A DNA stretch of 64,000 nt, taken from contig CM055905.1 in assembly GCA_029582155.1 (NCBI GenBank), forward strand, positions 9,946,995 through 10,010,994. Reading direction: 5' to 3'. Shown here piece by piece: positions 1-64,000 of the stretch. The translations under genes were made by a program, and so were the position numbers. Under the pieces are notes generated by a model. It did not search any database. It had not been told where the DNA came from and was given only the letters and a program-made list of their open reading frames with translations. The stretch's first letter is position 1, and the number at the start of each line of letters is the position of its first letter. This DNA is from Panopea generosa. Taxonomy: Eukaryota > Mollusca > Bivalvia > Adapedonta > Hiatellidae.

Positions 1-165
1 CGTTGCTATGGTAACAAAAGTTCCGCATGGAACAGAATTCTTTGAATAACTTTGGTACAGGATCATTCAAAGAACATCAACGTTATGTTTCATTAACTTC
101 CTCCAACTGGATTCAGAGATGTCATTTGAAGAAAAGTGTGGTCTGACGGACGACGTACAGTTACC
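1..165 (+). repeat. Dispersed mollusc-type repeat fragment
   Basis: The block from 'aagaacatcaacg' to 'tcatttgaagaaaagtgtgg' followed by 'gacggacg' recurs, diverged, at about 4375-4545. This is the style of interspersed repeat seen across bivalve genomes. No coding potential is seen. Confidence 0.5.
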
Positions 166-1690
166 CTTATAAGTGTCGTAGGGACACTATCATCATTTTA
201 ACTTTATAGAAGGGGAATATTCTTGATGTGTTGCTAGGTTTAGGGGTTTGACCAGGGGGTCCTATATAGGGCTATAGGGTCTTTTGGATACGTAAACCCA
301 GGGTTACATGTAATTAAAATGTTGGGACTTTGAAAAAAATGATGTTCTTGGGTCCTGAGTTAAGGTCTTTAAAAGCTTTCTAGACCCGGATAGTGCAAAT
401 TACACGTATTTACGAGGTTTTTTAGGTCCCCTGGGATGGGCAACCTAAACCCAGCAAAAAAAAAAAATAATAAGCAAAAAGATGGGCATATGGGGAAATC
501 CAAACCTCACGACCCAAAGTTCCTAAATACCGATTTAACCACATAATTAGATGACATATATATTACTGTATGACTTTGGTTAAATTTGAATGTATCATTA
601 GAAAGATAAATGGATAAGGACCACGGAGGTGATTTTTTATGATGGTGTCCCTTAATTAGGGAGTTATGGTAATTATCTCAATAATTAGGAGGGTCTGAGA
701 TCGCTTATCAGGGGCAACCCTTGGGGTTAAGGTAGGGTTAGGTAGGGGATATTTCACTATAAAAATATTCGTCAAGCAAAAACAATGTTATGAAATTATT
801 TTTTTTTTAAGATGTATATGTCAAAATGTTATATCTCAACATTGCGATTCTTGATCTTTATACCAATGAATGGATTGCATCCTACCTTGTACCCAACCGT
901 CAAGGTCAATCTTCGTTCAAAGCCAAGGTAAAAAAAACGCGTTTAGATAAAGAAAAGTATATTTAAACTTCAGATCTCGACCTCGCAAACTATCGAAATC
1001 CATAGAACATGAATAAAGGAACATTTATGGAACATTTCAGAGCAATGTTTTCACAAACGGCAAAGATATGAACGATTTTCCGATTTGTTTATGAGTTTTT
1101 TTAGGGACAAAATCACTAAAATCAATGAATTTGGGATCATTTTCAGATGACCTTTAATGACATTTCTATGTCATTGGGTCTTATATGTTTGATACCATGT
1201 TGAAGGGCTTGAATAGATCTTTCTAGAAATATATAGTTTTTTAGCCTTGTGGAACGGCATATGCCTCTATGGAGACTCTAACATAGCCAAAAATGGAAAA
1301 ATCGGCCAAATATCGATTTTTGGAATCAGTTAGATATAAAAGTAAAAGATTTTAAAACGGTAAGAACAAACTGGCCTTTATTTGACGAGATCTAGTTAAA
1401 AAATAAAATTCGACTTAAAGTCTAATATTCAATTTTTGCATGTGCTCTTGCTCGTGCTTCAGATTAATTAACAAAACTCGATGCTACTTTGTCAGGCTCG
1501 TCAAGACCTTGCCAACGATACCCAACTTGAAAAAATCGGATCGGAAATGGCCTCTCAGCTCAGGTTCGATCCTTTTTTGGCCCTCCGGCTGACAATAGGT
1601 CAGTTGGGGGTTAAGATTCTGTTGGTTTAACGGTTTGAGATAGCCATATAGTTTCAACACAAAAATTGGTCAGTATTAAATTTTCTACAT
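166..1690. other. Non-coding AT-rich stretch
   Basis: I see no convincing exon, RNA gene or clear repeat structure here. It contains short homopolymer runs and G-rich direct repeats around 240-430. Confidence 0.4.
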
Positions 1691-1699
1691 CATATATCA

Positions 1700-2100
1700 A
1701 CATTACCCAAATGCACGTGGCTCTCATTTTCTGGCACGTGCTACATTATAATCTAAGCTTGAGGCCTGCTGGCGACCACTGACGGCCATTTTTTCAAAAA
1801 AAAATGATATCAACCTGAAGAGCTACTCAATACCTGTTGAACCCTGTGTCCGGGTAAAAAACGTCACAAGAATGACGTCAGTAATGGGGTTTGAACATGG
1901 AACCCCAATTGGCGTCATATTTTAACCCGAATGGCACGTGTTGGCACGGGCCGTTTTGGACTAAATGAAGACAGATAGCTGATCACTCTAAGAACAAAAG
2001 TTGCTCAGTATAAGGTGTTCTACAACATATATGAAAAAAATCAATGCACGTGCTTCTCATTTTCTGACACGTGTTACCAATTTTTGACCCGAGCTATACA
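1700..2100 (+). repeat. Two diverged direct copies with paired CACGTG boxes
   Basis: The segment around 1705-1745 is repeated at 2040-2078. Each copy has two CACGTG hexamers whose starts are 21 bp apart (1714/1735 and 2047/2068). A further CACGTG lies at 1935, and two cgtca-type motifs lie near 1862-1880. It may be an old tandem repeat rather than a regulatory element. Confidence 0.45.
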
Positions 2101-3079
2101 AAAAAAGTATAAGTTATTTTTGTACCATTTATTTAGCGGAATATGTGTTGATTCTTGTTTTAACAACAAATAAGTTTACAAAATTCATTAACAACCCGTG
2201 CAATACGTGCAAACATAGTACCTAAGCGCAGAAATCAATTTTATTTTCACTCATTGTGCTGTAGCGCATGGGGTTCGAACATACACGGTTGATTATTGGT
2301 AGTCGTGTAATTCGTACAGGGGACATCTAGGTACAATCTAGTACCCAGATTGATGTATATATGTATAAATTTTTATTTATCCTCGCGCTTTGAACCAGTC
2401 ATTTTGGCGAGCAGGATAAGATGATTATTAAAAACATATAAGATGATTACGCATTTATGTGATGAATAATGAGTGATGAATGAAGATGATTTCAATAAAT
2501 AAGAAGAGTTTGCATTCAAATTTGTAGTTTATACAAAGAAATTATTTTTATTTCAGTTTGTATTCACCGATTGCAGCCATATATTACATAAACCTATTAA
2601 TGGTTTATAATCAGTGCATGTAATTACTTATGTTAAATGAGGTGCAACTTTGCTTGTTTACCAATATTTTAAGCCAAATAACACTGCTCATAGCGCAAAT
2701 TACTTTGCTTATATTGTCAGCAAGATTCGACCTAAATATGAACTTTCGATAAAATTTAATTCTATCTAAAGAGGTGTCTGTACACACTAATTGTGTGTGG
2801 TTACAATGGTAGAATACAATTGATAGTTATCTTATGTAACCATATATCCAGCGTACCATCAGTAATTGTCAATAGTAAACCATCAACAAATTACAATGTG
2901 CTGTAAAACCCCAAACATAATGTTGGTGGCATAGGTAAACTTACCTATAATGGTTTGGCTGCAATGGAATTTATTATATTTTACTAGATCCTTCTTTTTT
3001 TAAAATCTGAGACTGTACTCATCTACCGAGTCCTGGGTATAAGCCCCGAAAGGAAGCAAAATGTGCGCGTTTTTTTTAT
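2101..3079. other. Non-coding stretch with one dispersed motif
   Basis: No gene is seen. The segment at about 2373-2433, containing 'ttttggcgagcaggataag', reappears in inverted orientation near 14270-14325. Confidence 0.4.
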
Positions 3080-4290
3080 AAAATATTTTGACTTGATGAA
3101 GTTTCCGGTCCCAATGACCTTATTCACAGCGTTCCCATTTTTCCTAGTTTGAGCCCTGGCCCAGTTCTTAACTGACTGATCTTCCCCGTTTTAATTTAAG
3201 TTAAATAATTCCAGCCTCCACTTCTAATATATGACCAGGTGTGGTCTGGAGCGCTCTGAGGGCTAACTTGAGGGTCTTATTTTGGATGTTATCTATTTTT
3301 TTAAGTATTGAAGGGGTGCACGAGAACAGATATGAGCTCCATAGTCTATTTTTTTACATATAATAGACTTATATTTAAGAGGCTATGTTTATCAGAGCCA
3401 AAATCTGTACTTCTTAGCATTCTTATCAAATTTAAGTCTCTCTCACACCTGATCATGATGTCTTTTATGTGACGGTGAAAATTTAGTTTTCTATCTAAAA
3501 GCATGCGCCAGGCCCCGCTCAGTTGGTTAGGCGTCTGACTATGAATCCAGGGGCCGTGAGTTTGAATCTCCGTCCCGCAACAGTCTCCATGATGAATGAT
3601 ATACGACGTTGTGTCTCATTATCATTCATCTCTCACCACTGATTCAATGGGAAAGTTATCAGTTACTTGCGGAGATGGGGTGTGCTCGAGTACTGTTTAA
3701 TCACAGGAAACAGTGGTTAGGTTAACTGATCATATGTTAGCCCTCGATGGCATAAAAATGCCACTAATATTCAATCAATCAATCAATCAATCAATAAAAG
3801 CATGCCTAAAAATTTGATGATTTTTTTTTTAATATGATCGCTGTGCCGCCTAAATGTACGTCAACACTGTTGATTTGAATTTCCAAAAATAATACCCACT
3901 ATTTTAGACTGACTAATTTTAAACCCCATTCTTTGGACAAACCCAATATAAGGTCAAGTCCCGATTGAGCTCTTATTTGTAACAGGTTTAAATTGACCCC
4001 TTTAGCCATGTGCCAGAATCATTAGCAAATTGACTGGTAACCATGCATGTCCCCTCTAGTGTAGCAGGTAGATCATTTATCAAAATAGAAAAGAGTAGAG
4101 GAGATAATATAGCCCCTTGAGGGTTCCTCTATCTACTGATTCAGTATCTGAAAGGGATCCCTTTTTTAAGATTGTTTTAAAGTTTCCATTACATTCATAC
4201 AGGGAAAAGTGAGCATGTTCCCTGGAGGCCATGTTTTTTGACAAATCAGAATATTTTAACATTCTTGGGAGAATGTCACTCAAGCAACAT
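3080..4290 (-). mobile_element. LINE reverse-transcriptase remnant (Jockey-like)
   Basis: Read on the minus strand, the segment around 4063-4125 encodes NPQGAILSPLLFSILINDLP, the RT motif around PQG and LLF..INDL. Downstream at about 4006-4034 is QFANDSGTW, which corresponds to the catalytic FADD box with D changed to N. Further on, around 3300-3495, comes a stretch like KLNFHRHIKDI...CERDLNLIRMLR, typical of the post-catalytic region of Jockey-type LINEs. Upstream, GSLSDTESVDRG lies in another frame, so there is at least one frameshift, and stops are present. A SINE (3507-3794) interrupts it. This is a dead fragment; the clade assignment is an inference. Confidence 0.75.
3507..3794 (+). mobile_element. 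tRNA-derived SINE, full length, with target-site duplication
   Basis: The 5' head resembles a tRNA, with an A-box-like 'gctcagttggttaggcg' and a B-box-like 'ggccgtgagtttgaatctcc'. A conserved body and an (aatc)n tail follow. The 11-bp sequence taaaagcatgc flanks it on both sides (3496-3506 and 3795-3805), so this copy inserted by target-primed retrotransposition into the older LINE fragment. Confidence 0.9.
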
Positions 4291-4299
4291 TTCTGTGAA

Positions 4300-4550
4300 A
4301 TTATTTTGAAATCCAGCCAATAGTTTCTGACAAGAAGATTTTTCCTTTCAACAACAATTATTCTGTATGATATCGAATTCTTTGAACAATTCTGAAAGGG
4401 GTCCGCTTAAGGAACATTCCTGTGAAGTTTAGTTGAAATTAGCCCAGTGGTTTAGGAGATGTCATTTGAAGAAAAGTGTGGACAGACGGACAGTGAGTGA
4501 TCACAATAGCTCACCCGAAACAATTCGTGCTCAGGAGAGCTAAAAAGTTA
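4300..4550 (+). repeat. Dispersed mollusc-type repeat fragment
   Basis: It contains 'aaggaacattcctgtgaagtt', 'gacagacggacag' and an end like 'gctcaggagagctaaaaa'. It is related to positions 1-165. Confidence 0.55.
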
Positions 4551-4626
4551 GAAGACAGTTAAACAGATTGTTTCATGTACATTTATCTTGATACTATAAA
4601 AATGGTCACTTTTTAAATCCAAAATA

Positions 4627-5620
4627 AGAGGGGAGTGGGGTCAGAAGGTTTGTAGACTTTTGCTATAACTTATTTATGTCAATTATACAATGTACAATAG
4701 TGTTAATGTATTTGAAATAAATGTATATGGGACATATTTTGAAAATTTTAGCATGATACATCAACTATTAAGAAAATAAGGCACTATTCAAAGCATAGCA
4801 ATTGGATATGTCGGTGCAAAATGATGACGTATTCAACAAAAAACGACGTCAATATTTTTAACAGGTGATTTTGCATCAAATTTACTGAGTCACTTTTCTC
4901 AAAATACTCTCCTCCATGGGCTATACGTTTTTGCCACCATTTACACCATTCAGTGAACATGTTAACAAAATCAGAAGATGGTATACTGGACACAAAATTA
5001 TGTAAAACATGCTTTGATTCCAATATGCCTTCAAATCGACTTCCCATTTGCTCTTCTTTAATGACTAATTCCCAGCCATCTCAAAAACATTAATTTTGTG
5101 ATATTTAAACACTAGAGACCTTGAAACATTAGATATCGTATATACTTTTGTTTCTCTCTATGAGCAGGTGTATTACCTGATATGGAGCAGCACTTTACTG
5201 AATTGCGGTATTTCGCGTGCTTATCCATTTTCAAGTGCCCCAACGTCATTTTGTTTCAAACAAAATGGCATACTGTAACATCATAATATTGCAGTAATTT
5301 TGCAATGCACATAGTTGGTGTAGACAAGCATACAATACAGCACACATTGATATTTTTTATTTAAAAATAAAACGCGTTTTGGCAACGCTACGCTCGTTTG
5401 AATAGTAGCGGTAGGAAAAAAGCAAAAACTGCGCCGACTACGTAAATCAACGTTTCCATAGTTACTATAGAATATAAACTAATGATGAAAAATTATCAAT
5501 TTTTCGCAATATTATGCAAATATATAGTGGCACATGCCCCCTGAGAATTATAAGAATACAATGATAAATAAAAAAAAGATATGGCAAGTCTACAAACTTT
5601 CTGAACCCCCACCCCCCTCA
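4627..5620 (-). mobile_element. Mariner-like DNA transposon remnant with TIRs
   Basis: The ends form imperfect inverted repeats of about 35 bp: 'gaggggagtggggtcagaag' onward at 4628-4661, and its reverse complement at 5583-5619. Both ends lie next to a TA dinucleotide (4625-4626 and 5621-5622), the usual Tc1/mariner target duplication. Inside, on the minus strand, 4784-5047 encodes the end of a transposase, including the typical WCKWWQKRIAHGGEYFE segment (compare mariner C-termini ending in G-x-YFE). The catalytic core is not visible, so this is an internally deleted, non-autonomous copy. Confidence 0.8.
4784..5047 (-). pseudogene. Mariner-type transposase C-terminal fragment
   Basis: The frame is open for 87 codons and lies inside the TIR-bounded element. 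Residues 30-50 (FTEWCKWWQKRIAHGGEYFE) match the C-terminal signature of mariner transposases. The DDE catalytic part is absent, so the fragment cannot be active alone. The family was assigned from motif memory only. Confidence 0.65.
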
Positions 5621-5622
5621 TA

Positions 5623-6190
5623 CATACTGTCAGCAAAAATGAAACTTTGCATTTAAAACAGTCTACTTATCAAGGTCAATAAAGAAATGAAGAATTTTTC
5701 AGCATTCTTAAAGAAGTTGCAATGATTACAGAGTATAGAAGTTGTTAATGCAACAGTTTACAAAATGGAAAAAGCTTCAAATTTGCCAACAGTTTTAAAG
5801 TACAACAAGCTTTAAATTTACAATGTACCGTATATTCTCTTATTAAAGCATTTTAAATAATGATAAAAAACAGAATGATGGAATTAACTAATAATGTCTT
5901 TTGACTATTCAAAAACTATAAATCACATGTCCTAACTACATTAGTTGAATTCTAGAAGGATATAATACCAAGCAGTTGCACAAGTAGTTGTCAATATACA
6001 CACATAAATATATTTAGCTGACCTAGAGAGTAGTACTATGAAGTCCTTGTAACAAGAGTTGTCAGAAGACAACAAAGCTCGCCGATGGGATAAAACTCAC
6101 CACCAATGAAAATATTGATATTGGAGGCAAACACCAAAACTTAAACGCGTCTAAACGCAAAAGTTTAACCTGGGTGTCTACAGAGGAAAA
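5623..6190. other. No feature seen
   Basis: AT-rich non-coding DNA; no exon or clear repeat recognised. Confidence 0.4.
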
Positions 6191-6194
6191 AAAT

Positions 6195-6735
6195 AGGTCT
6201 TAAAGGGCCATACCTCTGCCAAAATGTAACCCAGAGTCATGGTTCTTGTCTGTGTGTTTCATTAACGATGGTGAACACACATGCAAAGTTTCATTCATAT
6301 AAAATGAGTGGTTGCATAGATATTTTACATGATAAAAAACTTTTTAACCTGAAAAATTAAGTCCAAAAAGGGCCATAACTGTGCCAAAATGCAACCCAAA
6401 GTTATGGTTCTTATCTCTGTGTGTTTTAATGGTGGTGGTGAACACACATGTTCTTGTCTGTGTGTTTCATTAACGATGGTGAACACACATGCAAAGTTTC
6501 ATTCATATCCAATGAGTGGTTGCATAAATATCTTACCAGATAAAAAACTTTAACCTAAAAAATTAAATCGAAAAAGGGCCATAACTGTGTCAAAATGCAA
6601 TCCAGAGTTATGATTCTTGTCTCTGTGTGTTCCATTGATGATGTTGAAAACACAAATGTGAAGTTTCATTCACATCCAATGAGAGGTTGCATAAATATCT
6701 TAGCTGATAAAAAACTTTTACCTGAAAAATTAAGT
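6195..6735 (+). repeat. Tandem repeat, about 3 diverged copies of ~170 bp
   Basis: The unit 'gggccataactgtgccaaaa ... gaacacacatgcaaagtttc ... gataaaaaactttaacctg' recurs starting near 6206, 6370 and 6577. This unit type is widespread in bivalve genomes as single or tandem copies. Confidence 0.75.
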
Positions 6736-6848
6736 CGCAAGTAACTGATAACTTTCCCACTTGAATTAGTGGTGAGAGACGAATGATAATGAGACACAAT
6801 GTCGTATATCAATCATCACGGAGACTGTTGCCGGGCAGGGATTCAAGC
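6736..6848 (-). mobile_element. SINE fragment (tRNA-derived family, truncated)
   Basis: Reverse-complement match to the body of the SINE at 3507-3794, from the 'gtaactgataactttcccac' segment to the end of the tRNA head near 'ccgggcagggattc'. The tail and most of the head are missing. Confidence 0.8.
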
Positions 6849-8500
6849 TTTTTAGAATACAAATAATATCGTTTACAATGTGACATAGTTTTGTCTCGAA
6901 CAACTCAGTATAGATGAAAGAGTATTGCAGATACCCCGATTTGTATCGTTTGAAATATTTTGAACAATGCTGATAACGTTATGGACAAATTTAAACATAA
7001 GGCACAAAACATTATTTGTCATTTACCTTATTTTGTTTTGATCCATGCCAAATATGAATCAAATTGATCAGGAGTTTTTGATCAAAAACCAAACCATAAA
7101 GCCAAAATAGGACCATAAACTTACCAAAAATTAGTTGAGTGTGACCAAAATTTTACTTTAGTATAAACCTACAACCAAAATATGAATCAAACTAATTATA
7201 CATTTCAAGAGTTCTTAATCAAAAAACAACTATTTGCAGAGACAGATGGACTTGAGTAACAATAAATGCCCCTTTGCTTTGCCCCTTTGGAGGCAATTAA
7301 AAAATGAGTCACCTATAAATGACTCCATTCTTTCATCTAAGTTTCAACTAATTCCAAATCAACAGTTTTTGAGAGCTCTTTACAAAGCACATATGCCCCC
7401 AAATGATGACCTGTTGGAAATGGTTTTCCATCTAAAGGTCATTGTGACCATGACATACTAACCCTAAAACAATTGTGTCATCTTCTGGCCACAATCATTC
7501 ATTTATGAAGTTTGACAGTTTTATATTCAAGCATTCTTCAGTTATTATTGACTGAAAATGCATTTCAAATCAAGGTCACCATGACTTTGACCTACCAACT
7601 AAAAAAAGCTACAAGAGTCATCTGCTGGTCATGATCAATCTGCCTACCAAGTTTGAGGAGTCTTGGCCCAAGCTTTCAATAGATATTTGTCAGAAACTGT
7701 TTAACTGTTCAAGGTCCTGTGACCTTTACCTTTTACCTAATGAAACTAAAATCAATAAGGGTCATCTACTGGTTATGACCAACCTGCCTACTAAGTTTGA
7801 ATAACCTAAACCCAAGCCATATCTACGTTTTGCCTGGAAATCATTTTACTGTTAAATGTACCTGTGACTTGCCCTTTCTCTTGTTATTGATTGTAAACCA
7901 CTTGGTCTATCGACTGACAAACCAACCTACCAACAGTTGCAGAAGAATATACCCCCTCTTATTCAAAAGGGGAGGGGGAAAAGTAAAAAGGGAGGTAATT
8001 AAAATAATTACAAAATATGCTTTTATGCAATGTCCCCATTCTTATTTCAAGTGTCAACTGATTTTCAATATTAGTTTTAGAGTTTATTTCAAAAGGTAAA
8101 AATTATAAAATGAAGTAATATAAAAAAAGAGATAAGTCAGAGATATGGTTCTTACAAAATACACTTCCAGGTAATGATCGCATTCCTTATTTTAAGTTCA
8201 ATTAATTCACATAGTTTTAAAGTTGTATTTCAAAAAGTAACGAAGAGCGGTAATTCAAAAAGGAAGCAAGCCAGAGTATGGTCCAAAATTGTTTTCTTCT
8301 ATTTCTATTGTATGAAACACTCTGTAAAAAGGAACATTAATTCTGGAGACAGGAAAAAAATAACATTACTAGATTTTACTTCTATGAAAATCGCTTCCTT
8401 AACAGTAACAATTTACTGGTACCTCCGTCAGCATGTAGACACTTAAAATTTGTTGCACTCTCTATCTATTCTCTAAAGTTTTCTTACTCAGTGAGGGGAC
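6849..8500. repeat. Degenerate interspersed repeats, no gene
   Basis: Recurring phrases such as 'aaggtcattgtgaccatgac', 'ggtcatctactggttatgac' and 'ctgcctactaagtttga' (7430-7800) are typical of decayed bivalve dispersed repeats. Open frames at 7234-7461, 7797-8099 and 8174-8446 show no recognisable protein. Confidence 0.5.
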
Positions 8501-8524
8501 TTAAGTAAAATCAATGAAATATTG

Positions 8525-9200
8525 TTATCCCCTGCCACCGCTCACAGAGCGGAGCGGGGAATATAGAAATGGGCTGCGTCTGTCCGTGCGACCCCTTCTG
8601 TCCCCATCGTATCTCCTCGAATTTCTTTATCATGTACACTGCTCCCAAAAGTGACTTTGGATTTGATGAGAGGTTGGGGTGTTGGGAGGACTTGTAAATC
8701 TGACTGAAAACTTGTGAGGAATGTCCACAATCCAGAAATTTTCTAGAAACTTGCATGCCCCCACTTCCAACATGCTTACTCTCACAATGTTTCTACAGAG
8801 GTTCCTACACAATGTCCCCACTACCACACTTTTAGCTCTCACTAGAATGTCCCCACAAGAACTTTCTCACCATGCTTCCACTACCAACATTTTATCTCTG
8901 ACAAGAATGTTCCCACAGCATTTCTAAACATCTCCCTTTAATAATACCATTCTCATAAGAATTTTCTCAACATGTCCCCACAACCACCATGTTAGTTCTC
9001 ACAAGAATGTGTTCATGAGACTGTCAATACATTCCAAACTACCACCTATGAAGACATTTGAAGCATTTTAAAAAAACTCTCTTTCAATTTCCATCTAACA
9101 TGCAAGCTGTAACATGTATGTCCCTATCAGAACTTTCTCACAAAACAAGAAGTTTCTCAAAATGCCCTCACTAACACCACAATACCTTTCATATGATGTT
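8525..9200. repeat. Degenerate minisatellite-like region
   Basis: Phrases such as 'aatgtccccac', 'aagaactttctcac' and 'ccaacattttatctctgac' recur from about 8755 to 9160 with a loose period near 70 bp. The preceding 8525-8700 looks like another dispersed repeat ('ccgctcacagagcggagcgg'). Confidence 0.5.
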
Positions 9201-10390
9201 GCAAATGACTTTAATGACTTGTCAGACATTTGGTCTGACAACCCAGAAAAACCTATCAGATGAATGGATACATGTCTGACCAAAAATGTGTCATCATGAA
9301 ATTCAATCTAGATGCAACAAAAATCAACGAAAACAACAATTTCAGACAATTATAATTTTAACACGGTAACACATATTTTTATTCTTTGAAATAAGGGAAT
9401 ATTGCAATTATTTGTTCGAAAAAATATTACATATAAAAAAAACCCATACTTTTTGGAGAGGGGAATGGGGCTGATATTACAGGTTTTGTGGTTAATTAAA
9501 CCTTCTTTTTTATTCAAATGAAAAATGAGGCAATAGTTTTAAAACATTCACCTAAAACTTGAAATATATCTAAAGCGGAGATTCGCAACGCAGCCAAATT
9601 ATCTTTTGTTTATCGCCTTAGATAAACTGCAAATGGTCGTTATATCATATAAATTTTTCCTCTAATTATCTTCATGTACATCGAAGGCAATAAATATCTA
9701 CGGACGGTATCTATAGTATACTCTTTCAGCCATATAACAGTCAAATGAAATAAATTCCCAAAAATTGGAAGTTAATATATGTTTCAGATATATCATTGCT
9801 CCAGGGTATTTGGATAAGAATACGACATAAATGGTTGCTGTATGTGCCTTTTCACTTTGTAAGGTTTACTTATATCAATTTATTTGGGGTTTTGGGTGTG
9901 TGTGTTTATTTTTAGATTTCAAATGTATTTAATAAACGGATTTTATACGATTATTATAATTAAATATAATGTCAACAGTTTGTTTTACAATAAATTAATC
10001 GGCCAGGGACAGCTTGTTTTATCATTAATTAATCGGCACGAGAAGAAGGAATTGTTTTGAAATCTTCTTTTTTATCTCGTAATGGTCACCGAACGTGCGG
10101 GAAACAATAATTATCCTGATCTTACTGTCTGAAATAATGCTCTATATATTATTAAAAACTAATAAAAGGTTTGTTATAATATAATTGAACATCATTTTGT
10201 CTAATATATTTGTGCCCATTCAATTCCGTGTGATTATTATTTACGTTTCGAAAGTAAATGTAAACAATCGAGTAAACGGCAGTGAACCATGTATAGATTC
10301 AAGTTGTAGGTGAATATTGATTAAATCTTATTTGATATATCATTTGCAATGAAATTAAAGATAGAATTAACCCACAATATTTGGATCCTC
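9201..10390. other. No gene seen; one short direct duplication
   Basis: AT-rich. 'cagtttgttttacaataaat' plus 'taatcggccagg' (about 9975-10010) is repeated in diverged form immediately after, to about 10040. No coding exon recognised. Confidence 0.4.
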
Positions 10391-10398
10391 TACAGACT

Positions 10399-10463
10399 TG
10401 TCTAGGGGTACGGATCATCCGTACTTCTAGAATCGGATACAATCATATCTGTACCCCTAGACA
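10399..10463. repeat. Imperfect palindrome with alternative pairing
   Basis: Arms 10399-10415 and 10447-10463 are 17 bp and pair at 16 positions. A second perfect inverted repeat, GTACGGAT/ATCCGTAC with a 1-base spacer, occupies 10408-10424 and shares the left arm, so two mutually exclusive hairpins are possible. Confidence 0.7.
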
Positions 10464-10780
10464 CTTCTTTAAAAATATCTATGTAACAGTGTATTTAAAA
10501 ACGTCCAGTACAATATATCGCATAGCTACAGACTGCATGCAAAACTTTAACCAAAATTTAAAAGTTAATAAATCTTTGATCATAACTTGAATAAAATTCA
10601 ATCAAAAGTTACCAAGGCTGGTTTATTGAAGACCTCAAGACCTATATGTTTCTTGTCAATTCAATCACTTCTTACTGAGTGACATGCATGTCAGTGACTG
10701 TATGAATGTATTTTTTTTGGCTCAAATTGTCTCAAGACTATTTATTATGCCATATTTATTACGATGACCCGACTACACAT

Positions 10781-10893
10781 GCCGGTGTAGCGTGATATCC
10801 TTCAGACCGTGAGATTCGTCAGACATCCGGTTTTGTCTTACGATTCTCACAGCGCTGGTCGTAAATAATGTCAGTCATGAGAATTGTAAGACA
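10781..10893. repeat. Left member of a dispersed inverted-repeat pair, with hairpin
   Basis: 10781-10805 matches the reverse complement of 17017-17041 at 24 of 25 positions. It is followed by a hairpin (10809-10825 with 10834-10850, 15 of 17 paired, 8-base loop). A third diverged copy of that arm lies near 10879-10893. It could be the end of a DNA transposon; no transposase is seen. Confidence 0.6.
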
Positions 10894-11254
10894 AATTTAT
10901 ATAATATTAACCTAAATAAATTTACAGTTAATATTGCATCTAGTTTATTACTTTTTTATACTCTGTCGTTTATAGGAGATATACAATGAATTTTAAGGCT
11001 GTTAGACGATTGATAGCTTTTGTTTTATTTGAATTTCCGATGTGCTTGGGAGACGCAAAATAAAAAAGGACTCTTTGGAGAGACCTTCATTCAATATTAA
11101 ATTAAATGATAATTTAAATTAATTCAAATAATAATGAAAATAATAATAAAATGATAATAATAAAAGTAAATGATAATCGATATAAAATAATGAAAATGAC
11201 ACACTTATTTTCCTTTTTTGGCAGCTGTGCATTTCAAACATATTGGTATAAGTT

Positions 11255-11330
11255 ACTACTACTACAACTACTACTACTACTACTACTACTGCTACTACTA
11301 CTTCTACTACTACTACTGCTGATGATGATA
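11255..11330 (+). repeat. (CTA)n/(CTG) trinucleotide microsatellite
   Basis: A run of cta/act triplets interrupted by ctg and ttc triplets. It generates an artificial poly-leucine frame. Confidence 0.9.
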
Positions 11331-11409
11331 CTTATAACAATATATAGTCATTTAAATTAAAGTACGATGATAATAATGATAATAAAATGAATCTGATAAT
11401 AATAGAAAT

Positions 11410-11575
11410 GAGAATGTTCTCTTTTCTCATAGTATCCTTATGTAAAATTCTAAGTCCCCTAACTATAAGTATTAACTACTTAATACTTATCGTTGAGCCA
11501 AATATGAACAAATATGACACCGATTCTTGGAAAACATTTTTGTAATTTCCAATTTTTACCTTTTTGAGGACCCTC
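11410..11575 (+). repeat. Dispersed repeat related to 25570-26400
   Basis: The sequence 'tctcatagtatccttatgta' to 'gaggaccctctgg' matches, with divergence, the repeated blocks at 25.6-26.4 kb. Confidence 0.5.
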
Positions 11576-11842
11576 TGGACTAAGTCACGGCTAGATTTCT
11601 TGAATCTGCCAACCAATAAATGAAGTTATTATCAGTATAGTGTCTAATATGTAACAATAGACCCAGTCTTACAGATCTCACGGCTAGATTTCTATATATA
11701 TGTCAATCAATAAATGAAGATATTCTCAGTATAGTGTCTAGTATTTAACTATAGGCCCTGTCTAATACAGATCTCATGGCTAGATTTCTATATGTCAACC
11801 AATAAATGAAGATATTCTCAGTATAGTGTCTAATATTTTACT
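11576..11842 (+). repeat. ~93-bp tandem repeat, three copies
   Basis: The phrase 'ggctagatttct' followed by 'ccaataaatgaag' and 'cagtatagtgtctaatat' recurs at intervals of 93 and 96 bp (11588, 11681, 11777). Inverted copies with the same 93-bp spacing are at 15355-15527. Confidence 0.8.
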
Positions 11843-12074
11843 AAGATAAAACATTAAGTTGACAGGAAAGATACATAAAAATAATGGAGATTAAGATCAT
11901 TGAAAAAAAAACTAGTACAATAATCACCCGTCCAGCTCGGTTATATAAAAAACGTATACATAGCTACTAGTGAAGCCCATACCCTCTCACGGCAACCAGT
12001 ATAGCAGGGTGAGTGACCGGGGCTCTAAATATCTTAGCTTCAACAGTGTCCTTTTGGATATTTAGCTGTTGCCG

Positions 12075-12262
12075 TTTTGTAGCTGTTGCTGCTGCTGCTA
12101 TATTCTATGTTGATGGTGTTGTTGTTGTTGTTATTGTTTTGTTGTTGTTGTTGTTGTAACTGCTGATGTTGTTGTAGCTGTTACTACTGCTGTTACTTTT
12201 GTTGCTGTTGTTGTAACTGCTGATGTTGTTGTAGATGTCACCGCTGTTGTTGTTGTTTGTTA
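12075..12262 (+). repeat. (GTT/GCT)n trinucleotide-rich region
   Basis: Long imperfect runs of gttgtt, gctgct and actgct triplets. No coding context is evident. Confidence 0.85.
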
Positions 12263-12479
12263 TTGTTGTAGTTGACGAATGAAATTAAATAAAAAATAAA
12301 TTTTACTTTACGTCGGCACGACATATAAACAGTAAACAAGCCTTTGTTGTCGTTGTTGAATTGGATGTTTTATTGTCACATGTGATGCGCTTATATTGTA
12401 TTCACAATAAATGTACATGTATTGCCAATTTGGCTATTTGATTGTGTTCTATTTTGTTACTTATACAGTAAAAAGGTAG

Positions 12480-13430
12480 AGCAAAACTGCCGCATGTATC
12501 CGACATACTTAAACGCCATTTATAAACATACTCCAATAATAACAAGGTGTAAGTAACCTTGGCGCTAACAATGGGTGTTGTTTTGTATCACCGATATTGT
12601 GTATGCAAGTCATTGCAAACATACCCCCACTGAGACTGGTTTCCCCTGGTAAACGTAAACATATTTGTGAATGCATTGTATTGTCTTTCAACACTGCGCC
12701 TCACTAAGAATGCATTGGTCTCTATCCTATGAATCCATAAATAGCGAATTGTTAATATGTTTGTCACCTGGTTTATCTTCCAAGTTGTTTTCATTTTTTG
12801 TCAAACAAATTGTGAATATCAATATGTGCGTACCGTTATCATGCGCTGCATGCTCGACAGCTGATCAATCTAATCTCATAGCATTCATTGGGTTTAACCA
12901 AGAACTTGTATAGACTCTATATTATTCCTTGGGTTTAACGGCTACTAATTATTATCAAGGTGCACTGGTACCCCGGGTAGCAACGACACACATGTGGCGG
13001 TGTGCACTCTTGTAAACAAACCACGGTGTGGCCATGGCACATTATACAGAACTAAATTATTATGTTTACTGCAATTTGGCGTGCCTTACTTAATGGCAAT
13101 GCCATACAAAACTATATGCACTTGAGTGGTTATATCAACCTGTGGTGTCGTTTATTATTTGGTGTTATTCACCAATGCATTGACATTGTTTAAATAATAC
13201 ATATAAAACGCACAGAAACAGTGTTGTATTAGTATCTATGCGATTCGACTCCACTAATAATAATGTCCGGTGATCTGTCGCGTATATTAAAATCAGTTGC
13301 ATTTTAAATACCTAGCAATATTACCTTGGATAAATTTTTGTTTGTCCGGGCGTATATTAACCCCTGTACTACATGTCCCAAAGCTATGTGTGTAAATGAT
13401 GTGAACATATGTGGCTCTTTTATTTGATTG
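12480..13430. other. No feature seen
   Basis: Short open frames on both strands (12509-12913) have no recognisable product, splice context or repeat match. Confidence 0.4.
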
Positions 13431-13436
13431 AATTGG

Positions 13437-13734
13437 TGATTGATTGATTGATTGATTGATTGGATATTTGGTGTCATTTAATGCCATCAATGGCTAACTG
13501 ACGATCAGTTAACCTAACCACTCTTTCTTCGGATCCTGTAAGGCTAACCAATACTCGAGCACATCCATCTCCACAAGTAAGTGTTAATTTCCACCACTTG
13601 AATCAGCGTTGATGGACGAATGGTAACGAGACTCAATGTCGTATATCAAAAAAACGGAGACTGTAGCCGTGCGGGGATCCGATAGTGAGACGATAGTGAG
13701 ACGCGCTATACCGACCTAGTTAATCGTACCCGGC
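13437..13734 (-). mobile_element. tRNA-derived SINE, near full length
   Basis: It starts with the (attg)n complement of the SINE tail. It then runs through the conserved body ('actcgagcacatccatctcc') to a degenerate tRNA head near 13734. The head carries a 12-bp internal duplication, 'gatagtgagacg', at 13681-13700. Confidence 0.85.
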
Positions 13735-13823
13735 TGTGTTGTGTTTGGGGTGGCTTTATTGAACTATAAATACTCTCCGTAACACTATCCGACTGTTCAT
13801 CGACTCTACAAGCGACTGCCGAG

Positions 13824-14258
13824 ATGAAAGGACGTATGAAACTTCGCTCCAGTCTTCAAAGTGGGTCAACTTCGTATATTTGTAGGGTACAAAAAAGAAG
13901 TAACGGTTTTTACAACAGCGTAAGCGGCGGATGTCTCTGCATTAGATGCTTGGTGGAGACATCTATTTTAACACATCATCGATTTTATGTTTTTAACGTG
14001 GCCCTAGACAGGATCGTTTTGATGTCAACAATAACCAGCGGTACAACATACAGCATAATGGCAACACCTACACAGGGACTTCAGCTCCACTACGGGAACC
14101 TTAATCAACAGCCTTCAAGACTAAAACATCTTCAACAACTAAACAACAAGACAGCTTCAACAATCGACTACGACCAGAATCGACCTATTTACATAATCGT
14201 CTTATCCAGCCAGTGGTGCAGCACCGGGAGAAGTAGCGACTCTGCCGATGCTGTCTAA
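13824..14258 (+). CDS. Unidentified 144-codon open frame
   Basis: I do not recognise the product. The frame is fairly long for this AT-rich DNA and is preceded by a TATA-like 'tataaata' near 13765. It lies just 3' of a SINE and between the inverted-repeat arms at 10.8 and 17.0 kb. The region could be a decayed retroelement or transposon open frame, and may not be translated. No domain, signal peptide or membrane segment is convincing. Confidence 0.15.
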   Translation: MKGRMKLRSSLQSGSTSYICRVQKRSNGFYNSVSGGCLCIRCLVETSILTHHRFYVFNVALDRIVLMSTITSGTTYSIMATPTQGLQLHYGNLNQQPSRLKHLQQLNNKTASTIDYDQNRPIYIIVLSSQWCSTGRSSDSADAV

Positions 14259-14329
14259 TGGCTACTTAATCAACTTATCCTGCTCGCCAAAATGACACAG
14301 ATCAAAGTGCGAGGGTAAAGAAAAACTTA

Positions 14330-15350
14330 CGACGACGATCCGACTGTTTACTACCTGGGGTATATAGGTTAATCGTTCTGATTGTATTGTGGTGTATATA
14401 ATCGGCACTGACACATACCGGGAAGTCTTCCTGGTTCTAGATTATAGCCATATATATGTGGGAATATAAAAAAAACAAGGTGTTTATTATATGGTATCTA
14501 TTTGTATGGTGAAACTTTCCACATATATTTCTTCCTAGTTCCTTGTCTAATAATATCAATGTATTGTTATACCATCGTCAGCTGTAGTCATATTATTATA
14601 TGTTTTAAATGTTTTTACATAGCTTGTTTATTTTTTCACGACTTTGCTGTTGTGTATATTTAACTCGTTTGGTTAAGTTTAAAGTGTAAAGTTTAAAGTT
14701 TAAAGTTTAAAGTTTAAGTTTATTTTGAATTTATTTATTTTACTTCGATTGTAACCCGTTTGGTTATCAACGACCTTGCCATGTTGCTTTATAAATAAGT
14801 CTAATATCGATCTAATTACAGATGCTTTAAAACTTCCCTGTCTTTGTTAACAGCTAGACATTGCTACCTGCAATTACTTTTTTTTACATATATTTAAACT
14901 ACGTTGAAGAACCGATAATCCGTGGGGCGTTTTCTCACACAGTAGCGGGAAATCCCCTAAAGTCCACAATGTGATTCATATTATGATAGAAATTAAGGCC
15001 AAGCATAGACATTTCACGTGCACGTGTATGTGCAATTTGAACAATCAGACCTTGAGTGTGCAGCATGATATGACAATAAATAAGTAATCAGTCTTATTTT
15101 TATTCATGTTTAAAAGAGAAAGTAGGCTAAAATGAAAAAAAAATGAATGCAATTCTTGTGAAAACGTTATTTATTGGCCCCGAAAAGTAACACCAAACTC
15201 GGATTTTCCAAGAAAGCTAATTTTAGAAAATTGATTTGCGCTGTTGGTAGTTTTGTAGCGTATATTATCAGGGATAAATGCAAAAACTTGAATTAAAGAA
15301 TATATCTTTTAGACAAAGTTGTTTATTTTGGGTGCCTAAATAAAAAAACC
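14330..15350. other. Non-coding stretch with a 7-bp repeat
   Basis: 14680-14722 carries about six copies of an aaagttt heptamer. Two overlapping CACGTG boxes abut at 15015-15026. Nothing else is recognised. Confidence 0.5.
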
Positions 15351-15354
15351 AGGT

Positions 15355-15527
15355 ATGTCTAATATGCAATAGTAGGGCCTGCAAAAATAAATATATCTTC
15401 ATTTATTGGTGGGCAGATTCAAGAAATCTAGCCGTGAGATCTGTAAGACAGGGCATATAGTTAAATATTAGACACTACACTGAGAATATCTTCATTTATT
15501 GGTGGGCAAATTCAAGAAATCTAGCAA
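15355..15527 (-). repeat. Inverted copies of the 93-bp repeat
   Basis: Two reverse-complement units of the 11576-11842 repeat, spaced 93 bp apart ('aagaaatctag' at 15421 and 15514). With 11.6 kb they form an inverted pair around a 3.5-kb interior. Confidence 0.75.
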
Positions 15528-15774
15528 CACCGCGTATATTGGTGGAAAGGACATGTGAATGCATACAACATTTAGTGTTAATACTAAAGTATGTACATGA
15601 ATATCCAGATTTGTCTGCCATTAATAGTGGGTTGTGATCAATACAATAATATTCAGCAGCTTTCATTATTTTAAATAATGTCTGTCTGAGCAACATTGGG
15701 TGACAAGCTACGACTGTTTGGGTATTTATTGTTAAGTTTTCAACTAATTGATATCGTTTGTATCGGCCACACAA
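15496..15774 (-). CDS. Unidentified open frame, about 92 codons
   Basis: The frame is Cys/His-rich (ACHPMLLRQTLFK, YYCIDHNPLLMADKSGY, CCMHSHV), with a protein-like composition unusual for random AT-rich DNA. The last ten residues run into the 93-bp repeat, so the true end is unclear. I recognise no family. It could be a fragment of a transposon protein, since it lies between the inverted arms at 10.8 and 17.0 kb. Confidence 0.25.
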   Translation of the reverse strand: MCGRYKRYQLVENLTINTQTVVACHPMLLRQTLFKIMKAAEYYCIDHNPLLMADKSGYSCTYFSINTKCCMHSHVLSTNIRGVARFLEFAHQ

Positions 15775-15789
15775 TTTTTAATGATTCTA

Positions 15790-16945
15790 ACTACTTATTG
15801 GCAGTATATCAAATTGTTGTTGAAATGGGAATTGTCATAAGCTATCAGTAAAACAAGTTTCTTATATTGTGAATGCCTAATGATGACTTTAAATAATGAA
15901 TAACGTATGTATCATTCAATTTCTAACCATAGAACCGTGCTTGAAGCATTGCATTACTCCCTGACGAAGCTATAGCAAAAAATTTTTTAGTTGCAATATG
16001 GATTGATACCAATTTAGAGCTAATAAGTGTATCGTTGCTGGACAACATTATGTCGATCTAATAATACAATTACAAAAGATCACTAACGAAAACGGTAGCA
16101 GACGATTAAAAAAAATATGAAAATAACAGATATTCCAAAGTCGAGGCAATGCGGAGAAAGACAATGTCATGTGTGTGGCTGCATTATTTGCCAAAGGAAA
16201 TGTTAGTGAGTGTACAGGCAGCATTTAGTTTAAACACTATTATGTTCACAGTAAACTATCTCATTATCCGTTTTCTACTTATAAAGTACAAGCAACATTT
16301 CTGCTACAGACATAATATTTATTAAACTTTAATAGCAATGAATATTGTCATTTTTTTGTCAAAACATAAGTATTGGTTTGTCTAATTTAAATACACACTG
16401 TGACAGGAAATGTCACTTTCTCGGAACATAATGCGTATTTGCATACCCTGATAAGTATTGCCTTTCAATTTACCGCGTAGAGCTTCCATCCACAGTGTTT
16501 CTATTCAACTTGAAAGGTGCGCGTCACGTGATAACTGTCAAACACGATTTGAAAGTAGGATTGTATGTAAAAACTGAGTTATTTAAGTGTTCAATGTGCA
16601 GTTTTGTGGAATTGTTTTACGGTATGGACATATATAAAGTATTTTTTAACAACCGGTAAGAGTTTTTGCTAATGATATTACATATTTTAATCAATACGAG
16701 TGTTTTGGTCTCCGCACTGAAATCGGTGCGGAAAATCCACCCATAAAAAAGCGGATGGAGTATGCACGTAGAGGACGATCAAATAAAAAAATAAAAAAAT
16801 CATTCGAAGACGTGCTTTGATATGCACTACCGCTCCATTGTGCTGATACTTTATAACATCATAATTATGTAGACATTGTACAACCTGAGCAGCTGTGCCA
16901 ATGGCGGAGATAGACTATTTTAAAAGTTTATTTTAACAATATTTT
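15790..16945. other. No feature seen
   Basis: No exon, RNA gene or tandem repeat recognised. Confidence 0.4.
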
Positions 16946-16949
16946 TTGT

Positions 16950-17041
16950 TGTCTGACGATTATCACACCGAAAGTGCTAATGATGATGCGCATGCGCACT
17001 GACATTTTTCATGGGGCTGAAGGATCTCACGCTACACCGGC
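16950..17041. repeat. Right member of the dispersed inverted-repeat pair
   Basis: 17017-17041 pairs with 10781-10805, and 16950-16966 pairs with the hairpin arm at 10809-10825 (15 of 17). About 50 extra bases separate the two blocks here compared with the left end. Confidence 0.6.
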
Positions 17042-17593
17042 CGGACCCCTTTGGTTATCCACACATGAATTAAGCCTGCGACAAAGACTCATATGTCCCA
17101 TGTCTTTCTTCAACTATAAATGATTTTCTGTTAAGCTACGAACTGACTTAAAATGTGTATACAAAATATCACGATATTCGTTGGCAATTTACCTGAATGC
17201 ATTTTCCCTGTTGTTCTCCTTCCAAAATTAGCTTTCAAAGCGCTTGGCTGACCGAGATTGCAATCGGAATTTTCTGTCTTTTTCGTAGAAAATGGTAAGA
17301 AATGGACATGCGCAGTGTGTAGTTTAGTTACGAAAAAGGCTGAGCACTCTTCGGATTGAAACATGCGCAGAGCGGGTGCAGCAATGCCTGTTTTTTCGAA
17401 AACACACACCAAAAGAGAGAGTGAAAGGTGTCTCTCACAACACTATGGGGACATTTGCGGAAACCCAAAATAAATGTGTTATGCTCACGCTACATTAAAA
17501 TAAGCGACCGTAAAAGTGTCACAAAAATGTCATGTCCCCACAATGTTGGTTTTTTACCGGATAAATGTCCTCACATCTACGGAATTACAAGAC

Positions 17594-17595
<2 letters not shown>

Positions 17596-17648
<53 letters not shown>
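17596..17648 (+). repeat. (CT)n microsatellite
   Basis: Roughly 26 ct dinucleotides with one interruption. Confidence 0.95.
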
Positions 17649-17650
<2 letters not shown>

Positions 17651-18324
17651 ATTCATGTCAGATGAAATTATCAATATTTGTTAAGAATACCAACTATCGT
17701 AAACAGTAATTAGTTTGTAGCAAAAAGACATAATCAACAATTTTAGACACCCCACCTTCGCTAAAGACAGTTACAGAAAATTAAATAAATGAAATTATAG
17801 CAACATAAATATAGATAAGACTTACTTAAGCTCCTTTATAGATATGTCCGGCATGCTGCGCTAAACAGAGAGTCACTTCAAATGATTTTAGTTTCACGCT
17901 TTCGTGTTTTTAAAATCTTTAAATAGCCTAACACACTTTATTTTGCTAACATACACCTCGGTTATAAATGAGCTCATTCCACAAGTTACAGTCATAATAG
18001 CAGTCGACAGTTTTGGGCGACTGATTCTTTTATTTGGTTTCAGTAATGGGTGTCGTAAACGTATTAGCGGGGTCGCGCAATGAAACATAAAAAAAACATC
18101 CTTTACAAATTAAAGATATTTATACACGCAGAGCATATCGTGTTTTCATTATTTTGTAATTGTAGTACTTATATATCATGTTGTACTGTACTACCATTAC
18201 TGGAGGGGAATTTACATTCCGTGCAAAACATCGTCTAAACGTTCAACTTCATTCGTTATTTTTAGCTTAAACTTATTTATTTTACTCCGATTGAGAAACA
18301 CGTTGTTACAACTTAAGACAAATC

Positions 18325-18455
18325 ACGCTTGACGTCTTCATGGGTGGAACCAGTACTAAGCATATGCGGGGAAAGGTATCTTGCTCAAGGACCCCGTGGC
18401 GGAGGATCAAACCCACGACCCTCCGATCATGGTTTTGATTCTCTACCACTGAACG
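18325..18455 (-). mobile_element. SINE fragment of a different tRNA-related family
   Basis: On the minus strand 'cagtggtagaga' and 'gtcgtgggtttgatcctccg' resemble A and B boxes. They are followed by 'gtccttgagcaagatacctt', a segment like the conserved central domains of several metazoan SINEs. Family assignment is uncertain. Confidence 0.6.
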
Positions 18456-18571
18456 CGCGCCTCACAAACTATTTTTTCCTGTTTTTAAAAAACATCGCAA
18501 ACATTCAAAGATTTAATTACTACGGTGTCCCTTTGGGGCCATCACGGCATATTTATTAAATTAAGAAAAGT

Positions 18572-18672
18572 CGAAACAACGATGTTATTTGGACTTTTTA
18601 CCATCGTTGTTCCGACTTTTCACCATCGTAATTTCGACTTTTCACAATCGTTGTTTCGACTTTCACCATCCA
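18572..18672 (+). repeat. 22-bp minisatellite, about 4.5 copies
   Basis: Units follow the pattern gacttttcaccatcgttgtt plus tc, 22 bp long, with point differences. Confidence 0.85.
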
Positions 18673-18807
18673 TCATTCACTAACCATTTACCGCTTAAAA
18701 GATTGTTCAACTGTTACATAACACATGTTGTTTAACTCTATAACTTGTGTTTTCAAAAAACATGTGTCCTGAACATAAGCATTATATCCACAAAAGCGTA
18801 ATTTGGC

Positions 18808-21800
18808 ATCCCCTTATTTAAATGTCGCTGTTCCATTATTTTGGTGACGCTAGCCCTTTTTTTAGTGACGCTGTCGCATTATTTTGTGACGCTAGCACCT
18901 TATTTTGTTGACGCTGTCCCCTTTTTTTGTTTTGTCCCCTTATTTTGATGACACTGTCCCCTTATGTTGGTGACGCTGTCGCCTTATACATGTGCTGCTG
19001 TCCAACGTATTTTAGTGACGCTGTCCCCTTATTTTTGTGATGATGTCCCATTATTTTGTTGACGCTGTCACCTAATTTTTGTGATGATGTCCCATTGTTT
19101 TGTTGACGCTGTCACCTAATTTTAGTGACGCTGTCCCCCATCTCCCCGATTAGCTCAGTCGGTTGCGCGTCTGACTATTAATCCGGGGGTCGTGAGTTCG
19201 AATTCCCCGCCCGGCAACCTTCTCCGTGATGATTGATATACGACATTGTGTCTCATTATCATTCGTCTCTCACCACTGATTCAAGTGGGAAAGTTATCAG
19301 TTATTTGCTGAGACGGGATGTGCTTGAGTACCGGTTAATCACAGGAAACAGTAGTTAGGTTAACTGATCGTCTGTTAGCCATCGATGGCATAAAAAGGAC
19401 GCTAAATATCCAATATCCAATAGTGACGCTGTCCCATTATTTTGGTGACGCTGTCACCTTATTTGGTGACGCTGTACCATTATTTCATTGACGCTGTCTC
19501 CTTATTTTGGTGACGCTGAACCATTATTTCATTGACGCTGTCACCTTATTTGGTAACGCTGTACTATTATTTCACTGACGCTGTCTCCTTATTTTGGTGA
19601 CGCTGTCCCTTTATTTCGGTGGCGTTGTTCCCTTGTTTTGGTGACACTGTCCCATTATTTTGGTGACGCTGTCACCTTATTTTGGTGGCGTTGTTCCCTT
19701 GTTTTGGTGACAATGTCCCATTATTTTACTGACGCTGTCTACTTATTTTGGTGGCTTTGTTCCATTGTTTTGGTGACGCTGTCCCATTATTTTGGTGACG
19801 CTGTCCCTTTATTTTGGTGACACTGTCCCATTATTTTCGTGGCGTTGTTCCCTTATTTTGGTGACGCTGTACCATTATTTCACTGACGCTGTCTCATTAT
19901 TTTCGTGGCGTTGTTCCCCTGTTTTGGTGACGCTGTACCATTATTTCACTGATGCTGTCTCCTTATTTTGATGGCGTTGTTCCCTTGTTTTGGTGACGCT
20001 GTCCCATTATTTTGGTGACGCTGTCCCATTTTTTTGGTGACGCTGTACCATTATTTCACTGACGCTGTCCCATTATTTTCGTGGCGTTGTTCCCTTGTTT
20101 TGGTGACGCTGGACCATTATTTCACTGACGCTGTCCCATTATTTTCGTGGCGTTGTTCCCTTATTTTGGTGACGCTGTACAATTATTTCACTGACGCTGT
20201 CTCCTTATTTTGGTGTCGTTGTTCCCTTGTTTTGGTGACGCTGTCCCATTATTTTGGTGACGCTGTCCCTTTGTTTTGGTGATGCTGTACCATTATTTCA
20301 CTGACGCTGTTTCCTTATTTTGGTAACGCTGTCCCCTTATTTTGGTGACGCTGTCTCCTTATTTTGATGACGCTGTTGACTTATTTTACTGGCGCTTTCC
20401 CCTTAAGGTGGCGATATCCCATTATTTGATGAGGCTGTTCTCTTATTTTGGTGACGCTGTTCCATTATTTTCGTGGCGTTGTTCCCTTGTTTTGGTGACG
20501 CTGTCCCTTTATTTTGGTGGCGTTGTTCCCTTATTTTGGTGACGCTGTCCCTTTATTTTGGTGACGCTGTGCTTTTATTTCGGTGGCGTCGTTCCCTTGT
20601 TTTGGTGACGCTATCCCTTTATTTTGGTGACGCTGTCCCTTTATTTTGGTGGCGTTGTTCCCTTGTTTTGGTGACGCTGTCCCATTATTTTGGTGGCGTT
20701 GTTCCCTTGTTTTGGTGACGCTGTCCCTTTATTTTGGTGGCGTTGTTCCCTTGTTTTGGTGACCCTGTCCCTTTATTTTGGTGATGCTGTCCCTTTATTT
20801 TGATGGGGCTGTTCCCTTGTTTTGGTGACGCTGTCCCTTTATTTTGGTGGCGTTGTTCCCTTGTTTTGGTGACGCTGTCCCATTATTTTGGTGGCGTTGT
20901 TCCCTTGTTATGGTGACGCTGTCCCTTTATTTTGGTGGCGTTGTTCCCTTGTTTTGGTGACGCTGTCCCTTTATTTTGGTGACGCTGTCCCTTTATTTCG
21001 GTGGCGTTGTTCCTTTGTTTTGGTGACGCTGTCCCTTTATTTTGGTGACGCTGTCCCATTATTTTGGTGACGCTGTCCCTTTATTTTGGTGGCGTTGTTC
21101 CCTTGTTTTGGTGACGCTGTCCCTTTATTTTGGTGACGCTGTCCCTTTATTTCGGTGGCGTTGTTCCTTTGTTTTGGTGACGCTGTCCCTTTTTTTGGTG
21201 ACGCTGTCCCTTTATTTCGGTGGCGTTGTTCCCTTGTTTTGGTGACGCTGTCCCTTTATTTTGGTGGCGTTGTTCCCGTTATTTTGGTGACGCTGTCCTT
21301 TTATGGCGTCGTTCCCTTGTTTTGGTGACGCTATTCCTTTATTTTGGTGACGCTGTCCCTTTATTTTGCGGGCGTTGTTCCCTTGTTTTGGTGACGCTGT
21401 CCAATTATTTTCTAGGCGTTGTTCCCTTGTTTTGGTGACGCTGTCCCTTTATTTTGGTGGCGTTGTTCCCTTGTTTTGGTGACCCTGTCCCTTTATTTTG
21501 GTGATGCTGTCCCTTTATTTTGATGGGGTTGTTCCCTTGTTTTGGTGACGCTGTCCCTTTATTTTGGTGGCGTTGTTCCCTTGTTTTGGTGACGCTGTCC
21601 CATTATTTTGGTGGCGTTGTTCCCTTGTTTTGGTGACGCTGTCCCTTTATTTTGGTGGCGTTGTTCCCTTGTTTTGGTGACGCTGTCCCTTTATTATTGT
21701 GGACGCTGTCCCTTTATTTCGGTGGCGTTGTTCATTTGTTTTGGTGACGCTGTCTCTTTATTTTGGTGACGCTGTCCCATTATTTTAGTGACGCTGTCCC

Positions 21801-22205
21801 TTTATTTTGGTGACGTTGTTCCCTTGTTTTGGTGACGCTGTCCCTTTATTTTGGTGACGCTGTCCCTTTATTTCGGTGGCGTTGTTCCTTTATTTTGGTG
21901 ACGCTGTCCCTTTATTTTGGTGACGCTGTCCCTTTATTTCGGTGGCGTTGTTCCCTTGTTTTGGTGACGCTGTCCCTTTATTTTGGTGGCGCTGTCCCTT
22001 TATTTTGGTGGCGTTGTTCCCTTGGCTTGGTGACGCTGTCCTTTTATTTTGGTGACGCTATCCTTTTATTTTGGTGGCGTTGTTCCCTTGTTTTGGTGAA
22101 GCTGTCCCATTATTTTCGTGGCGTTGTTCCCTTGTTTTGGTGACGCTGTCCTTTTATTTTGTAGGCGTTGTTCCCTTGTTTTGGTGACGCTGTCCCTTTA
22201 TTTTG
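18808..22205 (+). repeat. 22-bp minisatellite array, about 3.1 kb of units
   Basis: Units of 22 bp (ttattttggtgacgctgtcc plus ct) alternate, especially after 19.6 kb, with a variant containing ggcgttgttccc. Much of the array therefore has a 44-bp higher-order period. The 5' part is more diverged. Because 66 bp is three units, many spurious frames of the type VTLSHYFGDAVPLFW appear; they are not genes. A SINE (19143-19420) is inserted. Confidence 0.95.
19143..19420 (+). mobile_element. tRNA-derived SINE inserted inside the minisatellite
   Basis: The tRNA head is well preserved ('gattagctcagtcggttgcg' and 'ggtcgtgagttcgaattccc'), and the body matches the other copies. Array sequence 'tagtgacgctgtccc' lies on both sides. 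It may be a target-site duplication, although the array itself would also supply it. Confidence 0.9.
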
Positions 22206-22661
22206 CCAATTTAATAGAAATGAATTTTTGAAACTATCACTTTGTATTGTTTAAAGATATTTGCCAATATTTTCAAAAAGCAGTCTTATATCAAAAAAAT
22301 ATGTTTACGATTTATCAAATATGAGTTTTCGGACAATAACATTTGGAGATTATTAATTTCATACACGTTCGTAGCATTGTTTGATATGAACACATCCATA
22401 TAACTACAACAGTCAATATTTTGAGACATTGACAACTATTTCTTTCATGAGGACCCTAATGGAAATAAGTTTTAAAACGCAAAAGGTGTGAAATAAGGTA
22501 TGTGCAATAAATATTTCTCAAATCTTTAACGATTCCATGCGTGTGTTAGTTTAACTTAGTGGAACGAGTAGAATGATGGTGTAATTGCCGGGCGTCTCCT
22601 CAAATCATAATCAAGGTTTTAGAAGCATAAATAAGCACAAGAAAAAGAACATATAAATATT
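22206..22661. other. Unique spacer between arrays
   Basis: AT-rich sequence without gene or repeat signal. Confidence 0.4.
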
Positions 22662-23437
22662 CATATCGCCATCTATATATAAGTATGGCGCCATCTATAT
22701 ATAAGTATGACGCCATCTATATATAAGTATGGCGCCACCTATATACAAGTATGGCGCCACCTATAAACAAGTATGGCGCCACCTATATACAAGTATGGCG
22801 CCACCTATATACAAGTATGGCGCCATTTTTAAACAAGTATGGCCCCATCTATATACAAGTATGGCGCCATCTATATATAAGTATGAGTGTCATCTATATA
22901 TAAGTATGGGCGCCATCTATATATAAATATGGCGCCATCTATATATAAGTATGGCGCCACCTATATATAAGTATGGCACAATCTCTATAAATAAGTATGG
23001 GAGCCATCTATAAATAAGTTTGGGCGCCTTCTGTATATAAGTATTGGCGCCATCTATATGTAATTATGGCGCCTGCTATATATAAGTATGGCGCCAAATA
23101 TATATATATGTAAGTATAGGCGCCATCTATATATAAATATGGCGCATCTATATATAAATATGACGCCTGCTCTATATATAAGTATGGGTGCCATCTACAT
23201 ATAAATTTGGGCGCCATCTATATATAAATATGGCGCCTGCTATATACAAGTATGGCGCCATCTATATATAAGTATGGGTGCCATCTATATATGAAAATGG
23301 CACCATCTATATATAGATATGGCGCCTGCTCTATATATAAGTATGGGTGCCATCTATATATAAATATGGCGCTTGCTATATATAAGTATGGGCACAATAT
23401 ATATGTAAATATGGCGCCTGCTATACATAAGTATGGC
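22662..23437 (+). repeat. 22-bp minisatellite with GGCGCC core
   Basis: Units of about 22 bp (ggcgccatctatatataagt plus at) carry the palindrome GGCGCC next to an alternating TA run. The 3' half is more diverged, with gcgcctgct and gggtgccat variants. Confidence 0.95.
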
Positions 23438-23580
23438 TGTAATGGTATGTTGGCGAGGTACATTCGTGATTTTATGGACTGGTGGAGATAAATGTAATGC
23501 ACTTTCACTTGGATACTGGTATACTGAACGGAACAGCTAACTCTCCAATTTTGTATTTCAAATATCTTCGTCAAAATATT

Positions 23581-23874
23581 TATTGATTGATTAATTGAAT
23601 ATTAAGCGTCATTTTAATGCCATCGAGGGCTAACAGACGATCCGTTAACCTTACCACTGTTTCCTGGTATCATATAAGGTTAACCCTTTCTCGAGCACAC
23701 TTCATCTCCGCAAGTAACTGATAACTTTCCGACTTGAATCAACGGTGAGAGGCGAATAATGAGGGATATTGTCGTATATCAATCATCACGGAGACTGTTG
23801 TCGGGTGGAGATTTGAAGCACGACCCCTGGATTGATAGTCAGACGCGTTACAGACTGAGCTAATCTGGCCCGGC
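23581..23874 (-). mobile_element. tRNA-derived SINE, full length, with target-site duplication
   Basis: It runs from the complement of the (aatc) tail to a tRNA head near 'gagctaatctggcccgg'. The 10-bp tcaaaatatt occurs on both sides (23571-23580 and 23875-23884). Confidence 0.9.
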
Positions 23875-23884
23875 TCAAAATATT

Positions 23885-24320
23885 GAATAGCGTTATTAAA
23901 GTTTATACACGACATAAACAGATAAGTATGTATTGGGTTTACATATCCTTTATTTTCTTTCTTATTCAAGTCGAAATTTCAAGGAAATTGTTTTGATATT
24001 TTTTGAGAACATTACTAAAATATCAGGTGGCGGGTTAGCTTTTCCGTTTAGTATATATTAATTGGATAAGAATGATTTATTCAAACAGGAAAAAATGAAT
24101 TGATTTTTTAATGTATTTTTGGTGAGTGTGATTATAAGCCGACAGTACATACATAAATGTAGTGATTTATAAAACAGGTATGTGTTTACTTGTATCAAGG
24201 GACACGCGGTTACTACCCGTGTTCAAAAAGCAATCTTTACGTGAGCACAGGCAATAAAACCGAGACTACTACTTATATGTATGTATTTTCAGGATGGGTT
24301 CGGTCCTTCAAAGGGAGCTT
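23885..24320. other. No feature seen
   Basis: AT-rich non-coding spacer between two SINEs in opposite orientation. Confidence 0.4.
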
Positions 24321-24332
24321 TCTATCAGAGCC

Positions 24333-24620
24333 TGGCCCGATTAGCTCAGTCGGTAGCGCGTGTGTCTCTCAATCGAGGAGTAGTGAGTTCGAATCCCCGC
24401 CCGACAACAGTGTTCGTGATGATTAATATACGACATTGTGTCTCATTATAATTCGTCTCTTACCGCTGACTTAAGTGGGAAAATTATCAGATACTTGCCG
24501 AGATGGGGTGTGCTCGAGTACTGGTTAACCTTCCAGGATCCCAGGAAACAGTGGTTAGGTTAAATGATCGTCTGTTAGCCCTCAATTGCATAGAGATGAC
24601 GCTATATATTCAATCAACTA
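24333..24620 (+). mobile_element. tRNA-derived SINE, full length
   Basis: The head has 'gattagctcagtcggtagcg' and 'gtgagttcgaatccccgccc'; the body and a short (aatc)-like tail are present. Flanks 'ttctatcagag' and 'ttccatcagat' are a plausible diverged target-site duplication. Confidence 0.88.
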
Positions 24621-25060
24621 ATCAACCTTCCATCAGATGCAAAGTTTATAACTATTTATGTGGAAATATTAGATTTCATTCTGAAACTATGATTGTACAC
24701 ATTATATAAAACAAGTGGTACCATTTCAAGAATTCAAAATATGAGTAAAAATATGAAAGAATTTTAAATTTAATAGTTTTTTTTTCTATCATACTGATGC
24801 TTCCGGCGAAATAGCAACACTTTTATTTGTACCTTTTTTGTTATAAATTGCCGCAAATGTGCAAAGTTATGGCGTCTTTAAATCATTTAAATCTATCGAA
24901 ATAGTCATCATTTTTATCAGCTTTACTTTGGTACCAAAACTATTTAACTCAGACAAAGATTCAGAGTTATTAAAGAAATATTAAATGTGCCACCTGAAAT
25001 TCAGCCGTGTACATTATATTGCTATTAGCCTGCCAAATCTGTAATTAAGTCTCCGGTTAA
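24621..25060. other. No feature seen
   Basis: AT-rich, no exon or repeat recognised. Confidence 0.4.
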
Positions 25061-25067
25061 CTCTGAA

Positions 25068-25258
25068 TTAACACACTATGAAAAGTGCAATCGCAAACAG
25101 AAAAGCTAGTGATAAGGACGCTGTTTTGTTTGCCAAGTTAGTGTCGCCATATTGTTTAGCCATGTACTCCTCAAATGCCAATTCTCGGTTACACGAGTCG
25201 AGGTGGGCATACCAACTGACAGCGTAGAGCTTTGTGGCACTTTCGCCTGTTCCAGAAT
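25068..25258 (-). CDS. Possible terminal exon of a GPI-anchored-type protein
   Basis: After a plausible acceptor ('cttcgattgcag') the minus strand reads SGTGESATKLYAVSWYAHLD, then CNRELAFEEYMAKQYG. It ends in a hydrophobic tail LSLAFLFAIALFIVC directly before TAA, preceded by a small-residue region (NLANKTAS). That layout is typical of a GPI-attachment signal. I do not recognise the protein. A competing open frame (25106-25369) overlaps in another phase. The DSG..A..SWY core resembles the two segments upstream, suggesting a repeated module. Splicing is inferred from motifs only. Confidence 0.35.
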
Positions 25259-25309
25259 CTGCAATCGAAGGTACTGGTCAACGTCTCCACTAAAGCACGG
25301 GTCCTTCTT

Positions 25310-25400
25310 CAACACCCGGACATAGTTCAAACATTCTGTCTTGCATATACCAGGAAAGCACAGTTGCAAAACTTTTTCCCGAATCGCTCCCGTTGATAGA
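25310..25400 (-). CDS. Possible internal exon, SWYMQD module
   Basis: The frame reads DSGKSFATVLSWYMQDRMFE on the minus strand. A donor (CCGG then gtgttg) about 50 bp before the next acceptor would give a 57-bp intron and a phase-consistent join (G|AT = D). It is a near copy of 25431-25512. The 3' boundary is moderately supported; the 5' acceptor (tttttaag) is weak. Confidence 0.25.
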
Positions 25401-25430
25401 TTTCTTAAAAAATAACTATCCTATATAATA

Positions 25431-25512
25431 CCTTAGTTCAAACAGTCCATTTTGCACATACCAGAAAAATACAGCTGCAAAACGTTTTTCCAAATCGATG
25501 CCGTTGTTAGGT
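25431..25512 (-). CDS. Possible internal exon, FWYVQN module (duplicate)
   Basis: The frame reads DLEKRFAAVFFWYVQNGLFE between an acceptor (gttttcag) and a donor (CTAAG then gtatta). At DNA level it is clearly a tandem duplicate of 25321-25400. Its end phase does not join cleanly to the next candidate exon, so either a splice site is misread or this is decayed. Confidence 0.25.
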
Positions 25513-25564
25513 ACTGAAAACATAATGATCATATAAACAAAGTAAATCACTAAGTTGCTTTAAA

Positions 25565-26400
25565 GGGACCCTATATACCTTCGTCCCTTAATTTGTAATA
25601 ACTTCTATTCTTATAAGTCCTACTCGTAGAAATAATCTACATAAATTATGAACATATTTGACTGACTGGTTGTTAAGGGAATCATCTTCTAAAAATCCCA
25701 ATTTTAACCACTTTGAGACCCCTCCTGGTCCTTTTTTGGAAGTTCAATCATTTTTATTAAACCAAATCTAATTTACTGTCACTATACAAACGAATGTTAA
25801 TTACACACATGGGTGAAAAAATTAGATTTTTTCGTGTTCTCGTAGTATTCCTATGTAAAACTCCTTACACGGTTCCCTATACAGCCCAGTCTTAATTTGC
25901 CTTTAAACCTTTTATCCATGTATCATATGGATAGTCTATGTCAAATATAAATGATTTTACAGGTTATGAAAAAGATTTTTAAAATTTTAAAGTTTACCTC
26001 TTTCAGTACCCATCTGACACCTTACGGATAATCTAATCCTCCTTATGGAACCAAATTGTATTCGCTATGACTGTAAGATGGTTCAGATATCTAACTGGAC
26101 AATATCTTTTACACAAATGGGTGAAAAATGATAATGTTCCGTGTTCCCATTGTTTCCCTATGTTTTCTTCCAGGCCCCCTATAGACACTGGCCCCTTACT
26201 TCATGTAAACTAATATAAGTCCCCTACTTATATGGAGAAGTATGAATAAATTTTACTCACCGGTTCTTACGAAAACGATTTTTGAAAAACTCTCAAATTT
26301 TACTCTACCTTTCTGAAGCCCTCACCTGCCCCCTTAAGACATTGGAACCAATTCATTTAAACAAATCTGAATTTCTTTGACTAAAATATGTTTCAGTGAA
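25565..26400 (+). repeat. About three diverged copies of a ~310-bp repeat
   Basis: Phrases such as 'gggtgaaaaa', 'cgtgttctcgtagtattcct', 'atgtaaaactcc' and 'acccatctgacacctta' recur about every 310 bp. A further copy is at 11410-11575. Confidence 0.6.
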
Positions 26401-26409
26401 AATGTAGAC

Positions 26410-26940
26410 AGGTTATATGTTACTTGTCGAATTTGCGAATCTGGATACCATCGTGAAATTGTGTTCATCAAATATGTTTTGTGTATTTCAAACATTGGCA
26501 AAATTTGTCAGAAAACAATCCGAGTGTTTGCCGCATACAGAATGTAAACAAACAGGTTTATTGAGTGGACCGTTCTTTTTAAAAAAAATACACAATTCGA
26601 TTGAAGTTCTTTACTTTGGATGCTTAATGGGACTTTACATTGACTTTCTAGTTATTTAAAATTAATATCTATAAAATGTTCTTTAAACGTTTGAGAAGGT
26701 TTCGGCTACCCACATGCACGTGTAATTTGTAGGCTGAAGTTACAGAGGAGGGGGTTATATTCACGACGTGTAAGTCATCTGCTTAATGTCATACTCTTGA
26801 ACCACCTGTGCTCCTATCATGTCACAGAAACTCAAACCTCCCCAGGCCACACAAACTACAACATATTTCTTTTTGTAATTGGACGAATTACATCAATAAC
26901 TGCAGATATTCATATAACTTGAACCGCGACCGAAAACTGT
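26410..26940. other. No gene recognised
   Basis: The frame at 26417-26659 is open for 80 codons but has no recognisable motif. Confidence 0.35.
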
Positions 26941-26945
26941 CGTCT

Positions 26946-27308
26946 TATTGTGTATGTGTCGACGTATTGTGTATGTGTCGACGTATTGTGTATGTGTCGA
27001 CGTATTGTGTATGTGTCGACGTATTGTCTATGTTGTCGACGTATTGTCTATGCGTCGATGTATTGTGTATATTTCGACATATTGTGTATGTTGTCGACGT
27101 ATTGTCTATTTGTCGACGTACTGTGTATATGTCGACATATTGTGTATGTTGTCGACGTATTGTTTATGTGTCGACGTATTGTCTTTGCGTCGATGTATTG
27201 TGTAAATGTCGACATATTGTGCATGTTGTCGACGTATTGTGTATGTGTCGACATATCGTCTATGTGTAGAAGTACTTTCTATGTGTGTCGACGTATTGTG
27301 TATATTTG
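26946..27308 (+). repeat. 19-bp minisatellite with GTCGAC core
   Basis: Units tgtgtcgacgtattgtgta, 18-20 bp long, in about 19 copies. The GTCGAC palindrome is mostly kept while flanks vary. All frames through it are artefacts. Confidence 0.95.
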
Positions 27309-27309
27309 T

Positions 27310-28241
27310 CATATTTCCTATGGTATAATTTCAATCCTCGAAAGGTCGTTATCGCTATCCAGTCATCGTCGATGTAGGGAGTCTTTAAAATGATTGTATT
27401 TTAACACAAAACCCAGGTGATCCTTGATGTTTCTTTGGGTAAAAAAAACATTGTCCAAAGTGTCGCTTTGTGTCTTTAGTTGTCTAAACGTGAACTTTGG
27501 ATATTGGTAAACATTATATTTAGTCAGTATCGTGAGTTCATAGTGGCCCATTCGTTTTCTTTGAGGATTTTAATGGTCCTTTGCGGTCCTAAGAGTGTAT
27601 TTAAGTAGTAAAACAATGTGGTCCACAATAGCACTTTGGTTGTGTTAACACCTATTTTACGGAAGCAGATTTACACAACCTTCAAAATAGTTTTTTTCTG
27701 TATCATTTTCACATTTATTGCTTTATTATCATATGTATGCTACACATATGTATTTATATGAATAAAATATTGTTAAAACTGAAACTAATATCAAGTACTG
27801 GAGTTTATACATTATATCGAGCCGCAACTGTGGTTGAAAGGATCTATTTCAAGAACATTATTTGGTCCACAGTGGCTCTTAATGTCTCTTGCAATGTTAA
27901 CTTGATCTCCAAGTATTAAAATGCTCGGGTTAACAATGGTAATTGCATATAATTAAATCAATGAGTTTCTATAATAAAAAAAACACGCACTCACAAAACA
28001 ATGGGCTCAATGCCAAATACATAGCACTGCTGATGTTGGCGACGTTACGCAGGATGTTGCAACCATTTTGGTAACATATTGACGTATGTATTTTTGGGGC
28101 TTATTTTGCTTTCCACTAACGTTAACGTCACGTTTACACGTCAAATTCGCCAGCGTGATCAAACGTTGTAGTTTTGATCACCGCCAAAATGGTCATACGC
28201 GACAGGGACTACTTTTTATTCGTCGAATTTCATTTTGTCAT
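27310..28241. other. No gene confirmed
   Basis: A minus-strand frame at 27363-27551 contains DHLGFVLKYNHFKDSLHRR, which looks protein-like and may derive from a retroelement. I cannot assign it. The rest is AT-rich. Confidence 0.3.
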
Positions 28242-30386
28242 CTACATGTATTTTATATATGTAACAAACCAAACAATACAAATATAATTGTTGTGCTATG
28301 TATTTTATGTACGTAACAAATCAAACAATACAAACAAATTGTTGTGCTATGTATTTTATGTACGTAACAAATGAAACAATACAAATACATTATTGTGCTA
28401 TGTATTTTATATACGTAACAAACCAAACAATACAAAGAAAATTGTTGTGCTACATACCAAACAATACAAATAATTTGTTGTGCTATGTATTTTATGTACG
28501 TAACAAATCAAACAATACAAACAAATTGTTGTGCTATGTATTTTATGTACGTAACAAATCAAACAATACAAACAAATTGTTGTGCTATGTATTTTATATA
28601 CGTAACAAACCAAACAAAACTAATAAATTGTTGTGTTATGTATTTTATGTACGTAACAAATCAAACAATACAAACAAATTGTTGTGCTATGTATTTTATG
28701 TACGTAACAAACCAAACAATACAAACAAATTGTTGTGCTATGTATTTTATGTACGTAACAAACCAAACAATACAAATGAATTGTTGTGTTACGTATTTTA
28801 TGTACGTAACAAATCAAACAATACAAATAAATTGTTGTGCTATGTACTTTATATACGTAACAAACTAAACAATACAAATAAATTATTGTGTTATGTATTT
28901 TATGTACGTAACAAATCAAACAATACAAACAAATTGTTGTGCTATGTATTTTATGTACGTAACAAACCAAACAATACAAATGAATTGTTGTGTTACGTAT
29001 TTTATGTACGTAACAAACCAAACAATACAAACAAATTGTTGTGCTATGTATTTTATGTACGTAACAAACCAAACAATATAAATGAATTGATGTGTTACGT
29101 ATTTTATGTACGTAACAAATCAAACAATACAAATAAATTGTTGTGTTACGTACTTTATATACGTAACAAACCAAACAATACAAATAAATTGTTGTGTTAT
29201 GTATTTTATGTACGTAACAAATCAAACAATACAAACAAATTGTTGTGCTATGTATTTTATGTACGTAACAAACCAAACAATACAAATAAATTGTTGTGCT
29301 ACAAACCAAACAATACAAATAAAGTGTTGTGCTATGTATTTTATATACGTAACAAACCAAACAATACAAATAAATTGTTGTGCTTATTTTATATACGTAA
29401 CAAACCAAACAATACAAATAAAATTGTTGTGCTATGTATTTTATATACGTAACAAACCAAACAATACAAATAAAATGTTGTGCTATGTATTTTATATACG
29501 TAGCAAATGAAACAATACAAATAAATTGTTGTGCTATGTATTTTATATACAAATAAATTGTTGTGCTATGTATTTTATATACGTAACAAATCAAACAATA
29601 CAAATGAATTGTTGTGCTATGTATTTTATGTACGTAACAAACCAAACAGTACAAATAAATTGTTGTGATACAAACCAAACAATTCAAATAAATTGTTGTG
29701 CTATGTATTTTATATACGTAACAAACCTAACAATACAAATAAAATTGTTGTGCTATGTATTTTATATACGTAACAAACCAAACAATACAAATAAAATTGT
29801 TGTGCTATATACCGAACAATACAAATAAATTCAAGTTGTTGTGCTACAAACCAAACAATACAAATAAATTGTTGTGCTATGTACTTTATATACGTAACAA
29901 ACCAAACAATACAAATACAATTGTTGTGCTACATACCAAACAATACAAATAAATTGTTGTGCTATGTATTTTATGTACGTAACAAATAAAAAAATACAAA
30001 CAAATTGTTGTGATATGTATTTTATATACGTAACAACACAAACAATACAAATAAATTCAAGTTGTTGTGCTACAAACCAAACAATACAAATAAATTGTTG
30101 TGCTATGTACTTTATATACGTAACAAACCAAACAATACAAATAAAATTGTTGTGCTACATACCAAACAATACAAACAAATTGTTGTGCTATGTATTTTAT
30201 GTACGTAACAAACCAAACAATACAAATAAATTGTTGTGCTACATACCAAACAATACAAATAAATTGTTGTGCTATGTATTTTCTATACGTAACAAACCAA
30301 ACAATACAAATAAAATTGTTGTGTTATGTATTTTATATACGTAACAAACCAAACAATACAAATAAATTGTTGTGTTATGTATTTTT
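28242..30386 (+). repeat. 51-bp minisatellite array, about 40 copies
   Basis: The unit gctatgtattttatgtacgt continues with aacaaatcaaacaatac and ends aaattgttgt, 51 bp in total. Shortened units lacking the 'tattttatgtacgtaa' part become common after 29.3 kb. As 51 is divisible by three and the unit is stop-free in several frames, long frames arise on both strands (384 codons plus, 355 codons minus). Confidence 0.95.
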
Positions 30387-31300
30387 TAAAAATATGGCAA
30401 GAAATAAACCAGCTACACTAAGCCTAAATAGGAAGACGGATGCATAATTACCAAAGCCCGGCTATAGGTACTATATCATCAGTGTACTTTGATCTATGCT
30501 TTGGATTAATTAATCCAATTTAATTGAGTCTGAAATTATTTTTTGCAGTTTCCGTGATTCTTAAATGATTAAATGTATATTTATTTATTTATTTAGATAT
30601 ATCTCATAAGACCAACAATGCTAAGTGAAACATGCAAGTGTTCCTATTATAATGACTTTGATGAAAGTTGATACACGCATTCGGTTTAAAATCACAAGAA
30701 TATCGGTTTTGGTCAAATATTAACAATTTTAATATCCGCTGATGACGATTTTAATGGGACTTGACGCCATAATCAACACAGTGCAGGTCATACATTATGA
30801 CATGTCCAGTTCCATGGGGCGGGGTGGGCTGGGGGGAGGGGGGCGGGGAGAGAACAATTCGAGTAGAACCACCGTTCTTCTTCAATTACCAGGCAATTTT
30901 TCTGACATCATTTTTTGTTTTGGCACCGAACGGGGCACGGGACCTGCAACCTCAGTGGCGAGAGGTAAGTGATCTTGAATTGGAGTGTTAGACCACTCTG
31001 CCACGGAAGACCCTGATGACGATTCAGTTTAAATGTTTAGTATACACCCTTGCTGATAATATCAAAATTATATTTAAAATACCTCTATACTACATATTGC
31101 AATAAGCGATGTATACGTATGATGTATGCCAACAGAAATATACAAAAAAAAGAAACTTTCATTATATCAATGAAAAATTCACTCATCTCTCTTTCAATTC
31201 TTGCACAAAGCAACTTCATGAATAACTTAAAATACCAGCTAAATGTGTCAACCGCGCTTTCGAGTAACAATCGGTGATTAACGCGCATGACAGTACAAAT
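30387..31300. other. Spacer with G-rich tract and SINE-head fragment
   Basis: 30816-30849 is a run of six G-tracts of 3-6 bases, a strong G-quadruplex candidate on the plus strand. 30930-31015 (minus) resembles a tRNA-derived SINE head ('ggcagagtggtctaacac'). The last exon of the neighbouring monooxygenase gene was expected here but not found. Confidence 0.6.
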
Positions 31301-31307
31301 AACTTAC

Positions 31308-31471
31308 ATCCGGAGTTCGCATTTTGCGTCGGATAGTAGGTGAGAAAACTGAGACACATCTCGTCTGAGGTGGCCTTTCCAAAGAATGTCGTCTGCGGAC
31401 TGGATACGGAATTGAAGACGCACGTGGTCTTAAGCTCATCCCCGGGTTTAACTGCGACAGTGTCGGAGTAC
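31308..31471 (-). CDS. Monooxygenase exon 6, C-terminal copper domain
   Basis: It encodes YSDTVAVKPGDELKTTCVFN and GKATSDEMCLSFLTYYP. These match the PGD.L.TTC and DEMC..YYP blocks of the C-terminal copper monooxygenase domain; Met in DEMC is the family's CuM thioether ligand. Acceptor tattcag and donor gtaagt are good. The first base completes an Arg codon from exon 5, and the exon ends one base into a codon, so at least one more exon is needed. Confidence 0.88.
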
Positions 31472-31547
31472 CTGAATATACAGTAGAGCACGTGATAGTA
31501 GCTGAATCGATAAACAAAATCGCACACACATCATAGTATTAAGTAAC

Positions 31548-31748
31548 TGGAAGGTTCACCAGAAATCGAGTACAACCATCTCCGCAAATAATTGGTAATT
31601 TTTTCCACTTGACTCAGCGATGAAAGACGAATGGCAATGCTACGCAGTGTCGTATATCAATCATCATGGAGATTGTGGCCGAACGGGGATTCGGATCAAG
31701 ACCCGCTTAATTGATTGTCATACTTGCTACCGGCTGTACTAACTGGGA
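31548..31748 (-). mobile_element. SINE fragment in monooxygenase intron
   Basis: Diverged body and head of the main tRNA-derived SINE, lacking the tail end. It lies in the intron between exons 6 and 5. Confidence 0.8.
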
Positions 31749-31835
31749 AGCTGACAAGCAAAACACTGATAGTGGTTTATGATATAAAACGAACGGAGTT
31801 TTGTAATAAATGATAAGTTAGCCAAACAAACATAC

Positions 31836-31941
31836 CTATGTTTTACGACGGTGCCGTAACTATAGTCCAAGTCCTTTGCCAACTCAGCTATCCGTTTGCC
31901 ATTCCTGCGTAGTTCCGTCAATGTAAACACGTAAATCGTTA
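31836..31941 (-). CDS. Monooxygenase exon 5
   Basis: It reads VFTLTELRRNGKRIAELAKD then LDYSYGTVVKH, matching the segment after the HMH motif (W/F-T-x-x-x-RNG). The donor gtatgt is good and the end phase joins exon 6 as AG|G (Arg). The acceptor chosen (ctattcag, exon edge 31941) gives three residues more between HMH and RNG than usual, so the 5' edge is uncertain. Confidence 0.78.
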
Positions 31942-32134
31942 CTGAATAGTTATCTCCCCTACATGGCGATAATGAGATTACTACGCCAAAGTAGGTAAAT
32001 TTGTAAATCGGTATTTCATTGTGAAAACGTGGGCGTTTAAATGGTGTTTAATAATTCATGTTTTCTTCAGTGGAGTAAATTCCTGTATTCTGCCAGGTTT
32101 ATACGATACCGAATTTTGTTCTGCCCAGGACGCA

Positions 32135-32577
32135 GACTCCAGATCGGTTCATATAAGCTCTGGGTTTACGTTCTAATCGATGTTGTTTGGAACATATATC
32201 AATAAGAGACAATAGATCAGATGTAAAATGATGTTTAACTTATTGTTTCTTTAATTGTTTACTTCTGTGATTTACGACTTTTTTCATTAAATTGTTTTTC
32301 TTGAAGGGTATATCAGAAATTTTCATAAATGTATAATTGTCTAAATTTTTGTCACGTTTTGGTGAATTTGATATACCAAATTATTCTGTTTTTATTTATT
32401 AATGATAATGAGATGCTTTTTTATCAAATTTCAAAAATAATATTTAATTTCGATACATTTATAGCATTTTACCTGATATTCTCCCTTTAAAGCAGAAGGA
32501 AGCTGTGTTAACCATTTTATTTTAGTTCAGTTGCGAAGTAAACTCAGAGCTTATATGAACCGTTCTCGAGTCTTCTA
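32135..32577. mobile_element. MITE with ~40-bp terminal inverted repeats
   Basis: The ends agctcggttcat-like: 'cggttcatataagctctggg' near 32145 is mirrored at about 32536-32562 with few differences, and the similarity extends outward to agactc. No coding capacity. Part of its interior (about 32330-32490) recurs at 48.28 kb and, inverted, at 56.3 kb. Confidence 0.7.
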
Positions 32578-32720
32578 GATAAACTGAGTGTTGTTTTTGG
32601 GAGGCCATCAGATCGAGCTGGGAAGTCGACAGTACAGCAGCACTCTCAGTGGTGATGGTACGATAGCACAGTGGGGTGGAACGTTCTGTCGTGTAGTCAC
32701 CATCGTGCCCTCGTGATGCT

Positions 32721-33008
32721 GGGTCCGATTATCTCAGTCGGTTACGCGTCTGACTATCAATCCAGGGGTCGTGAGTTCGGATCCCCCGTGCGGCAAGTCT
32801 CCGTGATGATGATATACGACATTGTGTCTCATTATCATTCGTCTCTCACCACTGATTCAAGTGGGAAAGTTATCAGTTACTTGCGGAGATGGGGTGTGCT
32901 CGAGTACTGGTTAATCCCGGGAAACAGTGGTTAGGTTAACTGATCGTCTGTTAGCCCCCGATGGCATTAAAATGACGCTTAATATTCAATCAATCAATCA
33001 ATCAATCA
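32721..33008 (+). mobile_element. tRNA-derived SINE, full length
   Basis: Well-preserved head ('gattatctcagtcggttacg', 'gtcgtgagttcggatccccc'), body and (aatc)5 tail. Flanks contain a short tcgtgatg duplication. It lies in the intron between monooxygenase exons 4 and 5. Confidence 0.9.
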
Positions 33009-33300
33009 GCCATCGTGATGTCGTGACATCGCGCGTGCATACTGACAAAGCGATAGCACATTTGCCCTAACGGAACACCGTATATTTATTATTCTGAACA
33101 CCATTATCGACTGGTAGATAACGACCTTAGAGCTGCTTCAATCCCTCGACTTTAGACATGAAAGTAAGTGGGACAGTACCATGGACCCCCCGGCGACAGA
33201 GAGACTCCGGTATTAAGATGGGAATGGGAGAGAATAGAAATTCATGGTGTTGTTGTTTTTTTTTTTAATTATAAAAATACAGAGCGTATAATATACTTAT

Positions 33301-33544
33301 CTAAATTATGCATGTGGTTCAAAACCGTTGTGACTTGAATATCTGTATTTAGAATGAATGGTGTACACTGACTATCACATATACCCGTCTCCGCATGCGC
33401 AGACTGCCCTGGAGGGATTATCAAATGAGACTTGCCAATGATCAGCGTGCCTAAATTATATGGGCGAAGCTTAGGGGTGAGGTGAAGTGACATCCCTGAA
33501 GCATCTGTGTAACCTGATATGTTCGCTGGGTTATTCCAATGTAC
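33301..33544 (-). CDS. Monooxygenase exon 4, CuH/CuM ligands
   Basis: After acceptor atttcag it encodes VHWNNPANISGYTDASGMSL, then HLTPKLRPYNLGTLIIGKSH. It ends with VTTVLNHMHNL. The His of VHW corresponds to the third CuH ligand and the HMH pair to two CuM ligands of the PHM/DBH family. 81 codons plus one base. The sequence just after the exon is ATAAGT rather than GTAAGT, which is consistent with a G-to-A donor mutation. Confidence 0.88.
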
Positions 33545-33782
33545 CTGAAATGTATATATAGTATATTAATCTTACCTGAAATTGATGCTATATTCATTTT
33601 ACCTGATATATATAGAGTATATTCATTTTTCCTGATATATAAACATTTCACCTTAAATACTAACATTTAACCTGAGATAATGTTTAGTACATTCATTTAC
33701 CCTGAAATGTTTAGTATATTCATTAACTCGAAATGTATAATATATTCATTTAACCTGAATGTATAATATATTTATTTTTTCC
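33545..33782. repeat. Imperfect ~35-bp minisatellite in intron
   Basis: Units with 'acctgaaatgtataatatat' and 'tcattta' recur seven or so times at varying length, starting right at the exon 4 acceptor. The acceptor sequence ctgaaatgta itself looks like a repeat unit. Confidence 0.7.
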
Positions 33783-34567
33783 GTTTCCGTCTGCGTCATA
33801 TGTTATTAAGTAACTGTGTAACCAGTCACATACCTGCATTAAACATATCAAATGAAAACGTTAAGCCAGTAAAGTACATAGGAAATCCCATAGGGTACAT
33901 TTAAAGCCGGATATGTGCCTGGGCGTGAACATACTATTGTATAGACGCAAACTTAAATTGAATTTGTGTCTGTAACAAACAGAATCGTTGATTAAATCAA
34001 GTTTACCAACTTTTGTCCAGGCGATATCTGTCATCATAAATCGTTCATATTTCAATGTAATGGGAGAAAATTTACCGATTAATGTTCAAAAAAGAATGCG
34101 GGTACAGTGACGACATGTTGTGAACATTTTTGACAGTTTTTTTATTCTGTGGCGTAATTTACACAGTTTCACTTGTTAAACTAGACAAAAAATATTTTAT
34201 TTGCCAAAATGGTTTTACATTAATGGGCAATAACCATTCAGCTAGACTATAGAATTAATTAAAACAACGGTTGAAGTTTCTCTACAGACTTCAACAAATG
34301 TCGAAACGTTATTGTGTATTATACTTTTTTGTTATATTTTCATGAACGTGGCGACTCAACATTTTCTTTTGTTTACATATTACATATGCTAGTATATCCC
34401 ATTACTTTTTATTTTATTTTTTCCCCGCTTTTTTTTCATTATCAACCTTTATAATACTATACAAAGTATTAACAATTACAAATTCCTTGGCTATACATAA
34501 TGTCTTACTCTGAGACACATTTATAACTTGAAATATCTTTTGTCAATTCCTGGATCCAGTACAATAC
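33783..34567. other. Intron, nothing recognised
   Basis: AT-rich intron sequence between monooxygenase exons 3 and 4. Confidence 0.4.
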
Positions 34568-34737
34568 CTCTATTACTCCGAATCTGATACCTCGGCTTCC
34601 TCCAATCAGAAATCCCGAATTAGAATTAAAACATTCGGCTCCTCCTCCGACTGCCAACCCACCGCTGTTCTCTTGACACGCCCTTCCTCTTTGCATACCT
34701 CATTCGTACGGTTTGTTCAGCGCTTCCGTAACATCAC
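34568..34737 (-). CDS. Monooxygenase exon 3, with in-frame TGA
   Basis: Acceptor ccttgcag and donor gtattg bound 170 bases. The frame reads DVTEALNKPYE, then TGA, then GMQRGRACQENSGGLAVGG and GFLIGGSRGIRFGVIE. The family pattern here is roughly C-x(n)-C-x(4)-GWAVGG...G-x-IGG...EVH. Phases fit exons 2 and 4 exactly. The TGA (34700-34702) sits where I would expect a conserved Cys (PxECGM-like), one substitution away from TGC or TGT. GLAVGG also lacks the usual Trp. Both suggest decay. Confidence 0.75.
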
Positions 34738-36111
34738 CTGCAAGGTGCTACATGCAGTTTACAATCACCTTTGTTTAGTTTAAACATATTTTATTGCTTT
34801 TTAACATATATATATACATATATATATATGGAGATAATTATTTGTGAATAACCAAGACATAAATGTACAAACCAGACTACGGTGGGTGCGCCTAGCTACA
34901 ATGCAAACCATAGATACAATATCAAGGCCTCTGCCAAACCAATAAATTTGGTGTCGACCATGACTTATATACTATGGAATTACATGCAACACAATCTGGA
35001 CAGGGTGGACAAATTTACATTCATGAAGTGATAGCTTTATATGAGTAGGATCCAGTTAAGGATTCATGACTACTCACATGCTATATAAAGGACAGATTTA
35101 TAATCCCGTTGGATCATATAGATACAGTGAATTCATATATATTTAATTTCATAAAGGTAGATAATTAAATTCACAACAACGGAATTTACGAATTTTGGGA
35201 TCTTTTTCAGATGCTCATTCACAATGCATATATATATAAGCAAAAGGGTGGGGCCACAAGTTCTACCAACATTAGTTACGGCCCTTCCCTACACAAGATG
35301 AATTACAAATACTCAAAACGACAATTGCAGATAAACAACATATTATAAATAAAACAATTTGATTTAGATATTAGATAACTATTATAGAGATAAAGGATTT
35401 AGAAAGAAAGAAAAAAGGAAATTGGAAATAATGGTTGTATGATATAATAATAAGGTAATCTAAAGGTTATCTAAATATACCCTTTAATTAGAAGAATCGT
35501 CATCAGGCCGACTTTTTATGCACATATATTGTTTAGTTAATTAATATCAAATCGTTTTGAGTCTTTGATAAATTGCTGCACAGATGTGAATATAAATGAG
35601 TTTTCACCTTTGTGATAAATAAATTGCATTGAAAATGTTAACATAAATAACACATAAGATATATACAAGCGTTACATTATGTCTGCCAATTGATGATTTT
35701 ATGTATTTATTCTGCCATTAAAGGGAATATATTAAGATTTTTCAAAAAGTTTTCAAATTGGCTAATACATTATTTTTTTAATATATACTCACTGACCCCG
35801 AATTGTCAAAAGGCTATCTATCTAAACATAAAACAATATATTGAAATGGGATTTCCTAACTTGGGTCACGCGCCTGGGTTGGACTAAAATAGATTTCCCG
35901 CTTAAAATTACAACATATTTTGTGACGTATTAAATGAGTCACGTGGTTTCATTTTGATTATGTTTGGTCCGTTATACCTGTTCACATGTAGTAAAAAATG
36001 TTACCGGACAGAACAAGTACTGGGTGTTGTTTTCGAGGCCGGGTCGGGTAGGGTCGTTAATATCCTATATAAATAAATACGCTGTCAATGACGACATGTT
36101 CTCTGTCTAAC
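34738..36111. other. Intron, no exon seen
   Basis: Contains an alternating TA/CA run at 34803-34828. The plus-strand frame at 35690-35887 has no recognisable motif. Confidence 0.4.
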
Positions 36112-36285
36112 CTTCACATCCGTATATAATCAGATGGTGCATAACGTCGATGTTGTCAATAAGCGGCTCCGTGGCAACCATGTGGTACTCGCGATCAGAG
36201 GGAAGGGAAAAGTTCATGCACATGTAGGTTGTTTCTTTATCTGGTACAGGGGTGTAAGGGATTTTCACGGTGTAGTTAAATGTTT
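36112..36285 (-). CDS. Monooxygenase exon 2, N-terminal copper domain start
   Basis: Acceptor attttcag and donor gttaga bound 174 bases encoding ETFNYTVKIPYTPVPDKETT, then YMCMNFSLPS, and ending IDNIDVMHHLIIYGCEG. TTYMC and MHH..IYGC are the signature start of the copper monooxygenase N-terminal domain, with the HH pair supplying two CuH ligands. The exon needs one base from the previous exon and gives one to exon 3. Confidence 0.9.
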
Positions 36286-36957
36286 CTGAAAATGCATAAT
36301 ACAATCATTTTGTCAAAGTTTTAATAAAAAAAACAGGAATGAGCAGCTATTACGTACTCGTACAATATATTCCCATATTGTACAAAACACTGTAAAACAA
36401 CCTTATAGTATCTTCACTTTCATATAACTCAAGCGTGATACGCACTATATTTCTCCTTTCTTGCAGACAGAGGCATAAAAACAAAGATGAGTAACTGCAA
36501 TTACTTGTCTAAATTCCGGATGGTACATTTGGCGTGTTTCCAATATAACATACTAGTACATGTCTTCTCCTGAACTTACAACAGATTTTGTGTCAGTTGG
36601 ATATATAAAATAAAGGACTTGGTCATTCCTAGTTGGGTACTAAACTTTAATAAAATAAGTTTAAAAATACTTTAATGTCATTTTTTTGAAATGGCCATAA
36701 TTCTGGCAAATGAATTTCATGCCTTCAGTTTGATTTTGCTCTGTGTTCTACATATGATAACGTCAGGCTTGTACATCCTATTTTTCCCCACATAGACAAG
36801 TTGACAAGTTTCTAAAGTATTTTCCATAGCAGGAATGTATCCGTTCAAAAAAAGCACAGTAACTGGTATGCTGACTTCTTTTCAAAAACATTGCAGTGAT
36901 ACATGTTTTTTTTAAAGAAAAAAGTCCCAAACTATTCTAAAATCACACCCGTCTGAC

Positions 36958-36988
<31 letters not shown>

Positions 36989-37213
36989 CAAAAGAATCAA
37001 CGTTTTTTAACATGATTTTTAACAAAGTATTGACGTTAAATAGGATTTTAACACGGGTGTTGTTAAACAATCTAGGTATAAAAACTGTTCTTTTTGTAAT
37101 TCCATCTTGACCAAGTTGTTCACATAAGTGAACCATAACATTTGATTAATTATGTTGTAGTTCTAAGGTGTTTAAGATACATGTATGTACATTCTTTATT
37201 TGTTTGGACTTAC
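36286..37213. other. Intron; expected linking exon not found
   Basis: Exon 1 ends in phase 0 while exon 2 needs one preceding base, so an exon of 3n+1 bases should lie here. It would probably carry the D-x-DGDG part of temptin. I find no such sequence. A (ttg)n run lies at 36960-36990. Confidence 0.5.
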
Positions 37214-37418
37214 AAAATTGTTGCTTTTAAAATCCACTCCAAACATGTTTCTGTCTCCACCTCCTTTGTGATTCTCGTGTCCCACACCCTGCCATGAGTA
37301 GTCTGGTATACACGGGTGGGGTACGTCGTCACCGTTGGGTAATTTCTGCTGGAAATGTTTATAACCCCGACATGATGAGGAGATGACAAGCAGGAATGCC
37401 ACATGTGCCACATCCACA
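37214..37418 (-). CDS. Temptin-like exon with signal-peptide-like start
   Basis: Acceptor tattacag and donor gtaagt bound one base plus 68 codons. The start VDVAHVAFLLVISSSCRG is hydrophobic like a secretion signal. It continues GYKHFQQKLPNGDDVPHPC, then WQGVGHENHKGGGDRNMFGV and DF. The pattern NGD.VPHPC...W.GVGH.N..G.G.RN.FG.DF is that of temptin, a secreted molluscan protein first known as part of the Aplysia attractant complex. No in-frame ATG lies in this exon, so a further upstream exon should supply the start. It could be a separate temptin gene rather than part of the monooxygenase. Confidence 0.8.
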
Positions 37419-37559
37419 CTGTAATATAGTTTAGGTGCAACATGTTCATAGGTTAATGAACCGACATGACAAATATTTGGGACACATTTATTTTAAAAAA
37501 TCAAAAAAAAAATCCTCCAAGCGGTTAAAGAGAGATATGAGGCGGACACGAAATACTGT

Positions 37560-37770
37560 TATAAAAATATATGCATTTGACCTCTCAGTACGACCTTGGC
37601 CATGAACCGACAAGAAGTTTGCACTACGGCTCAATGTGGCTAGCATTTGTGCCAAGTTATTTAAAGATACCTTTATACATTGAAAAGCACGGTTTGTGAC
37701 AGACGGACGGAACGGTGGACAGACGGGGAGTCGTCCAAGCTCAAAACAATATGTCTCCCCGAAAAGGAGT
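37560..37770 (+). repeat. Dispersed mollusc-type repeat
   Basis: Ends in 'gacagacggacggaacggtgg' minus one base and 'atgtctccccgaaaaggag', typical of dispersed bivalve repeats. No coding content. Confidence 0.5.
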
Positions 37771-38859
37771 ACGAGCGTTTAATTAAAAGATGCATTAACC
37801 TGGAACTTATCATTCAGCCTAGTTTTATCCAATGAGATGGCCTCGATTTTCGAATTGTGTATAACTTTATTTCGTTCATTTTTACTACAAGCCCACAATT
37901 TTGTTAATTAACAGCTCAAACAAAACCGTTGAACGCTTACTAAACTGTGACATCATTCAAACTTCCAGTTGAGGCAACATGCCCGAATGCGGCTCTCCCA
38001 ACATTGCTATTTGAAGGACCCAATCGGGACAGCTGGGTCCGTTCTACAGATAACGTTTCTATTTCATTAAAACTTCACCGATAGATACTACTTAATACTG
38101 GAATGAAAAAGAGAAATACTAATAATGTACCTCAGGGTCTTTGTCAGCCTATCCAACAATTTAGTCAGACTATATTCATACCATTCAGTAAACAGCTCCA
38201 ATTGAAATTTAGTTTAGTTTTGTTACTTAGATTTGGTGGTCAAATAATGAAACACAGGCACAGGTTTTAACATCGTAAAGTGTATTGCCAGTGGATCAGC
38301 CATTACGGTTAAGCAAATATATATGTGACACCCATTTAGATGTATTCGGCTGTGACCGCCGAAATAAATGGACAAACAGCGTTTTTGTTAAGATTTGATA
38401 TTTTCTTTATTAGTAAATTAAATATATAAAGTTTCTCATTACATACACATATGCAAACAGCACAAAAATGTATAATCATTTAACACAATAACACAATTTT
38501 TTTTTAATTTAAAAGATATAAAGTTTGTCATTCCATACTCATGTATACTACACGTTTTATGAATCAATTTGGGGATATTTTTGATAACACCAACACAAAT
38601 CCATGTAGTTAATGTTTTAGGTATAAACATGTTTTATTGTCATGTATAAAATATATTATAATATATAGCGTGCATGAAACACATATACGATTGTAGGCAA
38701 AATGGTCTGGCCACAAGCTCTCACAGCATCAGAGGCTGAAATTTCCTATTTCAGATGATCTAAAAATGATGGACACGGTCTCTGAAAAAAAAAACACGCA
38801 CACATTTCGTTTACGGACAAACATTAAATCCAAAAAGTAAGGAAGAAACAGTATACTAT
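37771..38859. other. No feature seen
   Basis: Non-coding spacer before the 65-bp array. Confidence 0.4.
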
Positions 38860-41800
38860 ATTGATAAAATAGCACGCGAACAAGGTTTAATATAGGATAG
38901 GAAACTTGCATCTCTTTACTAGATGTTGATAAAATAACATGCGAACAAAGTTTATATATTATAGGAAACTTGCATCTCTGTACTAAATGTTGATAAAATA
39001 GCACGCGAACAACGACTTATATAGGCTAGGAAACTTGCATCTCTCTACTAAATGTTGATAAAATAGCACGCGAACGAGGTTTTTATAAAGGATAGGAAAC
39101 TTGCATCTCTCTACTAAATGTTGATAAGATAACATGCGAACAACGACTTAAACTTGCATCTCTCTATTAAATATTGATAAAATAGCAGGCAAACAAGGTT
39201 TTATATAGGATAGGAAACTTGCATCTCTTTACTAAATGTTGATAAGATAACATGCGAACAACGACTTATATAGGATAGGAAACTTGCATCTCTCTACTAA
39301 ATGTTGATAAAATAGTACGCGAACAAGGTTTTATATAGGATAGGAAACTTGCATCTCTCTACTAAATGTTGATAAATTAACATGCGATCAACGACTTATA
39401 TAGGCTAGGCAACTTGCATCTCTCTACTAAATGTTGATAAGATAACATGCGAACAAGGTTTTATATAGGATAAGAAACTTGCATCTCTCTACTAAATGTT
39501 GATAAAATAGCACGTGAAAAAGGTTTTATATAGGATAGGAAACTTGCATTTCTCTATTAAATGTTGATAAGATAGCACGTGAAAAAAGTTTTATATAGGA
39601 CAGGAAACTTGCATCTATGTACTAAATGTTGATAAGATAATATGCGAACAACGACTTAAATAGGATAGGAAACTTGCATCTCTCTACTAAATGTTGATAA
39701 AATAGTACGCGAACAAGGTTTTATATAGGATAGGAAACTTGCATCTCTTTACTAAATGTTGATAAATTAACATGCGATCAACGACTTATATAGGCTAGGA
39801 AACTTGCATCTCTCTATTAAATGTTGATAAGATAACATGCAAACAAGGTTTTATATAGGATAAGAAACTTGCATCTCTCTACTAAATGTTGATAAAATAT
39901 CACGTGAAAAAGGTTTAATATAGGATAGGAAACTTGCATTTCTCTATTTAATGTTGTTAAAATAGCACGTGAAAAAGGTTTTTATATAGGATTGGAAACT
40001 TGAATCTCTCTACTAAATGTTGATTAAAATAGCACTCAAACAAGGTTTTATATAGGATAGGAAACTTGCATCTCTCTACTAAATGTTGATAAGATAGCAG
40101 GCGACAAGGTTTTATATAGGATAGGGAACTTGCATCTATCTACTAAATGTTGATAAGATAACATGCGAACAATGACTTATATAAGATAGGAAACTTGCAT
40201 CTCTCTATTAAATGTTGATAAAATAGTAGGCGAACATGGACTTATATAGGATAGGAAACTTGCATCTATCTACTAAATGTTGATAAAATAGCATGCCAAC
40301 GACTTATATAGGATAGGAAACTTGCATCTCTCTACTAAATGTTGATTAAATAGCACGCGAACATGGACTTATATGGGATAGGAAACTTGCATCTCTCTAC
40401 TAAATGTTGATAAAATAGCACGCGAACAAGGTTTTATATAGGATAGGAAACTTGCATCTCTGTACTAAATATTGATAAAATAGCACACGAACATGGACTT
40501 ATATAGGATAGGAAACTTGCTTCTCTCTACTAAATGTTGATAAAATAGCACGCGAACAACGACTTATATAAGGAAACTTGCATCTCTCTACTAAATGTTG
40601 ATTAAATAGCACTCAAACAAGGTTTTATATAGGATAGGAAACTTGCATCTCTCTACTAAATGTTGATAAAATAGCACGCGAACATGGACTTATATAGGAT
40701 AGGAAACTTGCATCTCTGTACTAAACGTTGATAAAATAGCACGCGAACATGGACTTATATAGGATAGGAAACTTGCATCTCTGTACAAAATGTTGATAAA
40801 ATAGCACGCGAACATGGACTTATATAGGATAGAAAACTTGCATCTCTGTACTAAATGTTGATAAAATAGCACGCGAACAAGGTTTTATATAGGCTAGGAA
40901 ACTTGCATCTCTCTACTAAATGTTGATAAAATAGTAGGCGAACAAGGTTTTATATAGGATAGGAAACTTGCATCTCTCTACTAAATGTTGATAAAATAGC
41001 ACGCGAACGAGGTTTTTATAAAGGATAGGAAACTTGCATCTCTCTACTAAATGTTGATAAGATAACATGCGAACAACGACTTAAACTTGCATCTCTCTAT
41101 TAAATATTGATAAAATAGCAGGCGAACAAGGTTTTATATAGGATAGGAAACTTGCATCTCTTTACTAAATGTTGATAAGATAACATGCGAACAACGACTT
41201 ATATAGGATAGGAAACTTGCATCTCTCTACTAAATGTTGATAAAATAGTACGCGAACAAGGTTTTTATATAGGATAGGAAACTTGCATCTCTCTACTAAA
41301 TGTTGATAAATTAACATGCGATCAACGACTTTTATAGGCTAGGAAACTTGCATCTCTCTACTAAATGTTGATCAGATAACATGCGAACAAGGTTTTATAT
41401 AGGATAAGAAACTTGCATCTCTCTACTAAATGTTGATAAAATAGCACGTGAAAAAGGTTTTATATAGGATAGGAAACTTGCATTTCTCTATTAAATGTTG
41501 ATAAGATAGCACGTGAAAAAAGTTTATATAGGACAGGAAACTTGCATCTATCTACTAAATGTTGATAAGACATCATGCGAACAACGACTTATATAGGATA
41601 GGAAACTTGCATCTCTCTACTAAATGTTGATAAAATAGTACGCGATCAAGGTTTTATATAGGATAGGAAACTTGCATCTCTCTACTAAATGTTGATAAAT
41701 TAACATGCGATCAACGACTTATATAGGCTAGGAAACTTGCATCTCTCTACTAAATGTTGATAAGATAACATGCGAACAAGGTTTTATATAGGATAAGAAA

Positions 41801-44800
41801 CTTGCATCTCTCTACTAAATGTTGATAAAATAGCACGTGAAAAAGGTTAAATATAGGATAGGAAACTTGCATTTCTCTATTTAATGTTGTTAAAATAGCA
41901 CGTGAAAAAGGTTTTATATAGAATTGGAAACTTGCATCTCTCTACTTAATGTTGATTAAAATAGCACTCAAACAAGGTTTTATATAGGATAGGAAACTTG
42001 CATCTCTCTACTAAATGTTGATAAGATAGCAGGCGACAAGGTTTTATATAGGATAGGAAACTTGCATCTATCTACTAAATGTTGATAAGATAACAAGCGA
42101 ACAATGACTTATATAGGATAGGAAACTTGCATCTCTATATTAAATGTTGATAAAATAGTAGGCGAACATGGACTTATATAGGATAGGAAACTTGCATCTC
42201 TCTACTTAATGTTGATAAAATAGCATGCGAACGACTTATATAGGATAGGAAACTTGCATCTCTCTACTAAATGATGATAAGATAACATGCGAACAAGGTT
42301 TTATATAGGATAGGAAACTTGCATTTCTCTATTAAATGTTGATAAAATAGCACGTGAAAAAGGTTTAATATAGGATAGGAAACTTGCATTTCTCTATTTA
42401 ATGTTGTTAAAATAGCACGTGAAAAAGGTTTTATATAGGATTGGAAACTTGCATCTCTCTACTAAATGTTGATTAAAATAGCACTCAATCAAGGTTTTAT
42501 ATAGGATAGGAAACTTGCATCTCTCTACTAAATGTTGATAAGATAGCAGGCGACAATGTTTTATATAGGATAGGAAACTTGCATCTATCTACTAAATGTT
42601 GATAAGAAAACATGCGAACATTGACTTATATAGGATAGGAAACTTGCATCTCTCTATTAAATGTTGATAAAATAGTAGGCGAACATGGACTTATATAGGA
42701 TAGGAAACTTGCATCTCTCTACTAAATGTTGATAAAATAGCACACGAACATGGACTTATATAGGATAGGAAACTTGCTTCTCTCTACTAAATGTTGATAA
42801 AATAGCATGCGAACAACGACTTATATAAGGAAACTTGCATCTCTCTACTAAATGTTGATTAAATAGCACTCAAACAAGGTTTTATATAGGATAGGAAACT
42901 TGCATCTCTCTACTAAATGTTGATAAAATAGCACGCGAACATGGACTTATATAGGATAGGAAACTTGCATCTCTGTACTAAACGTTGATAAAATAGCACG
43001 CGAACATGGACTTATATAGGATAGGAAACTTGCATCTCTGTACTAAACGTTGATAAAATAGCACGCGAACATGGACTTATATAGGATAGGAAACTTGCAT
43101 CTCTGTACTAAATGTTGATAAAATAGCACGCGAACATGGACTTATATAGGATAGGAAACTTGCATCTCTGTACTAAATGTTGATAAAATAACACGCGAAC
43201 AAGGTTTTATATAGGCTAGGAAACTTGCATCTCTCTACTAAATGTTGATAAAATAGCACGCGAACGAGGTTTTTATAAAGGATAGGAAACTTGCATCTCT
43301 CTACTAAATGTTGATAAGATAACATGCGAACAACAACTTAAACTTGCATCTCTCTATTAAATGTTGATAAAATAGCAGGCGAACAAGGTTTTATATAGGA
43401 TAGGAAACTTGCATCTCTTTACTAAATGTTGATAAAATAGCACGCGAACAAGGTTTTATATAGGATAGGAAACTATTAAATGTTGATAAGATAGCACGTG
43501 AAAAAAGTTTTATATAGGATAGGAAACTTGCATCTCTCTACTAAATGTTGATAAAACAGCACGCGAACATGGATTTATATGGAATAGGAAACTTGCATCT
43601 CTCTACTAAATGTTGATAAATTAACATGCGATCAACGACTTATATAGGCTAGGAAACTTGCATCTCTCTACTAAATGTTGATAAGATAACATGCGAACAA
43701 GGTTTTATATAGGATAAAAAAACTTGCATCTCTCTACTAAATGTTGATAAAATAGCACGTGAAAAAGGTTTTATATAGGATAGGAAACTTGCATTTCTCT
43801 ATTAAATGTTGATAAGATAGCACGTGAAAAAAGTTTTATATAGGACAGGAAACTTGCATCTATCTACTAAATGTTGATAAGATAACATGCGAACAACGAC
43901 TTATATAGGATAGGAAACTTGCATCTCTCTACTAAATGTTGATAAGATAACATGCGAACAACAACTTAAACTTGTATCTCTCTATTAAATGTTGATAAAA
44001 TAGCAGGCGAACAAGGTTTTATATAGGATAGGAAACTTGCATCTCTTTACTAAATGTTGATAAAATAGCACGCGAACAAGGTTTTATATAGGATAGGAAA
44101 CTATTAAATGTTGATAAGATAGCACGTGAAAAAAGTTTTATATAGGATAGGAAACTTGCATCTCTCTACTAAATGTTGATAAAACAGCACGCGAACATGG
44201 ATTTATATGGAATAGGAAACTTGCATCTCTCTACTAAATGTTGATAAATTAACATGCGATCAACAACTTATATAGGCTAGGAAACTTGCATCTCTCTACT
44301 AAATGTTGATAAGATAACATGCGAACAAGGTTTTATATAGGATAAAAAAACTTGCATCTCTCTACTAAATGTTGATAAAATAGCACGTGAAAAAGGTTTT
44401 ATATAGGATAGGAAACTTGCATTTCTCTATTAAATGTTGATAAGATAGCACGTGAAAAAAGTTTTATATAGGACAGGAAACTTGCATCTATCTACTAAAT
44501 GTTGATAAGATAACATGCGAACAACGACTTATATAGGATAGGAAACTTGCATCTCTCTACTAAATGTTGATAAGATAACATGCGAACAACAACTTAAACT
44601 TGTATCTCTCTATTAAATGTTGATAAAATAGCAGGCGAACAAGGTTTTATATAGGATAGGAAACTTGCATCTCTTTACTAAATGTTGATAAAATAGCACG
44701 CGAACAAGGTTTTATATAGGATAGGAAACTATTAAATGTTGATAAGATAGCACGTGAAAAAAGTTTTATATAGGATAGGAAACTTGCATCTCTCTACTAA

Positions 44801-47086
44801 ATGTTGATAAAACAGCACGCGAACATGGATTTATATGGAATAGGAAACTTGCATCTCTCTACTAAATGTTGATAAATTAACATGCGATCAACGACTTATA
44901 TAGGCTAGGAAACTTGCATCTCTCTACTAAATGTTGATAAGATAACATGCGAACAAGGTTTTATATAGGATAAAAAAACTTGCATCTCTCTACTAAATGT
45001 TGATAAAATAGCACGTGAAAAAGGTTTTATATAGGATAGGAAACTTGCATTTCTCTATTAAATGTTGATAAGATAGCACGTGAAAAAAGTTTTATATAGG
45101 ACAGGAAACTTGCATCTATCTACTAAATGTTGATAAGATAACATGCGAACAACGACTTATATAGGATAGGAAACTTGCATCTCTCTACTAAATGTTGATA
45201 AAATAGTACGCGAACAAGGTTTTATATAGGATAGGAAACTTGCATCTCTCTACTCAATGTTGATAAATTAACATGCGATCAACGACTTATATAGGCTAGG
45301 AAACTTGCATCTCTCTACTAAATGTTGATAAGATAACATGCGAACAAGGTTTTATATAGGATAAGAAACTTGCATCTCTCTACTAAATGTTGATAAAATA
45401 GCACGTGAAAAAGGTTTTATATAGGATAGGAAACTTGCATTTCTCTATTAAATGTTGATAAGATAGCACGTGAAAAAAGTTTTATATAGGACAGGAAACT
45501 TGCATCTATCTACTAAATGTTGATAAGATAACATGCGAACAACGACTTATATAGGATAGGAAACTTGCATCTCTCTACTAAATGTTGATAAAATAGAACG
45601 CGAACAAGGTTTTATATAGGATAGGATACTTGCATCTCTCTACTAAATGTTGATAAATTAACATGCGATCAACGACTTATATAGGCTAGGAAACTTGCAT
45701 CTCTCTACTAAATGTTGATAAGACAACATGCGAACAATGTTTTATATAGGATAAGAAACTTGCATCTCTCTACTAAATGTTGATAAAATAGCACGTGAAA
45801 AAGGTGAAAAATAGGATAGGAAACTTGCATTTCTCTATTTAATGTTGTTAAAATAGCACGTGAAAAAGGTTTTATATAGGATTGGAAACTTGCATCTCTC
45901 TACTAAATGTTGATTAAAATAGCACTCAAACAAGGTTTTATATAGGATAGGAAACTTGCATCTCTTTACTAAATGTTGATAAGATAGCAGGCGACAAGGT
46001 TTTATATAGGATAGGAAACTTGCATCTATCTACTAAATGTTGATAAGATAACAAGCGAACAATGACTTATATAGGATAGGAAACTTGCATCTCTCTATTA
46101 AATGTTGATAAAATAGTAGGCGAACATGGACTTATATAGGATAGGAAACTTGCATCTCTCTACTAAATGTTGATAAAATAGCATGCGAACGACTTATATA
46201 GGATAGGAAACTTGCTTCCCTCTACTAAATGTTGATAAAATAGCACACGAACAACGACTTATATAAGGAAACTTGCATCTCTCTACTAAATGTTGATTAA
46301 ATAGCACTCAAACAAGGTTTTATATACGATAGGAAACTTGCATCTCTCTACTAAATGTTGAAATAGCACGCGAACACAGACTTTTATAGGATAGGAAACT
46401 TGCATCTCTGTACTAAACGTTGATAAAATAGCACGCGAACATGGACTTATATAGGATAGGAAACTTGCATCTCTGTACTAAATGTTGATAAAATAGCACG
46501 CGAACATGGACTTATATAGGATAGGAAACTTGCATCTCTGTACTAAATGTTGATAAAATAGCACGCAAACAAGGTTTTATATAGGATAGGAAACTTGCAT
46601 TTCTCTATTAAATGTTGATAAGATAGCACGTGAAAAAAGTTTTATATAGGATAGGAAACTTGCATCTCTCTACTAAATGTTGATAAAACAGCACGCGAAC
46701 ATGGACTTATATGGGATAGGAAACTTGCATCTCTCTACTAAATGTTGATAAAATAGCATGCAAACAAGGTTTTATATAGGATAGGAAACTTGCATCTCTC
46801 TATTAAATATTGATAAAATAGCACGCAAACATGGACTTAAATAGGATAGGAAACTTGCTTCTCTATACTAAATGTTGATAAAATAGCACGCGAACAACGA
46901 CTTATATAAGGAAACTTGCATCTCTCTACTAAATGTTGATAAAATAGCACTCAAACAAGGTTTTATATAGGATAGGAAACTTGCATCTCTTTACTAAATG
47001 TAGAAAAAATAGCACACTAACAAGGTTTTATATAGGATAAGAAACTTGCATTTCTCTACTAAATGTTGATAAAATAACATACAAAC
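38860..47086 (+). repeat. 65-bp satellite array, about 126 copies, with higher-order repeats
   Basis: The unit starts aggataggaaacttgcatct and continues with ctctactaaatgttgataaaa, then a variable 'tagcacgcgaacaaggtttt' plus atat; total 65 bp. Unit subtypes (cacgtgaaaaa, catgcgaacaacgactt, catggactt) are arranged in longer periods. A 628-bp block is repeated three times from about 43.3 kb, and a distinctive shortened unit recurs 1933 and 2257 bp apart. Minus-strand frames in it are artefacts. Confidence 0.97.
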
Positions 47087-50046
47087 AGAAGAATTAATAA
47101 TTTGGCAAATTTATCACTCAAATTCACAGACAACTGATTTCTTTTACATCAAATTTAAGGTGTATGTTGCCTTAGATGTTTTATATTTTAAACATGCAAA
47201 ATGATATTGAATTTAAAATATTGCAGTTTGAAGCAAAAGTTCAAGTATTCTCCTTGTTTTTTTTTTTGGTTGCATTATACAAATTTTGTAATCAGACGTA
47301 CTTCAACAATTTCAAGCATGATTTACTGTGAATGGTCTCGTTTGTAGAAAATTTCATTGTATAAAGAATTTTGATTTGTATTTCTGAGATGAATGGAAGT
47401 TTGCATATTTGAAAATGAGATTTTCCGAGATTTTGTGTGAATATGCAAGCATTGGTAACATCTCAATCAGTTGCTGTTATTTCCCTATCCAATTCCTTGT
47501 ACTTCTGAACTCTTTTTATACAAATTATTGATATTTGGTCATTACCATCTTCGTACACGTATCTACAGTAATCGGTAATAGAAATTACAAAACAAAGACA
47601 GTTTTTGAGGAAGGTAATTTTATTTCTTCTTAAAAGTTTATTTTAAATTTAAATCAAATGGCAAGTAAATATTATAGTAACTATTGCACTGAATACTCAT
47701 TTCTGAATTAAGTGATTTTTTTTCCAAATAATACACATGATAATACAAATATATTAACACAACATCATGAAACAAAACTCCTTCTTTTAATATATAACAC
47801 CATCAGTATTCTGTATATTATAAATCACGAAACTGGATTGCATCAAATGAAAGTTTATGAGTATAAATTACCTCCCCTCAGTTTAAAATTTCTAAGCACA
47901 ATAAATTAGTATATAAAGCACACACTGAACAAAGAAGGGTCTGAATAAATGTTATCTTTTTGAGTTTCTAATGGTAACAAACTTTAGAAAATATAGGTCT
48001 CTATATTTGATTTTTATTATTAATTTGCATAGAACATGCAATTTATATATAAAGTTAAAAAAAGAGTATTGGTTTACTTAATAATCCTGGATTATGTGCA
48101 TGTTGAAGTGAAAGATATGACAGTTTTGCCATTATATTGAGAGTCGGATTGATCAGCAACTTAATTACAATTTCAATTTTATCTGTTGTTTCGTCTTAGA
48201 AAGAGTCAGAATGACAGTGTAAAGGTAGTCAAGCAGAATTTAAGTGGTCTATTTTTTTAGAATGGGGATTTCATTTGAAGTTTATCACTTTATCGATTTT
48301 GTCACTTTTGGTAAATTTGACAAACCAGACCATTCAGATTTTATTCATTAATGATGAAATGCTTTTAATTCATTTTAATAATTATTTTATTAAGACATTT
48401 ATATCATTTTTTCCCCGATATACTCTCTTTAAAAACTGGCTAAAAATGAGAAAATGGATCACAAAAAAATAACTGGAAACATAAAAAATCCTTTTCACTC
48501 CTTTAGTTTAAAAAAGAAAAGTTTAGCACCTAAAGTTATAATCAATCCCTTTCTTTGGATATCAAAATGACAAAAATATGTTGGTTCAGGAAGAGTTCTG
48601 TAGCCAAGATTTGGAATATGCAAATTGTTCCACCCAATGTTTAGACAAGTACGTACAATCTCCAATTTAATCATAAATGGACAGACAGTGATCGGTTTAG
48701 TACGTAATAAGCAGAACCAGCTACAAGTGTTGTTTTTTCATGATATATGCATTTATAAACCATCATTTTCCGGGAAGATATTTGAACCATTAACATGTTC
48801 AATAATTTTGACTGCCATCCATATATTATTTTGATAGACTACTTCTTTTCATTAAACATCTTAATTTATATATCACATATAGGTAATACATCCATCAATG
48901 AACATTGTTTTATGTCAGAGCAATTCACATATTTAACTCAGCTATGAAATTTGAAAAGGCAATTTGTTAACTTTAATAATTTTGTAATTTAATACATGTT
49001 TCTGCGTGTTTTAAACATCCAATGTTTTATAACACCTGGCAAGTTTTTTCTGTACAAAAAAATATTTCAGGAAAATATAGAGCAGCCACAACTACTGAAG
49101 TTGTACATTGTTCTTGACGTTCTGCTTGAATGATAAAATTTCTTGAATATTAAAAAATAACAATCACTCAATTGAGGGCGACCTTACCATATGTATGTAA
49201 TTCTACAAATTAAAACAACACACATTTGAGGGATTACAATAATAGCCAATTTTCACAATGTTCAACATGTCTAATATCAATATATTAGGTTGTACAACCA
49301 AGTATATGGATATGCAGTGGTAATGTCAAATACAAACCAAACTGTTATTCTGATGTAAATTTGTAATCATTAAATTCTAATTGGTCACTAGTAACACCAT
49401 CAGACAAACCCGACAGATTCATCATCAATTACATTGACGGTAGACCATGGTGGTTTTTGATTTCAAATTTTTAAGTGTTTTTTTTTTCTTCATCTATTAC
49501 TCTATTATTTGAATATTACATGTATAAATAAAATTTCAATTCATTTTCAATCATACTTTCAAAAAATAAATCGAAAGATTGATGTCATTCTGTTTCTTAT
49601 TAATTCTGGGCTTTAAATGATACATACACGCAGATGTCAAAACTCAGTTTTTGTTTCTTTCAGCTTGAATTGTGCATAAAAAAAAAGTATAATGATCTCT
49701 TATTCTTATTGTCAAACAAAAATCCTGCAATTATAATTGATCACCAGGCAACTGCAGGTATAATGGTCTTAGAAGCGGATTTCATCAAAGACTAAAGCTA
49801 TAAAACACATAGTATTACACATAGAACTCAGTGTTAACAATAATTAAGACTTTGCTTTATGGCTCAAGATATTTATTCTATCTATGAAAAAACTTGACTG
49901 AGATACTAAAAACAGTGTCTGTCAGCAAACTGCCGTTATTTTGATGATTATATTTCTTTTTCTTCATTTTTCTATTGTTTTCAAATGTTGTCCTGGTTAA
50001 AATCTCCAAAAATTTACATCTCAAAGTTGATTCAATGTCTACCAAG
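47087..50046. other. Intergenic DNA downstream of UBR4
   Basis: No coding exon recognised. A dispersed sequence at 48280-48440 matches the interior of the MITE at 32.1-32.6 kb. Possibly includes UBR4 3' UTR if an alternative poly(A) site is used. Confidence 0.45.
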
Positions 50047-50052
50047 TTTATT
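50047..50052 (-). promoter_or_regulatory. UBR4: Candidate poly(A) signal of UBR4
   Basis: AATAAA on the minus strand, starting 26 bases after the UBR4 stop codon. Use of this site would give a very short 3' UTR; later signals are possible. Confidence 0.4.
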
Positions 50053-50078
50053 GAAAACACACAGTGGTTAGATGTTAT

Positions 50079-50143
50079 CTATGGCAGGGAGGTCAGAAGG
50101 TCTGTGACAAATTTGTCTGCATCTGGTATATCCTCAAGTAGAC
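50079..50143 (-). CDS. UBR4: UBR4 exon 13 (terminal)
   Basis: Acceptor atttcag; the two leading bases complete Gly, then [20 protein letters not shown] and TAG. The same short hydrophobic end is seen in other UBR4 proteins. Confidence 0.93.
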
Positions 50144-53100
50144 CTGAAATAAAATTAACACTTAATACATGGTGTTCTCAGAAAGTAACAAGATACATGA
50201 ACTTCACCAGAAAATAACAAGATACATGAACTTCACCAAGTCAATATTTTTCTTGTCATTGGTAGTGCAGAGGATAGAGTGTTGGTTGCTCATGCAGTAG
50301 GTTGCCAATTCAATCTCCAGCTCGACCATTTGGCCTCTCAAACAAGAGGACCTGAAGTGCTCTACTGTCAACAATGGACATTTCAGAGAAAAAGTTTCCC
50401 CCCCTGTATAATTCTTTGTAAAACAGTGACACCAGAAAATATTTTTTTTAACAAACATTAAGACATAAAGTGGCCATAATTCCTGTAAAACATTTACAAA
50501 TAACGAACTTTACCTGTATTTTATTATTTTGCAGGTACACATGAAATATTATGATTAATTTAATGCATAGACCCCTTCAAAGGTAATTGATCAGAAACCA
50601 ATTTTTTTACTAAAAATCTAAAAGGGCTGATAATGCCTGCAATAACTGACATTGACAAAATGATATCATACTTGACCTGTATTTTATAATTGATTAAATA
50701 CAAAGACCCCTCCAGAAGTTAATGATTGGAAAACAATTTTAACCTTGACAAATGGACTGACGTTGTATTTAAGTGGCTTATTTGCCACACAGAAGAAATT
50801 GGGCTGCATACAAAACTGTTTTTAAGTGTCTTGAAACAGCTACAAAATTTTTTTTCAACGTTTATTTTTCAACCTACCAAAAAATTACTAGACCTAACCA
50901 CTTAACTACACATTTGTGCGGACAGGGGTAACACTTAATATCCCATCTTCATTTTTCAAATGGCTGGAGCATAAAAAATAATAAAATATGATGACGTACC
51001 AACTACATCAAAGTACTCGGCCATTGATTCACATGGTAACATTTCCTCCTGGTACAGCCCCAGTAGTCTGTCACATGACTCCACCATGGCCCGGTCATTG
51101 TTACGCACATGGTCAGCCAGAGATCTGGCCCAGTCGTCATCCTTCAAGGTTACCTTCTGAAACACCAAGTTTTACATAAAGATGATAAAACATTCAATCA
51201 AAATAATTTGATATTGTATTTTATATTTTTATTTGCTTTATACTAACGCCATGTTTAAATAGTGTTAAATCTGCTGGCTACTCAGAGCCAAAACGTGCTA
51301 AAATTGTATCTATCTACACGAATGACCCCGTCAATGATAAGAAACCAACTTTTTACTGCAAATTAAGTTGAAAACGGCCATAAATGTGACTTGTGTAAAA
51401 CTTGACCGATGTTGACAAATATCAAACTTGACCTGTATCTTATAATTATAAAGGAACACACAAAATATTAATAAATACATAGACCCCTTCAGAAATTATT
51501 GGTTGGAAACAAAATATTAGCGGACACAGACAGACAGACAGGTGTAAAACTTAATGCTCCTCTATCATTCTTTGATTGGCAGGGAATAAAAATGATTTGT
51601 TTCATTCTTGGGTTATATGAAAACTTTCATATATATATACAGTAATCAAATAATTATACACGATATATGTGGTGCACTCTTAGGTTTTATTTTATTACAT
51701 ATGGGTTGTGTTGCATATTCATTGATTGCAGATATTTGTAAATATGGTTGATCTAACCACTTAAAATACCTCTATATCCTATTATAAGCTTCTTTTTTTC
51801 ATCAATGTTGCACAAACATTGGATCTGATTTTTAAGTGGTGTTCAACATAACACATTTCAGGTTATATATTACATCCAGATTTATTGGTGAAGGAAGACC
51901 TCGGACAAAACTGGAGTCTGACAAGTAACTCTCACATAAACATTTTGACTAAGCTGGGCTCAAGCCCATGATCTCAGCAGTGAGAGGTAAGATATAGCAC
52001 TAAAGAGGACCCCACAAACCCATAATGAAGTGGGTTGTTAGAGCAGTGGATCGAGTATTGGTCTATCCCAGGCTCATTCTGATGACCTCTAAAAAATAAC
52101 ACTCAGTACAGGTTCTACTAAAGAAATGGTCTCAAGAAAAAACAACCCATAAACGCGCCAGAAAACTGCTGAGTATTTCACATATATTTGCAGCTTATTG
52201 TGAAAGCAAACTTAAAATCTATACTCAACAAAGATTTATGGAGCGGACAAACTTTTCAATTTTTATTTTACTTTTATGCATACTTTTATTTCTCAAATAC
52301 TCTTCTTGTAACATAGAAGATGAATGAGTAAAAATCTTAATGAATATAATTATGATGAAATGATTTTATGAAACCTTTTTTCATGCGCAACTAAAAATTA
52401 ATGAAGACGTGTAGAAAAAATTTGAAGGTACATGTATGACATTTACTTTGTTATATTGGGTCCATTCGATTTTTTAGAGTTGAGCAATGAACAAAGTTTT
52501 ACAACCTCAGATTGTTCCACTATACTTACTTTGTAGATTTTCTGATAAAGTCCATCTACGAGACCGAAGAAGACCAGGTATGGTTTATACACAGAATATT
52601 CCTTGGGTGTACGATCACTCAATCTAAATACAAAAATAGGCCTCTAATTTGATACAAACTTAAACATAAATATTATTTAAGATGAAAGGTTAAGACTGTT
52701 AACATTTCAGATATTTACAATTGGCAGTCCAAATAGGAAAGATAAGATATCTCATAACTTCTTAACTGTTTGCAATGAAATTCTATATTTGAGGCAACAT
52801 ACAGGAATATAAAATATTCAGACAAAATCACAATGCATCTAAACTTTGTCATTGATGTCAAATGCTTCCCTAAGAATGTGAAATAAAGAGTTGCTACAGA
52901 TTACCAGTATGGTGAGATAATACTATCTAATGTACATCAATACGCAAAATATTTATTATGAAAGAAAAGTAAGAATATTTAGATGGAGTAATATACTGCT
53001 TTTTATTGGAACTAAGGGGCAGATGTGGCACATGTTAAACAGTAATACAGAAATGAAATTCTATTGGTATATATAATGGTGTTCTTTGCCATTTTTATCA

Positions 53101-56100
53101 TACAAATACTTAATAAAAGTCGTTTACAAACAATGACATCAATTTATAATTCGAATTGTTCACAAGGAAACTTGCCCGAGACATCTCACCCCTGTAAAAC
53201 ACGAGATAGACAATGTTATCTATTTCACCAACATTTAACTTATATACTTAAAAACCTAACTTAGTTTTAACTGGTTATTTACCTTATATATGATCAATAT
53301 CAATGAAATAATATGCAGTTTTACTGGAACCAGTCTAAAATCATGATCACCAGACTGCTTTTCTTAGACTTTAGTTTTTAAGTATTCAAGTATATGTTGG
53401 AGCCTAGTAGGCAAGACATGCGGCACATAATAGGCTACTTACGTTTTACCACCAAGCGTAACTGTATTGCGAACATGTGCCAGAACTACAAGTCGCTCCA
53501 ACACTTTGACCCGAATAGACTTCCACTTTTCAGGTGGTAACAGGTGCGCAGCCATCACAGACCAATATAACGGACCATCAGTCTGAAATGTTCATCAACA
53601 TCAAATTACAATATGGGAGAAAACAGACAGGTAATTAGCAAAGGATAAATGTATGACATCACAACTCTGGTAAAATGAATTGAATAAAAAATCCACAACC
53701 TATGGGTGAATGTTCAAATCATATTTTATCTATCATGTAGGTTAAAACACAATACTCTGAAAACTGTAAGGAGGTGCCTGGAGACATATATTCAAGACAG
53801 ACAAGGTTAGCTCAGTTGGTAGTGTGTCTGACTATCAATCCAGGGGTGTCGTGAGTTCAAATCCCTGCCTTGCCACAGTCTATGAGATGACCAATATAAA
53901 ATTTATATATAATTAATTTTAACAATAATATTCAAAGTCTTACCTCAAAACAATTGTCCAACCATTTGTCCTTTGCAGTATCAAGGAAATTGTTCATATT
54001 TTTCTCCTCTCTAGACATTGACCTCGTCCTGAATAAAAGCAAATGTCAGAATAGAACTTTTGGTCATATTGATACAAAAAGTAAAACTCAGACTACACAA
54101 GAAAGAAAGTATACTTAATAAAATATGAAAAAAATCAATAACTTATTATAAAGTATATCCTCCAACTAGATGTTAATCAACAACAGCTACAATTCACTTT
54201 TACACATTTTTCCAAATATATTTTAATGACTTTTTCAATTTTATTCAAATACATGTTATTAATACACTTGTAAATATAAATAAATATTAAAATTAAATGC
54301 ATCAACTCGTAACATCCCAATATAAGATGCATATTACTCTGTCTGCCTCTACCCCCACTGTCCTCACTGAATGTACTTACGTGTTAATAACATACAGAGC
54401 CAAATGGATGATGTAAGGTATAAGATGCATATTACTCTGTCTGCCTCTACCCCCACTGTCCTCACTGAATGTACTTACGTGTTAATAACATACAGAGCCA
54501 TATGCATGATGTAAGGTATAAGATGCATATTACTCTGTCTGCCTCCATCCCCACTGTCCTCACTGAATGTACTTACGTGTTAATAACATACAGAGCCAAA
54601 TGGATGATGTAAGGTATAAGATGCATATTACTCTGTCTGCCTCCATCCCCACTGTCCTCACTGAATGTACTTACGTGTTAATAACATACAGAGCCATATG
54701 CATGATGTAAGGTATAAGATGCATATTACTCTGTCTGCCTCCATCCCCACTGTCCTCACTGAATGTACTTACGTGTTAATAACATACAGAGCCAAATGGA
54801 TGATGTAAGGTATAAGATGCATATTACTCTGTCTGCCTCCATCTCCACTGTCCTCACTGAATGTACTTACGTGTTAATAACATACAGAGCCATATGCATG
54901 ATGTAAGGTATAAGATGCATATTGCTCTGTCTGCCTCCACCCCCACTGTCCTCACTGAATGATCTCTCCTCAGCAAACCTCAGTAACAACAGCTTCAGGT
55001 CGTGGACATTGAACGGGTAGCTCGGATCTCGCAGTCCAGTACATTCCTGAAGGTATGTGTTGTGCCTGAAATAGACAGGATATTATTGGTGGATCACATA
55101 ATGATAATTTCTAATACCCTCAAACCTCCCCCACCACAGATAATCAAAAAATATTTTGAAAAATGCAGATGCTAGAGGGAACACAAGCTCAAATAATGTA
55201 TATTTTGGCAAATCAAGGACCACAATACTGACAGTAATTATTGATTTATGCCAGTTCAATAAATTGTATGAGCTATCAAGGTTATACAACCACTGTGAAA
55301 GTTTGGAAGATCCAATGAAAAATGCGGGTGCATGATAAATGCACACACAATTACAGTTAATGGGCGGACGACTGTCAGACGGATGATGGACACAAGATGA
55401 TCAGAATAGCTTGCTTTGAGCTTTGTTCAGGCGAACTCAAAATAGATCATGGTCATTATATATTTTTAATATTATTATTATATAAAATATGGCCCAACTT
55501 AAATAATTACAAGAAGGCACAGATGGGTGCACAAATCATGTAGCTTTGGACAGAGGTTTAAATCTAAAATTAACCACACATTTGTTTACTCTACCACCAC
55601 GTCATGTGGCATACCACTTTATTACACAAGAGTTCCAGAAATGCCCCTATGGTATAATCTGAACTCTTAGTGCAGGAAAGGGGTTGGATAACCAAGTTAA
55701 ATTTACTATCCCTTCCCCATTTTCTTTTCCAGCAAGTAGTTATTGTTTAAAATTTAGTGTCATTTTTTTATGCCATCGAGGGAACAAAGGATCATTTAAC
55801 CCAATCTTTCCTAGAATTGTGAAAAGGTTAACCAGATCTCAAGCACTCCCATCTCTACAAGTAACTAATAACTTATCCACTTAAATCAGCGGTGAGAGAA
55901 GAATGACAATGAGATAATTTCCAACTATCTATACCAGTTTTACCCAGGAAACACTCAATAGCAATTCACAACAGCTCTGAGCTTATTTCACAATCCAGCT
56001 AAACAAGATTAGTATAAACCAAATGATGACATAAAACATGTACAAGTACATACCTGGCCAGGCATGTAGCGAAGGCCGACTCCTGCACCTGTGACCCCCA

Positions 56101-57875
56101 CAGTGGTAGCAGACCATTGCACTTGGTGTTGGCGTTCTGTAATGCAGCACTCTCCCACTCCTCCCTACCTCGAGCATGTCTGCAAACAGCAATACAGTAA
56201 TTTTACATGTATTTTCCTTTAAATATCAATAGACACTGTATAATTTGTATAATCTTTTACTTCTTAATGTTGAGAATATTTTAACCACTACACTGACTGA
56301 TCTCCTCATATACCTAAGGGAGTATATCAGGAAAAAACACTTTGTAATTGTTGCAAAAAAAGAGAAAATAATTATTAATGATAAAAAGCATCTCATTATT
56401 ATTAATATATAAAATTTGAATGGTTTTGTATGTCAACTCCACCAAAACGTGACATAATCAATATTTAAATCGGAGTCGTAAACTTGAAACAAAATCATTA
56501 ATAAAATACCTTTATATACATATTATAAAACTGTTAATGTCTCATAGAAAAACCATAGTTTGATAATGTGGCTGTGAAATTCACACTTCATTTCTTTCAG
56601 TAAAATTCTTACAACTAAAATTCTCTTAACAAATACCCAAAAACTTTTGGTTGAAACAAGAACAAAATTCTCTTCCATTTGCGACAAGTTTGAAAGCAAA
56701 TAAAAAAGTATTTCAGGTAAAACTAGATAGAACTGTATATGAATATAAATAAACAACTTTGGCTAAAACATATCTTTTTTCAATTTGTGCAATGTTTTTC
56801 AAAGCTCTGTTACCTTAACACCCCACAACATTGAATTTTGTCTGTTCGATGTCTTTATATTCAAAGTTTTCTTATTAAATAAAATTCTTTCACAACTGCC
56901 ATATAGCAAACAAATAGTTTAAATGTATTATAACTCAATATATCAAAATTGCATAATTCATTTAAACGCAGTGTTAAGCTTAATACATTTAATGAACATT
57001 TAGCTCATTTTTATGCTATCGAGTTAATTTAACTACTCTATCTGGGGGTCCTGGGCTGCATTTCACAAAAAAAACTTACGACAAAAATCGTCGTAAACGT
57101 AAACCAACAATTATTCATAATATCTTTTATTTTCATCCAAATGAAGCCAAGTTGGCTCATATCATGCTGAAATTTTTTTTTTTTTCTGAAAGTACAATCA
57201 TTTTAAATGTTGTTCAAAATATGAACACACAAAGGAGAAATTGTCAAATTAACGTATGTTGATTTTTATGTTAAGTTGTTTTGTGAAATGCAGTCCTGGA
57301 AGGTTAACCAGTACTCATACACACCCATCTATGCAAGTAAGTGATAATTTTCCCAATTGAATCAGCAGTGCTAAATGACAATGAGAGGTGATGTTGTATG
57401 TCAATCATCACAGAGACTGTGGCTGGGCAGAGAATCGAACTCACAACCCCTGGATTGATCGTCAGATACGACACCTGCTGTGCTAACCTTTGCTTTGAAA
57501 AACTTGGCCCTGGTGAAGGTATAAAGCAAATTCTCAAAGGTGCTGATATGATGTTACCTGACGGCCGCTGTATGACAGTCGACGTGAATCACGTTGAAGT
57601 GTGACACAGTACAGTATCCTGCTGTCTTCCTCTGCTTGTTCTCGTACTCATCCAGATTACATCTCTTGGTGAACGTGTAGATGGCCAGGACCTTCTGGGG
57701 CTGGTACCTGTATCCCTCCCGACATATACAGCACGTCAGGCCAGTCTCCTCCTTTATCTCCTCCATCTGTTTTAGTACAGGGGAATTCACGGTCACCTGG
57801 CCTCTCTCATTTGTCTGAAAATTATAGATAAGAAAGGGTTTTTATTGGAAAGTCTCTCTATTATAGAGATTGACT

Positions 57876-57914
<39 letters not shown>

Positions 57915-60900
57915 CTTTAAATTAATTTTCACCTTTTTTTTATCAGGCTTTGTGGATTGAATTATATAATATAATCATTCTTGAATTGTGTAAAAGTGCA
58001 TGCTAAAAATATAAAGAGATTTTGGAATAAATTCAGAATGTTTTTTTTTCTTTATAAAATTGCAAAAAATCTTTGTATTCATGTCAAGCATGATAGTTGC
58101 ATTAAAATCAAGTAGTTTAGTATTCGGCAATTTTTATTGCTTTTTAAGTTTTGTTGCAGATGGCAATTAATGGATTATAGGAAATATTTTCATAAAACGT
58201 GTGTGCCAATATTACTGATATTATTGGCATTCTTTCTGTTGGGAAGAGAGAAAAATTAGTTCCATTTTTACCAAATACACCCATTCAAACTTCTGTAATC
58301 TACCCTGACAAGCTGACCTCTCCTTTGTATTCTTTATAAACCTAAGAAGCAAACTTGTCTCACATAATATACATGATAGGTTTATAGATTGTGACCATTT
58401 ATACTGAGATTTTTTTTAAAAATTGAATGATTTATTTCTGTATGTACATTACTTACAGTCATGCCGAGAGAACCGAGATGTTTCTTCCTGACTGCCATAG
58501 CCAGTCTCTTCTTCTCTGTCTTTGTCTGCTGTCGGACTTCCTCTATCTGTGAATGTAATAACAAGTCTAGATAGATCTCGAGCTTAAATGGGAGGTAACT
58601 AACATTAACATCACAATCTTAGCTGACAACTGAATAATCAAAACTATCACCATAAACACAGGTTTATAATTAATGAAAAGGATAACACATGCCTCTATCC
58701 ATTTCTATTTTTACATGTACAATTATGTCAATTTCACAAGATTTTATAAGATTTACTTACCGGTAATACATGTTATTTCAATGATATTAAACTAAGAATT
58801 ACATTTTTTTTCTCAAAAATACTGACGAGTTGCAGGATAAAGATGGACAAGGTTATTGTAAAACCAATCAACACATGACAGGTTATATACAAAGTATCTG
58901 AGTAGAGCCACCATCGTCTTGCAAGTAACTGGTAAACTTTCTCACATAAAGTTTTCAGACTGAGCTGGGCTCAAACTCACAACCTCAGCGGAGAGAGCCA
59001 AGTGGTTGCTAGATGGCAGCGCTTAGACCACTTGGTCATTGAGGACCCCACTTATAGAAATACATTCTTCCTTTAATAATACAAAATATCCCAACCGTAT
59101 CGGCAGGACTTCTACTATTGATCTTTATTGCAGTCCGGATGGCAAATTGGCTCTGCCAGTCTGTAGCATCTGGTGTTTCACCAACTGGCTCTGACACTAT
59201 TTTTATGCCCCCGCCAATTTTCAATATCTTTAGTTTTAATAAACAGATTTAAACCAAATTTGGTGAGTGACTTCACATTCAGGTAATACAGGTCAAGTTC
59301 GTATTTCGTTCTTGACTGATAATTTTTTATGGAATTATGTCCCCTTTTTGACTAATGACAAATGTCAAGAAATTGGTTTCCACTCGATATATCTTGAAGG
59401 ATTGGATGGATTTGATTCATATTTGGTAGAAAGATAAAGTTTGATTACCTTCAAAATCCCTGCATATTTATTAGGTGTTCTGGGCTCTGATTGGCTGATA
59501 GTTTCCTACCTTTAAAGTCTTTATTTATGGACAGATTTTACGAAAATTAATATTTGGCTTTATATCAACAAGACCCAGGTCAAGTTCGACAATGGATGGA
59601 ATTGGCACATATTAATTAGGTGTTCTGGGCTCTGATTGGCTGATAGTTTCCGAACTCTAAAGTCTTTATTTATGGACAGATTTTACGAAAATTAATATTT
59701 GGCTTTATATCAACAGGACCCAGGTCAAGTTCGACAATGGATGGAATTGGCACATATTAATTAGGTGATTTGGACTCTGATTGGCTGACAGTTTACGACC
59801 TCTAAAATCTTTATTGATGGACCGATTTTGATGAAACTTGATATTTGGCTTTATTTGATATCTACAATGCAGTTACAAAGCAGGGGCATCTGTATCACAT
59901 GGACGCTTTTCTAGTTTATTTTTAATATTCAGCATCATTTTTGTGCTAGACGGTAAGCTAAACTCTTTCCTTGGATTCTGGAATGTTAACCAGTACTCAA
60001 TCACATTTCACATTAAGTAGTTTATTTTACAATAGATGTAAAATTATATATAAATAAGTGTAAATGATTATCACCTTGGCAGCAACAACAGAGTTCTTCT
60101 TGAGTGCCTCCATCAGGTTCTCGGCCAGGGTACCTATATGTTTGTCTGAAGAAACCTGCTCCAACTTGTGTAGTATAGGGATGAGGTGGTTACCCAACTC
60201 TAACTGTAATTTGACAAACAGAATACACTCAGAGATAATATACACCACAACTGTTCCCATCATGCCCAGGATTTACATGTAAACGTGTAAAATGAACATG
60301 CTACGAGAATGACTATTGTTCCGCCACTGGTCACATGACGTTGTTTGTCCAAGTAAATACAATGTAGTGTTGACTTAGACATTGTCAGCCTGTCTAAGGA
60401 AAATGTTGAAGCTGGAATCAATAAATATCGCTGATTGGATTATCGACTTGTTTGATTGACAGCCCGTGTCAAGTCAATTTACTTGACATGTCTAAATATC
60501 TTGATCACAATGTTTCAGTAGACTGACATGCACTACTAGGGTTTGTTCTCTATCATTACAAAACAAACAACCATGATCATTTCAATTTTTTTGAACGCAT
60601 AAATTCCGTGTATTTTTTTTTTTTGAATGCCCGAGTTTAACAACATTTTCAAAATATTTTAGGTTATATATTGCAATGAAACTTATTGTTGCAGCAAGAC
60701 CTCAGAATCTTTCTAGGTAGAACCACTATCCTTCCACAAGTAAAAAAATTTTTAACACATCTTTTTAACGTTAAACACATATAAACGTTTAACAAACTGA
60801 ATGCAGCCCTTGTCAACATTTAAAGAAGATGAGGAAAAGACATTCAAAATCTCAAGAATGATTACAGAAAGTTACTGCCAATATAATGTATGCTAGATAT

Positions 60901-62556
60901 GAATTTACAAAATTCCACAAATGAATATGACAACATGTTAAGTCATCAGGTGCCCATCTACAAGTGTTTCAACCTATTAAGCTGAGGGACCGGCAGTAGG
61001 GGCCACTGCCCTGCAATAGATGACTTCCAGCTTCCCTATTCTTTTTTGCTCCATAGTTTTTTTTGTTTCCTTTTTTTTTTAAAATCTGCAAAATACAAAT
61101 ATTCATCTAAATAAAACTAGTTTTTACCTGGGTTGGTTCATGTCCATCACAAACTCCAGTCAGCAGACGCAGTATGTAGCTGAGGGAAGGTTTGGCCAGG
61201 AAGTCCTTCCAGATGTCTGAGTCGGTACTGAAACAATGACAGTAAATAATTGAGAGGTACTTATATTTATTATATACTGAGCTACCTTGAAAAATGTGAC
61301 ATTCAGGGTCGTTTTATTAAATATAAATACGTACAACCATTGTCCTTTCACAAATAACTGGCAAACTTTCTCGCATAATTCGTTTGAACAGAACTGGGCT
61401 AAATCCATGACCAGAGCAGTGCAGAGAGGTCAATGATTCTATGACTTTGCCTGGGGAGGCTCAGCCATGTGAAATAAACCTAAAAATTTTAATGTTTGCT
61501 TTAAACATTTCCTTTTTTCAACAATTGTTTGGCCAACAAAAATTCAATATCTTCTTCAACTTTAATAAGACATCCATAATATACAGAAGTACTCACGCGA
61601 GCAATGTCTTGACCTCAGGGGCATGGGTCATGATATAGTCGAGGGCCATCTTCACTAGACTTTGTTCCACAATCATATCTTTGAGTCTCACACCATTGGC
61701 ATTGTTCTGTAATATACAACATAAATGTGCATACAAGAACTGATCATTTTTACAAACTTCTTAGTGTAAAATTTTAAGTTTCATTTAGTGTTTCACCGAC
61801 ATAATTTTACAAAGTTTCATAAGCTTTGTAAATAATATAATTTTTTAAAATTTGCTAAAATACTGCACCAATGAAATGTTCCTAAGCGTCACATTTTGTT
61901 TGTATGAAAACCTCAAGAATTACGAAGTTAGTGAAATGGGCCCCCAGCTTTCTGTTCAATAGATAATTAGCCAGTATACCGTAAAATATGAAATAAGATC
62001 AAACTGATATTTTTCTCTTTTAAGAAACTTCAAGTACATTAGTAATTTTAAATGACTATTTAGAACCAATACATATTTTGTCGTCATTTATTGTATCGTC
62101 GAGCCATTTGTATTTAAACCAGTCAAATGAAGTGATTTAACTTTTCCCTAATGAGAAAACCTTTGAACATTAATTATGTACATTGCAATCAAATTGTTGT
62201 ACAAATCTTATTAATAATGTAAAAACCTTATCAAGGTTTCAAACTCGGGTTTGGATTTTTACATTAATCTTAGCATAAAAATTCAACCAAGAATTGAAAG
62301 AATGAAAGACATTTAAATGAGTGAGTAAATGAATAAATGATGGAATGAATGAGTAAACATGTATAAACGGCATTTTCAAACACAAAAGTATGTATAGATA
62401 AATGTACACATACATGTCTACATGCATACAATATATAATGTACTATCATGTAAATGTTGTTTTTTATTAGCCTTATAGCCTACCTGAATGGAGCTAGCTA
62501 TAGAACAGAAGCAATCCAAATGAACTTTCTCATCCTGACTATGTTCTTCATCAAAC
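50079..62556 (-). CDS. UBR4: E3 ubiquitin ligase UBR4, C-terminal 13 exons (5' part off window)
   Basis: Thirteen exons (1621 coding bases, 539 codons plus stop) join in frame at every junction with GT-AG sites. The product matches the C-terminus of UBR4 (p600, Drosophila pushover/Calossin), an N-recognin of about 5,200 residues. UBR4 binds destabilising N-termini and assembles ubiquitin chains in the N-degron and protein-quality-control pathways. The window covers the catalytic C-terminal module: a helical region with ANLGTLAEN-like [12 protein letters not shown], the Cys/His zinc-binding hemiRING ([11 protein letters not shown] ... [10 protein letters not shown]) and the following UZI-type helical domain to the end. 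Exons are 65-257 bp. Introns carry SINEs and a MITE. The UBR box and other N-terminal parts would lie to the right. Identity is from memory of the family, but similarity is extensive and ungapped. Confidence 0.96.
50188..50410 (+). mobile_element. tRNA-like SINE fragment in UBR4 intron
   Basis: 50265-50330 has A-box-like 'tggtagtgcagagg' and B-box-like 'ggttgccaattcaatctcc'. Just upstream, 'aacaagatacatgaacttca' is duplicated in tandem (50188 and 50216). Related heads are near 52025 and 62715. Confidence 0.55.
50550..50765 (+). repeat. Dispersed repeat in UBR4 intron
   Basis: 'tacttgacctgtattttata' and 'agaccccttc' are shared with 51330-51600, which ends in cagacagacagacagg. Typical bivalve dispersed repeat. 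Confidence 0.55.
51000..51156 (-). CDS. UBR4: UBR4 exon 12
   Basis: Encodes [20 protein letters not shown], then [20 protein letters not shown] and [12 protein letters not shown] plus one base of Gly. Acceptor tgtttcag, donor gtacgt. Part of the extreme C-terminal helical region. Confidence 0.95.
51330..51600 (+). repeat. Dispersed repeat in UBR4 intron
   Basis: Second copy of the 50550-50765 repeat, with a (cagacaga)n end. Confidence 0.55.
51859..52014 (-). mobile_element. SINE of a second tRNA-related family
   Basis: Shares 'aggttatata', 'caagtaactctcacataaac', 'tgagctgggctcaa' type segments and the end 'gaggaccccac' with 58878-59051. A similar, truncated copy is at 61330-61455. Confidence 0.7.
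52015..52115 (+). mobile_element. tRNA-like SINE fragment
   Basis: 'gttagagcagtggatcgagt' followed by 'ccaggctcattctgatgacc' resembles a decayed tRNA-derived head. Confidence 0.4.
52530..52623 (-). CDS. UBR4: UBR4 exon 11
   Basis: Encodes [20 protein letters not shown] and [11 protein letters not shown] after completing Thr. Acceptor gtatttag, donor gtaagt. Confidence 0.95.
53443..53582 (-). CDS. UBR4: UBR4 exon 10
   Basis: Encodes [20 protein letters not shown], then [20 protein letters not shown] and VTLGGK. Acceptor atttcag, donor gtaagt. Confidence 0.95.
53799..53891 (+). mobile_element. SINE head (truncated) in UBR4 intron
   Basis: Well-preserved tRNA-like head ('ggttagctcagttggtagtg', 'gtcgtgagttcaaatccctg') of the main SINE family with only a stub of body. 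It lies antisense to the gene. A functional tRNA is unlikely because the continuation is SINE body. Confidence 0.8.
53944..54028 (-). CDS. UBR4: UBR4 exon 9
   Basis: Encodes [20 protein letters not shown] and KWLDNCFE after completing Thr from exon 8 (AC|G). Acceptor ttattcag, donor gtaaga. Confidence 0.95.
54320..54961 (-). repeat. 98-bp tandem array of exon end plus splice donor
   Basis: Six full 98-bp units and a 54-bp partial one. The highest-coordinate unit (54864-54961) is the end of UBR4 exon 8 plus the first seven intron bases; the other copies lie in the following intron. Each unit has an AG-type 'cattcag', 84 bases of open frame and a gtaagta donor. Subtypes alternate A-B-A-B-A-B (ccaaatggatg versus ccatatgcatg), so the true repeat is a 196-bp dimer. 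Confidence 0.95.
54871..55065 (-). CDS. UBR4: UBR4 exon 8
   Basis: Encodes [60 protein letters not shown] and YVINT (split). Acceptor tatttcag. I chose the first donor (54871) because using any donor of the downstream array copies without further splicing gives ACG TAA, an immediate in-frame stop. The 3' 91 bases are the source of the tandem array. Confidence 0.95.
55066..56053. other. UBR4 intron 7 with decayed SINE
   Basis: 55758-55915 (minus) is a strongly diverged copy of the main SINE body. 55370-55440 has dispersed-repeat phrases (gacggatgatgg, ctttgagctttgttcaggcg). Confidence 0.6.
56054..56179 (-). CDS. UBR4: UBR4 exon 7
   Basis: Encodes [40 protein letters not shown] and A, split Arg at the end. 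Acceptor gtttgcag, donor gtatgt. Confidence 0.96.
56300..56470 (-). repeat. Dispersed sequence matching the 32-kb MITE interior
   Basis: The reverse complement contains 'tgtcacgttttggtgg', 'attaataataatgagatgct' and 'cctgatatactccctta', matching 32345-32495 and, more loosely, 48280-48440. Confidence 0.7.
57000..57495 (-). mobile_element. SINE split by a MITE
   Basis: 57000-57054 and 57294-57495 together form a main-family SINE (body, then head with 'gaatcgaactcacaacccct'). The middle, 57055-57293, is a separate inserted element. Confidence 0.8.
57055..57293. mobile_element. MITE, ~240 bp, inserted in a SINE
   Basis: Ends 'gctgcatttcacaaaa' (57055-57070) and 'ttttgtgaaatgcag' (57279-57293) are inverted repeats. 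The 6-7 bp gtcctgg flanks both sides (57048-57054, 57293-57299). Interior has 'cgacaaaaatcgtcgtaaac', a short palindrome-rich stretch. No coding capacity. Confidence 0.8.
57558..57814 (-). CDS. UBR4: UBR4 exon 6, hemiRING zinc module
   Basis: The longest exon in the window (85 codons plus two bases). It encodes [20 protein letters not shown], then [40 protein letters not shown] and [20 protein letters not shown]. The C-x2-C pair (CCIC) and the later H-x2-C (HVDC) give four zinc-ligand candidates of the single-zinc hemiRING reported for UBR4. It is the catalytic E2-recruiting part; sequence is almost ungapped relative to vertebrate UBR4. Acceptor tttttcag-like attttcag, donor gtaaca. Confidence 0.97.
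57876..57910 (+). repeat. (TA)n microsatellite
   Basis: About 17 ta dinucleotides in UBR4 intron 5. Confidence 0.95.
58457..58546 (-). CDS. UBR4: UBR4 exon 5
   Basis: Encodes [20 protein letters not shown] and [10 protein letters not shown], a basic helix leading into the hemiRING. Phase 0 at both ends. Acceptor ttcacag, donor gtaagt. Confidence 0.95.
58878..59051 (-). mobile_element. SINE of the second tRNA-related family, best copy
   Basis: On the minus strand the head has 'tgaccaagtggtctaagcgc' (A-box-like, Leu/Ser-tRNA style) and 'ggttgtgagtttgagcccag' (B-box-like). The body ends near 'acctgtcatgtg'. Copies at 51859, 60656, 61330 and a head at 30930 belong to the same family. Confidence 0.75.
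59215..59930 (+). repeat. Dispersed repeat with internal 145-bp tandem copies
   Basis: 'ttaggtgttctgggctctga' starts at 59471 and 59616 and, diverged, at 59761 (145-bp spacing). Flanking phrases (tcaagttcgacaatgg, aaatttggtgagtgac) are bivalve dispersed-repeat style. Confidence 0.8.
60075..60203 (-). CDS. UBR4: UBR4 exon 4
   Basis: Encodes [20 protein letters not shown], then [20 protein letters not shown] and [21 protein letters not shown] is a highly conserved UBR4 segment. Phase 0 at both ends. Acceptor aattacag, donor gtgata. Confidence 0.96.
60656..60740 (-). mobile_element. Fragment of the second SINE family
   Basis: 'ttaggttatatattgcaatg' and 'ccttccacaagtaa' match the body of 58878-59051. 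Confidence 0.5.
61128..61227 (-). CDS. UBR4: UBR4 exon 3
   Basis: Encodes [20 protein letters not shown] and [13 protein letters not shown] after completing Ala. Acceptor tgtttcag, donor gtaaaa. Confidence 0.95.
61330..61455 (-). mobile_element. Truncated copy of the second SINE family
   Basis: 'acaaataactggcaaacttt' and 'gaacagaactgggctaaatc' match the body of 58878-59051; the head is degraded. Confidence 0.6.
61597..61706 (-). CDS. UBR4: UBR4 exon 2
   Basis: Encodes [20 protein letters not shown] and [16 protein letters not shown], then two bases of Ala. Acceptor atattacag, donor gtgagt. Confidence 0.94.
61740..62483. other. UBR4 intron 1, nothing coding
   Basis: A segment near 61880-61945 ('aattacgaagttagtgaaat') resembles part of a MITE; a (gaat)n-like stretch lies at 62320-62350. 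Confidence 0.4.
62484..62556 (-). CDS. UBR4: UBR4 exon 1 in window
   Basis: One base, then [20 protein letters not shown] and SSIQ. Acceptor tttttcag, donor gtaggc. FDEEHSQ...LDCFC is a characteristic UBR4 segment. The preceding exon should end with two bases of the split codon and was not found in the remaining 1.4 kb. Confidence 0.93.
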
Positions 62557-63199
62557 CTGAAAAAAAATAATACAAAAATTCTGAAGATCTCTGCATTCTA
62601 CCTTTACTTAATTATCACTTCATATACGTTAGAAGAAGGTATCTGCACAAAAATACTTCTTCCAACCTTTCCTCAACCCCTGACTGGACATTAAGTGCTT
62701 ACTCAGAAGCTCTCAAGTAGACGAGTGTTTCAATGGTTACACACTTGACTTGGTGATCCAGGGACATGTGTTTGACTCAACTAGACCTATCACTGAAGGT
62801 GATGAATACCCCCGAATGCCGCCATGACAGAAAATGGTTAACCATTGTATGAAGTTTTATTAAATTATATCCAATAGTTTTAAAGTTATGCTCCAGACAA
62901 AACAAATTCTTAATAAAAGAGAATGTTATGGATTGAGTTTTTTGTATTGTTAATTTTTTTATGGTTTTGTTAAAATTAAAAACGGTCTTTTTAATTATTG
63001 TGCAGTGTACAAGCTTTCATGGCAATCAATAAATGTTATACTTTTTCGAGTTATGTTGAGGGACAACAATTTTATGGATAAGAAACAAACAAGAGCACTA
63101 GGAATACAATATCGAACCTGCTTTGCTCGAACTCCATGTATTCATCAACTTGGTTCTTTCATGAACTTTATTAAACTGTTATCACTGATGGCTTTAAAA
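62557..63199. other. UBR4 intron, SINE-like head
   Basis: 62715-62790 resembles a decayed tRNA-like SINE head. A diverged copy of the 147-bp repeat unit is detectable near 62830-62905. Confidence 0.45.
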
Positions 63200-64000
63200 G
63201 TACTTTAAAAGTACTGCACCAGACAAGGGAAATATATCAAAGGGCAATAACTCTGTAATTAGCAAGAATAGAGTTATGTTTCTTGTACACTGCACTTCCT
63301 CTCATTATATTCTACCATTGTATGAAGTTTGATGAAATTCCATCCAGTACTTTAAAAGTAATGCTCCGGTCAAGGGAAATATATCAAAGGGCAATAACTC
63401 TGTAATTAGCAAGAATAGAGTTATGTTTCCTGTACACTGCACTTCCTGTCATTATATTCTACCATTGTATGAAGTTTGATGAAATTCCATCCAGTACTTT
63501 AAAAGTAATGCTCCGGACAAGGGAAATATATCAAAGGACAATAACTCTGTAATTAGCAAGAATAGAGTTATGTTTCTTGTACACTGCACTTCCTCTCATT
63601 ATATTCTACCATTGTATGAAGCTTGATGAAATTCCATCCGGTACTTTTCAAGTTATGCTCCGGACAAGAAAAAATATCAAAGGGCAATAACTCTGTAATT
63701 AGCAAGAATAGAGTTATGTTTCTTGTACACTGCACTTCCTCTCATTATATTCTACCATTGTATGAAGTTTGATGAAATTCCATCCAGTACTTTAAAAGTA
63801 ATGCTCCAGACAAGGGAAATATATCAAAGGGCAATAACTCTGTAATTAGCAAGAATAGAGTTATGTTTCTTGTACACTACACTTCCTGTCATTATATTCT
63901 ACCATTGTATGAAGTTTGATGAAATTCCATCCAGTACTTTAAAAGTAATGCTGCGGACAAGAGAAATATATCAAAGGGCAATAACTCTGTAATTAGCAAG
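63200..64000 (+). repeat. 147-bp tandem array, more than five copies, runs off window
   Basis: 'agggcaataactctgtaatt' recurs at 63241, 63388, 63535, 63681, 63828 and 63975, spacing 147 (once 146). Units are nearly identical. The unit resembles common bivalve dispersed repeats ('cttgtacactgcacttcctc', 'gaagtttgatgaaattccat'). Confidence 0.95.

Follow-up and report, generated by a model that had tools for sequence, protein, structure and literature searches.

A 98-bp tandem array across a predicted exon–intron boundary of UBR4 in Panopea generosa presents six identical splice donors in a row

The window analysed here, a stretch of 64,000 nucleotides from the Panopea generosa genome, carries the 3′ part of the UBR4 gene on its minus strand. 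A 92-residue peptide encoded by a 195-nt exon and the exon that follows it corresponds to human UBR4 4940-5031 (E 7e-39), and the 195-nt exon alone aligns with residues 4940-5003, within the catalytic E3 module. The Pfam profile PF13764 (E3_UbLigase_R4) matches the host exons with 120.8 bits (E 7e-35), exceeding the cut-off of 23. Exon edges were placed by homology, reading frame and splice consensus, and the name "exon 8" for the 195-nt exon follows the numbering of an earlier sequence-only reading of this DNA, not an established exon number. The predicted anatomy around this exon comprises:

56054..56179, minus strand: upstream UBR4 exon ("exon 7"), 126 nt, ending in CLAR with the donor CAG/gtatgt; matched by Pfam PF13764; joins exon 8 in frame with no stop
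54871..55065, minus strand: UBR4 "exon 8", 195 nt, entered and left in phase 2; acceptor tctatttcag; native donor CAC/gtaagta at 54870; placed by homology and splice scores
54029..54870, minus strand: intron 8, 842 nt (299 nt once the array is subtracted); 352 nt separate the last donor from exon 9
53944..54028, minus strand: UBR4 "exon 9", 85 nt; acceptor tgcttttattcag/GACGAGG

The introns on either side of exon 8 measure 988 and 842 nt. Exons 7-9 can be spliced together without a stop, and the stretches matching exons 10-12 are open; the last exon was not placed.

At the 3′ end of exon 8, TRF reports a tandem array at 54321-54961 with a period of 98, 6.5 copies, 97% matches, 0% indels and a score of 1191. 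The unit joins the 91 terminal bases of the UBR4 exon to 7 intron bases, and six full copies are followed on the minus strand by a partial copy of 53 bases. The sequence-only reading had described just such a unit repeated within the intron, and both TRF and a readout of the individual copies bear it out. Copies start on the minus strand in exact 98-base steps (54961, 54863, 54765, 54667, 54569, 54471 and 54373). In its head-to-tail order, unit length and high identity the array is a minisatellite, and it spans the predicted exon–intron boundary. A chance repeat was rejected on the TRF result, the copy-by-copy readout and whole-genome searches with the exon or the unit, which, among the best candidates scored, returned one match besides the array, on contig C7. 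The elements of the array are:

54864..54961, minus strand: copy 1, the 91 end bases of the true exon plus gtaagta; version B; Gly-Gly-Gly-Gly kept
54766..54863, minus strand: copy 2, in the intron; version A with Asp for the second Gly; GT of its donor at 54772
54668..54765, minus strand: copy 3, in the intron; version B with Asp for the second Gly; GT of its donor at 54674
54570..54667, minus strand: copy 4, in the intron; version A with Asp for the second Gly; GT of its donor at 54576
54472..54569, minus strand: copy 5, in the intron; version B with Asp for the second Gly; GT of its donor at 54478; equal to copy 3
54374..54471, minus strand: copy 6, in the intron; version A with Arg for the third Gly; GT of its donor at 54380
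54321..54373, minus strand: partial copy 7, 53 bases, without a donor; third Gly to Arg
54856, 54758, 54660, 54562, 54464 and 54366, minus strand: first bases of the array AGs

All six full copies have the same donor, CACGTAAGTA (CAC/gtaagta), in keeping with the six identical gtaagta sites noted previously. The positions then assigned to them (54871, 54773 and so on) hold for the last exonic bases; the GT dinucleotides start one base lower, at 54870, 54772, 54674, 54576, 54478 and 54380. In the native donor the base preceding GT is C, not G. All five decoy donors are intact and hence usable in principle. The donor of each full copy scores 4.3, equal to the native donor, and ranks 7th of 15 in the gene, where the 15 donors and 15 acceptors were chosen among candidate sites at exons recognised by Pfam homology or translation. 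This set includes the exon in question and a doubtful donor at 67407 (score 0.6), and it lacks two exons that could not be placed, the last one and another due near profile positions 302-325. A weaker donor-like site, CA/gtgagg (score 0.4), lies within the exon at window position 54955 and recurs in every array unit.

The full copies alternate in the order B A B A B A, a pattern that the sequence-only reading had not reported: ATGCATATG occurs in copies 1, 3 and 5, and ATCCATTTG in copies 2, 4 and 6. Strict alternation of three and three is expected by chance in 2 of 20 arrangements. Copies 3 and 5 are identical, and copies 2 and 4 show a single difference. Because the two versions alternate along the array, it probably grew in 196-bp steps, that is, in two-unit blocks. 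Among the full copies there are six distinct differences, four of them residue-changing and two silent, in line with random mutation, for which about 73-77% of substitutions are expected to be of the first sort and 19-24% of the second. Compared by eye, the C7 match, a single-copy outgroup, has G, T and A at unit positions 22, 65 and 69, respectively; at position 38 it seems to carry T, but this site adjoins an insertion and is uncertain. Since the outgroup has G at position 22, the Gly-to-Asp change looks derived in the intronic copies. At position 65 (Met/Ile), both human UBR4 and the C7 fragment have Ile.

The outgroup sequence belongs to a broken UBR4 fragment at C7:1072589-1073014, in which exon 8 sequence and perhaps 14-16 bases of exon 7 stand with no intron between them. 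Its matching part, C7:1072743-1072951, is 80% identical over the exon and 74% over the unit, and contains stops and an insertion inside the exon part. With about 14-16 aligned bases of exon 7 to go by, the fragment may tentatively be taken as intronless across the exon 7/8 join. It is flanked by 30-nt inverted repeats that are 93% complementary, and the flank bearing one arm matches at least 44 other places (40 of 882 candidates scored), some of them clustered on C14. Given so many matches to the arm-bearing flank, the UBR4 segment at C7 may have been captured by a mobile element. A partial second UBR4 copy, introns included, lies 3.5 Mb away at C12:6488290-6494607; among the matches listed, its blocks show 78-92% identity to the stretch 61112-66822 (numbered from window base 1), and its PF13764 hits are confined to profile positions 41-378.

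Other repeats occur in the neighbourhood. A 147-bp tandem repeat at window 63199-64000 extends beyond the window. Arrays related to it are found around 92 kb and 135 kb, as counted from window base 1, and next to the partial second copy of UBR4 at C12:6.48 Mb. Further large tandem arrays occupy window 38861-47076 (65-bp unit, 128 copies) and 19423-22205 (22-bp unit, 127 copies). The next intron contains at 53805-53878 a tRNA-like sequence, named for motifs seen by eye that we take to be A-box- and B-box-like; ARAGORN, run with the bacterial code, called no tRNA at 53805-53878, and the element is perhaps a tRNA-derived SINE.

Within the part of exon 8 that is repeated lies a glycine-rich loop, which reads SADTGGGGRESN in human UBR4 (GGGG) and SADCRGGGRDSN in plant BIG (RGGG). 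The second and third Gly are both retained in the true exon, human UBR4 and plant BIG. Although the reading frame is open in all six full copies and the changes are few, the second or third Gly is altered in each of the six intronic copies (five full, one partial), and only the true exon among the seven copies keeps all four. By alignment, the first two Gly correspond to human Gly4979 and Gly4980, which are located near ubiquitin Ile36; the double mutant Gly4979Ser Gly4980Ser is strongly impaired in autoubiquitination, an effect that the excerpt describes for the pair and not for a single Gly (PMC10873205, in excerpt). The Gly changes, of which at least two are independent, would fit copies that go unread. 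Retention of GGGG is by itself no proof of constraint, because the broken C7 fragment has it intact as well.

We propose, with a probability of roughly three in four, that the array is a young, neutral and silent intronic minisatellite and that the native donor at 54870 is in use. A tandem duplication would have captured the last 91 exon bases and the first 7 intron bases of UBR4 and would then have expanded to the present array of six full units plus a partial seventh, probably adding two units at a time in the later rounds. Exon 8 would retain its own acceptor, which the spliceosome would pair with the nearest strong donor, the native one. The five further donors would sit in the intron and be spliced out along with it, and the array copies would drift free of coding constraint. 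The silent reading is favoured because the native donor is the upstream-most and the sole one whose direct use yields the full protein, the others needing an extra splice. Among the three readings offered on the sequence alone (silent array, decoy donors, cassette exons) it is also the one that fits best.

Published data on donor choice point the same way, if they apply to this species. Because the flanking introns of 988 and 842 nt exceed about 250 nt, the intron length at which human genes switch to exon definition (PMC9225289, in excerpt), exon definition is suggested for exon 8. The same excerpt describes five human minigenes with two identical CAG/guaagu donors and 365-nt flanking introns, in which the upstream donor was exclusively used. 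For natural near-equal donor pairs it gives an upstream preference in 60% of events overall, and an upstream preference in the long-long class too. Two points count against the silent reading: before control for strength, the preference was about 60% downstream, and classical in-vitro work, also mentioned in the excerpt, favoured the donor closest to the downstream acceptor.

An unlikely alternative is that the extra donors are partly used and act as poison sites. Donors 2-6 would stretch the exon to 293-685 nt, and the prior claim that unspliced extension stops is correct: all five extensions end at once in ...INT-stop, and since further exon junctions follow the stop, NMD would presumably cut UBR4 output according to copy number. 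The last donor used alone was considered too, and its product ends in the same ...INT-stop. The identity of the six donors, their near-identical local context and their scores equal to that of the native site all speak for such use, and to this extent the proposed decoys stand as real-looking donors. The published identical-donor data nevertheless predict that the native upstream donor wins through exon-centric proximity (PMC9225289, in excerpt), and the exon would have to reach the lengths given above. Selection on the donors is undetected, since none of the six differences among copies falls in a donor, an outcome with a chance of about 0.56 (9 of 98 positions); purifying selection preserving the donors was considered as well, and the comparison has no power for it because the differences are few. 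UBR4 is described as an essential ubiquitin ligase (PMC7618180, in excerpt). Here the gene looks alive, its exons joining without a stop, and any UBR4 loss must therefore be tolerated. A stronger form, in which each added identical donor diverts more transcripts to the stop, so that UBR4 output declines as units are gained and differs from one individual to another, is very unlikely.

It is highly improbable that the copies serve as in-frame cassette exons, with a donor paired to an AG at least two units on and each exon adding 28 residues to the UZI helical domain. The arithmetic behind this idea is sound: the unit divides into 14 + 84 bases, and all seven cassette paths tried preserve the frame and are free of stops, adding 28 or 56 residues. 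Frame preservation is unremarkable, though, because the exonic part of the unit has seven AGs and four of them would preserve it. In favour of acceptor use, the sequence TTAAC, seen by eye 17 nt upstream of each array AG, resembles what we take to be the yUnAy branch-site consensus, and with a matrix built from the gene itself the AG scores -1.0, above one of the 15 gene acceptors (-1.2 to 11.5). With a matrix of generic base frequencies it scores -4.2, below all 15 (-2.0 to 8.5), and 49% of the 9,283 AGs on the minus strand across 170,805 bases score at least as well (20% with the own-gene matrix). The poor pyrimidine tract had already been held against it, and its 7 pyrimidines in 16 positions tie with the poorest of the 15 acceptors. 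As an acceptor the array AG thus appears weak, not impossible. Joins are restricted too, since adjacent units leave an intron of 14 nt, shorter than a usual intron, and only units two or more apart are joinable; the closeness of donor and AG would moreover make U1 and U2AF binding mutually exclusive. In true tandem exon duplications every copy has its own acceptor and intron. The acceptor of exon 8 lies outside the repeat unit, so the intronic copies have no copied acceptor, whereas a donor is present in all six full copies and absent from the partial seventh. A human UBR4 isoform does carry a 21-residue insertion elsewhere in the UZI domain (PMC10873205, in excerpt); the segments added here would bring Gly-to-Asp or Gly-to-Arg changes into a loop important for human activity. 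Functional cassette exons were rejected as the main reading on the Gly changes, the splice scores, the joins and the human UBR4 literature, the weak AG, the 14-nt gap and the lost Gly all counting against the earlier suggestion. Finally, tandem repeats can come out at the wrong size, and the array could be an assembly artefact or have the wrong length. This is very unlikely for a repeat of 641 bp, short relative to long reads if the assembly used them, with differences in a regular order (B A B A B A) and others confined to single copies, and in an assembly of 39 contigs for 1.47 Gb.

Six identical donors in near-identical local context, spaced at 98 nt and sharing one acceptor within a conserved gene, amount to a natural experiment on 5′ splice-site choice. 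The exon-centric proximity rule, drawn from human genes and minigenes (PMC9225289, in excerpt), becomes testable here without a construct. Should distal donors be used, expression would be set by the length of a minisatellite; should they go unused, the locus shows how safely a strong donor can multiply inside an intron.

No description of naturally arrayed identical donors was recognised among the titles and abstract openings covered, which does not imply that none exists. Several known systems share individual features with the UBR4 array. Internal tandem repeats at exon–intron boundaries of human duplicated genes (PMC2812944, in excerpt) are likewise minisatellites; they can span the edge of an exon and make exons or introns longer, and some coding intron repeats among them have units of 62-126 bp. 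Those human repeats come with transcript support and variation between paralogs, whereas the UBR4 array is known from DNA alone and the other UBR4 pieces found are the partial copy 3.5 Mb off and the broken C7 fragment. Tandem duplication also relocates real splice signals in potato (PMC4974935, in excerpt) and in Drosophila, where the cases lie within coding exons (PMC2891723, in excerpt). In potato, a duplication across an intron–exon boundary copied the acceptor side with its branch site and pyrimidine tract and created a new, spliced intron; the UBR4 array differs in that only the donor side is copied, several times over, and known as sequence alone. The designed minigenes (PMC9225289, in excerpt) resemble it in that identical GTAAGT donors compete behind one acceptor between long introns, but they contain two engineered donors, whereas UBR4 has six natural ones with CAC rather than CAG before the GT. 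Tandem exon duplications with alternative cassettes share the frame-keeping repeated coding units, yet the UBR4 unit is without a copied acceptor. The array is thus one of a known broad kind, the tandem repeats that span an exon boundary, here with the donor side multiplied.
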